A DNA stretch of 64,000 bases. Origin: Methanosarcina sp. MTP4. Its GTDB lineage: Archaea > Halobacteriota > Methanosarcinia > Methanosarcinales > Methanosarcinaceae. The notes under the pieces were generated by a model. That model was not told the DNA's origin. It did not search any database and worked only from the letters and a program-made list of their open reading frames with translations. Positions 1 to 64,000 of the stretch are shown here, one piece after another. How positions within the stretch are numbered: position 1 is the first letter of the stretch; each line of letters opens with the position of its first letter. The DNA lies in the NCBI RefSeq assembly GCF_000970045.1, contig NZ_CP009505.1, forward strand, positions 620,001-684,000. The letters run 5' to 3'. A program made the translations under genes and the position numbers.

Positions 1-312
1 ATTCAGAATGGGTAGAGTGTGGTAGGAATGTTTTTCAAAAAGGGCGAAGATTTCTTCAAGCAGGGCGTCTTCATGGGCTATGACCACGTTTCGGGTCATG
101 ATTTCTCCTATCTTTATTTCCGCACAGCTTTTGCACTCCAGAGGATTGGTATCCAGTCTACCCGGGGGGTCTATGTCTTTTGAGCCTCTGACAAAATTCT
201 GCCCTTCTTTAAAATTCGGCTCTTTTTTAGATCCTGGCTCCTCTTTATTTTTACCCGCTTGATTTTTGGGAATTTCCGATCCTTTGGCCCCGAAGATGCC
301 GTAATTTTCCAT
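1..312 (-). CDS. CBS-domain protein, N-terminal part only (runs off window start)
   Basis: The reading frame is open from an ATG at 312 to the window edge, giving 104 residues of an incomplete protein. A strong ribosome binding site (GGGGGGAG) lies just upstream of the ATG. Residues 1-65 are low-complexity, rich in Lys, Gly, Pro and Glu, and contain a CKSC motif. From about residue 70 the frame reads like the start of a CBS domain (IGEIMTRNVVIAHEDALLEE, then HSYHTLPIL). CBS domains usually bind adenine nucleotides and act as sensory modules. The effector domain, if any, lies outside the window, so the function is unknown. Confidence 0.7.
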   Translation of the reverse strand, partial: MENYGIFGAKGSEIPKNQAGKNKEEPGSKKEPNFKEGQNFVRGSKDIDPPGRLDTNPLECKSCAEIKIGEIMTRNVVIAHEDALLEEIFALFEKHSYHTLPILN

Positions 313-569
313 AAGCTTCTCTCCCCCCGGTTCTTTTTCCTCCGATTCTCTCTTTCCTCCCGAAAATTTCACCCTGACAAGCCCCCTGCCCAATTATAAT
401 ATTTGTTTTCTTTCTTATGACCTTTTGTTCCGGGTATGCACTTTTGTTTGAAGCGCGTGGATATCTGTCTTTTTCCGTTTTTCTCCTTTCTGTTCTGTTC
501 CTTTCTCAGGGTTTCCCGTTCCTCTTATACATAGGTATATTTAAGGGATAGAATGAAATAGTCTACCTC

Positions 570-863
570 ATGGCTGAGGTTAAAATCAAATTATTTGCAA
601 ATTTGCGGGAGGCTGCCGGGACCCCTGAGTTGCAGCTCTCCGGAGAAAAAGTGCTTGATATTCTTTTATCTCTCACGGAAAAATTCCCCGGGCTAAAAGA
701 CCTCATTTTTGAAGAGGCGGAAGATGAAAGTGAAAACCCTGCCCTTTGCGGATACATAAATGTCCTTATCAACGGAAACAATGTCCGGCACCTGGAAGGG
801 CTCGATACTCTTCTGTCCGAGGCCGATGAAATAGCAGTCTTGCCCCCGGTTTCTGGAGGCTGA
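570..863 (+). CDS. MoaD/ThiS-family ubiquitin-like sulfur carrier
   Basis: This 97-residue protein has the size and pattern of the MoaD/ThiS beta-grasp family and ends in Gly-Gly (PPVSGG), the C-terminus that is adenylated and thiocarboxylated. In molybdopterin synthesis MoaD donates sulfur; in archaea such proteins can also act as SAMP protein modifiers. It lies 27 bases before moeA on the same strand, which favours a role in molybdenum or tungsten cofactor synthesis. The start ATG at 570 opens the sequence MAEVKIKLFANLRE, typical for the family. The window cannot separate a carrier role from a SAMP role. Confidence 0.85.
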   Translation: MAEVKIKLFANLREAAGTPELQLSGEKVLDILLSLTEKFPGLKDLIFEEAEDESENPALCGYINVLINGNNVRHLEGLDTLLSEADEIAVLPPVSGG

Positions 864-890
864 TTTACCTTTAAGGAGTGCTTGAAGAGT

Positions 891-2084
891 ATGGGCAAAA
901 TATTCAGGGAGCGGACCCCTGTCGGGGAAGCCAGAAAACTTTTTCTTGAAAATATCTCTCCGATTCGTGAGTCTGAAGAAGTGCCTCTTGAAGCCTGTGC
1001 AGGCAGGGTGCTGGCAGAGGTTGTAATCGCAGAGCGAAACGTGCCTCATTACCGGCGTTCAGCGATGGACGGATACGCAGTCAGGGCTTCCGATACCCTG
1101 GGAGCGACCCCTTCTAATCCCGTGTTGCTGCAGCTTTCGGAGAATGTAGGGGAAGGGACCTGCATCTGGGTGCATACTGGGACAGCCGTGCCTGACGAAG
1201 CCGATGCCGTGCTCATGGTTGAGGATACGGTGGTTGTAGGCGATATGGTCGAAGCCAGGGCTCAGGTCTATCCTAACAGGAACATCGGAATGGTGGGGGA
1301 AGACGTAAAAATAGGTGACCTGATCTTTGAAAAGGGACATTTCCTGCGTCCCTGTGACGCTTCAGTTCTCGCATCCCTGGGCTTTAGTGATGTTAGGGTC
1401 CTTAGAAAACCGGTAGTTACGATCATTCCCACGGGCGACGAACTCGTTAGTCGGGAAAACACCCTGGAAGTCCCACCTCCGGGAATGGTGCTCGAAACAA
1501 ACGGCCTGATGGCGGCTCTTTATGTTGAAAAGTGGGGGGGAATCCCCCGCTGCACCAAAATCGTGCCCGACGACCCGGAAAAGATTGCAGATGCCGTAAA
1601 AGCCAGCCTGGATGGGGATATGGTCCTAATATGCGGGGGAACTTCAGTGGGAAAGCGGGACCATGCTCCACAGGTAGTTGAATCTCTCGGGAAGCTGCTG
1701 GTACACGGGGTAGGAAGCGTTCCCGGAAAACCTGCAGCTTTAGGGGTCATAGGCGAGGTCCCCATTGTCTGCCTCCCCGGCTATCCTGTAGCCGGGCTTG
1801 TCGCCCTGTACTTCTTTGCAAGGCCCGGGCTGAGGAAATGCGGGGCAATTCCTGAAATTCCGGACACTGTTCTGAAAATGTGCCTGGCTGCAAAGCTCAG
1901 TTCCAGAATCGGGTATGTTAGTTTCGTGCGGGTAGTCTTCGAAGGAGACCGTGTAAGACCTTTGATGGGTGCCGGGGCAGGGGTCCTGAGTTCTGTTGCA
2001 AAAGCCGACGGCTATGTACTCGTGCCCGAAAATGTGGAAGGCTATGAAGCTGGTGAGGAAGTTTCCGTCTTTTTGATCGAATGA
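891..2084 (+). CDS. moeA: Molybdopterin molybdenumtransferase MoeA
   Basis: MoeA inserts molybdate or tungstate into adenylated molybdopterin to give the active cofactor. Family motifs are clear: SAMDGYAV near residue 57, IPTGDEL near 180, GGTSVGKRD near 247, and LPGYPVAG near 290. The length of about 397 residues is normal for a single-domain-set MoeA without a PBP-like fusion. The start is uncertain: AAGGAG at 873-878 is 3 bases from a TTG at 882 and 12 from the ATG at 891, and I give the ATG. The gene follows the MoaD-like gene closely. Methanogens need this cofactor for formylmethanofuran dehydrogenase. Confidence 0.93.
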   Translation: MGKIFRERTPVGEARKLFLENISPIRESEEVPLEACAGRVLAEVVIAERNVPHYRRSAMDGYAVRASDTLGATPSNPVLLQLSENVGEGTCIWVHTGTAVPDEADAVLMVEDTVVVGDMVEARAQVYPNRNIGMVGEDVKIGDLIFEKGHFLRPCDASVLASLGFSDVRVLRKPVVTIIPTGDELVSRENTLEVPPPGMVLETNGLMAALYVEKWGGIPRCTKIVPDDPEKIADAVKASLDGDMVLICGGTSVGKRDHAPQVVESLGKLLVHGVGSVPGKPAALGVIGEVPIVCLPGYPVAGLVALYFFARPGLRKCGAIPEIPDTVLKMCLAAKLSSRIGYVSFVRVVFEGDRVRPLMGAGAGVLSSVAKADGYVLVPENVEGYEAGEEVSVFLIE

Positions 2085-2280
2085 TTTCGGCTTTCATCCT
2101 CAATAATTTTTTTGATTGGTGCCTTATGTGGGATATGAAGTTCTTTCCTAAAACTCAACGGTGCAGGAAAAGGTCAATCCGGTTTCCTACTGCCTATAGA
2201 TAAAATTTTATACACAAAACCATAATATGCAGGAAGAGTTACAACCTATGGAAGAACTATAACCTTCAAAAGTGAAGATA

Positions 2281-2661
2281 ATGCCCTTTCTGGAAAAAGA
2301 TACGGACAAGATGTTTCTTATAGGAGCCGGAGGGTTTCTGGGTGCAGTGTGCCGGTTCCTGCTCTGCGAACTTGTTGATGCGGAGTTAGGGGTCCTTTCG
2401 GTAAACGTACTCGGGAGTTTCATGCTTGGAATGATCATGTACGACACGGAATACCTGGGGTTCATAGGGCCAAAAGGAAAAATCGCTTTTGGGACCGGGT
2501 TTATGGGGGCATTTACCACTTTTTCCACCTTTGCAGTCCAGTCTTTCGGGATGACCTTTCTTCCTGCAATGGGTAACATCAGCCTAAACCTTCTTTTGAC
2601 CCTTACAGGGGTTTTCCTTGGCAGAAGCGTAATAAAATCAATTTCAAGTCGGAGGATCTGA
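2281..2661 (+). CDS. Fluoride channel FluC/CrcB, first copy
   Basis: This is a small four-helix membrane protein of about 126 residues with CrcB/FluC signatures: [12 protein letters not shown] near the N-terminus, NVLGSFMLG, and [13 protein letters not shown], which holds the conserved Phe and Thr of the fluoride path. FluC proteins are dual-topology dimers that let F- leave the cell. The next gene, one base away, is a second FluC. Tandem pairs usually form a heterodimer with the subunits in opposite orientation. I looked for a crcB (fluoride) riboswitch upstream and did not see its consensus. A GTG at 2272 is an alternative start. Confidence 0.9.
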
Positions 2662-2662
2662 G

Positions 2663-3031
2663 TTGTTTTTCCCGCCGGTTCTGGGAAAACTCCTCCTTGT
2701 TGGTGCCGGAGGCTTCATCGGGGCATCCCTCAGATATACGGTTTCAAGCCGGGTCCCGAAAATAAGGAGCATCCCCGCAGGAACCCTGACGGTAAATATT
2801 CTGGGAAGCATCGTCCTCGCGCTCCTGACTCTTTCCTCCGAACCTGAGTCCATGGTCTATCTGGTGAATATCGGAATGCTAGGCTCCTTCACAACTTTCT
2901 CCACCTTTGCCTATGAAACCTTCCGGCTCCTCGAAGAAGGTGAAAACCTCTCTTTTTTCCTGAATATCTTCCTGAATGTCACGCTCTGCCTGGCAGGTGT
3001 GAGTGTTGCATACATGGTTCTTAATGTGTGA
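2663..3031 (+). CDS. Fluoride channel FluC/CrcB, second copy
   Basis: This 122-residue protein is the second FluC homolog, with [21 protein letters not shown] and [13 protein letters not shown]. It starts at a TTG directly after the stop of the first copy, with GGAGG at 2652-2656 as a well-spaced ribosome binding site. The two copies are clearly related but diverged, as expected for a heterodimer with fixed opposite topologies rather than a recent duplication. It acts in the cytoplasmic membrane in fluoride export. Confidence 0.9.
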
Positions 3032-3072
3032 TTTTAAATTCAGGTCCGGTAAGTACGGGGATATGGCCGAGT

Positions 3073-3310
3073 TATGTCTGTTGTCAAAGGTTATGCCTTG
3101 TAAGCTGAGTGTATGTCTGTTGTCAAAGGTTATGCCTTGTAAGCTGAGTTTTATGTCTGTTGTCAAAGGTTATGCCTTGTAAGCTGAGTTTTATGTCTGT
3201 TGTCAAAGGTTATGCCTTGTAAGCTGAGTTTTATGTCTGTTGTCAAAGGTTATGCCTTGTAAGCTGAGTTTTATGTCTGTTGGCAAAGTTACGGTTGTAA
3301 GCAGAGCTAG
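3073..3310. repeat. Tandem repeat, 40-bp unit, about six copies
   Basis: The unit begins TATGTCTGTTGTCAAAGG and recurs at about 3073, 3112, 3152, 3192, 3232 and 3272. The first period is 39 bp, the rest 40 bp; the last copy is degenerate. The copies abut with no spacers, so this is a minisatellite and not a CRISPR array. It lies just downstream of the fluC pair. The rest of 3311-3470 is AT-rich and shows nothing I can name. Confidence 0.95.
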
Positions 3311-3470
3311 GGCTGAACATTAAGTTAGCGTAAAAATAAACAACTGAAATCCAGTAACTGCTAGTAGTGTAAAATCAATAACAAATCAAGTAACCGAAAT
3401 CCAATTCCCGAAAAAAAATGAAGTAATATATTGAAAAGTCAAAAAAAGTGTAAGGGTAAAGCCCTTAAAA

Positions 3471-3644
3471 TCACTTAACAAGGGCTTTCGGGGACCTTCT
3501 CATGAAGCGCCTCTTGTGCCCGGAGGAAGTGAAGCGCTGTGCAGGCCCTGGGTGTGCCTTGTGTGCCTTTGACTTTTCGATCTTGATTACTCTGCCTTTT
3601 CTGCCTTTTGCCTTTATCCATTCAATGCTGCCGGTTTTGCCCAT
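3471..3644 (-). CDS. Small basic conserved archaeal protein (DUF5350-like)
   Basis: This is a 57-residue frame, very rich in Lys and Arg (about 18 of 57), beginning [18 protein letters not shown] and containing [21 protein letters not shown] chose the ATG at 3644 because AAGAGG sits 6-7 bases upstream; another ATG two codons earlier (3650) is too close to that site. The sequence resembles, from memory, the short DUF5350 family of methanogens, which has no known function. Its charge and PGPAQR-type motif suggest RNA or ribosome binding, but that is inference. The coding-like base composition against AT-rich flanks supports a real gene. Confidence 0.75.
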
Positions 3645-4029
3645 TATCATGCCTCTTAATTTTTAATCTGGATTTATTCCGGACCCGATTATTTTCGGAT
3701 CTGGTGATGGTTTTTTCGTAACCTGTTGCACTTTATTGCTCCCAGCTTCCGAGAGCCGCGGGTTTTGAAATCTCATCAGCGTTTCTCTGGCAATATAAGT
3801 GTCTTGATTCGATTATATATCTCTAATATATCTCTATAATTAATGATATTGAAGAAAATTTGTGATTCTCCGTTGCAAGCCTGAAATTGCGAAAATATAA
3901 ATGTTATCAAGCATTGGGTCTATCATAAAAAGAAATGCTAGTAATTAAATGTTGCGGAGATTTGCCGAAAATGAGGGCAGGTATCTCCTTATGAGAAGTT
4001 TTTGCTAAGATATTCCTGATGACAATTTT
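3645..4029. other. Intergenic, no gene seen
   Basis: This holds the divergent promoters of the small basic gene (minus) and the YkgJ-like gene (plus). TATA-like stretches occur around 3810-3850 (ATTATATATCTC, TATCTCTATAATTAATG). I see no RNA gene. Confidence 0.5.
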
Positions 4030-4755
4030 TTGAAAAAGGTGGTCAGCGTAATAAACAAATACCTTGAAACTGAGCTTGCCGAAGCTAAAAAAGATCTTGA
4101 GGGCTTGAGGACTTATCCGGACTCTGATTTTGCCTGCATCGTCAAAGAATTGGGCTTCAAATGCGAACTTTGCGCTCGCTGCTGTACGAAGGAGTTCAAC
4201 GACCACGTCTTCCTGCTCGACTCCGATGCAGCTGTAATAAAAGAAATCGATCCTGCAGCTCTCGAACCTGCTCCCTACTATGAGTTTTGCGACCAGAAAG
4301 GCCGGTTTTACGTCTCGGGCTATGCGCTGAAAACAAAAGCCGACGGTTCCTGCATCTTTCTCGAAAACAAACGCTGCAAAATTTATGGGAAGCGTCCCTC
4401 AATCTGCAGGGTCTATCCCTACATGCTCCACAAGGAGGCAGACGAAACGGGAAATGTCGACTGGCGGCAGATTAGCGGCCTGAACGAGCACGGGAGCTAT
4501 CACTCGGAGCTTGATGATTCCGAATGTGAAGCCGTCGTTCGGGAGACGAAAGCTTATGAAAAAGCCTACCTCCTGCAGTTGATTGATTTCTTCAAAGCCG
4601 TTCAGGCCCACTTCGAGAAAAACGGCCTGAAACATGTCCAGAGAACCTATGATAAAAGGATTCGAGAATTCCGGAAAGGTGAGGTCGAAATAGAGGTTTT
4701 CGTGTACTATGAGGGCCGGTTTGAAAAGCACACGCTGCACTCCGGAGAGGCTTGA
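4030..4755 (+). CDS. YkgJ-family cysteine-cluster protein (putative metal-binding)
   Basis: This 241-residue protein carries the YkgJ/UPF0153 cysteine cluster: CELCARCC near residue 46, then CIFLENKRCKIYGKRPSIC near residues 108-126, followed by RVYP. The family is annotated as Zn- or Fe-S-binding; its reaction is unknown. The C-terminal 80 residues are charged and look helical, with no recognised domain. The start is a TTG at 4030. A GTG at 4039 is possible and no strong ribosome binding site decides between them. It stands alone between divergent and convergent neighbours. Confidence 0.8.
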   Translation: MKKVVSVINKYLETELAEAKKDLEGLRTYPDSDFACIVKELGFKCELCARCCTKEFNDHVFLLDSDAAVIKEIDPAALEPAPYYEFCDQKGRFYVSGYALKTKADGSCIFLENKRCKIYGKRPSICRVYPYMLHKEADETGNVDWRQISGLNEHGSYHSELDDSECEAVVRETKAYEKAYLLQLIDFFKAVQAHFEKNGLKHVQRTYDKRIREFRKGEVEIEVFVYYEGRFEKHTLHSGEA

Positions 4756-4811
4756 CTGACTCCTTATCAAAAAAGTTGAATTGAAGAAGGAAAACTTGAT
4801 TTACCTAAACT

Positions 4812-5498
4812 TCAGTTCCTTTTTCCTTTGACTTTCCACTTCAGGAGGACACCTTCTTCTATCGGCTCTGCCGAGAGCAGTTCAAGTTTCAGGAGTTCGG
4901 CTTCCGTAAATCCTTCCCCATCTGCGAAGGTAGGGGCAGCTTTTCCTCCTATAATGACGTTTCCTGCAAAAGTATAGATTTCGTCCACAAGGCATGCGGA
5001 AAGCATTCCCCAGTTCAGGGTAGCACCGCCTTCTACCATCAGGGTATCGATCCCTATTTTTTTCAATTCCCTGGCAAGTTCGGGGAGGTCTACCCGTTCT
5101 TCACCGGTTTTGATGACCCTTGCCTTTTTTTCGAGATCCCTTACTTTCTCGGAAGGGGCTGACTTTGAAACGGCAATGATCCTCTTTCCCTCTCCTTTCC
5201 TGAAAATATCTGCGTCAAGAGGGGTCCTGGCGGAACTGTCTACGACGATCCTTACCGGATTTTCGTCTCTTCCTTCGGCTTTCCTAGTGGCTTTTCTCTC
5301 CGGGGATTTTACGGTGAGGCTCGGGTCATCTGCAAGCACGGTTCCTATTCCGACCATGATGGCGTCTGCCTGCGCCCGGAGTTCGTCCACCCGTTCAAAA
5401 TCCTGTTTTCCTGAGATACGGACCTGTTTGCGCTCTTTTGTCGAGAGCTTACCGTCTGCGGACATTGCGGAATTAATAAAAATAAAAGGTCTGTCCAT
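4812..5498 (-). CDS. 2,5-diamino-6-ribosylamino-pyrimidinone phosphate reductase (RibD C-terminal family)
   Basis: This 228-residue protein matches the archaeal stand-alone reductase of riboflavin and F420 precursor synthesis (MJ0671 type). It uses NAD(P)H to reduce the ribose of the GTP-derived pyrimidine to ribityl. Family signatures: INSAMSADGKLS at the N-terminus, DAIMVGIGTVLADDPSL near residues 45-61, IRIVVDSSART-like sequence near 82-90, and MVEGGATLNW near 150. The length is normal for a single reductase domain without the deaminase domain of bacterial RibD. It is likely monocistronic. Confidence 0.9.
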   Translation of the reverse strand: MDRPFIFINSAMSADGKLSTKERKQVRISGKQDFERVDELRAQADAIMVGIGTVLADDPSLTVKSPERKATRKAEGRDENPVRIVVDSSARTPLDADIFRKGEGKRIIAVSKSAPSEKVRDLEKKARVIKTGEERVDLPELARELKKIGIDTLMVEGGATLNWGMLSACLVDEIYTFAGNVIIGGKAAPTFADGEGFTEAELLKLELLSAEPIEEGVLLKWKVKGKRN

Positions 5499-5595
5499 GA
5501 CATGTGCTCCTTAAAAAAGTAATTAGGAGGAGGCATTTTTGGATTAATTGCCTCCTTTTGGGGGCATTTCTGATTTTGCCCCTTTTGAAAAAGCT

Positions 5596-6450
5596 TTATT
5601 CGGCGTCAATCAGTGGTTTCAGGAGGTCGCGGTCCCTCAGGAGCCCCTGCAGTTTCCTGTTGGAGTTGATGATGGGAATCTGGTCGATCCTGTTCCGTTT
5701 CATCTTCCTTGCACAGTCGCTTACCGAAGTTATGTATGTGGCAGTAATCGGTTCCCGGATCATCACGTCTTTTGCGATGAGGTTCGGGACTTTGATCCTG
5801 GAAACGCTGTAGTAAATACTCATGGTGTCGCGCATGGATTCCCAGGTCCAGGCGTCGTCGTCCGAACCTGCTGACATGTCAGACACCTCTACACTGTCTT
5901 CGATTACGCTGGCGCTCACGACGTCCCTGTCCGATATAATCCCCACGAGTTCCAGGTTTCCGTCAAGCATCGGGGCTGCCTTGACACCTGCGAGTTCCAT
6001 GATCCTGGCGATGACAGGTAAAGGCGTTTCACTGTAAGCTGCAACTACCTTCTTGTCAACATAGTCCTTGATAGGAGACTCGATGTTCATGTCGGCAATG
6101 GTGCCGATTACGTCTGACACCGTAACAAGCCCGACGAGTTTTCCGTCATCGACCACAGGTAACCTCCGAATCCTGTGTTCAAGGAGCAGACGGGCAGCGG
6201 TTTGCAGGTCCGACTCCGGGGTGATGGTGATAGGGTCTCTAGTCATGAGGAGGGCCAGCTGCTCCTCTTCGGGATTGCGCAGAATGTTACTTCTGGTTAC
6301 AAGCCCGACTACCTTCGAGTCCTTGAGCACGGGTACCCCTGAGATTTGTTTGTTCTTCAGGATTTTAAGAACCTCGTCTCTGGAACCGGGAAGGGTTGCA
6401 CATGCAACGTCCCTCACCATGATATCTTCAATGAAAATGTTTTTTGGCAT
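5596..6450 (-). CDS. Protein with four CBS domains
   Basis: This 284-residue protein consists almost entirely of CBS domains. Four repeats start with IEDIMVRDVA, LALLMTRDPITI, IKDYVDKKVVAAY and AKDVMIREPI, each followed by a VPV, LPVV, APML or IPII strand. Paired CBS domains form Bateman modules that bind AMP, ATP or SAM. No catalytic domain is present, so it is probably a sensor or a regulator acting by protein contact. I set the start at ATG 6450, with AAAGGTG 8 bases upstream; an in-frame extension to 6567 lacks such a site. It lies 103 bases downstream of the Usp gene and may be co-transcribed. Confidence 0.9.
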   Translation of the reverse strand: MPKNIFIEDIMVRDVACATLPGSRDEVLKILKNKQISGVPVLKDSKVVGLVTRSNILRNPEEEQLALLMTRDPITITPESDLQTAARLLLEHRIRRLPVVDDGKLVGLVTVSDVIGTIADMNIESPIKDYVDKKVVAAYSETPLPVIARIMELAGVKAAPMLDGNLELVGIISDRDVVSASVIEDSVEVSDMSAGSDDDAWTWESMRDTMSIYYSVSRIKVPNLIAKDVMIREPITATYITSVSDCARKMKRNRIDQIPIINSNRKLQGLLRDRDLLKPLIDAE

Positions 6451-6553
6451 CTCATCTACACCTTTGTTGTCGTATGATCCTGGATTTTTTCCTGGATACC
6501 CTTTTTGTTTAAAAACAACTCTATCCTGATTGTACAGGCTTCCGGTTTTTCGC

Positions 6554-6994
6554 TTAACTCCTGACAACCATTACCGGGATCTTTGAGTTCCGTACAACTT
6601 TCTCAGCAACGCTGCCAAGGAGGAACCTGTCAATCCCACTTTTTCCGTGTGTTCCCATTACTATCAGGTCAACGTTGTTGTTTTCTGCGAAATCGATTAT
6701 CTCGTTGCTCGGATGTCCTTCCCCAAGAATTTCTTTGACTTCAACCCCCGTGGCTTCTCCGGTTTCCTTTACGTAGGAAATCGCTTTATTCCCTTCATTC
6801 TTCAGGATTTCGTACATTGCTTCCCAACCGGCATCCATGGGTATTGAGGAAAAAGAAGATGTATCCACCACGTAGAGTGCATGGACTGTAGCCCCGCTCA
6901 TTTTTGCAATCTCAATCCCATAAGATATCGCCCTGTCACTGTTCTCAGATCCATCGGTTGCAATCACAATGTTCCTGTAAAACTCGCTTGTCAT
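6554..6994 (-). CDS. Universal stress protein, UspA family
   Basis: This is a 146-residue single Usp domain. The N-terminal strand reads NIVIATDGSENSDRAI, and the ATP-binding motif G-2x-G-9x-G-S appears as GTHGKSGIDRFLLGSVAEKV near residues 113-132, so ATP binding is likely. It ends with the strand IPVMVV. It overlaps the stop of the amidohydrolase gene by 4 bases (ATGA), which indicates translational coupling. The CBS gene follows. The partners suggest a nucleotide-sensing role, but the target is unknown. Confidence 0.93.
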   Translation of the reverse strand: MTSEFYRNIVIATDGSENSDRAISYGIEIAKMSGATVHALYVVDTSSFSSIPMDAGWEAMYEILKNEGNKAISYVKETGEATGVEVKEILGEGHPSNEIIDFAENNNVDLIVMGTHGKSGIDRFLLGSVAEKVVRNSKIPVMVVRS

Positions 6995-8121
6995 GTTATG
7001 TTCTCCATCTGCTTTGAATGAAGCACGGATAGTATATCGTCGGGTCTGGCCCGCCTGACGACTCCATTTATCGGGTCCTTTATCCCTGTAAGATTATTTG
7101 AATTTCCGTTAAGGATCATCAAATTAGCTTTATTCCCCTTTTCTATTGAACCCTTGGAATCAAGCCCCATTACAAAAGAACCATTAAGTGTACAAATTTT
7201 AAATACTTGTCTGTCATCAATCGAAAACACTTTGGACATAAATTCCATTTCAGCAAACATATTTACAGAATTTAACATTACATTATCAGTGCCGGCGGCT
7301 ACTCGAATACCTGCTTCGAGCATTTCGGCAATAGGTGCCATGCCAACTCCTGTTACAAAGTTGGATCTTGGACAGACAACTACCGGAATTCCGGCATCTG
7401 CTACCTGGTCCAGGTCTTTTTTTTCTGCTTTTGTAAGGTGAATGAGCAAATCAGGATTCAGTGAAAGGGCTTTTTCAATGTCGTCCCTCTTTTTTTCTCC
7501 TGCATGGATTGCAAAGAGTTTATTCCTTTTCCTGGTGCAGGCGGCAATTTCTTCTAGGCGCTTGAAGTCCAGATCGTTTGCTCCGCTCATCCCTAGCCCG
7601 TCAGAGTGCAAAAGAACTCTTTTTATCTCATTCAGAACGGTTTCCAGAGCTAATTCGGGTTTATCTGGTCTTCCGAATACAAGAGAATGGATATTAAGGC
7701 CTTCAAGAGCTTTATTCAGTGCTGCAGCCCCCACAACTCCTCCTTCTCTGAAATCCGCAAAAGCAAAAGTACCCGTTTCGATCATATCGAGCAGAGACCT
7801 TCTAATGCTTTCTATGAGGGCCGGATAGGATGTTTGTCGAAGTATCCGATGTTTCAATCCATCAGGGGGTTTTACAAGTGAATCAAGTTCTCTTTCAACC
7901 CTGAAACCGGAAACTTTCCCCAGAGACGGGTCTTTGAATACGGAATCCCCAAGGTGGGTGTGGGCGTTGATGAAACAGGGTGCTATAATGTTGGAAGAAT
8001 TAGTGTTTTCTTCTCCGATTTCCGTAATTATCCCGTTTTTTATGCAGACGTAGCCCCTGATAGGTTCAAGTTCGGGGCCTGAAATTATAGTTCCGGAGAT
8101 GATCTTTTCAATGCCGTACAT
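6991..8121 (-). CDS. Amidohydrolase-superfamily protein (cyclic deaminase-like)
   Basis: This 376-residue protein has the amidohydrolase layout: an N-terminal beta sandwich, the metal motif INAHTHLGD near residue 53, the metal ligand FAIHAGE near 200, and AGTDN near 277 carrying the conserved Asp. The closest general pattern is the ATZ/TRZ and SAH/MTA deaminase group. Substrate cannot be read from the sequence. The gene is first in a minus-strand unit followed, with a 4-base overlap, by the Usp gene. Confidence 0.8.
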   Translation of the reverse strand: MYGIEKIISGTIISGPELEPIRGYVCIKNGIITEIGEENTNSSNIIAPCFINAHTHLGDSVFKDPSLGKVSGFRVERELDSLVKPPDGLKHRILRQTSYPALIESIRRSLLDMIETGTFAFADFREGGVVGAAALNKALEGLNIHSLVFGRPDKPELALETVLNEIKRVLLHSDGLGMSGANDLDFKRLEEIAACTRKRNKLFAIHAGEKKRDDIEKALSLNPDLLIHLTKAEKKDLDQVADAGIPVVVCPRSNFVTGVGMAPIAEMLEAGIRVAAGTDNVMLNSVNMFAEMEFMSKVFSIDDRQVFKICTLNGSFVMGLDSKGSIEKGNKANLMILNGNSNNLTGIKDPINGVVRRARPDDILSVLHSKQMENIT

Positions 8122-8392
8122 AGAAAAGCAACCCTATTGTTTATGGCGCTTGAGTCCAATTATTGATGACCAGATATGGGCATCCTATATAACTTTTCCT
8201 TAAGAATCTTATATATTTTATGAAACTTTTTGTGTAGTTTGGTTCAAGTCGGTATATTTTCCGGATTTTTTCCATATATACACTATTAAATTCCCCCCAT
8301 ATGCTGGAATATGTCCTAACTATCCTTCCTGGCATGTCCTATCTGTAAACATGATATACGATATATGGTATATGCATGTAGGGGGCGTTATC

Positions 8393-8400
8393 TTTATATC
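8393..8400 (+). promoter_or_regulatory. Archaeal TATA box for the RNA candidate at 8421
   Basis: TTTATATC lies about 25 bases before the start of the GC-richer block at 8421, the usual distance from box A to the transcription start in archaea. A purine-rich BRE-like stretch (GGGGGCG) precedes it. Confidence 0.55.
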
Positions 8401-8420
8401 TAAATACAGATATTTAAACA

Positions 8421-8605
8421 CTCAGTCGCATTGTATAGGTCCTTGCACGAGGATATGGGATTCCCTGCCTGTGAATGTACAGACAACCCCAATGCGATAC
8501 ACCTATAGTGTGAGAATGCCCGGCACGAGGGTAACCGGAAGGGACTGCGGATTGCCAGAGGATGAACTTTCGGAGTTAGTGCGCTCGGGCTACAGCACTA
8601 TTTCT
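8421..8605 (+). ncRNA. Candidate structured non-coding RNA with pseudoknot
   Basis: This GC-richer block sits in AT-rich DNA behind a box A. It can form a pseudoknot: 8426-8433 pairs with 8490-8497 (8 bp) and 8434-8440 pairs with 8501-8507 (7 bp), both perfect and in A-B-A'-B' order. A second domain folds as 8506-8510/8596-8600, 8518-8522/8586-8590 and 8523-8526/8579-8582, enclosing 8530-8537/8548-8556 with one bulge. The pyrimidine-rich tract after 8600 resembles an archaeal terminator. I compared it by eye with SRP and RNase P RNA and saw no clear match. The 119-residue ORF across it (8351-8710) looks accidental. The flanks 8122-8392 and 8606-8848 hold nothing else I recognise. Confidence 0.5.
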
Positions 8606-8848
8606 ACCTGTTTTCCTTGTTCAATTTGTACTTTTATTTTTGTGGTTCTTCAGTCGTGGTCAGTAAGTTTTTTTGATAATGCTGGTCAGCATTCTTGGCA
8701 ACTCTTGTAACCGCTATTTGCCGCCTTCACCGATATAGTTGCGTGTATTTGATCAGTTGCAGATTAATCACTGATGTGGTTGTTGTATTGATTTATTGCA
8801 GATTAATTCGTTATTGATTTATAGGATATCCGGAAAAAGCTAACAAAC

Positions 8849-9163
8849 ATGTCTTTTGAAGACGCAATAAAATCACTGGATTCCGGAGTAATTGTGGATA
8901 TAGAGGTCACACCCGGGTCAAAATCCGTGTCTGTTCCCAGTGGTTATAATGAATGGCGTAAGAGAATTGAGGTCAAACTTACTAAAAATGCCCAGAAAGG
9001 AAAAGCAAATGGACAGTTGATCGAAAGCCTTGCTGAATTTTTCGGAATCAGTAGTTCCAGCATCATGATCAGCAGTGGGGCTACAAGCAGCAAAAAATCT
9101 GTTTTGATAAAAGGTATTTCTTACGAGCAGGCAGTCTCGGTTTTTGGGTCCCGTTTGAAATAA
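8849..9163 (+). CDS. UPF0235/DUF167 (YggU-like) protein
   Basis: This 104-residue protein matches the YggU/DUF167 family: VDIEVTPGSKSVSVPSG near the N-terminus, then IEVKLTKNAQKGKANGQLIE and ISSGATSSKKSVLIKG. The conserved KGKAN motif is characteristic. The fold is known from structures, but the biochemical role is not established. It is followed by the toprim gene on the same strand 78 bases away. Confidence 0.9.
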   Translation: MSFEDAIKSLDSGVIVDIEVTPGSKSVSVPSGYNEWRKRIEVKLTKNAQKGKANGQLIESLAEFFGISSSSIMISSGATSSKKSVLIKGISYEQAVSVFGSRLK

Positions 9164-9241
9164 TATAAAGGCCCAAAAAGATCTCTGTTAAGTTCTGGTG
9201 GATTCCCTGCCCTGTCGAGGCTATATCATAAGAAAAGGTTG

Positions 9242-9682
9242 ATGGTAAACGTGGTTGATGTTGAAGTATACAGAAAAAGGCTTGAGAGGCTTGAAGAGCT
9301 GCTTTCCGAGCTTTCTGAGTATGCCGAAAAAGGCTCTATAATAATAGTGGAAGGCAAAAGAGATGTTCTTTCGCTAAAGAAGCTTGGGATAGAAGGACAT
9401 TTTGAGCTTGCCACCCAGCACCCTCTTCTTAATTTCTCCGAGAAAATAGCACGGCAGAACCGGGATATTGTCGTGCTTACTGACTGGGACCGCAGAGGGG
9501 ACCTGCTGGCCTCAAAACTAACTGAATATTTCGGAAATCTCGCCATAAATCCCGAACTTCAGATCCGGCATAAGCTAAAGCTCATTACGCAGAAAGAAAT
9601 CAAGGATGTGGAAAGCCTGTACACATATGTCTCAAAGCTCAGAGCTTTAACAGGCGCATACACTGACTCTGATCTATGCTGA
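9242..9682 (+). CDS. Toprim-domain protein (UPF0292-like)
   Basis: This 146-residue protein consists mainly of a toprim domain: [17 protein letters not shown] near residues 33-49 holds the catalytic Glu, and [11 protein letters not shown] near 79-89 holds the DxD motif. Toprim domains bind Mg2+ in primases, topoisomerases and RNase M5-like nucleases. Small archaeal stand-alone versions (UPF0292) are uncharacterised and may process RNA. The ATG at 9242 is preferred over a TTG directly before it. The preceding gene is DUF167. Confidence 0.85.
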
Positions 9683-9773
9683 ATTTGATTTTTTTTAGAT
9701 AAGTGGGCTTGAAAAGCTTTTTTGGAATCGGCAACTCATTGAATAACTAATGTGGACTGGCGGGAAGACCTAT

Positions 9774-9884
9774 AACTAAAAGTGTTAAACTAAAAGTGTT
9801 AAACTAAAAGTGTTAAACTAAAAGTGTTAAACTAAAAGTGTTAAACTAAAAGTGTTAAACTAAAAGTGTTAAACTAAAAGTGGG
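9774..9884. repeat. Tandem repeat, 14-bp unit, about eight copies
   Basis: AACTAAAAGTGTTA is repeated without spacers from 9774; the last copy is imperfect (GTGGGT). It lies between the converging toprim gene and the minus-strand DUF356-like gene. Confidence 0.95.
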
Positions 9885-9972
9885 TGAAAATGCATTTAAT
9901 CCTCTCCAAAATAAAAAATAAATGAGGTGGATTTGGACAGGTAATTCATCTTGGAAGAGGGATTAACAGTTC

Positions 9973-10389
9973 CTATTCATTTTGCACTGCTTTGTCAGCT
10001 TCCTCTTTTTCCTGAACCATAGAGAGGTTATCGGGATGCTTTTGCTGGTTAAACGTTCTGTCAAATTCTGGATACTTCTGGAACTTGCCAGCCAGCTCCT
10101 CGAACATCTTGTGCCTCGGACTGATGATGATTATATGGGCAGGAGGATGAATTTTCTTCAATCTGCTAATTGCTGCTCCAGCATGGTTGTTCAGTTCTAC
10201 AAGTGCTGCAGAGTTGCATTTTGACTTGAGAGGTACTCCCATTACGCTGACAAGAAGATCATCGGCTATATTTGGTTCGATGCATCTGGGAGTAGCTGAA
10301 AACTGAATGTGTCCGTACCGTTCTAAGTCATGCAGGGCTATTTTTACTTTGTCCGAGTCGTCTGCCCGGACTAATGCGAAAGATTTCAT
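9973..10389 (-). CDS. DUF356-like archaeal protein
   Basis: This 138-residue protein starts MKSFALVRADDSDKVKIAL and contains a distinctive segment around residues 80-92 (KKIHPPAHIIIIS). From memory this matches DUF356, found in methanogens and related archaea and without known function. A conserved core with two alpha/beta units is followed by a charged, probably disordered tail from about residue 108 (QKHPDNLSMVQEKEEADKA). It stands alone, with the 14-bp repeat downstream. Confidence 0.7.
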   Translation of the reverse strand: MKSFALVRADDSDKVKIALHDLERYGHIQFSATPRCIEPNIADDLLVSVMGVPLKSKCNSAALVELNNHAGAAISRLKKIHPPAHIIIISPRHKMFEELAGKFQKYPEFDRTFNQQKHPDNLSMVQEKEEADKAVQNE

Positions 10390-11535
10390 TTTTTACACAC
10401 CGCCAATCTACTAAAGTTTTCCCCATTTCTTTATTGCTCTGCACCTATAATAATCTTTGTACATGAGGGCTGATAAATTGCTAACCAGAAGTTCTCTTTG
10501 TGAAAACGACATGCTGAGGGGCTTTTCTCCCTTCAAAAATGTTTGGAATTACTGGTTAAGTACACCCAACCCGCTTCTTACCTTCATGCCGACGAAGTTC
10601 AAAAATTACACAGGCGCATTGTAAGATCATTTTTCAGTATGTAGTATTTCCTTCGTTTTACTGGAGTATTCTATACTTATATTCTCCGAATATATATTCG
10701 TTTTGAAATAATATTTCCGGAAGAAGCAAATTTGCTTTATTTTTCCTGCTCCCTCCTGAAATTAAATAAGGATTAACCCTCTTTCCTATGTCATATAACA
10801 TCTGCACAGTGATCTCGTTAACATAGTTAACATTGTATGTTATATTAATCTTGTTAACTCTCTCTATCTTAATATACTGTCATCTAAACTTAATTGTTTT
10901 GATTTGATCAAAAGCTTTGATCTGGCTCTTACATATTTATGAAATGTGTATTGTCTCTTCAATCTCCTGCTTTCAACTTCTTGAATGATAAATTGGTTCA
11001 ATACAAAATAATATTATAAAGTTTATTACAATTTCCAATTTCTGGCCAGGCTTTAAGAACTCCCCTTCAAGAATGGTATCTTTTATTTAGGTCCTGCCTG
11101 TATCATATACCTGAACAGTACACAAATACGTGCAATAACGTATTCTTCGTGCTATCTGTTTGGCCTTGTAGACGAAAAAAGCCTGTGGATGCAAATGGAT
11201 TATTCTGGCGCGTCATGATCCTGTCATGTCGTATGTCACAAATGGGAACTTACATACTAATGTAAAGTTGTCATCTTAATGTGGAAAAATCCTTTTCAAT
11301 TATATTTCACAATTATAATTTGTCCTATATTTACACAAAAGGTGCAGTGTGGAAGGCTTAATACCCTCCTGGATATATGTGTGGTGTGATTTGCTCTATC
11401 AATTGATGAGGTTGGTTTTTCTGCCTCTCCGGCTTATCTGCCGGGTCATGATTCATTTAATGGTTATTGCATGGAACTCGATACGTTTAAAGGTTATTTC
11501 ATAAATCAAAGTTTAGTTCATAATTCGGTGATTAT
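10390..11535. other. Long AT-rich intergenic region
   Basis: I see no convincing gene in this 1.1 kb. It contains three GTTAAC palindromes within 10817-10857, an ATTCTCCGAATATATATTCG stretch around 10680-10700, and a small hairpin CCGGC-N6-GCCGG at 11429-11444. Promoters for the DUF356-like gene (minus) and proA (plus) must lie here. No tRNA or rRNA pattern is visible. Confidence 0.5.
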
Positions 11536-12879
11536 ATGGCTGAGGATATCGAAACGAAGGTAATTACGGCAAAGAAAGCGTCAATCGAACTTGCCAGCGT
11601 GAGTACGGAAATTAAAAACAGGGCTCTGGAGGCCATGGCAGATGCCCTTGATAGGGAAAGAAAAGCAATTCTCGAAGCAAATGTAAAGGACTGTGAATAT
11701 GCTGAAGAGCTGAAAAAATCCGGGAAGCTCACCCAGGCTCTTGTGGACAGGCTGAAGGTCAACGATTCGAAAATTGATGGGATGATAGCAGGAATCAGGG
11801 ACGTAATAAAACTGGAAGACCCTGTGGGAGAAACCCTTTCGGCTCTTGAACTTGATGATGGGCTGATCCTCTATCAGGTGAGTTGTCCTATTGGCCTGAT
11901 AGGGGTTATCTTCGAGTCCCGGCCTGACGTGGTGCCACAGGTCATGTCCCTTTGCCTGAAAAGCGGGAACGCAACGATTTTCAAGGGCGGGAGTGAAGCA
12001 AGGGAGTCGAACCGCACGATCTTCGATATTCTCGTAAGAGCTATCGAATCCACGGAAGGAATGCCACAGGGTGCTTTTCAGTTGATAGAGACCCGGGAAG
12101 AGGTCATGGATCTCCTTAGCCTGGACGCTTACATAGACCTCCTTATCCCGAGGGGTTCCAACGAATTTGTCAAGTTCATTCAGGATAACACGAGGATCCC
12201 AGTGCTGGGGCACACAAGTGGCATTTGCCACTATTACATAGACGAGTTTGCGGACCTGGAAACGGCCTGGAAGGTCTGTTTCGATGCGAAGGTGCAGTAC
12301 CCTGCGGTCTGCAATGCAATCGAAACCCTGCTCGTAAATCGGAACCTTGCCGAAGCTTTCCTCCCGAAAATGGCGGAAATGTATCTTGAAGCCGGAGTGG
12401 AGCTGCGCTGCGATGAGGATAGCTACACCCTGCTTGCAGGAAAGGGTCTGTCTTCTCTTGCAAAGGCTACGGCAGAGGACTGGGGCCTTGAGTACAATGA
12501 CCTTATCCTTTCTGTCAAAATCGTTGACTCGATCAAGGAAGCCATTGACCACATCAATACCTACGGCTCCCACCACAGCGACGGGATCATCACCACAAGC
12601 GATGAGAGGAGAAAGAAGTTCACCGGGCTTGTAGATTCTTCCAGTATCATGGTTAATGCCTCCACTCGCTTTGCAGACGGCTATCGCTATGGAAAAGGTG
12701 CCGAAGTCGGGATCAGCACGAACAAGATTCATTCCCGGGGGCCGACGGGCATGGAAGGCCTTCTGATTTACAAGTACATCCTCATGGGGAAAGGGCACAT
12801 TGTAGCGGATTATGCCGGAAAAGACGCAAAACCCTTCGCTCACAGGAAACTTGACCTTAAGTTTGGAGATGCTAACTGA
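11536..12879 (+). CDS. proA: Glutamate-5-semialdehyde dehydrogenase (gamma-glutamyl phosphate reductase)
   Basis: ProA reduces gamma-glutamyl phosphate to glutamate semialdehyde with NADPH, the second step of proline synthesis. The 447-residue protein has the aldehyde dehydrogenase fold with family signatures: GVIFESRPDVVPQV near residues 121-134, FKGGSEARESN near 150-160, LIPRGSNEFVKFI near 199-211, and the catalytic region KVQYPAVCNAIETLLVN near 255-271 with its Cys. The C-terminus is typical (GRG-like NKIHSRGPTGMEGLL). proB and proC follow on the same strand with gaps of about 260 and 270 bases, so the three may be separate transcripts. Confidence 0.95.
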   Translation: MAEDIETKVITAKKASIELASVSTEIKNRALEAMADALDRERKAILEANVKDCEYAEELKKSGKLTQALVDRLKVNDSKIDGMIAGIRDVIKLEDPVGETLSALELDDGLILYQVSCPIGLIGVIFESRPDVVPQVMSLCLKSGNATIFKGGSEARESNRTIFDILVRAIESTEGMPQGAFQLIETREEVMDLLSLDAYIDLLIPRGSNEFVKFIQDNTRIPVLGHTSGICHYYIDEFADLETAWKVCFDAKVQYPAVCNAIETLLVNRNLAEAFLPKMAEMYLEAGVELRCDEDSYTLLAGKGLSSLAKATAEDWGLEYNDLILSVKIVDSIKEAIDHINTYGSHHSDGIITTSDERRKKFTGLVDSSSIMVNASTRFADGYRYGKGAEVGISTNKIHSRGPTGMEGLLIYKYILMGKGHIVADYAGKDAKPFAHRKLDLKFGDAN

Positions 12880-13000
12880 ATCAGTTCTGAACCAGGCAGG
12901 TTTTAACTGAAGTAGGTATGAACTATGCAGGTTTGAGCGGAATCAATTGTTCACCTGAATCCTTAACTCGGGCTAAATCTTCCGAATAATTATGAAATAC

Positions 13001-13008
13001 TTATATAT
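13001..13008 (+). promoter_or_regulatory. TATA box upstream of proB
   Basis: TTATATAT in AT-rich DNA, placed to start transcription near 13026-13033, just before the GC-richer structured leader of proB. Confidence 0.5.
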
Positions 13009-13025
13009 TTGAAATGTGAAATTTG

Positions 13026-13141
13026 CGCCGGAAAATGCGCAGAGGCGGTGTAAATCCCCTATTGCAGCGAGAACCCCGTGCGGCTTTGTACTGAGGTCCG
13101 GGTAAGCGCTGCAATTCAAAATACCCTAAGAGGCATTACTC
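13026..13141 (+). promoter_or_regulatory. Structured 5' leader of proB
   Basis: This GC-richer stretch has a perfect 9-bp stem, 13061-13069 with 13107-13115, enclosing 37 bases in which ACCC (13073-13076) can pair with GGGT (13100-13103). A small hairpin GCGC-N8-GCGC lies at 13025-13040. The ribosome binding site AAGAGG and the TTG start follow. It is not a riboswitch class I recognise. Feedback control of proline synthesis is a possible role, but only by position. Confidence 0.45.
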
Positions 13142-14308
13142 TTGACAGATAGAAAACAGTTTTTCCACGATGTAAACAAGGTTGTTATCAAGATCGGGAC
13201 TTCCTCGATAACCAAACGGAACTGTGACGAAACGAAGGAAAACTGCAGCATAGATCCGGTATTCATGGAAGGGGTCGCAGCCCAGGTTTTCGAACTTAGA
13301 AAGCATGGGAAAGAAGTGATCCTTGTAAGCTCGGGCGCCATAGGTGTGGGGCTCCATGAAATGGGTATTGCTCCCAAACCCCGGGCAATCCCGATCCGGC
13401 AGGCTGCGGCAGCGGTTGGCCAAAGCCTCCTGATGCAGGACTGGATCCGGGCATTTTCGAAGTATGGAATGAAGGTTGCGCAGATCCTCCTGACCTATGA
13501 CTTCTACTCGGACCGGGTGACCTACCTGAACCTGCGGAACAGTATCTCCACTTTGCTCGAGTACGGAGTCGTTCCAATCATTAATGAAAACGACTGCACC
13601 TGCACGAATGAGATTGAAGCTATTTTCGGGGATAACGACAAGCTTTCAGCAATGGTTGCCAGCAAGATCGATGCCGACCTTCTGGTCATTCTCTCGGACA
13701 TTGAAGGGCTCTTTGACAGGAACCCGAAGATGAACAGCGATGCCCGACTCATCTCCCTGGTGGAAAAAATTACCCCCGAAATCGAGAGTTATGGGGGAGA
13801 CCCTACCAGCTTTAAAGGGGTTGGGGGGATGCGGACGAAAATCAAGGCTGCAAAGATCTGCAGCATGGCAGGCTGCTATGTTGTGATCGCAAACAGCGAT
13901 ATAGATGATGTTCTCCTCAAAATCCTTTCAGGTGAGGATGTGGGGACTCTCTTCCTTGCAGAAAGGCACATCCAGAAAAACCGCTCCCGCTGGATTATTC
14001 TCTCGAAAGCTTCAGGGACTATCCGCGTGGACGCCGGGGCAAAAGCTGCAATTCTCGGGAAAAACAGTCTTCTTCCTGCGGGAGTTGTAGGTGTTGAGGG
14101 TGATTTTGGCAGGGGCGATGTCGTGAAACTCGAATGTGCTGGCAGGGTTTTTGCAAAAGGGATCACTGACTATACTTCCGAAGAACTGATGGAAATAAAA
14201 GGAGCTCACACCGACCAGATCGAGAGTATCCTCGGTTATAAAAACTATGACAATGTCATAAAGACGGAAAACATCGGGTTTATGGATTCGTCGGAACATC
14301 CTGAGTAA
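13142..14308 (+). CDS. proB: Glutamate 5-kinase with C-terminal PUA domain
   Basis: ProB phosphorylates glutamate, the first and usually feedback-controlled step of proline synthesis. Kinase signatures: VVIKIGTSSIT near residues 12-22, ILVSSGAIGVG near 61-70, IPIINENDC near 146-154, FGDNDKLSAMVA near 164-175, and SFKGVGGMRTKIKAA near 222-236. Residues from about 290 to 375 form a PUA domain (RVDAGAKAAILGKNSLL onward), as in full-length ProB. The start is a TTG with AAGAGG 8 bases upstream. The length of 388 residues is slightly above the usual 370. Confidence 0.95.
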   Translation: MTDRKQFFHDVNKVVIKIGTSSITKRNCDETKENCSIDPVFMEGVAAQVFELRKHGKEVILVSSGAIGVGLHEMGIAPKPRAIPIRQAAAAVGQSLLMQDWIRAFSKYGMKVAQILLTYDFYSDRVTYLNLRNSISTLLEYGVVPIINENDCTCTNEIEAIFGDNDKLSAMVASKIDADLLVILSDIEGLFDRNPKMNSDARLISLVEKITPEIESYGGDPTSFKGVGGMRTKIKAAKICSMAGCYVVIANSDIDDVLLKILSGEDVGTLFLAERHIQKNRSRWIILSKASGTIRVDAGAKAAILGKNSLLPAGVVGVEGDFGRGDVVKLECAGRVFAKGITDYTSEELMEIKGAHTDQIESILGYKNYDNVIKTENIGFMDSSEHPE

Positions 14309-14362
14309 CGGGGCATCTTTAGTGCCCTCATTCCTTTAAATATTCTTATTTAAACATTCTGA

Positions 14363-14490
14363 CTCAATATTCGGATCCAAATATCCTAAATTACTATCAA
14401 AATCATATCTGAATCACTATTTGAATCTCAATATTCGGATCCAAATATCCTAAATTACTATCAAAATCATATCTGAATCACTATTTGAAT
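14363..14490. repeat. 64-bp direct repeat, two copies
   Basis: Two near-identical 64-bp units begin CTCAATATTCGGATCC at 14363 and 14427. They are followed to about 14550 by shorter degenerate echoes of ATCTGAATCACTATTTGAAT. It fills most of the proB-proC gap. Confidence 0.9.
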
Positions 14491-14577
14491 CACTATTTGA
14501 ATCACTATCGAAATCATGTCTGAATCGTATCTGAATAACTATCAGAATCATTTTATTTTTACATGGAGGCATCAAGT

Positions 14578-15396
14578 ATGACAGTTCAGAACAAAAATAT
14601 AGGATTTATCGGGGCAGGGAAGATGGGTTCTGCCCTCATGCAGGGTATCATAAAAGCCGGGATCGTGGACCCTTCAAGTGTAGGGGCAAGCGACGTGTAT
14701 GAGCCTGGCCTGAAAGCCCTGGAAGAACAGCTGGGAATCCGGGTGTCGACTGACAACAGCGTAATTGTAGAGGATTCGGATATTCTTCTCCTTGCCGTGA
14801 AGCCTCAGATCCTGGGCTCTGTGCTTGCAAAGCTGAGTGCAATTCTCACTCCTGAAAAGCTTGTGATCTCGATTGCTGCAGGAGTTCCCCTCTCCACTTA
14901 TGAGGATGCCTTGCCAGAAGGCACAAGGGTTGTGCGCGTGATGCCAAACATTGCAGCCACGGTTTCGGAAGCTGCTTCCGGGATTGCTCCTGGTAAAAAC
15001 GCTACTGGTGAAGATATTGAAACAGCCCTTGAGATCTTCTCTGCCGTGGGGACTGCTGTACGGGTTCCGGAATCTCTTATGGATGCGGTAACCGGGCTTT
15101 CCGGAAGTGGGCCTGCCTTCATCTTCCCGATAATCGAGGCCATGGCCGACGGAGCTGTTTTTGAAGGGCTGGACCGGCAAAGTGCTCTCTCTCTCGCTGC
15201 CCAGACCGTGCTGGGGGCTGCAAAAATGGCTCTTGAAACGGGCATGCACCCCGGAGAACTCAAGGATATGGTCACATCTCCGGGAGGGACCACAATTCAG
15301 GGCGTTCACGCCCTCGAAGAAGCCGGGGTAAGGGCTGCCTTCATGAATGCCGTTATCAGGGCAAGTGAGCGCTCTAAAGAACTTGGGAAAAAATAA
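14578..15396 (+). CDS. proC: Pyrroline-5-carboxylate reductase
   Basis: ProC reduces pyrroline-5-carboxylate to proline with NAD(P)H. The N-terminal Rossmann motif is IGFIGAGKMGSALMQGI; LLAVKPQIL and VVRVMPNIAATV lie mid-protein; the C-terminal helical dimer domain has LSGSGPAF, MVTSPGGTTIQGVHALE and the final GK-rich end. I chose ATG 14578, because an earlier ATG at 14563 overlaps the ribosome binding site (GGAGG at 14565-14569), which is ideally spaced for 14578. The length of 272 residues is typical. It completes the proA-B-C set. Confidence 0.95.
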   Translation: MTVQNKNIGFIGAGKMGSALMQGIIKAGIVDPSSVGASDVYEPGLKALEEQLGIRVSTDNSVIVEDSDILLLAVKPQILGSVLAKLSAILTPEKLVISIAAGVPLSTYEDALPEGTRVVRVMPNIAATVSEAASGIAPGKNATGEDIETALEIFSAVGTAVRVPESLMDAVTGLSGSGPAFIFPIIEAMADGAVFEGLDRQSALSLAAQTVLGAAKMALETGMHPGELKDMVTSPGGTTIQGVHALEEAGVRAAFMNAVIRASERSKELGKK

Positions 15397-15420
15397 TTTT
15401 TCTTTTCCCTTTTTCGGGGT

Positions 15421-15438
15421 CTCTTACGGAGGTAAGAG
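15421..15438 (+). terminator. Hairpin downstream of proC
   Basis: CTCTTAC and GTAAGAG form a 7-bp stem with a 4-base loop, 24 bases after the proC stop, followed by T-rich sequence (TATTTTGGTTTGTTTTTCTCT). Confidence 0.55.
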
Positions 15439-16100
15439 GTCCCTCGACTTATTTTGGTTTGTTTTTCTCTGTCGCTTGCTTTGAATCTATTTCTTTAACT
15501 ATAACTGAATTATAAACTAAAATATGTTTGAGCACCTTTCTTCTCCTTTTGGCATGAAAGTCCACATGTACTTTCATTCTTTGGGCATGTTATTCGAAGG
15601 ATATCATGTGTGTTTTTCTTTTTTGTTCCTTCTGTTTTGTTTTTGTTTATATTTTATCATAAATCTATTTTTATTTTGGATATGACCAAGCATAAATCAG
15701 TATAGTTGAGGGTTCTATCCGTTATTAAGTTACAATTCCAGAAGTTTAAATCCAAGTTAAAAACGAATGAGGTCTGAAGGATGTCTGAAACTGAAACATA
15801 CAACCCTTTACTACTAAATTTAATACCTTTTCAAAAAAGTACCTCTAAATATAATCCTCCGCAAAAAATGATTTGTGAGCACAAAAAGGTTGGTAGGATA
15901 GGTTGTCTGAAAAAATTCTCAAAAAAGTTGTCAGAAAGAATTCTTAAAGACGGGGGGTAGGGATGCAAAATGAAAAGTGTTTCCTTCACCCCGTTCTTTT
16001 AGGAATGATGAAATATAACTTCAGATTTTCGTATCGGGAATTGCTCTATACTCATATAGGTTGTGTTTTTGTTGGTGGAGACGTTTGGTGTGTGCATTCA
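15439..16100. other. AT-rich intergenic, no gene seen
   Basis: Contains homopolymer-rich and T-rich sequence and a short repeated CAAAAAAGT/CAAAAAAGTTGTC motif near 15833-15930. A 64-residue ORF at 15963-16157 has no recognisable product. Confidence 0.4.
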
Positions 16101-16257
16101 AACCACGGAAAGACACGGAAAAGCACGGAAAAAGGTCGGTTGGAAGACGACAATTAAGGTTGATCTGGCGTTTTGTTCACAATGGGTTTTGAATCGATTA
16201 TTTAAAGTTCCGGAGTACTCACCGGCCTTCAGGCCGGCTTCCGTGTATTCCGTGGTT
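16101..16257. repeat. Inverted-repeat element (ACGGAA-type)
   Basis: AACCACGGAAAGACACGGAA at 16101-16120, followed by a third ACGGAA copy, is mirrored by TTCCGTGTATTCCGTGGTT at 16239-16257. Inside lies a perfect hairpin CCGGCC-TTCA-GGCCGG at 16222-16237. Similar ACGGAA repeats are dispersed in many prokaryotic genomes. The 157-bp unit looks like a small non-autonomous element. I see no target-site duplication. Confidence 0.6.
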
Positions 16258-16337
16258 AAGGAATCGTAAACAAAAATACTTGATATTATATTTGACTTAT
16301 CCCTTAATCTCAGTTTACAGAATCTGTTTTTTGGCGG

Positions 16338-17021
16338 TTATTTGTCCTTCTTCAGGCACATGAACCAATCAAGGCAGCACCTTCCTTCCTCTTCTTTTTC
16401 AAGCCTTTCTCTTGCACCGTCAATTGAGGTGGGAGGTGGGATGATAACGTCGTCCCCTGGCTGCCAGTTTGCCGGAGTTGCAATCTTTTCGGCGTCACTC
16501 TTCTGAAGGGCGTTCAGGAGTCTCTTGATTTCCTGCATGTTTCTCCCGTTTGCCAGCGGATAATAGATGATTGCCCTGATTTTTGCCTCGGGGTCCATCA
16601 AAAATACTGCTCTGACCGCCTGGGTTGTCGAGGCATTTGGCTGTACCATCCCGTACTTCTTTGCAACGTCCATCGTCAGGTCTGCAATCACGGGGAAATC
16701 GATCTTCAGGTTTTTCATACCCCTGTACTCAATTTTTTCCTCGATCCTCTGCAGCCAGGCGACGTGAGAAAATACGCTGTCTATGGACAGCCCTATAAGT
16801 TCCGTGTTTATTTCCCTGAATTCTTCCTGCATGCTGGCAAAGGTCATGAACTCGGTGGTGCATACGGGTGTGAAGTCTGCGGGGTGGCTGAACAGGATTA
16901 CCCATTTTCCTTTGTAATCTTCGGGAAAGTTGATCGTACCTTTGGTTGTTACTGCGGTAAAGGCAGGAGCATCATCTCCTATCAGCGGCATACGTATCTG
17001 TTCACTTGCGTTTTCGTCCAT
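16338..17021 (-). CDS. Peroxiredoxin, Prx6/AhpC-TSA family
   Basis: This 227-residue thiol peroxidase reduces H2O2 and organic peroxides. The peroxidatic Cys is in HPADFTPVCTTE (about residue 54). The C-terminal arm shows a PANWQPGDDVI motif and ends with CCLDWFMC, whose cysteines are likely resolving residues as in archaeal Prx6-type enzymes. The length fits the long-C-terminus group. No reductase partner is adjacent. The start ATG at 17021 fits; a second Met at residue 11 is a less likely alternative. Confidence 0.93.
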   Translation of the reverse strand: MDENASEQIRMPLIGDDAPAFTAVTTKGTINFPEDYKGKWVILFSHPADFTPVCTTEFMTFASMQEEFREINTELIGLSIDSVFSHVAWLQRIEEKIEYRGMKNLKIDFPVIADLTMDVAKKYGMVQPNASTTQAVRAVFLMDPEAKIRAIIYYPLANGRNMQEIKRLLNALQKSDAEKIATPANWQPGDDVIIPPPTSIDGARERLEKEEEGRCCLDWFMCLKKDK

Positions 17022-17160
17022 TTCTACCCTCCACTGTTATAGATTTCCAGAGGTTTTTATAACTCTTTTCAGGTCAGGGATTAAGTAACGGGACTCCTAC
17101 ATCAGCATATCTGGACTATTGTCCAGATGTTTCTCCATACCGGTATATCTTGACAGTTTT

Positions 17161-17402
17161 CCGGATGTTTCTCTACTCCAGATATTTAGACCTTTTTTGC
17201 TTTTGCGTTTGGTTCGTATTCCTTAGTTTTCCGGATGTTTCTCTACTCCAGATATTTAGACCTTTTTTGCTTTTGCGTTTGGTTCGTATTCCTTAGTTTT
17301 CCGGATGTTTCTCTACTCCAGATATTTAGACCTTTTTTGCTTTTGCGTTTGGTTCGTATTCCTTAGTTTTCCGGATGTTTCTCTACTCCAGATATTTAGA
17401 CC
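17161..17402. repeat. Tandem repeat, 70-bp unit, 3.5 copies
   Basis: CCGGATGTTTCTCTACTCCA starts at 17161, 17231, 17301 and 17371, an exact 70-bp period; the first three copies appear identical and the last stops after 32 bases. Degenerate echoes of the same motif (CCAGATGTTTCTCC) precede it near 17120-17150. It lies between the peroxiredoxin gene (minus) and the DUF523 gene (plus). Confidence 0.95.
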
Positions 17403-17647
17403 GTTGCCCGAATACTTCCCTACATCATCCCTCTCACAAATTATTTTCATTCTTATATATCACTTGCGTAACTCCTGGAAAATTTCTCATTGGGGTGTGA
17501 AATTATTTCTATTCTTTTTCAAATGATTCTTTGATTCTTATCTTAAAATAGTAACAGACACTCCTTTTTTCGGAAAGCAATTTATGTGATCAATTCCATC
17601 CTTTTTATGGGGGATTTTTTATAAGGGAGTTTGTTAGACCGAAAGTT

Positions 17648-18601
17648 GTGGTCAGCAAATGTCTGGAGTTTGACCATTGCCGTTACAACGGGGACATGAT
17701 AACCAGTCATATTGTGGCAAAACTCAAGGATTATGTTGACTTCCTGCCTGTATGTGCAGAGATGGAATCCGGGTTAGGGGTTCCCAGGAATCCTGTGAGG
17801 ATTGTTCTGGAAGAGGGTGAACAGAGGCTTGTGCAGCCTGCGACTGGCAAGGATGTCACGGAAGCTATGAATGCCTTTTCCGCATCTTTCCTGGATTCGT
17901 TGGATGCATTGGATGGTTTCATCCTGAAAAGCCGATCTCCCTCGTGCGGGACAAAGGATGTGAGAGTTTATCCTTCCACTGGAAAATCAGGGGCTGTTGA
18001 GAAAACTGCCGGGTTTTTTGCTCGGGAAGTTCTGGGGAGATATCCTTCTCTTCCGATTGAAGATGAAGGGAGGCTTCGAAACACCCGGATTAAAGACCAT
18101 TTTTTGACGAAACTTTTTGCTTTTGCCAGTTTTCGTAAAGTTCGAAACGAAGGTAGGATAAAAGACCTGGTGACCTTCCATACGGAGAACAAATTTCTTC
18201 TCATGGCTTACAACCAGACAGAACTCAAGGGATTGGGGAGTATTGTTGCAAATAAAGACCACATGGCCTTTGGGGAACTGATTCCTGAGTACCAGGTGCA
18301 TCTCTACAAGGCTTTTTCAAGGGCTCCCAGATACACTTCGAACATCAACGTACTCATGCATGCTATGGGGCATTTTTCGGAAGATCTATCGGATCCGGAA
18401 AAAGCCTTCTTTTTTGAATGGATCCAGAAATACAGGGAAGGTAAAGTCTCGCTTTGCCCTGCAATAAACACAATAAGGTCCTGGATTATCCGCTTTGAGG
18501 ATGAGTACCTGATGAGACAAACATTTTTCAATCCTTATCCCGAAGGTCTGATGGAAGTGGACCCGGTGAATTCTCATATCAGAGAGGACCTCTGGAAGTG
18601 A
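17648..18601 (+). CDS. DUF523/DUF1722 (YbgA-like) protein
   Basis: This 317-residue protein has two domains. DUF523 (residues 1-145) carries SKCLEFDHCRYNG with conserved cysteines, CAEMESGLGVPR and LKSRSPSCG. DUF1722/YbgA (about 160-300) starts RIKDHFLTKLFAFASFRKV. Function is unknown; the cysteines suggest metal or sulfur chemistry. The start is uncertain: GTG 17648 is 18 bases from AAGGGAG (17623-17629), and the expected family N-terminus (RPKVVVSKC) is encoded in frame just upstream without a standard start codon. A non-standard start or a sequence slip near 17630 is possible. Confidence 0.85.
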   Translation: MVSKCLEFDHCRYNGDMITSHIVAKLKDYVDFLPVCAEMESGLGVPRNPVRIVLEEGEQRLVQPATGKDVTEAMNAFSASFLDSLDALDGFILKSRSPSCGTKDVRVYPSTGKSGAVEKTAGFFAREVLGRYPSLPIEDEGRLRNTRIKDHFLTKLFAFASFRKVRNEGRIKDLVTFHTENKFLLMAYNQTELKGLGSIVANKDHMAFGELIPEYQVHLYKAFSRAPRYTSNINVLMHAMGHFSEDLSDPEKAFFFEWIQKYREGKVSLCPAINTIRSWIIRFEDEYLMRQTFFNPYPEGLMEVDPVNSHIREDLWK

Positions 18602-18779
18602 GAGTTGCAACTTTATATTGATTTGAGATATGACCTGTGGAACTGAGAAGCACAAATTATTTGAATTTGCGATAATCCCGAAAATGAGACTCTACCAGGC
18701 TGTACTGGAATCCTTTTCCGGTAACATCTAAGGGGCTAATTGGGGTTTGAGAAGCTGAAGGGCTGGGGGGGGACATTTT

Positions 18780-19898
18780 ATGAGAGCAGAAACCAGGCTT
18801 TTTTTTCTCATGTTTATGGTTTTATTCGGATATCTCTTCTTCTGGCAAGTTTCAGATTATTCTCCTGACATGGAACTTCCTGATAAGGGACTTCCTGATG
18901 TGGAACTCCGTTCGAGGGTTGAGGGGCCTTCCGGGGACTACGGGGTTCAGTCAGCTCCTTCAGGGGTAAAGATAACTGAAAAAGCTATGGAATCCGGAAA
19001 ATCTTCAAGGACCTATTCCTGGAACTATGAAGGTTACCGCTGGCATCTTACGCTTTTGCTTGATGACGAACTCTATGGTGTATACAGGGAAAGAACGAGA
19101 AAAAGAGATTATGACCTTTTTGCCTCGGACCCTTATGATGATCCCCTTATCAAAAGCATAGCAAAGACCCTTCTTTCCCTTTCCGGGGATTACGGGCTAG
19201 ATGAATCAAAGGTCCCGGGGCTTTGCATCTCTTTTGTCCAGTCCCTGAACTACAGTTCGGATCTTGTAAGTGCGGGGTATGACCAGTATCCTCGTTTCCC
19301 ATACGAAACCCTTTATGACAGTGAGGGGGACTGCGAAGACACGTCTATCCTTTCCGTTGCAATCCTGCAGGAGATGGGCTATGATGTTGCGCTTCTGGAA
19401 CTTCCCGAGCACATGGCTCTGGGAATTCACTGCGATTCCGGGACTGAAGGCAGGAGTTTTGTGTATGGGGGGGAGCAATACTATTACCTCGAGACCACCG
19501 GCAGTGACTGGAGGATTGGGGAGATGCCTGAAGAATACCGGGACAAGCCTGTACGTGTTATTCCGGTGTATAAACGCCCCCTGATACTCCTTGATTTCAG
19601 GGCACAGTGTGAATATTCTGATATGGAAGGGGTTGTGGATGTCAATGTCACAATGAGGAATGTGGGGTCCGAAAGAGCTGAGAACACTACAATCTACGTT
19701 GCCCTTCAGGCTCCGGATGAACTCGGGACATGGGACACTATAAAAAGTACCCCTCTCAGGGTTGAGCCTGAAGAAACCTATTACTACAGTGCAAAGGGGC
19801 TTCATGTTCCCGGAAAGGCAACATTCAGGGTATACGTGAGGGCTTTTGGGGAGGATGCCCTGACGGAGGAAATCATGAGTGATTGGGTCTCTCTTTAA
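18780..19898 (+). CDS. Membrane-anchored transglutaminase-like protein
   Basis: This 372-residue protein has an N-terminal hydrophobic segment (residues about 6-24, FFLMFMVLFGYLFFWQV) that anchors it to the membrane or serves as a signal. The middle carries a transglutaminase-like cysteine protease core: SEGDCEDTSIL near residue 186 with the catalytic Cys, and PEHMALGIH near 210 with the His; an Asp follows in TTGSDWRIGEMP. The C-terminal 100 residues form a beta-rich, CARDB-like domain (VDVNVTMRNVGSERAENTTI). It probably acts outside the cell on proteins or envelope components. A hairpin terminator follows, so it is likely a single-gene unit. Confidence 0.85.
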   Translation: MRAETRLFFLMFMVLFGYLFFWQVSDYSPDMELPDKGLPDVELRSRVEGPSGDYGVQSAPSGVKITEKAMESGKSSRTYSWNYEGYRWHLTLLLDDELYGVYRERTRKRDYDLFASDPYDDPLIKSIAKTLLSLSGDYGLDESKVPGLCISFVQSLNYSSDLVSAGYDQYPRFPYETLYDSEGDCEDTSILSVAILQEMGYDVALLELPEHMALGIHCDSGTEGRSFVYGGEQYYYLETTGSDWRIGEMPEEYRDKPVRVIPVYKRPLILLDFRAQCEYSDMEGVVDVNVTMRNVGSERAENTTIYVALQAPDELGTWDTIKSTPLRVEPEETYYYSAKGLHVPGKATFRVYVRAFGEDALTEEIMSDWVSL

Positions 19899-19945
19899 AA
19901 ATTCCGGGTTTTTCAGGGTTCTGATTCCAGACGTTCTATATGCAC

Positions 19946-19970
19946 AAGCTGGGAATTGCCCAGCTTTTTT
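19946..19970 (+). terminator. Hairpin plus T-tract after the transglutaminase gene
   Basis: AAGCTGGG (19946-19953) pairs perfectly with CCCAGCTT (19959-19966) over a 5-base loop, followed by a T-run to 19970. Confidence 0.8.
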
Positions 19971-20193
19971 AAAAGGGGGAAAAATTTAAATGATGAATCC
20001 TTAATTCTCATTACTCTTAAGAGTAGCTTTAATATCCTACCCTACTAAAATACCTTTACGTCCAATCTTAAGCTCAAATCCTTTAAGGAGCTTTTAAAAT
20101 CTTCAAAGAGGCCTTATAAATATTAAAAGGTGGCCTCAACATCCCGGCACTCTCCGACCGGGTTTTCAGTAACTTCTTAAAATTGGTGGAACA

Positions 20194-20373
20194 ATGAAAA
20201 AACTGTACCGATCAAGAAACAACAGGATGATTTTTGGAGTCTGCGGTGGCATAGGGGAATATTTTGATGTTGACCCGACCCTCGTAAGACTGGTGTGGCT
20301 GCTTTTTACTTTCTGGGGTGCTGGAATATTGGCTTATCTTATAGCCTGGATTATAATCCCTGAAGAACCCTGA
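20194..20373 (+). CDS. PspC-domain membrane protein
   Basis: This 59-residue protein begins [19 protein letters not shown] and continues [16 protein letters not shown], which is the PspC domain consensus. A single membrane span follows ([20 protein letters not shown]). PspC proteins in bacteria take part in the phage-shock envelope-stress response; in archaea the role is unproven. GGTGG lies about 6 bases upstream of the ATG. It appears monocistronic. Confidence 0.9.
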
Positions 20374-20400
20374 AATGGGTTCTTTTGGATAAAGTTACTT

Positions 20401-20547
20401 GCAAAACAATGTCTACGTAAGGCAAAACAAAGTCTACATAAGGCAATACAAAATCTACGTAAGGCAAAACAAAGTCTACGTAAGGCAAAACAAAGTCTAC
20501 GTAAGGCAATACAAAGTCTACGTAAGGCAATACAAGGTCTACGTAAG
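20401..20547. repeat. Tandem repeat, 21-bp unit, seven copies
   Basis: Unit GCAAAACAAAGTCTACGTAAG with point variants (ACAAT, ATACAAA, ACATAAG) from 20401 to about 20547. It lies between the PspC gene and the 3' end of ftsY. Confidence 0.95.
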
Positions 20548-20599
20548 AAAAGGCATTCCCGGGATATCCGGGAAATGGCGGAATTAGGGTATTTTTATT

Positions 20600-21838
20600 T
20601 CAGGTGCCGTCCTGATTGAAGAGCTGGTCCACAAACCAGTCCGAGTCAAACTTTTTCAGGTCGTTGTAGCCCTGTCCAACTCCGAAGAAGAGTATTGGTT
20701 TGCCTGTGATATAGGCAATTGATATGGCGGCTCCTCCTTTGGAGTCAGCATCGATCTTGGTCAGTATGGACCCGTCAATTGGCACGGCCTCGTTAAACTG
20801 AGCTGCCCTCTCGACTGCGTCGTTTCCTGCAACTGCTTCATCCACAAAGATCACAAGGTCGGGGGAACTTACCCTGCAGATTTTTTCCATCTGCACCATG
20901 AGGTTTACGTTTGTGTGCATGCGCCCTGCAGTGTCCGAAAGTATGAAATCGGTCCCATGGGACTTTGCATACTGGACCGCGTCATATACGACTGCAGCGG
21001 GGTCAGCTCCGGCCTGGTGCTTGATCATTTTTACTCCGAGCCTGTTTGCATGGATCTCGAGCTGGTCGATTGCACCTGCCCTGAAAGTATCCCCTGCGGC
21101 AAGGACCACGGAGTAGTCCGAATTCTGGAGGTACCTTGTGAGTTTTGCAATGGAAGTTGTCTTTCCTGTTCCGTTTATGCCTACGAAGACGATGTGGACA
21201 GGCTTCGTCCTGTCCTTCACGAACTCATCGAAATCAAAGGTATTTGCAGATACCACTTCATGGATGGCTTTTTTCAGGGCTTCTTCAACAATCTCCCCTG
21301 TGTTGCTTCCTATGTGTTTTGTGGTGCCTGCTAGCTGGTTTTTCACGGACTCCACAATGGCTTCGGAAACTGTAAGGGCAAGGTCGCTTTCCAGAAGTGC
21401 CATCTCAAGTTCCCAGAGGGGCTCTTCCAGATCCTTGGAATCCAGGTAGACTTCCCTGTTAAAGACCAGGGCTTTTGCCTTCTTTGCGAACCCTACTTTC
21501 GGAACCTTTTTGAAAAATGATTTCTTTTCTTCCTTTTCTTCTACTGCAGGTCCGGCTTCTTTTTCAGCTTGTTCTTCTTTTCTTCCGGCAAGCGGAACTG
21601 CGGGCCTTGAGGGGGTTTCAGTTACAGTTTCCGGCTCGGTATAGGCAAACTGCTCTTCAGGAGCGTGTTTGGCAATTTCATCGGCGGAAGTTTCAACTAC
21701 CGCTTCAGGGGTTTCAGGAATTTCTTCTACTTCAGCCGCGTTTCCTTCTGCCGGTTCGAAAGCTACCGCTTTTTCGTCAATCGTTTTACTGAGTGATTTT
21801 TTGAAACTGCCAAGTTTATCTTTAAGTTTGTTAAACAC
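20600..21838 (-). CDS. ftsY: Signal recognition particle receptor FtsY
   Basis: FtsY is the GTPase that docks the SRP-ribosome complex at the membrane. Residues 1-105 are an acidic, Glu/Pro/Ala-rich A domain. The NG domain follows with the P-loop GINGTGKTTSIAKL near residue 220, AAGDTFRAGAIDQLE near 251, DTAGRMHTN near 306, and TKIDADSKGG near 364. It is last in a conserved archaeal cluster with rpl39e, rpl31e, eif6, rpl18a and pfdA. The length of 412 residues is normal given the long acidic region. Confidence 0.97.
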   Translation of the reverse strand: MFNKLKDKLGSFKKSLSKTIDEKAVAFEPAEGNAAEVEEIPETPEAVVETSADEIAKHAPEEQFAYTEPETVTETPSRPAVPLAGRKEEQAEKEAGPAVEEKEEKKSFFKKVPKVGFAKKAKALVFNREVYLDSKDLEEPLWELEMALLESDLALTVSEAIVESVKNQLAGTTKHIGSNTGEIVEEALKKAIHEVVSANTFDFDEFVKDRTKPVHIVFVGINGTGKTTSIAKLTRYLQNSDYSVVLAAGDTFRAGAIDQLEIHANRLGVKMIKHQAGADPAAVVYDAVQYAKSHGTDFILSDTAGRMHTNVNLMVQMEKICRVSSPDLVIFVDEAVAGNDAVERAAQFNEAVPIDGSILTKIDADSKGGAAISIAYITGKPILFFGVGQGYNDLKKFDSDWFVDQLFNQDGT

Positions 21839-21945
21839 AGGATCAATCCCGAAAGAAATCAGTAAAAAATAGATGAAGATTCAAATTTTTTGAATCTGAT
21901 TTTTAAAGCTTTAAGTTTGCTGCATTCCCGTTCAGGGCCTTGTTC

Positions 21946-22374
21946 TCAGGCTTCCTGGGGTTTATATTTTTCAGCTTCCACTTCAAGAGCCTGCATGCCC
22001 TGCATGAATTTAGTCAGTGAAGCGTTCATTTGCTCGAGAATCTTTGTAAGCTGCTCCTTGCGACTGTTAAGGATTTCTATAGCTCCTTCTGCACTTTTTT
22101 CAGCACTGAATCCGGCACCCAGGTTTACAACAACCTTGTCCACGTTTTTGATTTCAGCGTGAACGAATGAGCCAAACCCTACCGGAACCATCGTTTCGGT
22201 TTCTTTGCCTTCTTCTCCTGCCTTCTTCAGCTCGTTGATGGTCGTGATAGCCTGGTCGCAGCTTGCAATGGAAGCCTGCACCATATTCATTTCTTGCCTG
22301 AGGGCTTCGGCCTGTCTCTGGAATTCCTGGTGCCTGGCTGCTAGATTCCTGATATCTTCACTGACTTCTGGCAT
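21946..22374 (-). CDS. pfdA: Prefoldin alpha subunit
   Basis: Prefoldin is a hexameric chaperone (two alpha, four beta) that passes unfolded proteins to the thermosome. This 142-residue protein has the two long coiled coils (RNLAARHQEFQRQAEALRQE and LNSRKEQLTKILEQMNASL) flanking a beta-hairpin segment (VPVGFGSFVHAEI). I chose ATG 22374 because GAGGAG lies about 8 bases upstream, inside the end of rpl18a; a GTG at 22383 is an alternative. The position before ftsY is conserved in archaea. Confidence 0.93.
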   Translation of the reverse strand: MPEVSEDIRNLAARHQEFQRQAEALRQEMNMVQASIASCDQAITTINELKKAGEEGKETETMVPVGFGSFVHAEIKNVDKVVVNLGAGFSAEKSAEGAIEILNSRKEQLTKILEQMNASLTKFMQGMQALEVEAEKYKPQEA

Positions 22375-22379
22375 GCTTT

Positions 22380-22556
22380 TCACTCCTCAGCAACGCTTTC
22401 GATCTGGACCTGGCGTCTTTTGACTCCGTGCTTGCTTCCGAAGATCGAATATACCTTATCCTCTGCATTTTTTTCGTTCTGGCTTTCGATCTTCTTTGTG
22501 AATTTTTCCCAGGAATATCCTGCTTTGAATTGGCCTTTGACTACAAAATTCTTCAT
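22380..22556 (-). CDS. rpl18a: Ribosomal protein L18Ae (LX)
   Basis: This 58-residue protein reads [19 protein letters not shown], then a helix and [13 protein letters not shown], matching archaeal LX/L18Ae (also called L20a), a 50S subunit protein. The upstream ATG at 22559 is closer to GGTGA, so 22556 is better spaced. It lies between eif6 and pfdA, as in other archaea. Confidence 0.93.
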
Positions 22557-22614
22557 CATAGATCACCATGCTCTAACTGTAACATTGTTCCGGAACAGAT
22601 GGATGATATGATGC

Positions 22615-23274
22615 TTATTCAATGAACCCGAGGGAATCTTCAATTCTTCCCATTTCAGGTCCTGTGGTCTCGGAACCTACAACATACCCTTTCGAGTTTG
22701 CAAGTAGCCCTGAGCCCAGCATCTGGGTACCAAAGTTCGTTGTCCCGATCTCAACAGTGAGTCCGAATATCTCTTCCAGAAATTCGCTTTCCGGTGGAGT
22801 AACTTTCGGATGTACAAGGAGTCCTTTATTGGTTACGACTCCTGCCATTCCCACATTTTTTATTCCTGCAATCGTTCCTCTGTACACTTCCACTTTTAGA
22901 GTCTTGCCAATGACCTTCAGGGCATTATCGGACAATTCCGGGTGTACAAGGGCTGCAGTATCATTTGCAAGCACGATGTTTCCCACTGCATTCAACTTGT
23001 CCGGGACAGTTCCGGCAGGAACTCCCGTGAGTTTCTGCAGTTCCTCAGTCCCCGAGCCTCTCGGAAACAGGAAGCCATTTGAGTTTCCTCTGGAAATGGC
23101 TCCCACAACAACGCTTCCGCTCACAAGAGTCTCAACGACCCTTACACCCAGCAACTTTTCCAGCAGGGCACAGGTTTCGGGCTTTGTGCAGGGGGGAACG
23201 AGAGCAACGTCTTCGGTGCAGGTTGCAAAGACCCCAATTAATGGGGTTTCGTAAATATCCACTGTTCGAATCAT
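22615..23274 (-). CDS. eif6: Translation initiation factor aIF6
   Basis: aIF6 binds the 50S subunit and blocks premature joining with 30S. The 219-residue protein has the five-fold pseudo-symmetric repeat pattern of the family; each repeat contains a GNS/GAI-type turn ([67 protein letters not shown]). It lies in the ribosomal cluster between rpl31e and rpl18a. The length is typical for archaea. Confidence 0.96.
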
Positions 23275-23306
23275 GTCTTTTAACGCTTCAAGGTTCCTCT
23301 ATATGT

Positions 23307-23576
23307 TTACTGTGCAAGTTCTGCTTGCACTTCGCCGTCCGCGAATTTAACAGCACGGATCCGGATAGAGAGTGGGGGCTTTTTGCAGCCTCTTTCCCAG
23401 AGGCGTTCGTTAATTGATTTGTCCAGTTTGACCTGGGTCGACTCCACCTTCAGGTGTTTTACAAGAAAGCTCCGAACTTCGCTTACTGCCCTGTTTGCTC
23501 TTTTCCAGGATGGGGCTTTCTTCACGTCTCTGAGAGGTACTGTATAAATCTGTTCTTTTACCACGTCGTCTGCCAT
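23307..23576 (-). CDS. rpl31e: Ribosomal protein L31e
   Basis: This 89-residue protein has the L31e pattern [20 protein letters not shown] near the N-terminus and [20 protein letters not shown] in the middle. It is a 50S protein near the exit tunnel. I set the start at ATG 23576 (MADDVVKEQ) with GGTGGG upstream; three extra codons to 23585 are less likely. It is 18 bases downstream of rpl39e. Confidence 0.96.
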
Positions 23577-23594
23577 TTTACCCACCTATGTCGC

Positions 23595-23942
<348 letters not shown>

Positions 23943-24017
23943 TCAAGGGGTTGAATATACTTGATTATTGTATAAATCTTTAATCCAGATTTTTCTCTTT
24001 CAGCTAACTTCCTGAAT

Positions 24018-24638
24018 TCAAACGCTTCCTGCTGCTTTTTTTCCAGTTTTTCGGGAAAGCACATGGGACTGGATGTGGACCGGAAACAATTCGCTGATTT
24101 TCTCTTCTCCCTGAAGTTGTCGGATCAGTTCCCGAAGCTCGGTTTCGTAATCTGCTTTCTGGGTGGTTTCGCTTGGCCCTTCCTCAATTACCAGGTAGCG
24201 CTCGACAAGGATATCCACGGCTTTTCTGCTGTACCCCTTAAGGGGGCAGATATACTGGACCCCGAACCTGTCTTCTATGCTCCTTATTCTGGGGGGTGAA
24301 AGCACCGGGACCCTGTCGTCCCGCCTGATGCCATCCACAACGAATTCCACTTCCGCGTCCGAGGCAAGGGTTTCGACGGCTTTTTCATGGATGTAGTTAA
24401 TTGCGTTTTTAGGGAAACCGTCGTGAATTATCATCCCGTATGCCTTTTCCAGAATCTCTCTTTCAAGGGGGATTACTCTATGCGGGAACTGCAGCTTTTT
24501 GGCAGTTTTCTCCGCAATCTCTCCTGTAGGTAGCAGTCCGAAGTTGCAGGTTACAAGCTCAATCTCAAAAAATGGTTCCAACAGGAGGGCTGAGAGCGAA
24601 CTGTCTTTGCCTCCGCTAAAGAGAACTGAGGCTTTCAT
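24018..24638 (-). CDS. PP-loop ATP pyrophosphatase-family protein
   Basis: This 206-residue protein opens with the PP-loop motif VLFSGGKDSSLSALLL of the adenine nucleotide alpha hydrolase superfamily, which adenylates substrates in tRNA thiolation, amidation and similar reactions. Later motifs are FVVDGIRRDDRVPVLSPPRI near residue 100 and ICPLKGYSRKAVD near 130. It lacks the extra cysteine motifs of tRNA thiolases, so the substrate is unknown. It lies 5 bases after the PDCD5-like gene in a translation-related cluster. Confidence 0.8.
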   Translation of the reverse strand: MKASVLFSGGKDSSLSALLLEPFFEIELVTCNFGLLPTGEIAEKTAKKLQFPHRVIPLEREILEKAYGMIIHDGFPKNAINYIHEKAVETLASDAEVEFVVDGIRRDDRVPVLSPPRIRSIEDRFGVQYICPLKGYSRKAVDILVERYLVIEEGPSETTQKADYETELRELIRQLQGEEKISELFPVHIQSHVLSRKTGKKAAGSV

Positions 24639-24643
24639 TCTGC

Positions 24644-24994
24644 TTAAACCCGGGTTATGGAAGTATTGCGCTTTTTTGGCTGCATTTTTATCAGGAGCGT
24701 CTTCAGCTGTTCGTCGTCGATTTTGGACTGGAGCCTCCCGCTCTGGGCGAGGGAGATTAGCTGAATTTCAAGCTGCTCTCCGAGGGCCGGTCTTGACATC
24801 TTCAGGGTTGTAAGACGTTCCCTTGCTTCAGGGGTCAGGATCTGCCTCAGGATAGCCTGTTTCTGGGCTTCCATTTCGGCTTTGGCCTGTTCCTGCTGGT
24901 AAGCTGCCTGCACGTCCGTAGGTTGCTGCTGGGCCTGCTGCTTCTGAATTTCTGCAAGCCGTCTCTTTCGGATTTCTTCTAGTTCATCATCCAT
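24644..24994 (-). CDS. PDCD5/TFAR19-family DNA-binding protein
   Basis: This protein of about 116 residues begins [20 protein letters not shown], followed by a Gln-rich helix and the three-helix PDCD5 core ([20 protein letters not shown], then [20 protein letters not shown]). Archaeal members are annotated as DNA-binding; the eukaryotic homolog works with chaperonin and in apoptosis. The start is uncertain between ATG 24994 and GTG 25015. The gene follows rps19e, a conserved archaeal neighbourhood. Confidence 0.92.
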
Positions 24995-25117
24995 TCCTGA
25001 CAAGGAAATCACCAAAAAAACCGGTTTTTTTCAACATCCGGATTGGTATGCAAAGTTAAGGTCCGGGAAAGGGCTGCCGGAATTTTTACTGGCCCCTTTC
25101 GTAGGAACTTTACTTTT

Positions 25118-25567
25118 TCAGTACTTTGCGAGTCCCGGAATCGTTTCAATAAGTTCCTGCTTGAGTTCGTGGGAGGCGTTATCAAGCATCGAGCGTCCCT
25201 GGGGGGACACTGCACGTCCGTCCCTTACCTTCTGCAGGAAGCCTGCTGCTTCGAGCTGCTGGACTGCTTTCCGGGCAATTGAACCGCTGCCCTTTGCTCT
25301 TTTGTAAGGCTGTGAACCTCTGTCCTTCCTTCCACCGTATACGGAGCGAAGCCTCTCGATCCCGACAGGTCCGTCTGCGTAAATCTTTCTCAGGATTGCG
25401 GCGCACCTGACATACCACCAGTCATTGTTGGCTGGGGGCATTTCCTTGTGGACGCCGGTTTTCACGTTTTCTGCCCATTCCGGGGGAACAATCTTCTCAT
25501 TTTCCTTAAGTATTCCTGCAACCTTTTCGATCAGTTCTGCCACAGGGACATCGTATACAGTTGTCAT
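25118..25567 (-). CDS. rps19e: Ribosomal protein S19e
   Basis: This 149-residue 30S protein contains [28 protein letters not shown], and the family motif [20 protein letters not shown], followed by [14 protein letters not shown] and the C-terminal PQGRSMLD. The length is typical. AAGGAG lies 6-7 bases before the ATG. The ATG overlaps the stop of an upstream 30-codon frame. It heads the S19e-PDCD5-PP-loop group. Confidence 0.97.
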
Positions 25568-25656
25568 ACTCTACTCCTTTTACGAATTACTTTGCTTTTT
25601 GAGGTCTCAGGGATTCTGGCCGATTTTCTTCCCTGAATCTGGTAGGTGTAACTCAT
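25564..25656 (-). CDS. Possible 30-residue basic peptide coupled to rps19e
   Basis: The frame from ATG 25656 reads [20 protein letters not shown] and continues with a Lys/Arg-rich end, stopping with TGA that overlaps the rps19e ATG (ATGA). The overlap and the basic composition suggest either a translated small ORF or a leader peptide coupled to rps19e. The ribosome binding site is weak (GAGAG). No family is recognised. Region 25657-25883 upstream holds promoter-like ATATATTAACC sequence and no other gene. Confidence 0.3.
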
Positions 25657-25883
25657 TTTCTCTCGAAATTACGATATTCCTGTCCCTTCCGAGAGTTTAG
25701 ACAGCTGGTTTACGTATTTGGACTCGATACGTATTAACTCAATGAACTTGAAAGGTTGGGGGCCTGCTGGCCCTATAACCCCGGTTAATATAATTCTAGT
25801 CTAAACTGAGACGAGATTGATAAACTTATTGGTTAATATATACCCTTTTAAGTAAGTGTCCTGGGTAAGCTTACTAGATGGCA

Positions 25884-27158
25884 TTACTGTTTTTTAAAGG
25901 TTTGTGCCCTTCCCGGACCTACAGAGATGTAGCGGATTGGTACTTTCATAAGTTCTTCCAGCCGACTCACATAATTTCTGGCGTTTTCCGGAAGGTCTTC
26001 GAAAGCTTTCACTCCAGTCAGGTCGGCATCCCAGCCCGTGAGATCCTCATATACAGGTTCGCAGGCCTGGAGGTCTTCCGTAAGTTCAGGGGGATAGTCC
26101 ACGGTTTCCCCTTTAAAGCTGTATCCCGTACAGATCCTGACCTGTTCCATGCCTGTCAACACGTCCAGTTTTGTGAGGGCAATTTCAGTATACCCGTTCA
26201 GAGCGATGGCTTTTTTCAGGAGGGGTAGGTCAAACCAGCCGCATCTCCGCCCGCGTCCGGTGGTAGTCCCGAATTCACCACCGGCTTTCTGGATCTTCTC
26301 CCCCATTTCGTCGGTGAGCTCTGTGGGCAGCGGCCCTTCCCCTACCCTTGTGATGTAGGCTTTTACAATTGCTGTTACGTTGTCCACTCTTGTGGGCCCT
26401 ACCCCAAGGTTGGCACAGGCAGACCCTGAAATAGTAGAAGATGAGGTTACAAATTTCTGTGTCCCGTGGATGACGTCGAGGTGGGTGCCCTGGGCAGCTT
26501 CGGCCATAACGTTTTTCCCTGCATTGAGGGCTTCGTTGATTTCCCGGGAAACATCCGTGATACACGATGCAAACTTCTTGCCCAGTTCCAGGTATTTTTT
26601 GATCAGGTCCTGATCCCTGACAATTTCCGGATTCCCACCAAGTGCGGATATTTCCTTCTCCTTCTGGGGGGCAAGTTCTTCAAGCCTTGCCAGGAAACGT
26701 TCCCTGTCTGCAAGCTCGGCAAGGCGGACTTCGTCCCTTGCAACCTTGTCAATGTAGGCATAGCCGATTCCCCTCTTTGTAGTCCCGATCTTTTCGGTCC
26801 TGGCGGCTTCCCGTAACCCGTCCATCTCTATGTGGTAGGGCATAATGATACTTGTCTTAGCGTCGATTCCGAGCTTTGAGGCATCCACTCTTACCTTATG
26901 CTTTTCAAGCATTGCAATTTCTTCGGCAAGAACCTCCGGGTTCAGGACAACTCCAGGGCCTATCAGGACCCTTGCGTCCAGCAGGATGCCGGAAGGAATC
27001 AGGTGCAGCTTGTACACCTCGTCCCCTACTTTGACGGTGTGACCTGCGTTGTTTCCACCCTGAAAACGGGCAACAATATCATAATCTTTCGCGAGAAGGT
27101 CTACAATCTTTCCCTTTCCTTCGTCACCGAACTGTGCACCTGTGATGATCGTAAACAT
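25884..27158 (-). CDS. purA: Adenylosuccinate synthetase
   Basis: PurA condenses IMP and aspartate using GTP, the first committed step to AMP. The 424-residue protein has GAQFGDEGKGKIVDLLA at the N-terminus (P-loop-like with catalytic Asp), FQGGNNAGHT near residue 35, TTKRGIGYAYIDK near 128, AAQGTHLDVIHGT near 220, GRGRRCGWFDLP near 301, and the GTP-binding TKLDVLTG near 331. The length is standard. It is upstream of the rps19e group but separated by more than 300 bases. Confidence 0.97.
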   Translation of the reverse strand: MFTIITGAQFGDEGKGKIVDLLAKDYDIVARFQGGNNAGHTVKVGDEVYKLHLIPSGILLDARVLIGPGVVLNPEVLAEEIAMLEKHKVRVDASKLGIDAKTSIIMPYHIEMDGLREAARTEKIGTTKRGIGYAYIDKVARDEVRLAELADRERFLARLEELAPQKEKEISALGGNPEIVRDQDLIKKYLELGKKFASCITDVSREINEALNAGKNVMAEAAQGTHLDVIHGTQKFVTSSSTISGSACANLGVGPTRVDNVTAIVKAYITRVGEGPLPTELTDEMGEKIQKAGGEFGTTTGRGRRCGWFDLPLLKKAIALNGYTEIALTKLDVLTGMEQVRICTGYSFKGETVDYPPELTEDLQACEPVYEDLTGWDADLTGVKAFEDLPENARNYVSRLEELMKVPIRYISVGPGRAQTFKKQ

Positions 27159-27367
27159 AACGCCCTGATTCGGGCTTAATCAATAATAAGGTTTTGATCG
27201 GGGTCGGAAGGACCCGGAAGATGCCGGGATGTTCTGGTCAATGTATTACTTATATGTATAAGGGCTCTTAGAAATCCCGATTTATTTATATATTGATATA
27301 TAAATGTGTATTTTTGAGAAGTTAATCCTTTTTTGTATATAGGTGCCTTATTATGGAATTCTCTTCT

Positions 27368-27766
27368 TTAGAAAAAGGAACCTCTAAACATAATTAATGT
27401 CAGAAGCATCATGAGGATTGCGAGGATTATTGCGGTCTTTGCACTTTCCCCGTCACTTCCGAATATTATGGGGATCGGGCCAAGCATTATAACTCCTGCA
27501 CCCTTAATTTTTGAAGATTTTTTTCTTTCAAAGTCGCTTCCCGAAGGGTTTCTTCCGGAATCTGTCCTTTTTTCAAAATCAGCCGCGTTTTTTAAATAAT
27601 CTTCTTTTTCTGAATTACTTTCTTTTTCATATGAGTAATATCTTTCCTGTTCTATACCCGAGCTTGCCCCGAAAGTCATGCCAGCTATAATAATCAGAAA
27701 TCCGATGAAGATAATAATAATTCCGAAGAGAACAAGTATATTTCCGCTCATCTTTGTGTTTTCCAC
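27368..27766 (-). CDS. DUF131/TIGR00304-family membrane protein, longer copy
   Basis: This 132-residue protein has a membrane helix at residues about 9-32 (ILVLFGIIIIFIGFLIIIAG), a charged loop of about 50 residues, the family motif GAGVIMLGPIPIIFGSD near residue 90, and a second helix at 108-128. DUF131 proteins are archaeal with unknown function. It overlaps the end of the second DUF131 gene by 19 bases, so the two are co-transcribed and probably interact. Confidence 0.8.
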   Translation of the reverse strand: MENTKMSGNILVLFGIIIIFIGFLIIIAGMTFGASSGIEQERYYSYEKESNSEKEDYLKNAADFEKRTDSGRNPSGSDFERKKSSKIKGAGVIMLGPIPIIFGSDGESAKTAIILAILMMLLTLIMFRGSFF

Positions 27767-28032
27767 AAGAAGAGGTATAGAATCATTATCACTAGGCCAA
27801 GTCCTAACATATTTGTTGTTATTTCTGGAGAGGTGCCAAAGGCGATCGGGATGGGTCCAAGCATGATCAATCCTCCCAGATGGCTGCTTCCTGGATGTTG
27901 TAGCATTGTCAGGATAACACCTAACATCACTATGATAAAACCAACAAATGTAACCGTTGCGCCTACTTTTAGAAAATCTTCCGAGGATCGCATGTGAAGA
28001 GATATTATGCTTTTATTATTAAATGTATCCAT
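27748..28032 (-). CDS. DUF131/TIGR00304-family membrane protein, shorter copy
   Basis: This 94-residue protein has two or three membrane segments and the family motif GGLIMLGPIPIAFGTSPE near residues 52-70. It lacks the long charged loop of its neighbour. It is first in the pair on the minus strand and overlaps the next gene by 19 bases. An internal Met at residue 14 is an alternative start. Confidence 0.8.
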   Translation of the reverse strand: MDTFNNKSIISLHMRSSEDFLKVGATVTFVGFIIVMLGVILTMLQHPGSSHLGGLIMLGPIPIAFGTSPEITTNMLGLGLVIMILYLFLWKTQR

Positions 28033-29055
28033 TCAATTTTTTGTACCTGTTCTCTTCATTTTTCTTTTTTTTATAGTGGTTATAAATTTATAAACCAAGT
28101 CTATTTAAACTAACTAGAAAACAAGATGACTATCTATTTATTTTATTACTGTGCGGATTTTTGCTTTTTCCGACAAAAGTTCTGATCCTTTTCCAGGGGG
28201 AAATTTTTATATATGGGTTTTGTCCGGTATATCTGAGATGCAAGGACATAAATAAGATGCTGCATAGTGCTTCCAGTACTGTAATGTTTCTACTACCTTA
28301 TACTGTACTCACTATAATCGCTATACTATACAGTACTGTAATGTACTGTCGCTGGATGTCTCGCTGTTTGGTCATTTCATTCATTCATTCCGGTTTTCCG
28401 GCAGGTTCTTTTCCCGAAACTCTTTAATCATCTATTCCAAAATATGATATACACGTTGTACCTCATGGTACATTGTGCTCTAAAAGAGAATACAAAAAAT
28501 CGATATATACTAATTAGATACCAGACCATTATTTAAGTAACGTGCAGAAGTGGGCTGCAGTCGCCGTAGGAATTTATATATATGGTTTTTATAATTAATA
28601 TGGTATATTTATTGGCGGTATGTTAATATATTCGGGGTCAGGATAAGAACATGTTTAATCCGGCGCCTTTTAACCTACAATCGTCCCACTAAGTCCGAGA
28701 GTTAATATGAAAACAGGTTTCTGGCCATTAATACGTATCGAGGTATGAAAAATATACGGGTATGATAATAATCATCTTTCCCGGATTTTCGTTAGCATTG
28801 CCTTTTGTACTCCTGCAGTACATGATTCGATTCCTTTATTCCGTAGGTCCGGATACCACTACAAATCAGGTTTATGTGTACGAACCTGGCTTATAAAATC
28901 GAATCAGAACTATACTTCATATCAAGTTCATATCAAGTTCATATGAAGGATCAGGGTCCCACTCCACATCAGGATTTTACTCATATCAAGATCACATGAT
29001 GACTCGGGATCGTACAACTAATTAAGGTCATATTCAGATAAAACAGGTGTTTTCA
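28033..29055. other. Intergenic between DUF131 pair and pan
   Basis: This 1-kb stretch holds two divergent promoter zones. Visible patterns are CAGTACTGTAATG twice (about 28273 and 28330, the second inside TACAGTACTGTA) and three CATATCAAG motifs in 28917-28995 ahead of pan. I see no RNA gene and no convincing ORF; an 88-residue frame at 28161-28427 has no recognisable product. Confidence 0.45.
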
Positions 29056-30297
29056 ATGTCAGAAGACAGTGACTTACAGTCTTCCCTGGAAGAGGTCAAA
29101 ACCAGGGTAGAAACCCAGCTTGAGTGTGGGGAGATTGAAGCTGATGATGTTAAATCTCTCCTGACCGAAATCGAAATTCTGAAGGTTCAGAACGAGAACA
29201 TGAAAGCCCGGCTCCTTGAGGCAAGCGTGTCTACGGGGCGGCACCTCCAGGAAATAAACAAGTTAAAAGCCCACCTGGAACAGCTTACCGAGCCTCCTCT
29301 CTTTATTGCTACCATTCTGGAAGTGAACGGGGATATTGTCCTGATCAGGCAGCATGGGAACAACCAGGAAGTCCTGACCCAGATCCCGGAGGAATACCGT
29401 GGGAAGATCGATCCCGGAATGAGGGTTGCCGTAAACGGAGCTTACTCGATCATCTCCATTGTCAGCAGGGCAGCCGATGTAAGGGCTCAGGTAATGGAGC
29501 TTATCAACTCTCCGGGTGTGGACTACAGCATGATCGGAGGGCTTGACGATGTGCTTCAGGAAGTCCGGGAAAGTGTAGAACTCCCGCTTACCGAGCCTGA
29601 GCTTTTCGAGGACCTGGGAATTGAGCCGCCTTCGGGAGTTCTCCTCCACGGTGCCCCTGGTACGGGAAAGACCCTTGTTGCAAAGGCTATTGCCTCCCAG
29701 GCTAAGGCCACTTTCATTCGGATGTCCGGTTCGGACCTGGTCCAGAAGTTTGTTGGGGAAGGCTCCCGGCTTGTCAAGGACATCTTCCAGCTTGCCCGGG
29801 ACAAGTCCCCAAGTATTCTCTTCATTGACGAAATCGATGCAGTGGGCAGCATGAGGACCTACGACGGGACCAGCGGTTCGGCAGAGGTAAACAGGACCAT
29901 GCTCCAGCTGCTTGCGGAAATGGATGGTTTTGACCCCAAGGGCAATGTAAAGGTGGTTGCCGCAACCAACAGGATCGACCTGCTCGACCCGGCTCTCCTC
30001 CGTCCCGGCCGATTCGACCGGTCTATTGAAATACCGATTCCGGACGAAAAAGGCAGGGTTGAGATCCTGAAGATCCACACCCGTAAGATGAACCTTGCTG
30101 ATGACGTGAACTTCGAGAAGCTCGCAAAAGTCACAACCGGAATGAGTGGGGCAGAACTCAGTGTAATTACCAAGGAAGCCGGAATCTTCGTGCTGCGCAG
30201 GCGCGGCAAACAGATTACCATGGCTGACTTCATGAAAGCTTACGACAAGGTCGTAAACGTTCAGGAAACCTCAATCCCTCAGGCCATGTTCGTGTGA
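29056..30297 (+). CDS. pan: Proteasome-activating nucleotidase (PAN)
   Basis: PAN is the hexameric AAA+ ATPase that unfolds substrates for the 20S proteasome. The 413-residue protein has an N-terminal coiled coil (about residues 35-75), an OB domain (80-150), the Walker A GAPGTGKT near 203, Walker B ILFIDEIDA near 255, and the second region of homology NRIDLLDPALLRPGRFDR near 305-322. The C-terminus is AMFV: the HbYX motif that opens the proteasome gate appears as M-F-V, with Phe for Tyr. The start ATG 29056 follows AGGTG by about 6 bases. Confidence 0.95.
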   Translation: MSEDSDLQSSLEEVKTRVETQLECGEIEADDVKSLLTEIEILKVQNENMKARLLEASVSTGRHLQEINKLKAHLEQLTEPPLFIATILEVNGDIVLIRQHGNNQEVLTQIPEEYRGKIDPGMRVAVNGAYSIISIVSRAADVRAQVMELINSPGVDYSMIGGLDDVLQEVRESVELPLTEPELFEDLGIEPPSGVLLHGAPGTGKTLVAKAIASQAKATFIRMSGSDLVQKFVGEGSRLVKDIFQLARDKSPSILFIDEIDAVGSMRTYDGTSGSAEVNRTMLQLLAEMDGFDPKGNVKVVAATNRIDLLDPALLRPGRFDRSIEIPIPDEKGRVEILKIHTRKMNLADDVNFEKLAKVTTGMSGAELSVITKEAGIFVLRRRGKQITMADFMKAYDKVVNVQETSIPQAMFV

Positions 30298-30364
30298 GGA
30301 TTTGATGGGTTGATTCGGCACAGAGTTCCGATATCTCCTATTCGAAAATAACTATTTTCGGCCG

Positions 30365-30412
30365 ACTGCTGGCATGAGCGAAATCCGCTCTCCGGCAGTT
30401 CCAATATTATTT
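30365..30412 (+). terminator. Hairpin and T-rich tail after pan
   Basis: An 8-bp stem 30365-30372 with 30392-30399, an inner stem GAGCG/CGCTC (30376-30380 with 30386-30390), then AATATTATTTTT. Confidence 0.7.
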
Positions 30413-30431
30413 TTAAACCTCAAACGAAAGC

Positions 30432-30440
30432 TTTATATTA
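30432..30440 (+). promoter_or_regulatory. TATA box for tRNA-Glu
   Basis: TTTATATTA lies about 60 bases before the tRNA 5' end in an AT-rich stretch, consistent with a short 5' leader on the precursor. Confidence 0.55.
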
Positions 30441-30493
30441 TATAAATCAGTTGAAAGTATGCTGTCTCAGTGGCAGTGTTTAATAATCAGCGT

Positions 30494-30568
30494 GCTCCGA
30501 TAGTGTAGCTCGGCCAATCATTCAGGACTCTCACTCCTGCGACTGGGGTTCAAATCCCCATCGGAGCA
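30494..30568 (+). tRNA. tRNA-Glu (CTC)
   Basis: Acceptor stem GCTCCGA (30494-30500) pairs with TCGGAGC (30561-30567), discriminator A. The anticodon stem CAGGA/TCCTG encloses loop CTCTCAC, so the anticodon is CTC (Glu). The T arm is GGGG-TTCAAAT-CCCC. No CCA is encoded. A T-rich tail follows. Confidence 0.93.
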
Positions 30569-30660
30569 CTTTTCTTTTTATAACTTTTTTCACAGCTTTT
30601 TAGCGCGTTTATTACTTTTTCCTATAGCTCTTTTAGCTTTTTCATAGCTTTCCCTGAAGC

Positions 30661-31032
30661 TTATGCTTTTGTTTTCATCATATAGATGCCTTCTATTTCG
30701 ATACCCGGCTTCTTATGGCTGTGCCACTCCCTATGCTTCGGGTCCCAGCGCATCCCGGCTTTTTTGAGAAGCTCTTTTACCGGGTAAGTACTCCCTCTTG
30801 CAACCCATTTATAAGCTACGTTTTCTCTGTTTTCTCCAGCCAGGGTCCAATTTTGTGGCTGCCCTGGTTTTTTGCTAAAATCATCCCCCACTTCTTCCAC
30901 CTTGTTTGATTTCGGAACTGCCGCGTAACTAACATATTGTTTTGTTATCGTGTCTACAGCTATTCCAAATAGATTTTCTTCTTCTCTGGTCCTTGCTATC
31001 ATCTCGTCCGGGTCAAATCCTCCGTCTGACAT
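30661..31032 (-). CDS. Hypothetical protein with DUF5710-like C-terminal motif
   Basis: This 123-residue protein is not assigned to a family with certainty. The start ATG 31032 follows GGGGGG by 6-7 bases. The C-terminal part, KELLKKAGMRWDPKHREWHS, resembles the short pattern in DUF5710-type and primase-associated modules where 'GxRWDxxxxxW' recurs. The N-terminal half is acidic. The flanks are tRNA-Glu and the ADP-ribosylglycohydrolase gene, which is divergent. No further function can be read. Confidence 0.6.
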   Translation of the reverse strand: MSDGGFDPDEMIARTREEENLFGIAVDTITKQYVSYAAVPKSNKVEEVGDDFSKKPGQPQNWTLAGENRENVAYKWVARGSTYPVKELLKKAGMRWDPKHREWHSHKKPGIEIEGIYMMKTKA

Positions 31033-31228
31033 TAGATTTCCCCCCATTTCCTGTGTCGGTTGTTCTGCATCTGCTATTCTGTACCTGTTATTCTGTGTCC
31101 GTCATTCCATAGCAATTCAGGACTCTTTTCCCTTTTTTTTGATTCGAAGATATATCTTGTTTATGTTTGCGGGGTGAAAGTATTATTTAATGAGGTACTA
31201 ATCTGGAAATAAATAAAAATTGATCTCT

Positions 31229-32194
31229 ATGGAATCCGAACTTTCCGATCTCGAAAAAAAACTCCGAGGCTACCTTTTCGGAAGTGCCTGTGGGGATGCC
31301 CTGGGGCGTCCTGTAGAACATCTCACCCTTGAGCGGATAAAGGCTAAGTACGGAGAAAAAGGGCTTCTTGAACTTCTTCCCGATTCTCCATGGACTGACG
31401 ATACGCAGCTTATGCTGGTCCTTGCAAGGGCTCTGGTCCTGGGGGCTGAACGTGAGCCTTCGGAATTGATGGGCCTTCTTGCAGGGGAATTTGTCAAATG
31501 GCTGGATGAACCTGATCTTGGAGCAGGGGCAACCTCAAAAGGGGCAGCGCTTCGCCTCAAAGAGGGGGTTCACTGGCAAGATTCGGGCATCGAGTCCAAA
31601 ACATGCGGAAGCCTCATGCGGGTGGGTATAGTCGGTTTTATCTACCGCAACGATCCTGATAAGCTGCTGGAGGTTGCTTCCCTTTCCGGAAAAATAACTC
31701 ATTCCCATCCCACTTCAGATGCCGCGTCTATCGCAGGAGCCTATGCGGTAAAGCTTGCCCTTGACGGCATGGAGCCCTTAGATATGTTCTGCCCTCTTCT
31801 CAAAGTTACGGGTGGAATCTCAGAAGAATTTACGAATGCCTTGAAAGTCGCATATGAACTGGCTTTCGGGGATATGAGTGATGAAGAAGCCCTTCGGGAA
31901 ATCGGCCAGGGTTGGTATGCGGAAGAAACCTTTGCTCTTGCATATTTCTGCATGCTGCGCTATCCGGATGATTATAAAAAAGCGCTCCAAATAGCCGTAA
32001 ACATTACAGGAGATTCCGATTCCGTAGGCTGCGTGGCCGGCGGGGTCCTGGGGGCAAGACTGGGGATCGGCTCTGTACCTCCTGCCTGGGTTGAAGCTCT
32101 GGAAGGAAAAGCGGAGCTTGAAGCAATGGTTGGACCTTTGCTTGAAAAATATTTCGAGGTATCGGACCACATCTCTGAAGTTCGCGGATCTTAA
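31229..32194 (+). CDS. ADP-ribosylglycohydrolase family protein
   Basis: This 321-residue protein belongs to the DraG/ARH family, which removes ADP-ribose from proteins or small molecules using two Mg2+ ions. Signatures: LFGSACGDALGRPVEH near residue 16, PWTDDTQLMLVLARAL near 55 (metal-binding TDDT), KITHSHPTSDAASIAGA near 155-171, and the C-terminal metal site NITGDSDSVGCVAGGVLGAR near 260-279. All expected acidic ligands are present, so it is probably active. The substrate is unknown. The DUF123 gene follows 14 bases downstream. Confidence 0.92.
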   Translation: MESELSDLEKKLRGYLFGSACGDALGRPVEHLTLERIKAKYGEKGLLELLPDSPWTDDTQLMLVLARALVLGAEREPSELMGLLAGEFVKWLDEPDLGAGATSKGAALRLKEGVHWQDSGIESKTCGSLMRVGIVGFIYRNDPDKLLEVASLSGKITHSHPTSDAASIAGAYAVKLALDGMEPLDMFCPLLKVTGGISEEFTNALKVAYELAFGDMSDEEALREIGQGWYAEETFALAYFCMLRYPDDYKKALQIAVNITGDSDSVGCVAGGVLGARLGIGSVPPAWVEALEGKAELEAMVGPLLEKYFEVSDHISEVRGS

Positions 32195-32208
32195 GGTATG
32201 GTTTTAAT

Positions 32209-32724
32209 ATGAAAGCCGATTCTTCGATAAATCCTGAAGCTTCGAGGGAACCGAATTCTTCGGATACTCATTTTGATGGCTCTAATTTTGACTTTTCCCA
32301 AAAAGGTGTTTACTGCCTCATATTTGAGAACCATGAGTACGCCCTGCAGGTGGGGAAAAAAGGGGAGTTTTCTTTCAAAAGAGGCTATCACATCTATGTG
32401 GGGTCAGCACTTGGTCCGGGCGGGCTTAAGCGAATGCAAAGACATATAAGGCTTTCCAGGGACAAAGACAAAAATCCAAAGTGGCACGTGGACTATCTAC
32501 ACTTTTGTTCTGCATTCCGCCTGGTTTCGGCGGTCTGTGCCGCTACGCCGGAGCGCCTTGAGTGCATGCTGGCGGGAGCCATCGGCGGGCCTTGCATCCC
32601 CGGCTTCGGGTGCACGGACTGTAAATGCAGGTCGCATCTTTTTTCCAGGGAAAAATATCCTTTATCGGATCTCTCGGGGGCGTTTGAAGGGCTGGGGCTT
32701 CGACCTTTCGTGCTTGAATTTTGA
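32209..32724 (+). CDS. DUF123 (GIY-YIG-like) protein
   Basis: This 171-residue protein has a variable N-terminus of about 35 residues followed by DUF123: GVYCLIFENHEYALQVGKKG, then FKRGYHIYVGSALGPGGLKR, WHVDYLHF, and the cysteine-containing FGCTDCKCRSHLF. DUF123 is related to the GIY-YIG nuclease fold and occurs in archaea alone or fused to endonuclease III, which hints at DNA repair. It lies 14 bases downstream of the ADP-ribosylglycohydrolase gene. Confidence 0.85.
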   Translation: MKADSSINPEASREPNSSDTHFDGSNFDFSQKGVYCLIFENHEYALQVGKKGEFSFKRGYHIYVGSALGPGGLKRMQRHIRLSRDKDKNPKWHVDYLHFCSAFRLVSAVCAATPERLECMLAGAIGGPCIPGFGCTDCKCRSHLFSREKYPLSDLSGAFEGLGLRPFVLEF

Positions 32725-32934
32725 ACGTTTCCTTCGGGATAGGACATTCGGTTTTTTCCTGGTCCCGGCCTGAACAGATCCGGTTTTTTAGATTTTATAT
32801 TTCCTATTTTTTTCCTATATTTTTTCCGATTTATCTCTCTTCAACAATATTTAACAGGAAAGCTTAAGGTTTCCAGATTTCTATAGAACATTAAAGGGAA
32901 GAACATAAATTGTTATTCGATCAGGAGATCTCTT

Positions 32935-34458
32935 ATGGAACAGTTCTCGTTTATTGCCTGCATGCCGGATAAGCCTGGAGCTTTGCACAGGGCTGCCGAG
33001 ATAATCACGAGGCACAGGGGAAATATTAACAGGATCCAGTACGATAGGAGGATCGATCAACAGACTGTTTTTTTTGAAGTTACGGCTTCTCCCGGGGCCT
33101 ATGGGAAAATCCGTGAGGAACTGGAAAAGATAGGCTACCTTCAGACTTCCTTGCATCCTGTTGCGTTCCTCAAGTTCCATGTTTATCTTCCTAACCGGCC
33201 CGGGGCTTTATTCGAGCTTCTCAACTACATCACCTCGGCAGGGTCCAATATCACCTTCCTGGACTTCGACGACCGCGGGAAGCACCCCGAAAGGCTGGTT
33301 GTGAGCCTGAACGTCGAGAACACGGAACTGGTAGATTCTCTCCTGAACCGGCTCAAGTCCGGGTACAGGCTCGAGATCCTGGAATACGACACCACAGGGG
33401 AAAAGCTCGACGACACGGTTTTTTATCTCCGTTTTGCCCAGAAACTGCGGGTTTTTTTGGGGGACGCTGAGGACGAGTTCCTTATGAGGTTCCTGCACGA
33501 CATTAACCATATTGCCCAGGAACTTTCAAACCTGGATAAGGACCCCCGGGAAGTTTTCGAAAATATACTTAAAGTGGGGGAGACTCTGAACCGGACTTCC
33601 GGATCCGGTTTTTATGCTGATGTACAGAGGTTCCGGATTAGGAGCGGTATCGAACTCTTTAGCTTCCAGCCCCCTTGCGGAGGCAATATTTATCTCTTTG
33701 ACACTCCGGAAGAGCGAGTGATGATTGATTCCGGGTATGGGATATATTTCCCTGATCTCGTGAACATGCTCCAGCACTATGGGTTCGGGGACCTGAACCG
33801 GATAAAAAGGATCTACATCACTCACGCGGACGCCGATCACTGCGGGGCTGCTGGCTACTTCTCAGCTCCCTCTTTTCTGAACCGGGATACTCTGAAAGTC
33901 GCAAGGGAAACAAGCAGGGCTTACGGTTCCACTCACCAGGAGTGTATCCTCGAAGAGGTTTATACAAAGATGATCAACCTCTTTTCTAGGTTTAATCTCC
34001 CCACTAACATCGAAATTTTCCCCGATCTCCCTTCCCGGGAAGCATATATTGAAAAAAGGGGTTCATTCCCGGTAATTGCTCGCTTCCGGATAGGGGGACT
34101 TGAGTTTGAAGCCCTTCAGGGACTTGGCGGGCACATGCACGGGGAAGTTCTCTACCTCTGTCCGGAAGAAGGGTTGCTCTTCCCCCAAGATACCCTGATA
34201 AACTTCAGGAGCCTGAGCCCGGAGCGGACCGAATACAACGTCCTGGCCGACTACCTTATGACCTCGGTAAACGTGGATAGTAACCTTGCCAGAGATGAAA
34301 GAAATGCCCTTTTCTCCCTCATCTCGGAACTTGATGCGGAACTTGCTCCGGAAGGTAAAAAGTGCATTGTCTGCTGCGGGCACGGTTCGGTTTCAGTGCT
34401 CGAGAATGGACGGCTGCTAGCATACGGGAGTTCCGAGCGATACGGGGCAGGGAAATGA
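32935..34458 (+). CDS. ACT-ACT-metallo-beta-lactamase fusion protein
   Basis: This 507-residue protein combines two ACT ligand-binding domains (residues about 4-72, with MPDKPGALHRAAEII, and 79-152, with LPNRPGALFELLNYI) with a helical linker (160-225) and a metallo-beta-lactamase domain (about 230-505). The metal motif is THADADHCG (His297, Asp299, Asp301, His302), an HxDxDH variant of HxHxDH; further ligands are GGHMHGE near 396-402, FPQDT near 416 and CCGHGS near 481. ACT domains usually sense amino acids, so this looks like an allosteric hydrolase or oxidoreductase. The substrate is unknown. Confidence 0.85.
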   Translation: MEQFSFIACMPDKPGALHRAAEIITRHRGNINRIQYDRRIDQQTVFFEVTASPGAYGKIREELEKIGYLQTSLHPVAFLKFHVYLPNRPGALFELLNYITSAGSNITFLDFDDRGKHPERLVVSLNVENTELVDSLLNRLKSGYRLEILEYDTTGEKLDDTVFYLRFAQKLRVFLGDAEDEFLMRFLHDINHIAQELSNLDKDPREVFENILKVGETLNRTSGSGFYADVQRFRIRSGIELFSFQPPCGGNIYLFDTPEERVMIDSGYGIYFPDLVNMLQHYGFGDLNRIKRIYITHADADHCGAAGYFSAPSFLNRDTLKVARETSRAYGSTHQECILEEVYTKMINLFSRFNLPTNIEIFPDLPSREAYIEKRGSFPVIARFRIGGLEFEALQGLGGHMHGEVLYLCPEEGLLFPQDTLINFRSLSPERTEYNVLADYLMTSVNVDSNLARDERNALFSLISELDAELAPEGKKCIVCCGHGSVSVLENGRLLAYGSSERYGAGK

Positions 34459-34544
34459 GGGTTAGTTGTCCTCTGTTCCTGACATAAATAAAATTAAATA
34501 TTTCTTTTGAGAATCTAATGTTTTAATGGAGGTTTTCCGGTCTT

Positions 34545-35063
34545 ATGTTTTCGGAATTTGATTACTACATCCTGCAGGTCCTTAATTCCTTTTCTTTCCT
34601 GGACCATTTCATGCTTTTTATAAGCCTCAGGTTCGATTACTTCCTCTTTTTGATCCTTGCAGCTCTTTTTTATTTCCGGGGGAGAAATGAAGCCCTTTTC
34701 TACCTTTCTTTACTTTTAGTCTCCTGGAACCTGGCCCTGGCACTTAAACCCATTTTTGCGGTCCCGAGGCCTGAGGATATCCGCTTTGTGACCTGCACAA
34801 CCGGTTATTCCATGCCCAGTGGGCATACTTTGATGGCTTTCGCCTCTGCGGTCTTTTTACACCCCAGAGCTGGAAAGTTGAAGCTGCCTGTTTGGATTTT
34901 TGCCGTACTTGTCAGCCTGAGCAGGATCTTTATCGGGGTCCACTACCCTTCGGACGTGCTTGTGGGGGCCCTGATTGGCTGCTTACTGGGGCTGCTCTGG
35001 CTCTATGTGGAAAAAAAGCTGGTAAATGCAGGAATTTTCGGAAAGATTCCCGGGTCCGAATGA
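34545..35063 (+). CDS. PAP2-family membrane phosphatase
   Basis: This 172-residue integral membrane protein has the three PAP2 phosphatase motifs: LKPIFAVPRP (KxxxxxxRP, near residues 66-75), MPSGHTLMAF (PSGH, near 89-98) and SRIFIGVHYPSDV (SRxxxxxHxxxD, near 125-137). Family members remove phosphate from isoprenoid or lipid phosphates, for example undecaprenyl or archaetidylglycerol phosphate. Several hydrophobic helices surround the motifs. It appears monocistronic. Confidence 0.9.
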   Translation: MFSEFDYYILQVLNSFSFLDHFMLFISLRFDYFLFLILAALFYFRGRNEALFYLSLLLVSWNLALALKPIFAVPRPEDIRFVTCTTGYSMPSGHTLMAFASAVFLHPRAGKLKLPVWIFAVLVSLSRIFIGVHYPSDVLVGALIGCLLGLLWLYVEKKLVNAGIFGKIPGSE

Positions 35064-35245
35064 GAGTCTGCTGGTGAGGCGTGGAAACTCGGAAGGCTAT
35101 ATGCCATTCAAAAACTCTTCATAGTTGGAGCACAAAATGGGTGAGGATATGCGCGGAGCGGCTGGATGTGGGTGCAAGATGAACGAAGGAGTGGTGAAAA
35201 ACGGGTGGTGCTGGAGCGCAAAACGGATGGGGGATTTAATGGGGA

Positions 35246-35328
35246 TGCGAGGGGTGCGATTCGAACGCACGAATTCCTACGAAAATGGGTCCTAAGCCCA
35301 TCGCCTTTGACCTCTGGGCAACCCTCGC
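35246..35328 (-). tRNA. tRNA-Leu (TAG)
   Basis: On the minus strand the acceptor GCGAGGG (35328-35322) pairs with CCCTCGC (35253-35247), discriminator A at 35246. The anticodon stem ATGGG/CCCAT region encloses loop CTTAGGA, so the anticodon is TAG (Leu). A long variable arm and a T loop TTCGAAT are present. Length 83 nt. Confidence 0.92.
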
Positions 35329-35404
35329 ATTTTGTTGATTCTATTCCGTCCGTAGTTAATATACGAAAAATAGAAACATAGCAGGATTCTAAAAAACGGA
35401 AAAA

Positions 35405-35476
35405 TGCGCCGACCGGGATTCGAACCCGGGTTTTGGGCTTGGAAGGCCCAAGTCATAGCCACTAGACCATCAACGC
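35405..35476 (-). tRNA. tRNA-Gly (TCC)
   Basis: On the minus strand the acceptor GCGTTGA (35476-35470) pairs with TCGGCGC (35412-35406) through two G-U pairs, discriminator A. The anticodon stem TGGGC/GCCCA encloses loop CTTCCAA, so the anticodon is TCC (Gly). The T arm is CCGGG-TTCGAAT-CCCGG. Length 72 nt. It lies 77 bases upstream of tRNA-Leu on the same strand. Confidence 0.93.
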
Positions 35477-35557
35477 AAACTGCAACACCTCTAGAGGTAT
35501 TTGTCAGATATAATGTTTTCGCTTGACATTTATTATTATTTCTGATCTTTTTCTTTT

Positions 35558-35674
35558 TTACCGGAGATCTTTAAAAGATACAGGGATTTCCCACCCCTGT
35601 TTGTGAAGTTTTTTCGTCTCACTTCCGATTCTCCTTAAAGTTGTGTGGATTTTCTTCCTGCGGGCAAAACCCAT
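35558..35674 (-). CDS. Possible 38-residue basic protein
   Basis: From ATG 35674 the frame reads MGFARRKKIHTTLRRIGSET, then KKLHKQGWEI and VSFKDLR. GGTGGAG lies 6-7 bases upstream, a strong ribosome binding site at the right distance. An in-frame extension to an ATG at 35767 has no such site. The composition is strongly basic. No family is recognised. It is upstream of the tRNA-Gly gene on the same strand. Confidence 0.4.
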   Translation of the reverse strand: MGFARRKKIHTTLRRIGSETKKLHKQGWEIPVSFKDLR

Positions 35675-36728
35675 GGTGGGTCTCCACCTTCGATCTATTT
35701 CGTTTTTTCTCCGTCTTTTCCTCTCTGTTAAATACTTGGTGTCCTGTTTCGGGAACGAAGAAACCATGCAGTATTTGTCGACACGGTATATGATGAAGCT
35801 GTCCTGTACTTCATGTTGGAGGTCTCCTTCTTGTATGGCCTGAATTTTCTGGAAGAAATGTTGGGTCGAATTGTCAGGATCGGGTTGTCAGCTGGTTTTT
35901 ACTGATCGAATCGCAGGGTCAAATTATCTGTTAGAGTTGTCAGTTGGGGTTGCCGTGACAGCAACGAGATATTAGAAGGCGCAAAATGTCAAATTATCAG
36001 TTAGAGTTGTCAGTTGAGGTTGCCCAATCTAATTTTCAGGTGGGGTTCTCATGTGGGTTGCCAGATACAATTGTTGGACTGAATTGTCAGGTAAAACTAC
36101 CAGTTATAATTTTCAGTCGAAATTGGGGGGCAGGAACCCTTAATCATAAATGGTGTAAAAGGAAACTGTTCCGGGGTAATCATGCCAACCGGGTGAAACT
36201 TTGTAACTATTATATTCTTCAATTTTATATATAGTTCTTATTATATTGTCAACCTTGTTTGCCTGAAAATGGATATTTTGACATACATATTATAGAGTAA
36301 ATCCTGCAGAATATATTCTTCACTATAGGCTATTTTTTATCTAGTTAATTGGGGATTCTTCGAGAAATTTCCTTCATTTTATTCCTTTACAATTTTAAAT
36401 ATTTATTGTTTTATATATTGCTGGATATATCTTTGGTAAACTTATATTGCGTTGAATATACTAATACTATTCAAATAATATTTGTATACAAAATCAATTT
36501 GTTCCTTTCTTTATTTATACTGTTTTGATTGGGGGGTATCATTTACATTTGCGGCTCGTTTTATTTGTTTTTCCGGGGGAACTTTATTTCTTGGGTAAAT
36601 AATATATATCCTTATATAGGGCTAGGCACACAAAGTTTTCAAAATAAGCCTTTCATTGTTTGTGTTGCCCTGCATCCGGGGCAGGAGTTCTGAATAAAAT
36701 ACGGTAACTTGCAAAAGATGTGATAGGA
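35675..36728. other. Long intergenic region with degenerate repeats
   Basis: Between about 35870 and 36120 a motif of the type AATTGTCAG / GTTGTCAGTTG recurs irregularly. Its clearest copies (CAAATTATCTGTTAGAGTTG near 35911 and CAAATTATCAGTTAGAGTTG near 35988) lie about 77 bases apart. From 36240 to 36650 the DNA is very AT-rich with several TATA-like stretches. I see no gene; an 82-residue frame over the repeats (35986-36234) is repeat-derived. Confidence 0.5.
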
Positions 36729-36833
36729 ATGGGTCCTTTTATTCTAGCATTCACAATCAGCTGGCTCCTTATTTTTGCATATATTTTTGTGCTGCTCAAG
36801 GCGCGTGCAAGGCTCAACAAAAAGTTAATGTAA
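36729..36833 (+). CDS. CcmD-like single-span membrane peptide
   Basis: This 34-residue peptide, MGPFILAFTISWLLIFAYIF followed by VLLKARARLNKK, has one membrane helix and a basic cytoplasmic tail, the pattern of CcmD, the small subunit that helps the CcmABC heme exporter release holo-CcmE. It lies 23 bases before ccmE, which supports this reading. CcmD-type peptides are too short for a sequence-only assignment. A GATAGGA sequence just before the ATG is a possible ribosome binding site. Confidence 0.55.
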   Translation: MGPFILAFTISWLLIFAYIFVLLKARARLNKKLM

Positions 36834-36856
36834 TGATCCGTCATACGTGGTTTTAG

Positions 36857-37237
36857 ATGAATCAGAAAAAAAAGAAAACATTATTCGCAATTGCTTTTAT
36901 TCTTGCCGTGGCCGTAGTCGGGCTTTATGGCGTTGATTCTTCAGGGTACCTCTCGGTATCCGAAATCCTTTCTGACCCCCAGGCCCACTTAGGGCAAGAA
37001 GTAAATGCAATGGGTATCGTGGAATACGGGAGCATTGAAATGGTCCCCGGGATAACCCTGTTCGAGCTCAGGGATGAGGATGTTGAAAACCTGAGGGTCC
37101 GTGTCAAATACACGGGTGACCTGCCCTCAAACCTCGCGGAAGGGGAGAAGGTTAGCATCAGCGGAACCATGGTTTCCGAGGAAACCATTGAGGCCAATAA
37201 GATTGTTACAGGGTGCCCATCCAAGTATACGGAGTAA
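36857..37237 (+). CDS. ccmE: Cytochrome c maturation heme chaperone CcmE (archaeal CxxxY type)
   Basis: CcmE carries heme to apocytochrome c outside the membrane. This 126-residue protein has an N-terminal membrane anchor (residues about 8-24), an OB-fold domain (33-118; YLSVSEILSDPQAHLGQEVN, MVPGITLFELRDED, VSISGTMVSEETIEANKI), and ends TGCPSKYTE. The heme-attachment motif is CPSKY (Cys120, Tyr124), the CxxxY form of archaeal and some bacterial CcmE in place of HxxxY. The CcmD-like peptide is upstream and a polyprenyl synthase gene follows 5 bases downstream. ccmA, ccmB, ccmC and ccmF are not in this window. Confidence 0.9.
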   Translation: MNQKKKKTLFAIAFILAVAVVGLYGVDSSGYLSVSEILSDPQAHLGQEVNAMGIVEYGSIEMVPGITLFELRDEDVENLRVRVKYTGDLPSNLAEGEKVSISGTMVSEETIEANKIVTGCPSKYTE

Positions 37238-37242
37238 TTCCA

Positions 37243-38100
37243 ATGGATATTGAAGAATGGGAAGAGTACAGATATGTCGAGGCCGGGATTGAAGCCTTCA
37301 TTACGGATATGGAGGACTCCCGTCTGAAAAAAATGGTGGAGCATGTCTGTCATTCCGGAGGGAAAAGGGTCCGCCCTATTCTTCTCCTGCTGGCGAGTGA
37401 TGTCTGTTCCGGATCTTATATAAAGAGCCTCGATGCAGCCCTCGCCGTTGAAATGATGCATTCTGCTTCTCTTGTTCACGATGACCTGCTGGACCAGGGC
37501 CTTATCCGGAGGAACTTGCCTTCGGCTCCTGAACAGTTCGGGCCTTCCCGGGCTCTCCTCTGCGGGGACTACCTTATTGCCAAGTCAATCGAGCTTATTT
37601 CTCCTTACGGGGAAAAAGTGGTCCGGGTTTTTGGGAAAGCCGGAATGGACATGGCGGAAGGGGAAGTCCTTGACCTTAGACTGGACGAAGAGGAGTTCGG
37701 GGAAGAGGCTTATTTCGAGTGCATATTCCGAAAAACGGCATCTCTTTTTGCAGTCAGTGCCTTGATAGGGGCTTATGCCGGCGGGGCAGATGATGTCGGG
37801 GCCGAGAAGTTTTCCCTCTTCGGGAAGTATCTGGGAACTGCGTACCAGATTGTAGATGACCTGCTGGAGTTCCTTGAGGTGCTTGAAGAAAAGGAGTCAA
37901 AAGTTACGTCCGAAACCCTACCCCAGATCTACGCTTCGAAGATGGGCCGGGAAAAAGCCGTAGAGCGGTCTATCGAAGAAGTAGAAAAATATGTCCGGGC
38001 AGCAAAAGAAGTCCTTAATACCTTCAGGGAATGCCCTGCAAGGGATAAGCTCTTCCTGACTACTGATTATGTGACACTTGACCTGCTTGAAAAATCCTGA
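37243..38100 (+). CDS. Polyprenyl (isoprenyl) diphosphate synthase
   Basis: This trans-prenyltransferase condenses isopentenyl diphosphate with an allylic primer. The 285-residue protein has GGKRVRPILLLLA near residue 39, the first Asp-rich motif VHDDLLDQGLIRR (Asp80, Asp81, Asp84), and the second as QIVDDLLEF near 200, where the third Asp is Glu. Chain length cannot be read by eye. It follows ccmE by 5 bases, so a product used in the membrane electron chain (for example the methanophenazine tail) is a reasonable inference; ether-lipid synthesis is the alternative. I chose ATG 37243, with GGAG upstream. Confidence 0.88.
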   Translation: MDIEEWEEYRYVEAGIEAFITDMEDSRLKKMVEHVCHSGGKRVRPILLLLASDVCSGSYIKSLDAALAVEMMHSASLVHDDLLDQGLIRRNLPSAPEQFGPSRALLCGDYLIAKSIELISPYGEKVVRVFGKAGMDMAEGEVLDLRLDEEEFGEEAYFECIFRKTASLFAVSALIGAYAGGADDVGAEKFSLFGKYLGTAYQIVDDLLEFLEVLEEKESKVTSETLPQIYASKMGREKAVERSIEEVEKYVRAAKEVLNTFRECPARDKLFLTTDYVTLDLLEKS

Positions 38101-38300
38101 AAATTCTTCGGCTTTTCCTGAAAAACGCAGAAGCCAGTGCAATGCAGGAACCAATAATGCAGAAACAAGTGTAACGCAAAATCATCACAACCCCGAAAAT
38201 AATACAAAACCAGAACTGATTTCATTCAGTTTTCCACTCTATATCTCAAAAAGTTTCCAACTACTCACTAATTTTTCTAATAATTCTATCAGGTGAATCC

Positions 38301-39479
38301 ATGCGAGTATATGACAGTCCGGTGCTCAAAGTAAATGCCAGTACAGAAAACGGAAAAATGGTGCTTGATACGGAGGGGCCTCTCTCCCAGCTTGCTAAGC
38401 CCTTCATCAAGCGCATTAACGGGATCTTTGAAGAAGAAAAACCCATCTCTGCGAATGAGGATGAAATTATTTTCTCTACATGGGTCCCCCCTATTCCGGG
38501 TCCGGTCTTCAGCCGGGTAATCAGTGCGGAAATTGCGGCTATCAGGAAGAAAAGGGTCCCTGACCAGTTCTCAATAGGGATCACTGCCCGCTGTCCGAAC
38601 CGCTGTCTCCACTGTGGGGCTGCAGATATCAAGCCTGAAAAAGAGCTCACAGTGGACGAGATCTGCGGGGCTGTGGATCAGAGCCTGGATCTCGGAGCCT
38701 ATCTCGTTTCCTTTGATGGCGGGGAGACCATGCTTCGAAATGATCTCGTTGACATGGTTGCTCGTGTGGACAAGTCCCGGGCAATTGCAACCTGCTTTAC
38801 TTCCGGCTACAAGCTTTCCGAAGAGCGGGCAGAAGCGCTCAAAGCCGCAGGGCTCTATGCTGCCCGGATCAGCTTGGACAGTCCTTTCAAAGCTGAACAT
38901 GACCGTTTCCGCGGACGTGAAGGAGCATACGAGGACGCAATTTCCGGAATCAAAAATGCAAAGGCTGCGGGAATCTTTACGGACATGTTTGTTGTAGTTT
39001 CCCCTCACAATATTGACGACCTGGATGATTTCTACTCGCTCGCAGTTGACCTGGGCATGCATGAGGTCTCTATCTATGAGATCATCGCTGTTGGCCGCTG
39101 GCTTGATCACGAGGATGAGGTAATAGGTGAAAAGGATGTAAAAAGGCTCGAAAAATTCCAGAAAGCAATGAATAGCAAGCCTGAGGGGCCCAGAGTAACG
39201 GCTTTCCCTTATTTCATGGGGCCTGACCTCTTCGGGTGCTTTGCGGGCAAGCGCTGGATGCATGTAGCTTCGGACGGAGAGGTAATGCCCTGTGCTTACA
39301 CACCTCTTTCCTTTGGGAACATCTGTGAGGAACCTCTGGAGGCAATCTGGAAACGCATGGGGAAACACATCGCTTACAAAAAGGATGCCTCATACTGCAT
39401 GATGCGAAATCCCGAGTTTCGGAATGAGTATATCCACACTATCCCCAAAGGGGCAAGGATTCCTTTCAGAGTTAAATAA
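38301..39479 (+). CDS. Radical SAM protein with SPASM-like C-terminus
   Basis: This 392-residue protein has an N-terminal region of about 90 residues, then the radical SAM motif ARCPNRCLHCGA (CxxxCxxC near residues 95-102), VSFDGGETMLR near 138, ARISLDSP near 190, and a C-terminal SPASM-like part with cysteines in FGCFAGKRWMHVASDGEVMP, CAYTP and SYCMM. It probably binds an auxiliary Fe-S cluster. The family includes heme-synthesis enzymes AhbC/AhbD and peptide-modifying enzymes; I cannot choose. Neighbouring ccmE and the prenyl synthase make a cofactor or lipid role plausible. Confidence 0.85.
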   Translation: MRVYDSPVLKVNASTENGKMVLDTEGPLSQLAKPFIKRINGIFEEEKPISANEDEIIFSTWVPPIPGPVFSRVISAEIAAIRKKRVPDQFSIGITARCPNRCLHCGAADIKPEKELTVDEICGAVDQSLDLGAYLVSFDGGETMLRNDLVDMVARVDKSRAIATCFTSGYKLSEERAEALKAAGLYAARISLDSPFKAEHDRFRGREGAYEDAISGIKNAKAAGIFTDMFVVVSPHNIDDLDDFYSLAVDLGMHEVSIYEIIAVGRWLDHEDEVIGEKDVKRLEKFQKAMNSKPEGPRVTAFPYFMGPDLFGCFAGKRWMHVASDGEVMPCAYTPLSFGNICEEPLEAIWKRMGKHIAYKKDASYCMMRNPEFRNEYIHTIPKGARIPFRVK

Positions 39480-40620
39480 TTTTTCCCGAAAATTGTTGGT
39501 TGGAATACCTATTTTATGGGTTTTTCCTTCTATTTTTCTCTTTTTTGAGGCCAATTTTTCGTTTTTTAATTTATTTTCCATAATTTATTATTTTTTTGTC
39601 CTATTTCCTTCTTTTTTCTAATTTTTAGGTTTAAAATGGATTCTTTTAAAAAAATAATTCTACTTAAGGGTTGCAGAGCAAAATTAAGTAAAATTGTTTC
39701 TTTCTTTGATCAGGTGGGAGATTTTAGGTTTGAAAGCTCAGCAGTTTTTCAGTAGATTTATTCCAACAGGTTTTTTGCTTTTTTAGGGGTCGATGGGAAT
39801 TCGGGCTTTTTTGTATTCCTCGGTGGGTAACAAAAACGATTGCATGCTCTGATTTGTGATTTTAAATGGATGCGGAATTCATGAAAAGTTTTGGTTACGA
39901 AAAAGGTAGTGTGAATAAGGCCTCATAGAACAAGATCTCATAGAACAAGACCTCGTAGAACAAGATCTCATAGAACAAGATCGTAGAACAAGATCTCATA
40001 GAACAAGATCTCATAGAACAAGATCATAGAACAAGATCATAGAACAAGATCTCATAGAACAAGATCATAGAACAAGATCTCATAGAACAAGATCATAGAA
40101 CAAGATCATAGAACAAGACCTCATAGACAAAAATTCAGAGAAAAAGATCTCGGAGGGCGAACTCTGAGGGACAAGTTGCAAGGGTCAAGGTCTCAGAGAA
40201 CAGGTGTAGAAGGCAAGTTGCAAGGAATAATATTTCAGAGAAGAGGGACTCGGCAAACAAGGTTTGGAAAACAATGACTCAGTAAAACAAGGTTCAGAGA
40301 ACAAGGTGCCGGAGGTGAAATAAAAATGTGGTATCTTCGTTATTACTGTTTTGTCACCTGGCACTTTTTGCTATTTGCTTTTTTGTTTACTCTTTTTCCT
40401 TGCATTTCTGATAAGGGCCGGGGCAGGAATTGGGTTTATTGTTAATTATTTTATTTAGTTCAAGTGCAATTAATTTTTACTGTATTATTTAATCTTTGTG
40501 TATTTCATCTTTATATTTTACTATTTATATTCTCTTAATTCTGAGAATATTCTTCAATAGTGTATGTGTAATTATTATTCATTATAAATCCCTGTATCTT
40601 CTTCGATAAAACCGAAGCTG
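39480..40620. other. Gene-free region upstream of the ATP synthase operon
   Basis: AT-rich and T-rich DNA (39480-39660 is nearly all A, T and short runs), the AGAACAAGATC repeat array, then diffuse echoes of it (GAGAACAAGG, GGCAAGTTGCAAGG) to 40310. No gene or RNA gene seen. Confidence 0.5.
39920..40130. repeat. Tandem array of TAGAACAAGATCTCA-type units
   Basis: About thirteen copies of ATAGAACAAGAT with 14-bp and 17-bp spacing variants (with or without CTC) run head to tail. No unique spacers are present. Confidence 0.93.
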
Positions 40621-40628
40621 TTATATAG
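40621..40628 (+). promoter_or_regulatory. Candidate TATA box of the aha operon
   Basis: TTATATAG would place the start near 40648, giving a leader of about 70 bases that keeps the GGAGA ribosome binding site at 40711-40715. A second TTTATATA at 40687-40694 is only 27 bases from the ATG and would give an almost leaderless message. Confidence 0.5.
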
Positions 40629-40720
40629 TTCTTTCACGAAGGATTTGTTAACTACATCCATCGGAGTAGGAATTTTTAATTATTAATTTATATACTAAAT
40701 TTTGAGAGACGGAGACTCAC

Positions 40721-41050
40721 ATGGCTAAAAATGAACTCTTATCTGAAATAAAAAAAGCAGAAGAGAATGCGAAATCAGTGGTCGACCAGGCTATTGATTC
40801 CAAAAACAAGCGCATCTCCGATGCTAGGGCTGAAGCCAGGGAGATCCTGAGGCAAGCCGAAATTGATTCACATAAAGCTGCACAAGATTCTTTTAAAGCT
40901 GGTGATGAAAAGATCCTGGAAGAGAAAAATCATATAGTCAATGATGGTGAGCAAAACGCATTAGCCATGTCCCAAAAAGCTCAAGCTAACATCGACAATT
41001 CCGTCAATTACCTAGTACAGGAGTTTGAGAGGGCGGTCCTTAATGAGTAG
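40721..41050 (+). CDS. ahaH: A1AO ATP synthase subunit H
   Basis: AhaH forms the peripheral stalk with AhaE, linking the A1 head to the membrane AO part. The 109-residue protein is almost entirely a charged coiled coil ([20 protein letters not shown], then [17 protein letters not shown]), with Ala/Lys/Glu heptads. Its last codons overlap the ahaI start. It is the first gene of the operon ahaH-I-K-E-C-F-A-B-D-G. Confidence 0.95.
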
Positions 41051-42992
41051 ACCTAAAGTGATGACTAGGGCCGTTATTGTCGGACATAAAAGCATCCTTA
41101 AACAAACCATCGAAGCACTGTATGATACTAATCTATTTCACATCGAAGATTTTGTTGAAGACGAATCTGGTTTCAAGATCGACAAGCCATTCGAAAACGC
41201 TGAAGATGTCTCTAAAAAGCTTGTAAAGATCCGTTCCATCGCCAATTATTTGGGGATTGCAAGTAATGAACCGGTAGTCCAGAAATCTGACACTGTTCTG
41301 CGTGAACTTGATTCGAAGCTAGATGAATTGGACAGGGGAATCTCTGAAAAAACAGAATTAATCATTCAACTCGAGAACGAGTTGAAAGACCTGGATTCCC
41401 AGAAAAAGGAACTTTTACCTTTCCTGTCTATCAATCTGGACTTTGACTATTTCCGTGGCTACGAGAGCATTAAGGTTTTCGCAGGCACAATCAAGGGTAG
41501 CTTGGAAGAGAGTCAGATTTCAAGCATCACAAAGGCTTTTGAACTGTACGTTGACCCTCAATCAAAATCAATAGTACTGTTTGTGGCCAAGACTGATGCC
41601 GACAGAGTCTACGAGTTAATCCAGAGTCTTGGATTCAGAGAACTCAGAGTTCCGGAAAGAGGTGGTGTCCCAAGCGAGACATTAAGGTTAATCGAACAGA
41701 AGGAAGCTGAGGTCGGCAAGAAGATCGAGTCCACTAAGGCTGGAATCGACTCCATGAAGTCTAAGTATGCTGATTTCATTCTTGCCAGCGATGAGGTCCT
41801 TAGTATCGAGAGTGAGAAGGCAGAACTGCCTTTGAAAATCGCGACATCTGCAAATGCATTTATTATAGATGGCTGGACTCCCAGCGAGGACTACGACACC
41901 GTGGTCAGTGCTGTAAACAGTGCCACTGCCGGTAAGGCATACATCTCCAAACTCGAAATCGAAGAAGAGGAGGAGGAGCGTGTCCCGGTCGAGTACAACA
42001 ACTCGGCGGTAGTTGCACCGATGCAGGAGATCATGGATCTGTATTCCAGACCCAAATACACCGAACTTGACCCATCGTCAGTACTCTTAATAACTTTCCC
42101 ACTGATGTACGGTTTGATTCTCGGGGATATTGGGTACGCGCTCATTCTGGGAATACTTGCACTGGCAATCAAAAAAGCTGTAAAGTCTGAAGCAGTGCAG
42201 CCTCTTATGAATATTCTGATCTATTGTCAGATATCGACATTTATATTTGGAATAATATACGGTGAGTTCTTAGGATTCTCATTGGCAAGCTTGCATACTG
42301 CGCACGGTGTGGTTCCGGGCTTAATTCCTGGATGGGAAACCGTTACCCTATTCACAGGGCTCAGTGGCGAGCATGTGACGTTCCCTGTTCACAGGACTCA
42401 CATGATAATGACTATGATTGGTGCAACTGTCACCGTAGGACTGCTTCACTTAAATCTCGGTTTTTTGCTTGGATTTTCAAACATTGCCAGGCACCATGGA
42501 TTTATGCACGGGCTCCTTGAAAAAGGCAGTTGGATCATAATAGAGATCGGTGTACTTATAGCAGCTGTAGGAATACTCGGCGGCAATTCTATCCTGACAT
42601 ACGTTGGAGCTGCTGTCTTTGTAATCGCTGTTTTGATGCTTCTCAAAGGAGAAGGAATTCAGGGCGTTGTTGAGTTGCCATCGCTGATGGGTAACGCGCT
42701 GTCCTATTCCCGTATCATAGCAGTAGGGCTGTCTTCAATATACATCGCATCAACAGTCAATGATATTGCATTTGAAATGATCTGGTCTGATCACTCTCAG
42801 ATTGGTTTCTTAGCAATAGCCGCAATAATCGTGTTTATACTCGGGCATGGTCTGAACACTGTCCTGAGTATTATTGCTCCCGGATTGCACGCACTCAGGT
42901 TGCAGTATGTAGAATTCTTCGGAAAATTCTACTCTGGCGGGGGCATAGTATACAACCCATTCGGATACATAAGAAAATACACGGAGGAATAA
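41043..42992 (+). CDS. ahaI: A1AO ATP synthase subunit I (a-subunit)
   Basis: AhaI is the stator membrane subunit that forms the ion half-channels. The protein of about 649 residues has an N-terminal cytoplasmic half (to about 340) with coiled coils, and a C-terminal half with seven or eight membrane helices (for example [20 protein letters not shown] and [20 protein letters not shown]). The conserved Arg of the ion path is expected in the YSRIIAVGL segment. ATG 41043 overlaps ahaH by 8 bases; an in-frame GTG or TTG upstream is less likely. Confidence 0.95.
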
Positions 42993-42996
42993 AAAC

Positions 42997-43245
42997 ATGG
43001 TAGGAGCAGAATTAGTATCAGGTCCTATTCTGGACGCAGCAGGAATGAAGGCACTCGGTGCAGCACTCGCAATCACAGTAACTGGTCTTGCATCTGCATG
43101 GGCAGAAAAAGAGATCGGTACCGCAGCAATTGGTGCAATGGCAGAAAACGAAGGGTTATTCGGTAAGGGTCTGATCCTTACTGTCATTCCAGAAACCATC
43201 GTTATCTTCGGTCTCGTCGCTTCATTGCTTATCAATTCTGCCTAA
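42997..43245 (+). CDS. ahaK: A1AO ATP synthase proteolipid subunit K (c-subunit)
   Basis: AhaK forms the rotor ring. The 82-residue protein is one helical hairpin (GMKALGAALAITVTGLASAW and GLILTVIPETIVIFGLVASL) with the ion-binding Glu66 in IPETIVIF. A single hairpin with a Glu in helix 2 is typical of Methanosarcina. In M. acetivorans the enzyme is reported to couple to both Na+ and H+. An array of hairpins follows before ahaE (43246-43470); the ring needs many copies of this subunit. Confidence 0.96.
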   Translation: MVGAELVSGPILDAAGMKALGAALAITVTGLASAWAEKEIGTAAIGAMAENEGLFGKGLILTVIPETIVIFGLVASLLINSA

Positions 43246-43470
43246 TTTAAGAGCATCCCCGCTCTTAAATTTCTTAGAGCATTTTTTTCGCTCTAAGTTT
43301 CTTAGGGCATTTTCGCTCTAAGTTTCTTAGAGTATCTTCGCTCTAAGTTTCTTAGAGTACTTTTGCTCTAAGAAACTTAGAGTACTTTTGCTCTAAGTTT
43401 TTTGGGTATTTTTTCACTCCAGACTTATTGGAGTGTTTGCTTCTAACGATTAGAGCTATTTTTGCTCTAT
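43246..43470 (+). promoter_or_regulatory. Array of six to eight tandem stem-loops between ahaK and ahaE
   Basis: Six near-identical hairpins of the form CTTAGAG-N(8-12)-CTCTAAG occur at 43246-43269, 43273-43297, 43301-43322, 43326-43347, 43351-43372 and 43376-43397. Two looser ones follow at 43416-43436 (CTCC/GGAG) and 43450-43470 (AGAGC/GCTCT). Stems are 7-9 bp, loops A/T-rich. Compensatory differences appear (GGG/CTC, AGT) with G-U pairing. The array starts at the base after the ahaK stop, so it belongs to the 3' end of the ahaK message or an internal processing zone. Confidence 0.85.
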
Positions 43471-43490
43471 ATTTATTTGGAGGTGTAAGC

Positions 43491-44042
43491 ATGGGACTAG
43501 AGATCGTTGTAAAGGATATCCAGAATGGTGCGCAGAGTGAAGCGTCCCGCATCAATGCTGAAGCCGAGGCGAAGGTCTCCGAGATCTTAAATGAGGCCAA
43601 GAACACCCATAAAAAGATGCTCGGAGACAGCCTGGCTAAAGTTGAAGAGGATCTCCAGAAGCTGCACCAGCAGGTTATATCCAGTGCAAATCTTGAAGTA
43701 AAAAGAATCTCGCTAAACAAGCGCAAAGAACTTCTGGATGCTGTTTATAATCAAGCCGTTGAATCAATAAAGTCGATGCCAGCTTCTAAAAACGAAAAAT
43801 TGTTAAAAATTATTATCGACAAGTACGAAGCCAGCGGTGCCAAGGTTTATTCTTCAAAGGATTCTGAAGAACTTGTCAAGAAGTTATCCTCATTAACCTA
43901 CGCTGGTAATATCGATTGTATCGGCGGTGTTGTTCTTGAAAATGAAGACGGAACAATAAGGTTTGATTTCACGTACGATTTAATCCTGAAAAACGCGTAT
44001 GAGCGTTCATTGAAACAGATATCAGATATCTTATACGGGTGA
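43491..44042 (+). CDS. ahaE: A1AO ATP synthase subunit E
   Basis: AhaE pairs with AhaH in the peripheral stalk. The 183-residue protein has an N-terminal coiled coil (VVKDIQNGAQSEASRINAEA onward to about residue 95) and a C-terminal alpha/beta domain (YEASGAKVYSSKDSEELVKK; VLENEDGTIRFDFTYDLIL). The ATG at 43491 follows GGAGGTG by about 6 bases; the in-frame extension upstream covers the hairpin array and is not translated. Confidence 0.95.
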   Translation: MGLEIVVKDIQNGAQSEASRINAEAEAKVSEILNEAKNTHKKMLGDSLAKVEEDLQKLHQQVISSANLEVKRISLNKRKELLDAVYNQAVESIKSMPASKNEKLLKIIIDKYEASGAKVYSSKDSEELVKKLSSLTYAGNIDCIGGVVLENEDGTIRFDFTYDLILKNAYERSLKQISDILYG

Positions 44043-44048
44043 TGTGCA

Positions 44049-45137
44049 ATGAGGCTGCCGTATTTGGACAAAATCTGGGGTAAAAAACCCAGAAAATCCG
44101 ATAAGAAGAAAAAAGGCACTTCTAACTATGCTTATGCCGTTACCCGTGTACGCGCGATGAAAAGTAAGCTGCTTCCAAAAGAAACATATCCGCGGCTTAT
44201 GAACATGGGCATTGATGAAATTACCCGCTTTATCCAGGAATCTGAGTACAAAAACGATATTGATGAACTGGCAATGAAATACAGTGGTGCAGATCTGGCA
44301 GAACATGCACTTAACAGGAATCTTGCGCTCACCTATGCAAAATTGCTTTTAATAACCGCAGGAGAACCCAATTACCTTATTTCAGAATATCTCCGGAGAT
44401 ATGATATCTGGAACATAAAAACCCTCCTCCGCGGGAAACAGTACAATGCATCTGAAGAGGAGATCCTGGAAACTCTGATATCTGCCGGGGAACTCACCTA
44501 TACCACCCTGTCGGAACTTGCAGCAATGGAATCATATGAGGAAATTATTGAAGCCCTTAATGAGACCGATTATTACCCCCTGCTGCAGGAAGAATACGAC
44601 GGGACAAACCTGGCATACATTGAAAACGAACTTGACAAGATGTATTATTCAGGTCTGTTCGGTGTAATCGGGAAACCAAGATCCAAGGACCGCAAACTCT
44701 TTGCAAGGTTCATTAAGCTGGAAGTTGATGCCAAGAACATGGGTACCCTATTCAGGCTTAAAAAAGCGGGAGTTGAGCAGCTTGATGAGATCATGCCTTT
44801 GATGATTGAGGGCGGGCTTGAATTAAACACCGAAAAACTTGCATCTCTCCCCTACGAGGAGTTCGTTGAAGCTCTTCGAAAAACGCGGTATTGGGATGCT
44901 ATTTCAGGTGTAATGGTTCCTGACATGGATTCCCTGACTGGCCTGGAATGCAGACTACTGAAATTCTCTCTTGAATCTGCAACTACTTATTCGCACGTAT
45001 CTCCGATCTCAATTGTGCCTATTATGGATTATGTTATCTATAAGAACAATGAGGTCAACAACCTTCGGATTATCTTCAGGGGTAAAGAGGCTGGCCTCGA
45101 AGATGAATTAATCAAAGACCAGTTGGTGGTAATCTGA
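44049..45137 (+). CDS. ahaC: A1AO ATP synthase subunit C
   Basis: AhaC is the socket subunit that joins the central stalk to the c-ring, homologous to yeast Vma6/subunit d. The 362-residue protein has the helical, three-fold pseudo-repeat composition, with [20 protein letters not shown] near the N-terminus and [16 protein letters not shown] near the end. It is 6 bases after ahaE and overlaps ahaF by one base (TGATG). Confidence 0.95.
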
Positions 45138-45442
45138 TGGAACTAGCAGTGATCGGAAAGAGCGAGTTTGTCACAGGATTCAGGCTGTCCGGTATCAAAA
45201 AAATATATGAGGTTGCTGATGCTGCTGAGACTGAATCTGCGGTAAAAGAGGTGCTTGATGATAATAACATCGGGATTATTGTAATGCACAATGATGACAT
45301 TGGTAATCTGCCGGAAATTTTAATGAAAAACTTGAACGAGTCAGTACAGCCAACAGTTGTAGCCCTTGGAGGTTCTGGCGAAGGCTCAACGAGTTTAAGA
45401 GATAAAATAAAACAAGCGGTAGGTGTTGATCTGTGGAAGTAA
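45137..45442 (+). CDS. ahaF: A1AO ATP synthase subunit F
   Basis: AhaF is a small central-stalk protein of 101 residues with a Rossmann-like fold: [20 protein letters not shown] at the N-terminus and [18 protein letters not shown] in the middle. It overlaps ahaC by one base at its start and ahaA by 10 bases at its end, typical of translational coupling. Confidence 0.95.
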
Positions 45443-47169
45443 AAAGTGAAATTTATCGTGTGGCTGGGCCTGTCGTTACCGCCATCGGCTTACAGGCAAA
45501 AATGTATGACCTGGTTAAAGTCGGGAACGAGGGGTTGATGGGCGAAGTCATCCAGATTAGGGGTGAAAAGACCGTCATCCAGGTATACGAAGAGACAGCT
45601 GGCGTCATGCCCGGTGAACCCTGTGAAACCACAGGTATGTCTCTTGCCGTGGAACTTGGCCCCGGTCTCCTCTCCAGTATTTATGATGGTGTCCAGAGAC
45701 CTTTGCACGTTTTGCTTGAGAAAATGGGCAGCTTCATCCAGAGAGGTGTCAGCGCAGACGGGCTTGACCACAACAAAATCTGGGAATTTAAGCCTGTTGT
45801 CAAGAAGGGTGACGTCGTAAAGGGTGGAGAAGTGTTCGGAGTCGTTCAGGAAACCGTGAACCTCGAGCACAAGATCATGGTGCCCCCGAACGTCTCAGGA
45901 ACAGTTGCCGACATTAAGAGTGGAAACTTTACAGTTGTGGACACAGTCTGTACCCTCACTGATGGGACCGAGCTGCAGTTGATGCAGAGGTGGCCTGTCA
46001 GAGTTCCCAGACCCGTGAACAAGAAACTCACTCCTACAAAGCCGCTGGTTACGGGGCAGAGGATCCTCGACGGGCTCTTCCCTGTTGCAAAGGGTGGTAC
46101 CGCTGCAATCCCAGGACCTTTTGGTTCCGGAAAGACGGTTACCCAGCAGCAGCTTGCAAAGTGGAGTGACACGGAAATCGTGGTCTACATCGGATGCGGT
46201 GAACGTGGAAACGAGATGGCTGATGTCCTGAGTGACTTCCCTGATCTCGAAGACCCCCAGACCGGAAGGCCGCTCATGGAGCGTACTGTGCTTATCGCAA
46301 ATACCTCCAACATGCCTGTGGCTGCAAGGGAAGCTTCCGTGTACACCGGAATCACCATTGCGGAATACTTCCGTGACATGGGATACGATGTGTCCCTTAT
46401 GGCTGACTCTACCTCAAGGTGGGCAGAGGCAATGAGAGAAATCTCCTCCCGTCTCGAAGAAATGCCTGGTGAAGAAGGTTACCCGGCATACCTGGCAGCA
46501 AGGCTGGCAGAATTCTACGAGCGTTCCGGGGTTGCCGAGTCCCTCTGTGGTGAGACAGGTTCCATTACGGTTATCGGAGCAGTATCTCCACCTGGTGGTG
46601 ACTTCACTGAACCTGTTACGCAGAACACCCTGCGTATCGTGAAAGTGTTCTGGGCTCTGGATTCCAAGCTGTCTCAGAGGCGGCACTTCCCTGCTATTAA
46701 CTGGCTAAACAGTTACAGTCTGTACAAGGAAGGTCTAACTGACTGGTTTGCCGATAATGTGGCTCCTGACTGGGTGGCTATGAGGGAGAAAATGATGGGC
46801 ATGCTCCAGGTAGAGTCCGAACTGCAGGAAATCGTGCAGCTAGTCGGTTCAGACGCTCTGCCAGAAGACCAGCAGCTCCTGCTTGAAATCACCCGTCTTT
46901 TCAGGGAAGTTTTCCTGCAGCAGAATGCATTTCACCCGATAGACACCTACAGTCCGTTTAGCGAACAGTACAAGACCATGCAGGCTATCATGAAGTTCGG
47001 GGATGCTGCAAATGAGTCTCTGACCGCCGGTATTCCGATGTCGGAAATCCTCAAGTCGGAAGCCATGAACGAGCTTGCCAAGGTCAAGTACGAAGAGGAC
47101 TTCGACGCTTCTCTGAACGCTGTCCTTGCCAAGATGGATAAGGAGTTTGCAGCCCTGGGAGGTAGGTGA
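45433..47169 (+). CDS. ahaA: A1AO ATP synthase catalytic subunit A
   Basis: AhaA hydrolyses or makes ATP at the A-B interface. The 578-residue protein has the Walker A loop [11 protein letters not shown] near residue 234, the non-homologous region typical of A/V-type catalytic subunits (about 110-200), [12 protein letters not shown] near 261, [20 protein letters not shown] near 325, and [13 protein letters not shown] near 387. The start is GTG 45433, overlapping ahaF. Confidence 0.97.
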
Positions 47170-47171
47170 GT

Positions 47172-48554
47172 ATGGCAAAAGAGTACAAGACAATCACGGA
47201 AATCGCAGGCCCCCTTATCTTTGTCGAGAAAACAGAGCCGGTGGGTTATAAGGAAATCGTTAGCATCAATATGCCTGACGGGACCTCCCGTAGAGGGGAA
47301 GTTTTGGATACTTCCGCAGACATTGTGGTTGTGCAGGTCTACGAAGGTACGGGCGGTCTGAACAAGGATTGTGGTATTGTCTTCACAGGGGAAACCCTGA
47401 AACTTCCTGCATCCATTGACCTCCTCGGCAGGATCCTGTCCGGTGCCGGTGACCCTCTGGACGGTGGGCCCAGAATCGTGCCTGACAAGCTGATTGACAT
47501 CAACGGGGCCGCAATGAACCCGTATGCAAGGCTGCCTCCTAAGGATTTCATCCAGACCGGGATTTCCACAATTGATGGGACCAACACCCTGGTTCGTGGG
47601 CAGAAACTGCCTATCTTCTCTGCATCAGGTCTTCCGCACAACGAAATTGCCCTGCAGATCGCAAGGCAGGCTGCTGTGCCTGGCTCTGAAGGAGAGTTCG
47701 CTGTGGTCTTCGGAGCAATGGGTATCACCAACGAAGAAGCCCAGTACTTTATGGAGGACTTCGAAAAGACCGGGGCTCTGGAAAGAGCTGTCGTGTTCAT
47801 GAACCTTGCAGATGACCCTGCTGTGGAACGTCTGGTTACCCCGCGTATGGCCTTGACTGCAGCCGAGTACCTGGCATACGAGCACGACATGCACGTTCTC
47901 GTTATCCTGACCGACATCACCAACTACGCTGAAGCTCTCCGTCAGATGGGAGCCGCCCGTAATGAAGTGCCTGGTCGTCGTGGGTACCCCGGTTACATGT
48001 ACACTGACCTTGCAACCCTGTATGAAAGAGCAGGTATTGTCAAGGGTGCCAAGGGTTCCGTTACCCAGATTCCAATCCTTTCAATGCCCGGTGACGATGT
48101 CACCCACCCGATTCCTGACCTGTCCGGGTACATTACCGAAGGCCAGATCGTGGTTGCCAGGGAACTGCACAGGAAGGGTATCTACCCGCCAATCAACGTG
48201 CTGCCTTCCCTTTCCAGGCTGATGAACTCCGGTATCGGAGGCGATAAGACCAGGGAAGACCACAAGGCAGTTTCTGACCAGATGTATGCAGGATACGCTG
48301 AAGGGCGTGACCTGAGAGGTCTGGTGGCTATCGTCGGTAAGGAAGCACTGTCCGAAAGGGACTTGAAGTTCCTTGAGTTTGCTGACCTCTTTGAAGAGAA
48401 CTTTGTCACTCAGGGCAGAAACGAAAACAGGACCATTGCGGACACCCTGGATATTGGCTGGAAGATCCTCGCACACCTGCCAGAAAACCAGTTGAACAGG
48501 ATTGACAACAAATACATCACTAAGTACCACCCGGCACACAAAAAGGCAGAGTGA
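47172..48554 (+). CDS. ahaB: A1AO ATP synthase regulatory subunit B
   Basis: AhaB is the non-catalytic nucleotide-binding subunit. The 460-residue protein resembles AhaA but lacks a canonical Walker A loop ([20 protein letters not shown] stands there). Other motifs are [18 protein letters not shown] and [20 protein letters not shown]. It starts 3 bases after the ahaA stop; ATG 47172 is preferred over an in-frame GTG at 47166. Confidence 0.97.
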
Positions 48555-48559
48555 TTGCC

Positions 48560-49186
48560 ATGGTATTGCAGGACGTAAAACCAACTCGTTCAGAACTGAT
48601 CAATCTCAAAAAGCGGATTAAGCTCTCGGAAAGTGGGCACAAGCTTCTTAAAATGAAGAGAGATGGTCTTATCCTTGAGTTTTTCAAGATCCTGAATGAA
48701 GCCAGGAACGTTAGAACCGAGCTGGATGCTGCCTATGAACTCTCTGTGGATAAAATCAACCTCGCCTGCGCCGTGAACGGAGTTGTTGCTGTCAAGTCAA
48801 CTGCCTTTTCAACGAAGGAAAATCCTGAAATTGAACTTTCGGGGCACAACATCATGGGTGTCTTTGTACCCAAAATCAGCTCTACAGGGGTCCGAAAACC
48901 CCTCTATGAGAGAGGGTACGGGATAATCGGGACCAATGCCTACATCGACGAAACCGCCGATGCCTTTGAGGATCTGGTCGAAAAAATTATCACCGCTGCG
49001 GAACTCGAAACAACTATGAAGCGGCTTCTTAATGAGATTGAGAAGACCAAGAGGCGTGTAAACGCTCTCGAATTCAAGGTCATTCCCGAACTCATTGATA
49101 CTATGAAGTTCATTCGCTTCGCCCTTGAAGAAGTAGAAAGGGAGAGCACCTTCAGGTTGAAGAGGGTCAAGGCGAAAATGAAGTAA
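48560..49186 (+). CDS. ahaD: A1AO ATP synthase subunit D
   Basis: AhaD is the rotor shaft. The 208-residue protein has long antiparallel coiled coils at both ends (TRSELINLKKRIKLSESGHK onward; and AAELETTMKRLLNEIEKTKR, then RVNALEFKVIPELIDTMKFI). ATG 48560 lies just after the ahaB stop; an upstream TTG- or ATT-type frame extension (MIA) is unlikely. Confidence 0.96.
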   Translation: MVLQDVKPTRSELINLKKRIKLSESGHKLLKMKRDGLILEFFKILNEARNVRTELDAAYELSVDKINLACAVNGVVAVKSTAFSTKENPEIELSGHNIMGVFVPKISSTGVRKPLYERGYGIIGTNAYIDETADAFEDLVEKIITAAELETTMKRLLNEIEKTKRRVNALEFKVIPELIDTMKFIRFALEEVERESTFRLKRVKAKMK

Positions 49187-49199
49187 GTTTGATCTAAAC

Positions 49200-49367
49200 A
49201 TGGCAGCTCATAGGGATCAACCGAATCTGGTTGAAAAAGCAGTCATTAAATTGGGTGAACCCCAAAACCAGGTCCGTCTGCTACAAATGGCATGGCGGAT
49301 CTCCCTTATTATGCTGGTTTTTGGGTTCATCATCATCTTAAAAACGATTATACCAGAATTTATGTGA
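49200..49367 (+). CDS. ahaG: A1AO ATP synthase subunit G
   Basis: This 55-residue peptide, MAAHRDQPNLVEKAVIKLGE, continues to a single membrane helix near residues 34-50 (SLIMLVFGFIIILKTII). It occupies the position of ahaG, the last gene of the Methanosarcina operon, 13 bases after ahaD. AhaG has no defined role. The ribosome binding site is weak. Confidence 0.85.
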   Translation: MAAHRDQPNLVEKAVIKLGEPQNQVRLLQMAWRISLIMLVFGFIIILKTIIPEFM

Positions 49368-49429
49368 CTGGAATCTCTGAGATGATTTACTCATCTCCGA
49401 GTCCTGGCACTAATTTGTTTTTGTTTTTT

Positions 49430-49690
49430 CATTGTTTTGTTATTGTTTTGTCGCTGTTTTTTATTGTTTTGTTTATTGTTTTGTTATTGTTTTGTTATTG
49501 TTTTGTTATTGTTTTGTTATTGTTTTGTCGCTGTTTTTTATTGTTTTGTTTATTGTTTTGTTATTGTTTTGTTATTGTTTTGTTATTGTTTTGTTATTGT
49601 TTTGTTATTGTTTTGTTATTGTTTTGTCATTGTTTTGTCGCTGTTTTTTATTGCTTTGTTTGTTTTGTCGCTGTTTTTTTATTGTTTTTT
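49430..49690 (+). repeat. T-rich 11-bp tandem repeat downstream of the aha operon
   Basis: The unit TTATTGTTTTG runs many times and is organised into a 77-bp higher unit starting GTCGCTGTTTTTTATTG near 49450, 49527 and 49637. ORFs over this stretch in three frames (Phe/Leu/Val/Cys-rich) are repeat artefacts. T-rich runs on the coding strand end archaeal transcription, so this may serve as a strong terminator. The rest of 49368-49815 shows no gene. Confidence 0.9.
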
Positions 49691-49815
49691 TTTCGTTTTG
49701 TATTTTTTAATGAGGATTTTCGAGATGTCCGAGTTTCGAATTTTCTTTTATTTCCTCACTTCCTGGTGTAAATCAGAAAGCTATTTTAACGACAAAACTC
49801 AATCCTAATTCCTCT

Positions 49816-52113
49816 ATGCAAAACGAAGCCAGACTTCTCCATGTGACCGGAACGGTGCAGGGTGTGGGTTTTCGTCCCTTCGTGTACCGGCTTGCAAAAG
49901 CCCACGGGCTCTCCGGGTATATTAAAAATCTCGGAAACCATGTGGAGGTCCTTGTGGAAGGAAGAAGGGAAAGCCTTGAAGCTTTTATGGCTGATCTTCC
50001 CCGGAAGAAGCCTCCTCTTGCACATATCCTGGATGTCGGAGTAAATGACGTGCCTTTTTCCGCGTATCCCGAATTTTCAATTTTCCAAAGTGAAGCCGGA
50101 GCCTCCAGGAATTCCATAATTCCTCCGGACACAACTATTTGCGAGGACTGCCGGGCTGAGATTTTTGATCCCGGGTCCAGATATTATCATTATCCTTTCA
50201 CGGTCTGTACGAACTGCGGGCCCCGGTATACAACGGTCCGGAACCTTCCTTACGACCGTGAACAAACCACAATGGCGGATTTTCCTCTCTGCGGAGGGTG
50301 TGAACTTGAGTATAAGGACCCCATGAACCGCAGGTACCATGCGCAGCCGGTCTGCTGTCCCGAATGCGGGCCGGTACTCTGGCTTTCGGACCCTGAGGGA
50401 AACGTGCTTGCAAAAAACTACGAAGCCATAGAAAGAGCTTCGGAACTGTTCCGGCAGGGTTCCGTCCTTTCGGTTAAAGGTTTCGGAGGTTTTCACATTG
50501 CCTGTAGTGCCCGGGCCGAAGAGCCAGTCCGGGAACTTCGAAAACGCCTGGGGCGCCCTGAACAGCCCTTTGCGGTAATGGCAAAGGATACGGATGTCGT
50601 GGAATCGTTTGCCGACCTTGATGCGGCCTCCCGGGAAATTCTCAGCTCTTTTCGTCGTCCCATTACCGTACTTCCCAAATCGGAAAATTTCTCCCTGGCA
50701 GAATCGGTATCCTCCTACCTGCACAACATTGGGGTCATGCTCCCCTATACCGGGACCCAGCACCTGCTCTTTGATAGGGCTCCTGATGCGGTCTATGTAA
50801 TGACTTCGGCAAACCTGCCCGGAAGGCCCATGCTTGTTGAGAATGGGGAAGTGCTTGAAAGGCTCGAAGGGATTGCGGACTTCCACCTTCTCCATAACAG
50901 GGTTATTGCGAACAGGAACGACGATACGGTAATAAGGGTCGTGAACGGAAAGAGAGCTTTTATCCGCAGGTCCCGGGGCTTTGTGCCGGAACCAATCGAA
51001 CTTCCCTTTGAAATAGGAGCTTCCATCGGGGTCGGAGCCGAACTTAACACTACTGTTACGGCTGCAAAAGGAAACCGTGCTTACCTTTCCCAGTACATAG
51101 GGAATACCAGCCACGTTGAGACTTTCAAATATCATTCCGAGGTGGTCCGGCACCTGGTCCGGCTAACGGGAATTGAACCCGAAACCTGGGCCTGTGACCT
51201 CCACCCCTCTTTTTCCACCACCCGCTTTGCAAAGCAGGAAGGCGGGGAAAATATGCTCCGGGTGCAGCACCATCACGCTCATATCCTGGCTTTGATGGCT
51301 GACAATTTCCTGCCCCCCGGGTCAAAGGTCCTCGGGATCGCTCTTGACGGGGTAGGGTACGGAGCCGACGGGACTGTCTGGGGTGGGGAGCTTTTCGAGT
51401 CTTCCTATTCCGGGTATGAGCGTCTGGGCCATCTGCTCCCCCAACCAATGCCCGGGGGCGATCTTGCTGCCAGAAATCCCTCCCGCATGACCCTTGGCAT
51501 CCTTTCGGAAGCCCTCTCGGAAAACGAACTTAAAAAACTCCCCCTTTCTTTTCCGCACGGGGAGGTGGAACTTACTGCCATTCTGCAGCAGCTCGAAAGA
51601 GGGGTAAACGTCGTTCAGAGCAGCAGTACGGGCAGGGTGCTTGATGCAGCGGCAGCCCTCCTGGGGATCTGCAGCGAGCGCACATACGAAGGTGAACCTG
51701 CAATGAAACTTGAGGCCGCTGCGAGGCGGAGTGCCTGCAGGGTGGAGCTTCCCATCTCTTTTAAGAAATACGGGGATCCCGGAGTCCCGGTGCTTGATAC
51801 AACGGAACTTCTCCTGGGAGCTTACGAACTTTCCGGTACCTATTCCCCCGAAGACCTCGCTTTTGGGGTTGAGGAAAGTCTTGCCCGGAGTGTCTCGGAA
51901 CTTGCGGTCTCCCTTGCCAGGAAAAGAGGTCTTGATATGGTAGGCCTGAGCGGCGGGGTAGCTTACAATGAACATATAACAGGGCGCATCGCCGAAACAG
52001 TAAAAGGGGCAGGGCTTGACTTTCTTTCCCACAGGCGGGTCCCTTCCGGAGACGGCTGCATTTCTTTCGGGCAGGCTGTAGCAGCCGGTTTCAGGGGGAA
52101 ACCTGCCGATTAA
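49816..52113 (+). CDS. hypF: Hydrogenase maturation carbamoyltransferase HypF
   Basis: HypF makes the thiocarboxamide on HypE that becomes the CN ligands of [NiFe] hydrogenases. The 765-residue protein has an acylphosphatase domain (GTVQGVGFRPFVYRLA, residues about 10-25), two zinc fingers (CEDCRAEIF/CTNCGPR, then CGGCELEY/CCPECGP), a YrdC-like domain (VLSVKGFGGFHIACSA onward) and a Kae1-like domain with VQHHHAHILALMAD near 480 and LSGGVAYNEH near 712. The length is typical. No other hyp or hydrogenase gene lies in the window. Confidence 0.96.
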   Translation: MQNEARLLHVTGTVQGVGFRPFVYRLAKAHGLSGYIKNLGNHVEVLVEGRRESLEAFMADLPRKKPPLAHILDVGVNDVPFSAYPEFSIFQSEAGASRNSIIPPDTTICEDCRAEIFDPGSRYYHYPFTVCTNCGPRYTTVRNLPYDREQTTMADFPLCGGCELEYKDPMNRRYHAQPVCCPECGPVLWLSDPEGNVLAKNYEAIERASELFRQGSVLSVKGFGGFHIACSARAEEPVRELRKRLGRPEQPFAVMAKDTDVVESFADLDAASREILSSFRRPITVLPKSENFSLAESVSSYLHNIGVMLPYTGTQHLLFDRAPDAVYVMTSANLPGRPMLVENGEVLERLEGIADFHLLHNRVIANRNDDTVIRVVNGKRAFIRRSRGFVPEPIELPFEIGASIGVGAELNTTVTAAKGNRAYLSQYIGNTSHVETFKYHSEVVRHLVRLTGIEPETWACDLHPSFSTTRFAKQEGGENMLRVQHHHAHILALMADNFLPPGSKVLGIALDGVGYGADGTVWGGELFESSYSGYERLGHLLPQPMPGGDLAARNPSRMTLGILSEALSENELKKLPLSFPHGEVELTAILQQLERGVNVVQSSSTGRVLDAAAALLGICSERTYEGEPAMKLEAAARRSACRVELPISFKKYGDPGVPVLDTTELLLGAYELSGTYSPEDLAFGVEESLARSVSELAVSLARKRGLDMVGLSGGVAYNEHITGRIAETVKGAGLDFLSHRRVPSGDGCISFGQAVAAGFRGKPAD

Positions 52114-52330
52114 CCCTTTTAGTTCTGTTTTAAATGGATTTTCCCTGTTCTTAACCCCCTTCAGATACTTTAAATCAGGTTCTGAAGCTTAAAATAAGCC
52201 AAAAAGCTTCTTATGCCTTTTTTTCCAAAGTTTTTCCGAAGGGATCTGGATCGTACTGAAATCTGATCAGAAAAACAAAACTACAAAATTAAATAAACGA
52301 TCCGTGCTTAGATATAAAGGGGAGCAGATG

Positions 52331-52786
52331 ATGGGGTTTAGAAGTGTCCGTATCCGTGTAGTCACAGGCAGGGATGAGATCCCGGGCCTGAGCCCTGAGG
52401 AAAAGGCAGTTCACCTTGCTTTTCGCCCCTCTGATAAGGATTTCTTTAGTTTGCTTAAGGCCTGCCCGGGAATAGAACTGCTCCAGCTTCCCGCGTCCTC
52501 TTATGAGGGTCTTTCCAAGTTTATTAAAATGTATCTGCGCTCTTCGGGGATTTATTTTGTAAAAGGGGATGTAAGCGGGCACTGGCATGACCTGAACAAC
52601 TATTTTGTAATCCCTGCCTATGTTGTTGAGAAAATAAACGAACTGAAAATTCAGGGAATGTCTGAGGATGAGATCATCACTGAGATTACAAATCTGAGGA
52701 AAATCAGCCCTGACCTTATCCTGCATTTCCTGCACGTTTCCATGCCGTGTCCAGGTGCGAAAAAGGTCCGCCCGAACAAAGCTTGA
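52331..52786 (+). CDS. DUF1699-family protein
   Basis: This protein of about 151 residues matches, from memory, DUF1699, a family common in Methanosarcina with several paralogs per genome: MGFRSVRIRVVTGRDEIPGL, then AVHLAFRPSDKDFF, IELLQLPASSYEGLSKFIKM, GDVSGHWHDLNNYFVIPAYV and a C-terminal helix. Function is unknown. AGGGGAG lies 6 bases before ATG 52331; an adjacent ATG at 52328 is also possible. Confidence 0.85.
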   Translation: MGFRSVRIRVVTGRDEIPGLSPEEKAVHLAFRPSDKDFFSLLKACPGIELLQLPASSYEGLSKFIKMYLRSSGIYFVKGDVSGHWHDLNNYFVIPAYVVEKINELKIQGMSEDEIITEITNLRKISPDLILHFLHVSMPCPGAKKVRPNKA

Positions 52787-52847
52787 GAACTAAATTCCGA
52801 ATATAATTTCGATAAAGGATGATTCCCGGAGGGGGTTTCCGGAAACC

Positions 52848-54605
52848 TTACCAGACCTTCCACCACTTCTTTTTTGCAGTCTTCTGTTCCTCGATCTGTC
52901 TCAACCCGTCAGCAGCCATCTTCTGCTGCCTCCGGTATTTCCTGTTTTCGTCATTAAGCCGGGAAACTTCTTCTTCCTTGCTTGCAAGGGTTGCCTGCAA
53001 CTGCTTTATAAGCTCTTCCTTTTCTCCGAGCTGTTCGGTCAGGGTCTGTTCTCCTTCGTGCCTGCCCTCAAGCTTTTTCTCAAGCATCCTGACCTTTTCT
53101 TCCCTGGCAGCAAACTGAAGTTCGACAGCGTTGAGTTTCCGGTCCTTTCCGGTTAGTTTTTCTTCAAGCTTCTTGACTTCTCGGTCTTTTGCCATGACCT
53201 GTTCGGCCAGGGTCTGGAGGTCTTTTTCCTTTGTCGCGACCAGTCCCTCGAGCTTTTCAATGCCGTTTTCTTCTGCCGAGAACTTTTCGCCCAGGGTTTT
53301 GATTTCCTCATCTTTTCCTGCAAGTTCTTCCCGGAGAGCCTGTGTCCCGGAATCATTTTCCTGCATTCTTGTTTCGAAAACCTTTATTGCTTCTTCCTTT
53401 TCTACAATCCGGGTTTCAAGTCCTTTTATTTCCTCGTTCTTTTCAGCAATCCTGCTTTCGAAACCCTGTATCGTTTCATCTTTTCCTGCAAGTTCACTCT
53501 CAAAGCTACTTATATCCCTGGCTCTTTCGGCAATTCTGCTTTCGAAAGCTTTTACTGTTTCGTCCTTTTCAGCTATTTTTTCTTCTAACGCTTTTATTGT
53601 TTCATCTTTTTCAGCAAGCTTTCCTTCGAATACTGTTATTGTTTCATCCTTCTCAGTGAGCTTTCCTTCGAATGCTGTTATTGTTTCATCCTTCTCAGTG
53701 AGCTTTCCTTCGAATGCTGTTATTGTTTCATTCTTTTCAGCAAGTTTCGCCTCGAAGGTTTTTATTGTTTCATCCTTTTCAGCAAACTTTTCCTCGAATG
53801 CTGTTATTGTTTCATCTCTTTCAGAGGTTATCTTTTCAAGGTCTTCTAGCTTTGTTTTCCTGTCTATGAGCTCCTCTTCAAGGGTTTTGATTTTCTCCGT
53901 GCCCTGTGATAGCTGCTTTCCGAGAAGCTCTGTCTCTTCTTTCCTGGAGCTGAGTTCTTCTTCGAGGCTGCTTATTTTCGCTTCTCTGCCTGCGAGGTTT
54001 TCGTCAAGTCTCTTGATTTCTTCTTCTTTGCCTGCAAGCTCTTTGTTAAGTGCTTCTAGCTCCATGTCCTTGCTTGTAAGCCGTAAGCTTAAGGAATTGA
54101 TCTGCAGGTTTTCTTTTTCCTTTGCCTCTTCTCCGGAAAAGGGTTCGGGGATTTCGCTCATTGTTTCAAAAGACTGTAGTTCCTCTTCTTCTTCTTCTTC
54201 CGAGCACAGTGTAAGCTGTCCCCTTGTATTTTCACAGAGCTCTGCCCAGGCAAGGATGCATGCAATCGGGGTTATCCTTTTAGTAACACTGTCCCCTATC
54301 TTGCAACCGTAGACCCTGTGTGCGATATGCCCTTCCACGGTATTCAGGTCAAGGTTCGGGTCCCCCAGTTTTGCGTTCATAGCATTCCCTTTCTTTGCCT
54401 GGCCATCGTTAGCCTTCAGGACCTCAACGGCTTCGGAAAAGACTTTCCAGGGGAGGAATGGCTGATTCCTCAGGTTATCAACATGGATTCCGTCCATTTC
54501 GGCCCTGGCTTCAAAGGAGCGTTTCCCGCTCATCAGTGAAATTTGTGCGGGGTTTCCTTCTCTAAAAAACTTCTTTTTTATTTTTGCGACAACGGGGTCT
54601 TCCAT
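52848..54605 (-). CDS. Long coiled-coil protein with unknown N-terminal domain
   Basis: This 585-residue protein has a compact N-terminal region (residues 1-130; IDVE-type sequence with VDNLRNQPFLPWKVFSEAVE and LNTVEGHIAHRVYGCKIGDS) followed by an acidic stretch (EEEEEEL) and about 400 residues of coiled coil. Residues near 270-400 are a 14-residue repeat (EKDETITAFEGKLT), matching a 42-bp DNA repeat seen for example at 53641 and 53683. It ends with KKKWWKVW, a basic, aromatic tail. No family is recognised; a tether or scaffold is possible. A 393-residue Ser-rich frame on the opposite strand is a shadow. Confidence 0.8.
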   Translation of the reverse strand: MEDPVVAKIKKKFFREGNPAQISLMSGKRSFEARAEMDGIHVDNLRNQPFLPWKVFSEAVEVLKANDGQAKKGNAMNAKLGDPNLDLNTVEGHIAHRVYGCKIGDSVTKRITPIACILAWAELCENTRGQLTLCSEEEEEEELQSFETMSEIPEPFSGEEAKEKENLQINSLSLRLTSKDMELEALNKELAGKEEEIKRLDENLAGREAKISSLEEELSSRKEETELLGKQLSQGTEKIKTLEEELIDRKTKLEDLEKITSERDETITAFEEKFAEKDETIKTFEAKLAEKNETITAFEGKLTEKDETITAFEGKLTEKDETITVFEGKLAEKDETIKALEEKIAEKDETVKAFESRIAERARDISSFESELAGKDETIQGFESRIAEKNEEIKGLETRIVEKEEAIKVFETRMQENDSGTQALREELAGKDEEIKTLGEKFSAEENGIEKLEGLVATKEKDLQTLAEQVMAKDREVKKLEEKLTGKDRKLNAVELQFAAREEKVRMLEKKLEGRHEGEQTLTEQLGEKEELIKQLQATLASKEEEVSRLNDENRKYRRQQKMAADGLRQIEEQKTAKKKWWKVW

Positions 54606-54970
54606 GAATGTGCCTCTCGACAGTCATAGCTTTTAGGTTATAATTAACAATAACATTTAATAAAAGTTATGCGGTTTGAGTGGAATTTATAAAAGTGTTC
54701 CCTTAGGAGGGGTGGGCTTAGCTCGCAAGCTTTCCTGTTAGTTCAATAAGTAAAGGATGTTAAAACTTTTGAATTGTTGGAACGTGAACCCGGAAGAAAT
54801 CGAAGCTACAGGAAAACAGGTCCATAAGCTTTGTATCTGCAAGGATACCCTTCCCGGGCGAGTGTGCAAAGGAAATTGGTTTCATTTTCCCGGACCCTGA
54901 AAATACAGGCGCATCAGAAAAGACCCTTGACGTATCTGCGAACATTCATAAAGTCCAATACATATAATCC
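54606..54970. other. Intergenic between coiled-coil gene and mtp region
   Basis: Holds the promoter zone of the coiled-coil gene (minus). A frame around 54760-54945 has no recognisable product. No RNA gene seen. Confidence 0.45.
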
Positions 54971-54988
54971 TTTTTATATATAATAAAG
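54971..54988 (+). promoter_or_regulatory. TATA box region for the first mtpC-like gene
   Basis: TTTTTATATATAATAAAG is the best box A in the area and would start transcription near 55010, giving a 5' untranslated region of about 430 bases. Long leaders are known for other Methanosarcina methyltransferase operons. Confidence 0.55.
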
Positions 54989-55110
54989 TCATATTCTTTA
55001 GTGGGATATTGCATACCGCTCTATATGAATAGGAGTTCGTTCAAGCAATCTTTCTTTGGGATTCAACAAATTCAAGTTGTCCTCTGAGTGTTGAGAGAGG
55101 ACATGAATAA

Positions 55111-55448
55111 AATGTCACCCCTGAAAGGGTGGACTATGCAGAAAGTTAGGGAGAATACTTGGTTCTAACGGTAATCGGTAAAATTCGGGCATGGTTGCCT
55201 GAAATAGCAGGAGAGAGCTGTTTTTCCCCGAAGCAGGTATCTTACATCTCTGGGAATATACTGGTAAAAATCCAAAAGTCTGGTTGGAATTTCAGGAAGC
55301 TAAAACTTGCTTTGACAACGTCATTCCGAAGCAGAATGACTACTTACAATTATGTTGAAGGTCCTCTCCCCGGAAAACTTATGGTTCGTAGCTTTGTTTT
55401 AGCCTTTCTCAGGATTTTCCCTCCAGCGCACAAAAGTGAGGAAGAAAA
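55111..55448 (+). promoter_or_regulatory. Conserved leader of methyltransferase pair 1
   Basis: This 338-bp leader is homologous along its length to 57908-58256. The best conserved block is 55281-55316, 35 of 36 bases identical with 58081-58116 (TGGTTGGAATTTC, then GGAAGCTAAAACTTGCTTTG, a small AAGC/GCTT hairpin). The 3' part shares CCCCGGAAAAC and AGCTTTGTTTTAGC. The reading frame within it (55159-55452) is not conserved in the second copy, so the conservation is at the RNA or DNA level. Confidence 0.7.
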
Positions 55449-56114
55449 ATGACCGCAAAAGATGTGATCCTGAACGGTCTGGCAGATGCAGTAGTTGAAG
55501 GCGATGAAGGCAAATGTGTGGAGTTTGCAAACAAGGCTCTCGAGAACAACATCGATGCTTATGAAGCAGTCATCAAAGGCTGTGCCCATGGGATGAGAAT
55601 TGTCAGCGACAAATACGAAAAAAGCGAAATGTTTGTCCCGGAAATTCTGCTCGCCGCAAGGGCGATGCAAGGGGCAGTGGATGTCCTCAGGCCCCACGTT
55701 AAAGCCGAAGAAATCAAGGTCACTGGAAAGGTCGCTATCGCGGTTGTCTTGGGGGATATCCATGACATCGGTAAAAACATTGTAAAGCTTTTGCTTGAAA
55801 CTGCGGGCTTGATAGTTTTCGATCTTGGAAGAGATGTCCTTCCCGAAGCTCTGCAGGATAAAGTCAGGGAAGAAAAAGTCGACCTTGTAGTCCTTTCAGC
55901 CCTAATGATCACGAGTATGATGGAAATGAAAGAAGACGTAAAGCTCCTCAAAGGAGAATTTCCCAATGTCAAAATAATGGTCGGAGGTGCTCCTGTCACT
56001 CCGAAATTCTGCGACAGTATCGGTGCAGACGGGTATGCAGATAATGCGTCCGAGGCTATAAGGGTAGCTCAGAGATTGATATCCGGGGAAGGGGGAAAAA
56101 ATGTCATCAGATGA
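55449..56114 (+). CDS. mtpC: Corrinoid protein, mtpC-like, copy 1
   Basis: This 221-residue protein carries the methyl group on a cobamide cofactor. It has the helical cap domain (residues 1-85) and a B12-binding Rossmann domain with GDIHDIGKNIVKLLL, where His105 of DxHxxG is the lower cobalt ligand, followed by ALMITSMMEM and GGAPVT. It closely matches the corrinoid subunit family MtbC/MttC/MtpC. The link to methylmercaptopropionate (Mtp) comes from the order corrinoid protein, UroD-fold methyltransferase, MFS transporter near the ATP synthase, as described for M. acetivorans. Its end overlaps the next start by 14 bases. Confidence 0.85.
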   Translation: MTAKDVILNGLADAVVEGDEGKCVEFANKALENNIDAYEAVIKGCAHGMRIVSDKYEKSEMFVPEILLAARAMQGAVDVLRPHVKAEEIKVTGKVAIAVVLGDIHDIGKNIVKLLLETAGLIVFDLGRDVLPEALQDKVREEKVDLVVLSALMITSMMEMKEDVKLLKGEFPNVKIMVGGAPVTPKFCDSIGADGYADNASEAIRVAQRLISGEGGKNVIR

Positions 56115-57201
56115 TATGAGCCACGCAGAAAGGATCAAAGCTGCAATCGACTTCAAGGAACCCGACCGTGTGCCCATGTTTGATTCCATGACCTGGTCCG
56201 TTAACATGGCAGGGAAGAACCTCGGTCTTATAGGGCAGAAAGTAAAGAACGTAAGTTTCCCCAAGTGGATCCACAACCCCGACATTTTCGTGGAGTCACA
56301 GATAAAGGCCCTTGACCGTTTTGACCACGACTTCGTCCACTCCAGGATGAGTTCCCATATCCTTGCCGAACCCATGGGCTGCAGGGAAGAAGAGCCTTAC
56401 TGGGATGTCCCTGCAACCATCAATACCGCCATAAACCGTGTCGAAGACTGGAAGACCCTGAAATTCCCGAACATGGATAAGGACGGTAAGATCCCTACCC
56501 AGCTTACCGCTATCCGGATGCTCGACAAGGAGCTGCATGAAAAGCGGGGCGATGACGTCTTTATCACTGGTTTCGTAAGAGGGGCGTTTACCCTTGCGGA
56601 GATCGTGCTCGGGGTTGAAAGGTTTATGTTTTCCATGATCGACAAACCGGACGAGACCCGCGAACTTATAGATTTCTGTAATGATGTTTCGATAGAATGC
56701 ATAAAAGCCCAGATCGACGCCGGTGCCGATCATATCTACACGCCGGACCCCAGTGCGTCGGCCGCCCTCATCTCCGCCAAATTCTATCACGACTTCGCCC
56801 TGCCTGCTGCCCAGAAACAGTCCGCAGCGATCCGGAAGTATAAGGACAAGTATGCCCACCACTACCACATCTGCGGAAACACCAGGGACAGGTGGGACGA
56901 CCTTGCCGAGATCGGGGCAAGCTACGTGAGCCTGGATTACATGATCAGCCTCAAGGAAGCAAAAGAGACTATCGGGAAGAAAGTTGCAATCGCAGGCAAC
57001 ATGACCCCTGCCGGAACCCTGCTCCTGGGCACCCCCGAAATGGTTGAGGAAGAAGGCAAGCAGATGATCAGGGACGCTGCCGTCGGCGGAGGGTATATCT
57101 ACTGGGCCGGCTGCGATTTGCCTATCGACTGCCCGACTGAGAACGTGGACAAATTCTTCGAAGTTCCGAAGGTTTACGGCAAATACCCTATAGAGATCTG
57201 A
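56101..57201 (+). CDS. mtpA: Methyltransferase, mtpA-like, copy 1 (UroD fold)
   Basis: This 366-residue protein belongs to the uroporphyrinogen decarboxylase-fold group of zinc methyltransferases (MtaA, MtbA, MtpA). The zinc ligands are seen in HYHICGN (His256, Cys258) and AGCDLP (Cys338). It should demethylate the substrate or methylate coenzyme M using the corrinoid protein upstream. The assignment to methylmercaptopropionate is by context. It differs from copy 2 at scattered positions and is over 90 percent identical by eye. Confidence 0.82.
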   Translation: MSSDDMSHAERIKAAIDFKEPDRVPMFDSMTWSVNMAGKNLGLIGQKVKNVSFPKWIHNPDIFVESQIKALDRFDHDFVHSRMSSHILAEPMGCREEEPYWDVPATINTAINRVEDWKTLKFPNMDKDGKIPTQLTAIRMLDKELHEKRGDDVFITGFVRGAFTLAEIVLGVERFMFSMIDKPDETRELIDFCNDVSIECIKAQIDAGADHIYTPDPSASAALISAKFYHDFALPAAQKQSAAIRKYKDKYAHHYHICGNTRDRWDDLAEIGASYVSLDYMISLKEAKETIGKKVAIAGNMTPAGTLLLGTPEMVEEEGKQMIRDAAVGGGYIYWAGCDLPIDCPTENVDKFFEVPKVYGKYPIEI

Positions 57202-57217
57202 AAGTCAGGGGCTTGCA

Positions 57218-57271
57218 ATGAACGAGGAACGTTCTCCTGGCTCATTGAAACTTTATCCGGTTGAAACTTAG
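57218..57271 (+). pseudogene. Remnant start of the third methyltransferase gene
   Basis: After copy 1 of mtpA the sequence AGGGGCTTGCAATGAACGA resembles AGGGGCTAGCAATGAACGA before the gene at 60032. The frame reads MNEERSPGSLKLYPVET and stops after 17 codons, aligning with MNDKERFLASLKLEEVDR of that gene. Similarity ends near 57262, so it looks like the truncated start of a former third gene. Confidence 0.75.
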
Positions 57272-57907
57272 CCCTCATTATGGGGGGAGAACCTCCCCTT
57301 TTTCCAGTACAAAACACTCCTTTACTTGAGTATATTTAAAATTTCTGGCAAGATTTAGCTAATCCATTCCTGCTTTTTAATGATCCCGGGATGTTTATAA
57401 TGTAGGCCCTCTTTTTTATATTACTAATTCAATGACATCGTGACCCCATAGGCTATCTTTCGGATAATTATATATTATGTTATTATTGGATAACCATCTT
57501 TTTTTATGTAAAAATCGTGTGTATTTGCAGTATGCCCTGCTATCAATGTCCCGTTGAAATATCAATGCCGTTGATTCTGTAAAGGGGTTTGATCTGGAAT
57601 CAATAGCTCTGGTTTTGTAAAGGGGTGCATTGTTTTATCTTAACGCTGTTATTTTCCAGGCAGCATTTTTTTCTATCTCTGCCCTTGATTTTTTTGTTGA
57701 TTATTAATTATATTGTATATTGGTAATTTTTTATATCCATATTTATTTTTTTACTGGTAAATTACAGAAATCACGCGGATGCATTTTTCCGACAACGGTT
57801 AGTATATCTATTTTTTGCACGTATACTTGATTGCTTTCTGTGAAATTTGGAGAAGGTCTGAATTCTTCTCCTGCATACCTTCAGATGAATGAGTGTAGTA
57901 TTCATGA
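57272..57907. other. AT-rich intergenic between the two methyltransferase pairs
   Basis: Contains TATA-like stretches (for example TTTTTTATATCC near 57727 and TATATCTATT near 57803), and two GTAAAGGGGT motifs near 57580 and 57619. The second promoter of the cluster is presumably here. No gene seen. Confidence 0.45.
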
Positions 57908-58256
57908 AATGTCACCCCGGATAGTGTAGACTATACGGAATGCCAAGGAAAATACCTGATTCCGGCGATAGCCGGTGAAATTTGGGCCTGATTGCCTTAG
58001 GTAATAGGAGGCCGAACCGTTTTACTCTGGAAACAGGTATCTGAAAATCTCTAGGATTGGAGTGAATAAATCCAAAAATCTGGTTGGAATTTCGGGAAGC
58101 TAAAACTTGCTTTGACGACACCATTCCGGAGCAGAGTGAGGACTGAATATTATCAATTATATTGTTACAGGTCCTTTCCCCGGAAAACATATGTCTGAAG
58201 CTTTGTTTTAGCTTTTCCGGGATCTTCCCTCCAGCACACAAAATTGAGGGATATAA
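57908..58256 (+). promoter_or_regulatory. Conserved leader of methyltransferase pair 2
   Basis: This 349-bp leader is homologous to 55111-55448 throughout. Shared landmarks are AATGTCACCCC at its start, the block 58081-58116 and CCCCGGAAAACATATG near the end. The first pair's leader differs by scattered substitutions and small indels. A conserved regulatory RNA or DNA element is likely. Confidence 0.7.
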
Positions 58257-58898
58257 ATGACAGCAAGAGATGAAATCTTGAACGGCCTTGCAGAAGCTGT
58301 AGTTGAAGGCGATGCAAGTAAATGCGTGGAGCTTGCAAACAAGGCTCTGGAGAACAACGTCGACGCCTATGACGCAGTCATCAATGGCTGTGCCCACGGG
58401 ATGAGCATTGTCAGTGATAAATACGAAAAGAGGGAAATGTTTGTCCCTGAAATCCTGCTCGCCGCAAGGGCGATGCAAGGGGCAGTGGATATCCTCAAGC
58501 CGTACATTAAAGCCGATGAAATTAAGGAATCGGGGAGGGTAGCCATCGGAGTTGTCCTTGGAGACATCCATGACATCGGTAAAAACCTCGTAAAACTCTT
58601 ACTTGAAACCGCGGGTTTGACTGTTTTCGATCTAGGAAAAGACGTCATTCCCGAAGATTTCCAGGATAAAATCAAAGAGGAACACGTCGACCTTGTAGCC
58701 CTTTCCGCCCTCATGACCACAAGCATGATGGAAATGAAGGAAGACGTCAAGCTTTTCAAGGAAGAATTCCCCGCTGTCAAGATTATGGTCGGAGGAGCCC
58801 CTGTTTCCCAGGAGTTCTGCGACAGCATCGGCGCAGACGGGTATGCTGACAACGCATCCGAAGCCATAAGGGTGGCTCAGAGACTGCTTTCCGAGTAA
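58257..58898 (+). CDS. mtpC: Corrinoid protein, mtpC-like, copy 2
   Basis: This 213-residue paralog of the first corrinoid protein has the same cap and B12-binding domains (GDIHDIGKNLVKLLL, TTSMMEM, GGAPVS). It ends at a TAA 16 bases before the next ATG, so it lacks the C-terminal extension (GEGGKNVIR) and the overlap seen in copy 1. The ribosome binding site is GAGGG. Confidence 0.85.
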   Translation: MTARDEILNGLAEAVVEGDASKCVELANKALENNVDAYDAVINGCAHGMSIVSDKYEKREMFVPEILLAARAMQGAVDILKPYIKADEIKESGRVAIGVVLGDIHDIGKNLVKLLLETAGLTVFDLGKDVIPEDFQDKIKEEHVDLVALSALMTTSMMEMKEDVKLFKEEFPAVKIMVGGAPVSQEFCDSIGADGYADNASEAIRVAQRLLSE

Positions 58899-58914
58899 TG
58901 GGAGGAGAAGAAAA

Positions 58915-60015
58915 ATGTCAGCAGACGATATGAGCCACGCAGAAAGGATCAGAGCTGCAGTCGACTTCAAGGAACCCGACAGGGTTCCGATGTTTGACTC
59001 CATGAACTGGTCCGTTAACATGGCAGGGAAGAACCTCGATCTTATCGGGCAGAAAATAAAGGATGTAAGTTTCCCCAAGTGGATCCACAACCCCGACATC
59101 TTCGTGGAGTCGCAGATTAGGGCTCTGGACCGTTTTGACCACGACTTCGTCCACTCCAGGATGAGTTCCCATATCCTTGCCGAGCCCATGGGTTGCAAGG
59201 AAGTAGAACCGTACTGGGGAGTTCCCGCAACCGTCAAGACTGCTATCAATAAGGTCGAAGACTGGAAGGACCTGAAGTTCCCGGACATGGAAAAGGACGG
59301 TAAGATCCCGACCCAGCTTACCGCAATCCGGATGCTCGACAAGGAACTGCACGAGAAGCGGGGCGACGACGTCTTTATCACCGGTTTCGTAAGAGGGGCG
59401 TTCACCCTTGCAGGGATCGTGCTCGGGGTTGAAAGGCTGATGCTTGAGATGATCGACAAACCGGACGAGACTCGCGAACTCATAGATTTCTGTAACGACG
59501 TGTCCATAGAATGTATAAAAGCCCAGTTTGATGCCGGAGCCGATCACATCTACACCCCTGACCCCAGTGCCTCGGGGGACCTCATCTCCGCCAAATTCTA
59601 TCGCAACTTCGCCCTGGCAGCTGCCCAGAAACAGTCCGCAGCAATCCGGAAGTACAAGGACAAATACGCCCACCACTACCACATCTGCGGAAACACCAAG
59701 GACAGGTGGGACGACCTTGCCGAGATCGGGGCAAGCTATGTGAGCCTGGACTACATGATCAGCCTCAAGGAAGCAAAGGAAAGCATCGGGCAGAAAATTG
59801 CAATCGCAGGCAACATGACCCCTGCCGGAACCCTGCTCCTTGGCACCCCCGAAAAGGTTGAGGAAGAAGGCAAACAGATGATCAAGGACGCTGCCGCAGG
59901 TGGAGGCTTCATCTACTGGACCGGCTGTGACTGGCCTATCGACTGCCCGCTGGAAAATGTGGACAAATTCTTCGAAGTTCCGAAGGTCTACGGCAAATAC
60001 CCGATAGATCTCTGA
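58915..60015 (+). CDS. mtpA: Methyltransferase, mtpA-like, copy 2 (UroD fold)
   Basis: This 366-residue protein is nearly identical to copy 1, with the zinc motif HYHICGN and the later Cys in TGCDWP; it keeps all family residues. Differences cluster in loops, for example KEVEPYWGVPATVKTAINKV against REEEPYWDVPATINTAINRV and GIVLGVERLMLEMI against EIVLGVERFMFSMI. GGAGGAG precedes the ATG. Confidence 0.82.
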   Translation: MSADDMSHAERIRAAVDFKEPDRVPMFDSMNWSVNMAGKNLDLIGQKIKDVSFPKWIHNPDIFVESQIRALDRFDHDFVHSRMSSHILAEPMGCKEVEPYWGVPATVKTAINKVEDWKDLKFPDMEKDGKIPTQLTAIRMLDKELHEKRGDDVFITGFVRGAFTLAGIVLGVERLMLEMIDKPDETRELIDFCNDVSIECIKAQFDAGADHIYTPDPSASGDLISAKFYRNFALAAAQKQSAAIRKYKDKYAHHYHICGNTKDRWDDLAEIGASYVSLDYMISLKEAKESIGQKIAIAGNMTPAGTLLLGTPEKVEEEGKQMIKDAAAGGGFIYWTGCDWPIDCPLENVDKFFEVPKVYGKYPIDL

Positions 60016-60031
60016 AATCTAGGGGCTAGCA

Positions 60032-61042
60032 ATGAACGATAAAGAACGCTTTCTTGCATCATTGAAACTGGAAGAAGTCGACAGGGTCTCGGCAGCCTGC
60101 CCCCTGCAGACCGCAACCGTTGAAATGATGGAAGAGTCCGGGGCTGCCTGGCCCGAAGCCCACCGCGACCCGGAAAAGATGGCAACTCTGGCCCTTGCGG
60201 CAAACAGGCTTGCCGGGATCGAAAGTGCAAGAGTGCCTTTCGACCTCTGTGTGGAAGCCGAAACCGTGGGTTCCCAGGTCAGCGAAGGGAGGCTTGACTC
60301 CCAGCCCTCCATCCGGAGGGCGGCTTTCCGGAAAATAGAAGCCTTTGAGGATGCCGTATGCCCGGACCCGCTTGCGGACGGCAGGATGGCAACCGTTGTG
60401 GAAGCCGTCAGGATCCTTGCGGAAACGGATGAGACCGTACCTGTAATTGCAGGAATCGTCGGCCCCTTCACCCTCGCCGGACAGGTCAGGGGTGTCGAAA
60501 CCCTCCTCATGGACTTCTTCGACAACCCGGATTTCGTAAAGTCCCTCCTGAAGTATTCCACGGAAGTCCTGAAAACCTACGGCAAAGCCCTTGTTGAAAA
60601 CGGAGCAGATGCCGTGGTCATCATCGACCCTTCCGCGGGGAGCGAACTCCTGGGAACAGCGCACTACAGGGAAATGGCTTTTCCCTACTGCAAGGACCTT
60701 GTGGAAAGCCTGGGTGTCCCGAGCATCCTCCACATCTGTGGAGACTCGAAACCCATCCTGGAGATGATGGCGGAAACCGGAGTAAGCGGGATCAGCCTGG
60801 ATCACCTGGTGGACGTGGGCGAAGCCAGGGAAGTCCTGGGAGGCAAAACAGCAATCATCGGGAACATAAACCCTGCGGACACCCTCTTCCTGGGCACCCC
60901 CGAAACTGTGAAAGAAGAGTCCCTGGAATGCATCCGGAAAGGGGCAAACGTCCTGGCTCCCGGCTGCGGGATCCCGACCCGGGCCAGCCTGGAAAACATA
61001 AAAGCAATGGTAGAAGCAGCCAGAGAAAGCGCGAATCAGTAA
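60032..61042 (+). CDS. Methylcobamide:CoM methyltransferase-like protein (MtaA/MtbA family)
   Basis: This 336-residue protein is more distant from the mtpA pair and closer in pattern to CoM methyltransferases MtaA/MtbA. The zinc ligands are in ILHICGD (His234, Cys236) and APGCGIP (Cys312). Other family motifs are GPFTLAG near 144 and FLGTPETVKEES near 286. It probably transfers the methyl group from MtpC to coenzyme M. It starts 16 bases after mtpA copy 2, so it is in the same operon. A degenerate start of the same gene sits after copy 1. Confidence 0.85.
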   Translation: MNDKERFLASLKLEEVDRVSAACPLQTATVEMMEESGAAWPEAHRDPEKMATLALAANRLAGIESARVPFDLCVEAETVGSQVSEGRLDSQPSIRRAAFRKIEAFEDAVCPDPLADGRMATVVEAVRILAETDETVPVIAGIVGPFTLAGQVRGVETLLMDFFDNPDFVKSLLKYSTEVLKTYGKALVENGADAVVIIDPSAGSELLGTAHYREMAFPYCKDLVESLGVPSILHICGDSKPILEMMAETGVSGISLDHLVDVGEAREVLGGKTAIIGNINPADTLFLGTPETVKEESLECIRKGANVLAPGCGIPTRASLENIKAMVEAARESANQ

Positions 61043-61060
61043 AAACAATAAAAAGAAAAG

Positions 61061-61118
61061 CCCCGGAGTATGAGTCCGTTAAGTGCATAGCGGCATAAAA
61101 GGGGCAAAAACTCCGGGG
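61061..61118 (+). terminator. Hairpin downstream of the third methyltransferase gene
   Basis: CCCCGGAGT (61061-61069) pairs perfectly with ACTCCGGGG (61110-61118). A run of A and C follows without a strong T-tract, so it may instead be a processing or stabilising stem. Confidence 0.6.
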
Positions 61119-61150
61119 AAAACCAATTGTGTGTGACAAACCCTATTCGA

Positions 61151-61243
61151 CGGAGGAGCAAAGGCAGCATTCCTGGTTGTGGGACTTCCCCTCAACTGAC
61201 AGGCTCAATACCTGGGTTAATGCCGTAGCCAGCTGTTCCTCCG
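61151..61243 (+). promoter_or_regulatory. Candidate three-way-junction RNA upstream of the MFS gene
   Basis: Ten base pairs close the element: 61151-61160 with 61234-61243, including one G-U. Inside, 61163-61165/61228-61230 and 61167-61171/61219-61223 extend the stem, and two hairpins sit at the junction: 61176-61179/61193-61196 with GGG/CCC inside, and CAGG/CCTG (61200-61203/61211-61214). G-U in the plus strand only indicates plus-strand transcription. It ends about 115 bases before the MFS start. I recognise no riboswitch class. The rest of 61043-61357 holds no gene. Confidence 0.5.
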
Positions 61244-61357
61244 AAAAGCTCTGAACCGGCTTCAAATCATTGAGTGTGACGATCTTATAAAAAAAGTTTG
61301 TAGTATCTACCTGATTTCCACCTATATTCTGTATTACTTTTATTGGGAGCGATAGCT

Positions 61358-62725
61358 ATGGGAATTAATCTGGAAAAAATGGAAAAAGTGATGAAGTATC
61401 GCTGGGTAGTATTTGTTATCCTGGCTCTTACATACTTCTTTGTATACTTCCACAGGGTATCAACCGCTGTGGTTGCTACTGACATTATGAGCACATTCGG
61501 AGTAGGAGCCGCATCTATCGGGCTTCTGGGTTCCGCTTACTTCTATGCATACACAGCAATGCAACTTCCCAGTGGTGTCCTTAGTGACAGCTGGGGTGTT
61601 AGAAAGACTGCCGGGCTATTTACCCTTGTGGCTGCTGCAGGAGCAATCCTCTCAGGTCTTGCAACCAGCTTTACGTTGATATTGGTCGGAAGGTTGCTTA
61701 TCGGAGTCGGTGTGGCAATGGTCTACATCCCTGTGATGAAGATGCTTTCCATCTGGTTCAAGAAGAATGAGTTTGCCTCTATGTCCGGTCTCATGCTCGC
61801 TATAGGGAACATCGGTGCCCTGAGTGCGGCAGGTCCTCTGGCCTTTTTGGCTATATTGCTCGGGGACTGGCAGAGGGTTTTCTTGCTTCTTGGAGTATTC
61901 TCCGTTCTTCTGGCCGCAATCATCCTAATGCTGGTCAAAGACAAGCCTGAAGACATGGACTGTCCCTCTATCCTCGAAATCGAAGCCTATGAAAAGGGCG
62001 AGACCTATGTCCCCCCGAAAGCCGTTGCAAAGATCCCCATGGGAGAAGCCCTCAAGCAGACCTTCGGTGCCGGAATGAAGTTCTGGCCGATTGCCCTCTG
62101 GTTCTTCTTCATGTACGGAAGCCTCATGGTCTACCAGGGTCTCTGGGCGGGTCCTTTCTTCAGGGACGTGCTCGGCTGGGAGAAGACAACCTATGCAAGT
62201 GTCCTCTCTTTCGTTGCTGTTGGTATGGTCTTCGGGTGCCCGATTGCCGGTTACCTCTCGGATAAGGTGCTTAAGTCCAGGAAAAAAGTCCTGCTCGCAG
62301 GCACTGCCGTGTACATCGTGATCTGGGCAGTTATCTGGTCTCAGGCAGGAAACATTACAAGCACTACGGCATACTCCGCGATCCACTTCCTCTTCGGATT
62401 CTTCGGTGGGTTCTTCGTGGTCTCCTATGCCCAGGTAAAGGAATGGTTCCCCGCAGCAATTGTCGGGACTGCAACCGGTGCATACAATATCTTCCCCTTC
62501 CTCGGCGGAGCACTCTTCATGACCCTGACGGGGAAGATGATGGCAGTTTCCGCAGGAGCCACTGCAACCGTAGGTCAGTACAAATCTGTCTGGTTCCTTA
62601 TGCTTGTATGCATGGTCTTTGCCTTCGTCTGCCTCTCTATTTCAAAAGAGAGGGGTGCCGAAGAGGCCGTTGCACCTGCTGAAGTCACTGACAAGAGTGA
62701 CTCCCCTTCAAGCTCGAAGCAGTGA
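61358..62725 (+). CDS. mtpP: MFS transporter, mtpP-like
   Basis: This 455-residue major facilitator protein has about 12 membrane helices and the family loop motif GVLSDSWGVRKTAGLF near residues 73-88 (GxLaDrxGrR-type) and GYLSDKVLKSRKKVLL near 300. The C-terminal tail is Ser- and charge-rich. Position after the methyltransferase genes suggests it imports the methylated substrate, as mtpP does in M. acetivorans. GGGAG lies about 8 bases upstream of ATG 61358; five extra codons to 61343 are unlikely. Confidence 0.85.
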   Translation: MGINLEKMEKVMKYRWVVFVILALTYFFVYFHRVSTAVVATDIMSTFGVGAASIGLLGSAYFYAYTAMQLPSGVLSDSWGVRKTAGLFTLVAAAGAILSGLATSFTLILVGRLLIGVGVAMVYIPVMKMLSIWFKKNEFASMSGLMLAIGNIGALSAAGPLAFLAILLGDWQRVFLLLGVFSVLLAAIILMLVKDKPEDMDCPSILEIEAYEKGETYVPPKAVAKIPMGEALKQTFGAGMKFWPIALWFFFMYGSLMVYQGLWAGPFFRDVLGWEKTTYASVLSFVAVGMVFGCPIAGYLSDKVLKSRKKVLLAGTAVYIVIWAVIWSQAGNITSTTAYSAIHFLFGFFGGFFVVSYAQVKEWFPAAIVGTATGAYNIFPFLGGALFMTLTGKMMAVSAGATATVGQYKSVWFLMLVCMVFAFVCLSISKERGAEEAVAPAEVTDKSDSPSSSKQ

Positions 62726-62812
62726 TAACTACCAGGCAATTCCTGAAAAATAAATGTTAATCCGTCCCACTCCAAAAAGGGAGTGGGGCACTTTTTAAAT
62801 GCTAAACTCGGT

Positions 62813-63240
62813 CATACTTGATTCAAAAACGGATGGAAAAACGGTTCAAGTTCAATTAAAAAACGTTGCTAAAATCGGTCAAAGTTGATTCAAAAACGGA
62901 TGGGAAAACGGTTCAAGTTCAATTAAAAAACGTTGCTAAAATCGGTCAAAGTTGATTCAAAAACGGATGGGAAAACGGTTCAAGTTCAATTAAAAAACGT
63001 TGCTAAAATCGGTCAAAATTGATTCAAAAACGGATGTAAAAACGGTTCAATTTCAATCAAAAAACGTTGCTAAACTCGGTCGAAGTTGATTCAAAAACGG
63101 ATGTAAAAACGGTTCAATTTCAATCAAAAAACGTTGCTAAACTCGGTCAAAGTTGATTCAAAAAATGGATGTAAAAACGGTTCAATTTCAATCAAAAACG
63201 GATGGAAAAAAGGGTTCAAGTTCAATCAAAAAACGGTTGT
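62813..63240. repeat. Tandem repeat, 67-bp unit, six copies
   Basis: GATTCAAAAACGGATG starts at 62820, 62887, 62954, 63021, 63088 and 63155, an exact 67-bp period, followed by degenerate half-units to 63240. Copies carry scattered substitutions (GGTCAAAGTTG, GGTCGAAGTTG). It lies just downstream of the MFS gene. From 63241 to 63605 I see no gene. Confidence 0.95.
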
Positions 63241-63605
63241 GAAAATGGGTTGAATTTTTTCCCTTCTATCTTTCAAATCCGCATAAACCTCCACATGAAA
63301 CCAAAAAAATCTCCACTCAAATAAATACTCCAACAATCCTCCAAAATAATATGTCAACACTGGACAACTCTCCATGCGAGTCAATCCCCAACAAAACCTC
63401 CAAAATTCTGAAGCGTATGGAGAAATCCTACCCCTTCATCCCCTGCTAACTTCAAAACCCTTTAAGATCCCATATTAAAGATAAAAGGTTCTTTGCTGCT
63501 TTTCGGGAGCTTCCTCCTGAAATGTGGAAAACTCAAAAAACGTTGAGTTCTCTTAGAGTGTCCGATGTACTTGTGCAATTTGTGCTTTGTATGTCTGGAA
63601 AACCA

Positions 63606-64000
63606 TCAAAGAGCCAGTTTACACTTCCTTTTTCCAGAAAGGGAGTTATACCAATAAAATGCCCTGGAAACCATATAGGTCATGACGAGAACCTTTTCGG
63701 TCTCTGAAAGTACCTTCGGATACCTACAAAGAGGTTTCCGGGCTGATTTATCACACTGATAACAGTGCCTTCCATAACCCTCTCTCAAAAAGGCATTGTT
63801 GTCATATACCCCAAAAGTAAGTAAAAGACCTCCAATGTCCTTTGCAACTGCATTTTTGCCATTTATGCCGTTGCACGGGTCGAACATTCCCAAAAGTGAG
63901 TAAAGACCTGCAATATCCTGTGCAATTGCATTTTTGCCATTTATGCCGTTGCACGGGTCGAACATTCCCAAAAGTAAGTAAAGACCTGCAATATCCTGTG
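63606..64000 (-). CDS. Protein with 26-residue tandem repeats, C-terminal part (runs off window end)
   Basis: The frame is open from the stop at 63606 to the window edge, so the N-terminus is missing. The visible N-terminal part is a 26-residue repeat, LLGMFDPCNGINGKNA then (I/V)A(Q/K)DI(A/G)GL, encoded by a 78-bp DNA repeat (copies near 63850 and 63928, continuing past the end). The C-terminal 60 residues are unrelated and contain CYQCDKSARKPLC. I do not recognise the family. The repeat could be a translated minisatellite or a decayed gene. Confidence 0.45.
   Translation of the reverse strand, partial: QDIAGLYLLLGMFDPCNGINGKNAIAQDIAGLYSLLGMFDPCNGINGKNAVAKDIGGLLLTFGVYDNNAFLREGYGRHCYQCDKSARKPLCRYPKVLSETEKVLVMTYMVSRAFYWYNSLSGKRKCKLAL

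Follow-up and report, generated by a model that had tools for sequence, protein, structure and literature searches.

A probable two-hairpin box H/ACA guide RNA for 23S rRNA pseudouridines in Methanosarcina

The closest described relatives of the RNA reported here are HgcG, also known as Pab40 or Pf7 (RF00064), of the Thermococcales, together with Afu-4 of Archaeoglobus, and the HP1/HP2 RNA (Hvo1/Hvo2) of Haloferax volcanii (PMC2584109, PMC4652768). The 23S rRNA of Haloarcula marismortui carries three pseudouridines, at positions 1956, 1958, and 2621 (1915, 1917, and 2586, respectively, in E. coli numbering; PMC2584109). In Haloferax, HP1 has been assigned to 2621 and HP2 to 1956/1958 (PMC2584109; likewise PMC4652768), and HP1 and HP2 are described as homologs of Pf7 stems II and III, respectively (PMC2584109). 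Eukaryotes guide the equivalent helix 69 pseudouridines with U19 in human and snR191 in yeast (PMC2584109), RNAs of eukaryotic architecture that we liken to the archaeal ones by function only. In the open literature we found no earlier description of this RNA in Methanosarcina; a mention in a supplementary table is possible.

We analysed a window of 64,000 nucleotides from Methanosarcina sp. MTP4 (contig NZ_CP009505.1, positions 620,001 to 684,000), whose region 8393-8605 (coordinates here and below are those of the window, unless a gene of rRNA is named) holds a GC-richer, structured, non-protein block at about 8425-8597 on the plus strand. This block very probably encodes a housekeeping two-hairpin box H/ACA guide for pseudouridines of 23S rRNA at 1915 and 2586, possibly also 2555, where the E. 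coli numbers of our own positions were counted from conserved landmarks rather than from a full alignment. Judged by sequence, the RNA is the Methanosarcinales counterpart of haloarchaeal HP1 plus HP2 and of hairpins II-III of Pab40/HgcG: its hairpins I and II correspond to HgcG hairpins II and III, and they stand in the same order as HP1 and HP2, the hairpins with assigned targets 2586 and 1915/1917.

The RNA locus and its neighborhood

The predicted features of the locus, as read from the window and from our main alignment of 28 sequences (all loci on one strand), are the following.

8393-8400, plus strand: TATA box (box A) TTTATATC, the top match to TTTATATA in the upstream 60 nt
8425-8597, plus strand: predicted two-hairpin H/ACA guide RNA gene, from the conserved block and covariance model R1
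8425-8433, plus strand: hairpin I lower stem, 5' strand, 9 bp with 8490-8498
8434-8441, plus strand: hairpin I 5' guide strand UAUAGGUC, AGGUC conserved except in one genus
8442-8448, plus strand: hairpin I GA stem, 5' strand, pairing with 8475-8482 with one bulged base
8449-8450, plus strand: kink-turn I GA, non-bulged strand, GA (AA in 4) and then G, 28/28
8451-8469, plus strand: hairpin I kink-turn apical (C) stem and terminal loop, pair G8451-C8469 invariant
8470-8474, plus strand: kink-turn I 3-nt bulge ending in U, then GA (UGU-GA), U-G-A invariant, 28/28
8475-8482, plus strand: hairpin I GA stem, 3' strand, from pair counts
8483-8489, plus strand: hairpin I 3' guide strand ACAACCC, AACC invariant
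8490-8498, plus strand: hairpin I lower stem, 3' strand, from pair counts
8499-8501, plus strand: ACA box 1, directly past the lower stem, ACA in 26/28 and AUA in 2/28
8518-8526, plus strand: hairpin II lower stem, 5' strand (GCCCG G CAC), pairing with CGGGC and GUG in 8579-8590
8527-8534, plus strand: hairpin II 5' guide strand GAGGGUAA, GAGGG nearly invariant
8535-8542, plus strand: hairpin II GA stem, 5' strand, pairing with 8566-8573 (8 positions plus 2 sheared GA, making 10)
8543-8544, plus strand: kink-turn II GA, non-bulged strand, invariant, 28/28
8545-8560, plus strand: hairpin II kink-turn apical (C) stem and terminal loop, from the alignment and pair counts
8561-8565, plus strand: kink-turn II 3-nt bulge ending in U, then GA (GAU-GA), U-G-A invariant, 28/28
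8566-8573, plus strand: hairpin II GA stem, 3' strand, from pair counts
8574-8578, plus strand: hairpin II 3' guide strand AGUUA, GUUA invariant
8579-8590, plus strand: hairpin II lower stem, 3' strand (GUG CGCU CGGGC), from pair counts
8592-8594, plus strand: ACA box 2, ACA in 28/28
8598-8622, plus strand: pyrimidine-rich 3' flank, a likely terminator judging from its sequence

The original prediction had proposed a gene for a structured RNA under a promoter of its own, and several observations bear this out. A DNA search recovered the block in 33 of 40 genomes, one copy each, and the covariance model R1 matched 172 of the 186 genomes of the order, including 115 of the 118 good ones and all 27 of 27 genera, nearly always once; in our own genome its match (G000:C1:628425-628599) spans window positions 8425-8599. 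The helices of the RNA covary, as detailed below, and the conserved core of the 28-sequence alignment starts at the first stem and ends at an ACA motif. The predicted box A indeed stands at the right distance, with its center about 29 nt before the first stem, and the same TATA box lies 24-29 nt upstream of the RNA in most relatives. From box A and conservation, we infer that the 5' end of the gene is at 8425, and its 3' end would lie at 8597, 3 nt past the second ACA box; the pyrimidine-rich end ascribed to the block is present as the 3' flank. One genome of family f7 (G186) has two copies of the RNA (C24:65090-65261 and C9:181880-182052), while almost all others have one.

Next to the RNA gene is a minus-strand gene, presumably amidohydrolase-like (6991-8121), and downstream of the RNA lie two plus-strand genes that are presumably DUF167-like (8849-9163) and Toprim-like (9239-9682). 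The stretch from the Toprim-like gene to the one that follows contains, at about 9780-9880, roughly 7-8 head-to-tail copies of a 14-base unit, ACTAAAAGTGTTAA. The DUF167-like gene is retained next to the RNA by most genera of the family, and also by family f3, with no evident functional link. Since it lies downstream on the same strand at most loci of family f1 as well as in f3, the RNA could be read as a cis-acting, riboswitch-like leader of this gene, but we consider this very improbable. The RNA occurs without the gene in several genera and families, has a box A and a pyrimidine-rich end of its own, stands at a varying distance from the gene, and matches no riboswitch family; in particular, the DUF167-like gene is absent from the flanks read at L009, L012, L022, L023, and L025, which argues that the RNA is not its leader.

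The two-hairpin fold and the proposed pseudoknot

In the 28-sequence alignment, 89% of the cells of the two-hairpin fold are paired, and 25 of its 43 pairs have changes on both sides. Its covariation score of 0.309 compares with 0.168 in shuffles (0/500 reached the observed value) and with at most 0.103 in slid versions of the fold. In a wider alignment of 35 sequences over the phylum, which was fitted to the model and hence leans to the structure as the 28-sequence alignment does not, the number of pairs with changes on both sides is 40 of 42, and the score is 0.563 versus 0.220. The support extends to the individual helices: the hairpin I lower stem has changes on both sides at 7 of 9 pairs (94% of cells paired), the GA stems of hairpins I and II at 4 of 7 and 5 of 8 pairs, respectively, the inner GGC/GCC-type stem of the hairpin I apical stem covaries, and the CAC/GUG part of the hairpin II lower stem is 100% paired and covarying. 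In an RNAalifold consensus, the two hairpin I guide strands were paired together and part of the linker was set against the 3' ACA box; this consensus was rejected in favor of the H/ACA fold.

The elements expected of an archaeal H/ACA guide are found in both hairpins. Each kink-turn has a bulge of 3 nt ending in U and GA opposite GA, kept in 28/28 sequences, and each hairpin is followed by an ANA box (ACA or AUA, 28/28). The lower stems measure 9 bp in hairpin I and 8-9 bp in hairpin II, and the GA stems comprise 7-8 positions plus two sheared GA. The published spacing between target uridine and ACA is 14-16 nt (PMC7991803, PMC3608112). For hairpin I, the spacing from pocket to ACA is 14 or 16 nt depending on the target, and for hairpin II it ranges over 14-17 nt; the value of 17 in the window, which lies outside the published range, is due to a bulge in the lower stem.

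This fold bears directly on the original prediction, which had described the block as a pseudoknot of two perfect helices, of 8 and 7 bp, followed by a long second stem-loop domain. The 8-bp helix, TCGCATTG/CAATGCGA, does exist, as the lower stem of hairpin I, and it covaries. The second stem-loop domain is likewise real, and is hairpin II. The 7-bp helix, TATAGGT/ACCTATA, is present letter for letter in the window, but it is not conserved, so that the pseudoknot fails as the defining fold: all 7 pairs form only in our own genus (4 sequences), 4 sequences from two near genera form 6 of 7, and no other relative exceeds 5 of 7, three sequences of family f3 having 1 of 7. Its formation would moreover tie up the linker, the 5' guide strand of hairpin I, and the final base of the ACA box. 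The expectation that the arrangement goes beyond chance holds for the block, given its recurrence by both searches, and not for the second helix, which may reflect chance or an alternative pairing specific to the clade.

We accordingly regard a new class of RNA with regulatory or catalytic function, pseudoknotted through these two helices, as exceedingly improbable. The window sequence does allow both helices to be drawn, the first of them covaries, and the second is complete or nearly so in our own and the near genera, yet among the other relatives (1-5 of 7 pairs) the second helix shows a single double change, and it overlaps the guide strand and ACA box of an H/ACA fold that covaries throughout.

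The protein machinery of an H/ACA guide is encoded in our own genome: genes for Cbf5 (452 bits), Nop10, Gar1, and L7Ae were all found above curated cut-offs. The Gar1 match (G000:C1:3736496-3736717, minus strand) spans one TGA stop, which could be a neighboring frame, an overrun of the alignment, or a sequence error. By analogy with the family, the RNA would be transcribed and assembled into an RNP in which L7Ae binds each hairpin at its kink-turn and Cbf5-Nop10-Gar1 bind along the pocket, the lower stem, and the ACA box. Each pocket would then form duplexes with the 23S rRNA that flank a uridine, and Cbf5 would convert this uridine to pseudouridine.

Predicted targets in rRNA

The pocket of hairpin II can be placed around U1948 of our own 23S rRNA (E. 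coli 1915), where the invariant GUUA can pair with UAAC in the loop of helix 69 and GAGGG with CCCUC of the same helix. In nearly every relative read, this target region, GGGGGUAAC[U]AU(G/A)ACCCUC, is identical; the G at 1918 is replaced by A in some families, and the C at 1914 by U in one genome (G029). On the side of the guide, the 5' strand of families f2 and f5 reads GGGUUA, which lengthens the helix 69 duplex, and in family f1 the duplex has one mismatch, A8533 opposite G1918. The guide-target duplexes are short (4-6 bp per arm). When 910 rRNA uridines were ranked, each hairpin being represented by 13 guide variants, U1948 came second for hairpin II, and shuffled guides matched the best known-site rank in 1/60 trials for each hairpin. 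We thus predict that hairpin II guides pseudouridylation of E. coli 1915, and possibly also of 1917.

A different uridine, U1265 of 16S rRNA (about U1321 in E. coli), was the first candidate for hairpin II to come out of the scan of our own rRNA operon. Its complementarity to the pocket (8527-8578) is the top-scoring one in our own rRNA, with 9 bp on one side and 4 bp on the other. This uridine is C in 4 of 11 relatives in which the guide is unchanged, however, and it was dropped as a conserved target for that reason; an H/ACA guide whose hairpin II modifies 16S U1265 is quite unlikely. The complementarity in our own genome could reflect a side target in some species or chance, and helix 69 stands as the predicted target of hairpin II.

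Hairpin I fits two sites in our own 23S rRNA, U2578 in the A-loop (E. coli 2555) and U2609 in the peptidyl-transferase region (E. coli 2586). Its 5' guide strand is complementary to GACC after U2609 and to CCUAU after U2578, and its 3' guide strand to GGGUU before U2609 and GGUUGU before U2578. Both target regions are identical in the genomes read, the U2586 region being GGGUU[U]AGACC. Genus g6 (L017, L018) has changed hairpin I guide letters (AAGUUC, AUAACC) opposite unchanged 23S target regions.

The two sites can be weighed against each other on several grounds. In the ranking with 13 guide variants, U2578 comes first and U2609 fifth, and the bases C8484 and A8437, needed just for the A-loop duplex, are kept in nearly all sequences of the order. 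In addition, A. fulgidus Af4.2b has been listed with L2601 (PMC4652768), and the offset between our own 23S rRNA and that of A. fulgidus (22-23) would put L2601 on U2578 (as read from PMC4652768). These points favor modification by hairpin I of the A-loop uridine only, to the exclusion of U2586. Across the phylum, however, only the letters that fit 2586 are kept (GUC and AACC), and the C needed for the A-loop is G in haloarchaea-type sequences, where HP1 has been assigned to 2586 (PMC2584109). We consequently judge the A-loop alone to be a rather unlikely target and predict that hairpin I guides U2586, possibly together with the A-loop uridine 2555.

The retention of letters for both sites leaves room for a more speculative reading, in which hairpin I of the Methanosarcinales is a dual-specificity guide that serves 2555 as in Archaeoglobus and 2586 as in haloarchaea, and in which the 7-bp pairing of the Methanosarcina clade could further mask the pocket as a switch. 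We put this forward tentatively, as somewhat doubtful.

Relation to known families and occurrence in other archaea

Rfam searches of the window at gathering scores returned three tRNAs only, with no riboswitch or other family, and searches of the block at E-values up to 10 gave chance-level matches only. The original prediction had found no match to SRP RNA, RNase P RNA, or a riboswitch class, which was correct, but the class is a known one, very probably that of the two-hairpin H/ACA guides. Although the window RNA does not reach the gathering score of HgcG (RF00064), whose Rfam model misses it, one genome connects the two: in G316, R1 (76.6 bits) and the Rfam HgcG model (98.4 bits, cut-off 77) cover the same bases, with hairpins I-II overlying HgcG II-III, which bridges the window RNA to a known H/ACA family. 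Full-length HgcG matches below the cut-off of 77 were found in G228 (64.5), G208 (40.2), and G199 (32.7). The window RNA has two hairpins rather than the three of HgcG, lacking the first one, and the TATA box occupies the place of the extra hairpin. Given that it falls below the HgcG threshold and has two hairpins, we class it as an H/ACA guide homologous to HgcG and not as HgcG itself.

Members of family f3 (L027, L028, L029, and L094) have an extra hairpin directly upstream of hairpin I, ending in a GC-rich stem followed by ACA, and they appear to keep the three-hairpin form. The best rRNA target of this extra hairpin is U2519 of our own 23S rRNA, which would equal P. abyssi U2588 by the numbering offset; U2588 is the in vitro target of Pab40 (PMC6138745).

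Beyond the order, R1 matches 223 of 393 genomes sampled over the phylum, and it finds the hairpins in Haloferax and Haloarcula genomes. A scan of named genomes, for which the query was a 15-base core plus flanking letters, placed the RNA in Methanosarcina, Methanosalsum, and many haloarchaea, with a few unrelated chance matches. In Haloferax prahovense, R1 matches both hairpins as separate hits owing to a longer spacer. Haloarchaea have a longer spacer between the hairpins, and their hairpin I has lost the letters that fit the A-loop, whereas the hairpins of the window RNA lie close together. The Haloferax volcanii HP1/HP2 RNA is presumably the one called sR-h45; compared through publications, it shares with the window RNA the pocket letters AACCC and GUC of hairpin I and GAGGG and GUUA of hairpin II. 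In three genomes of haloarchaeal type (G338, G415, and G355), a 23S rRNA gene is followed by the H/ACA RNA at a distance of about 1-3 kb downstream, unlike in Methanosarcina.

Taken as one mostly single-copy family, these RNAs widen the Pab40/HgcG lineage from the Thermococcales and Archaeoglobus through the methanogens to the haloarchaea, much of which the model in Rfam misses. The Methanosarcinales, which are genetically tractable methanogens, gain a candidate guide RNA, one that can be deleted, for the most conserved pseudouridines of the large subunit, and the pocket of hairpin I would allow testing of how one guide shifts between two sites in the active center of the ribosome.
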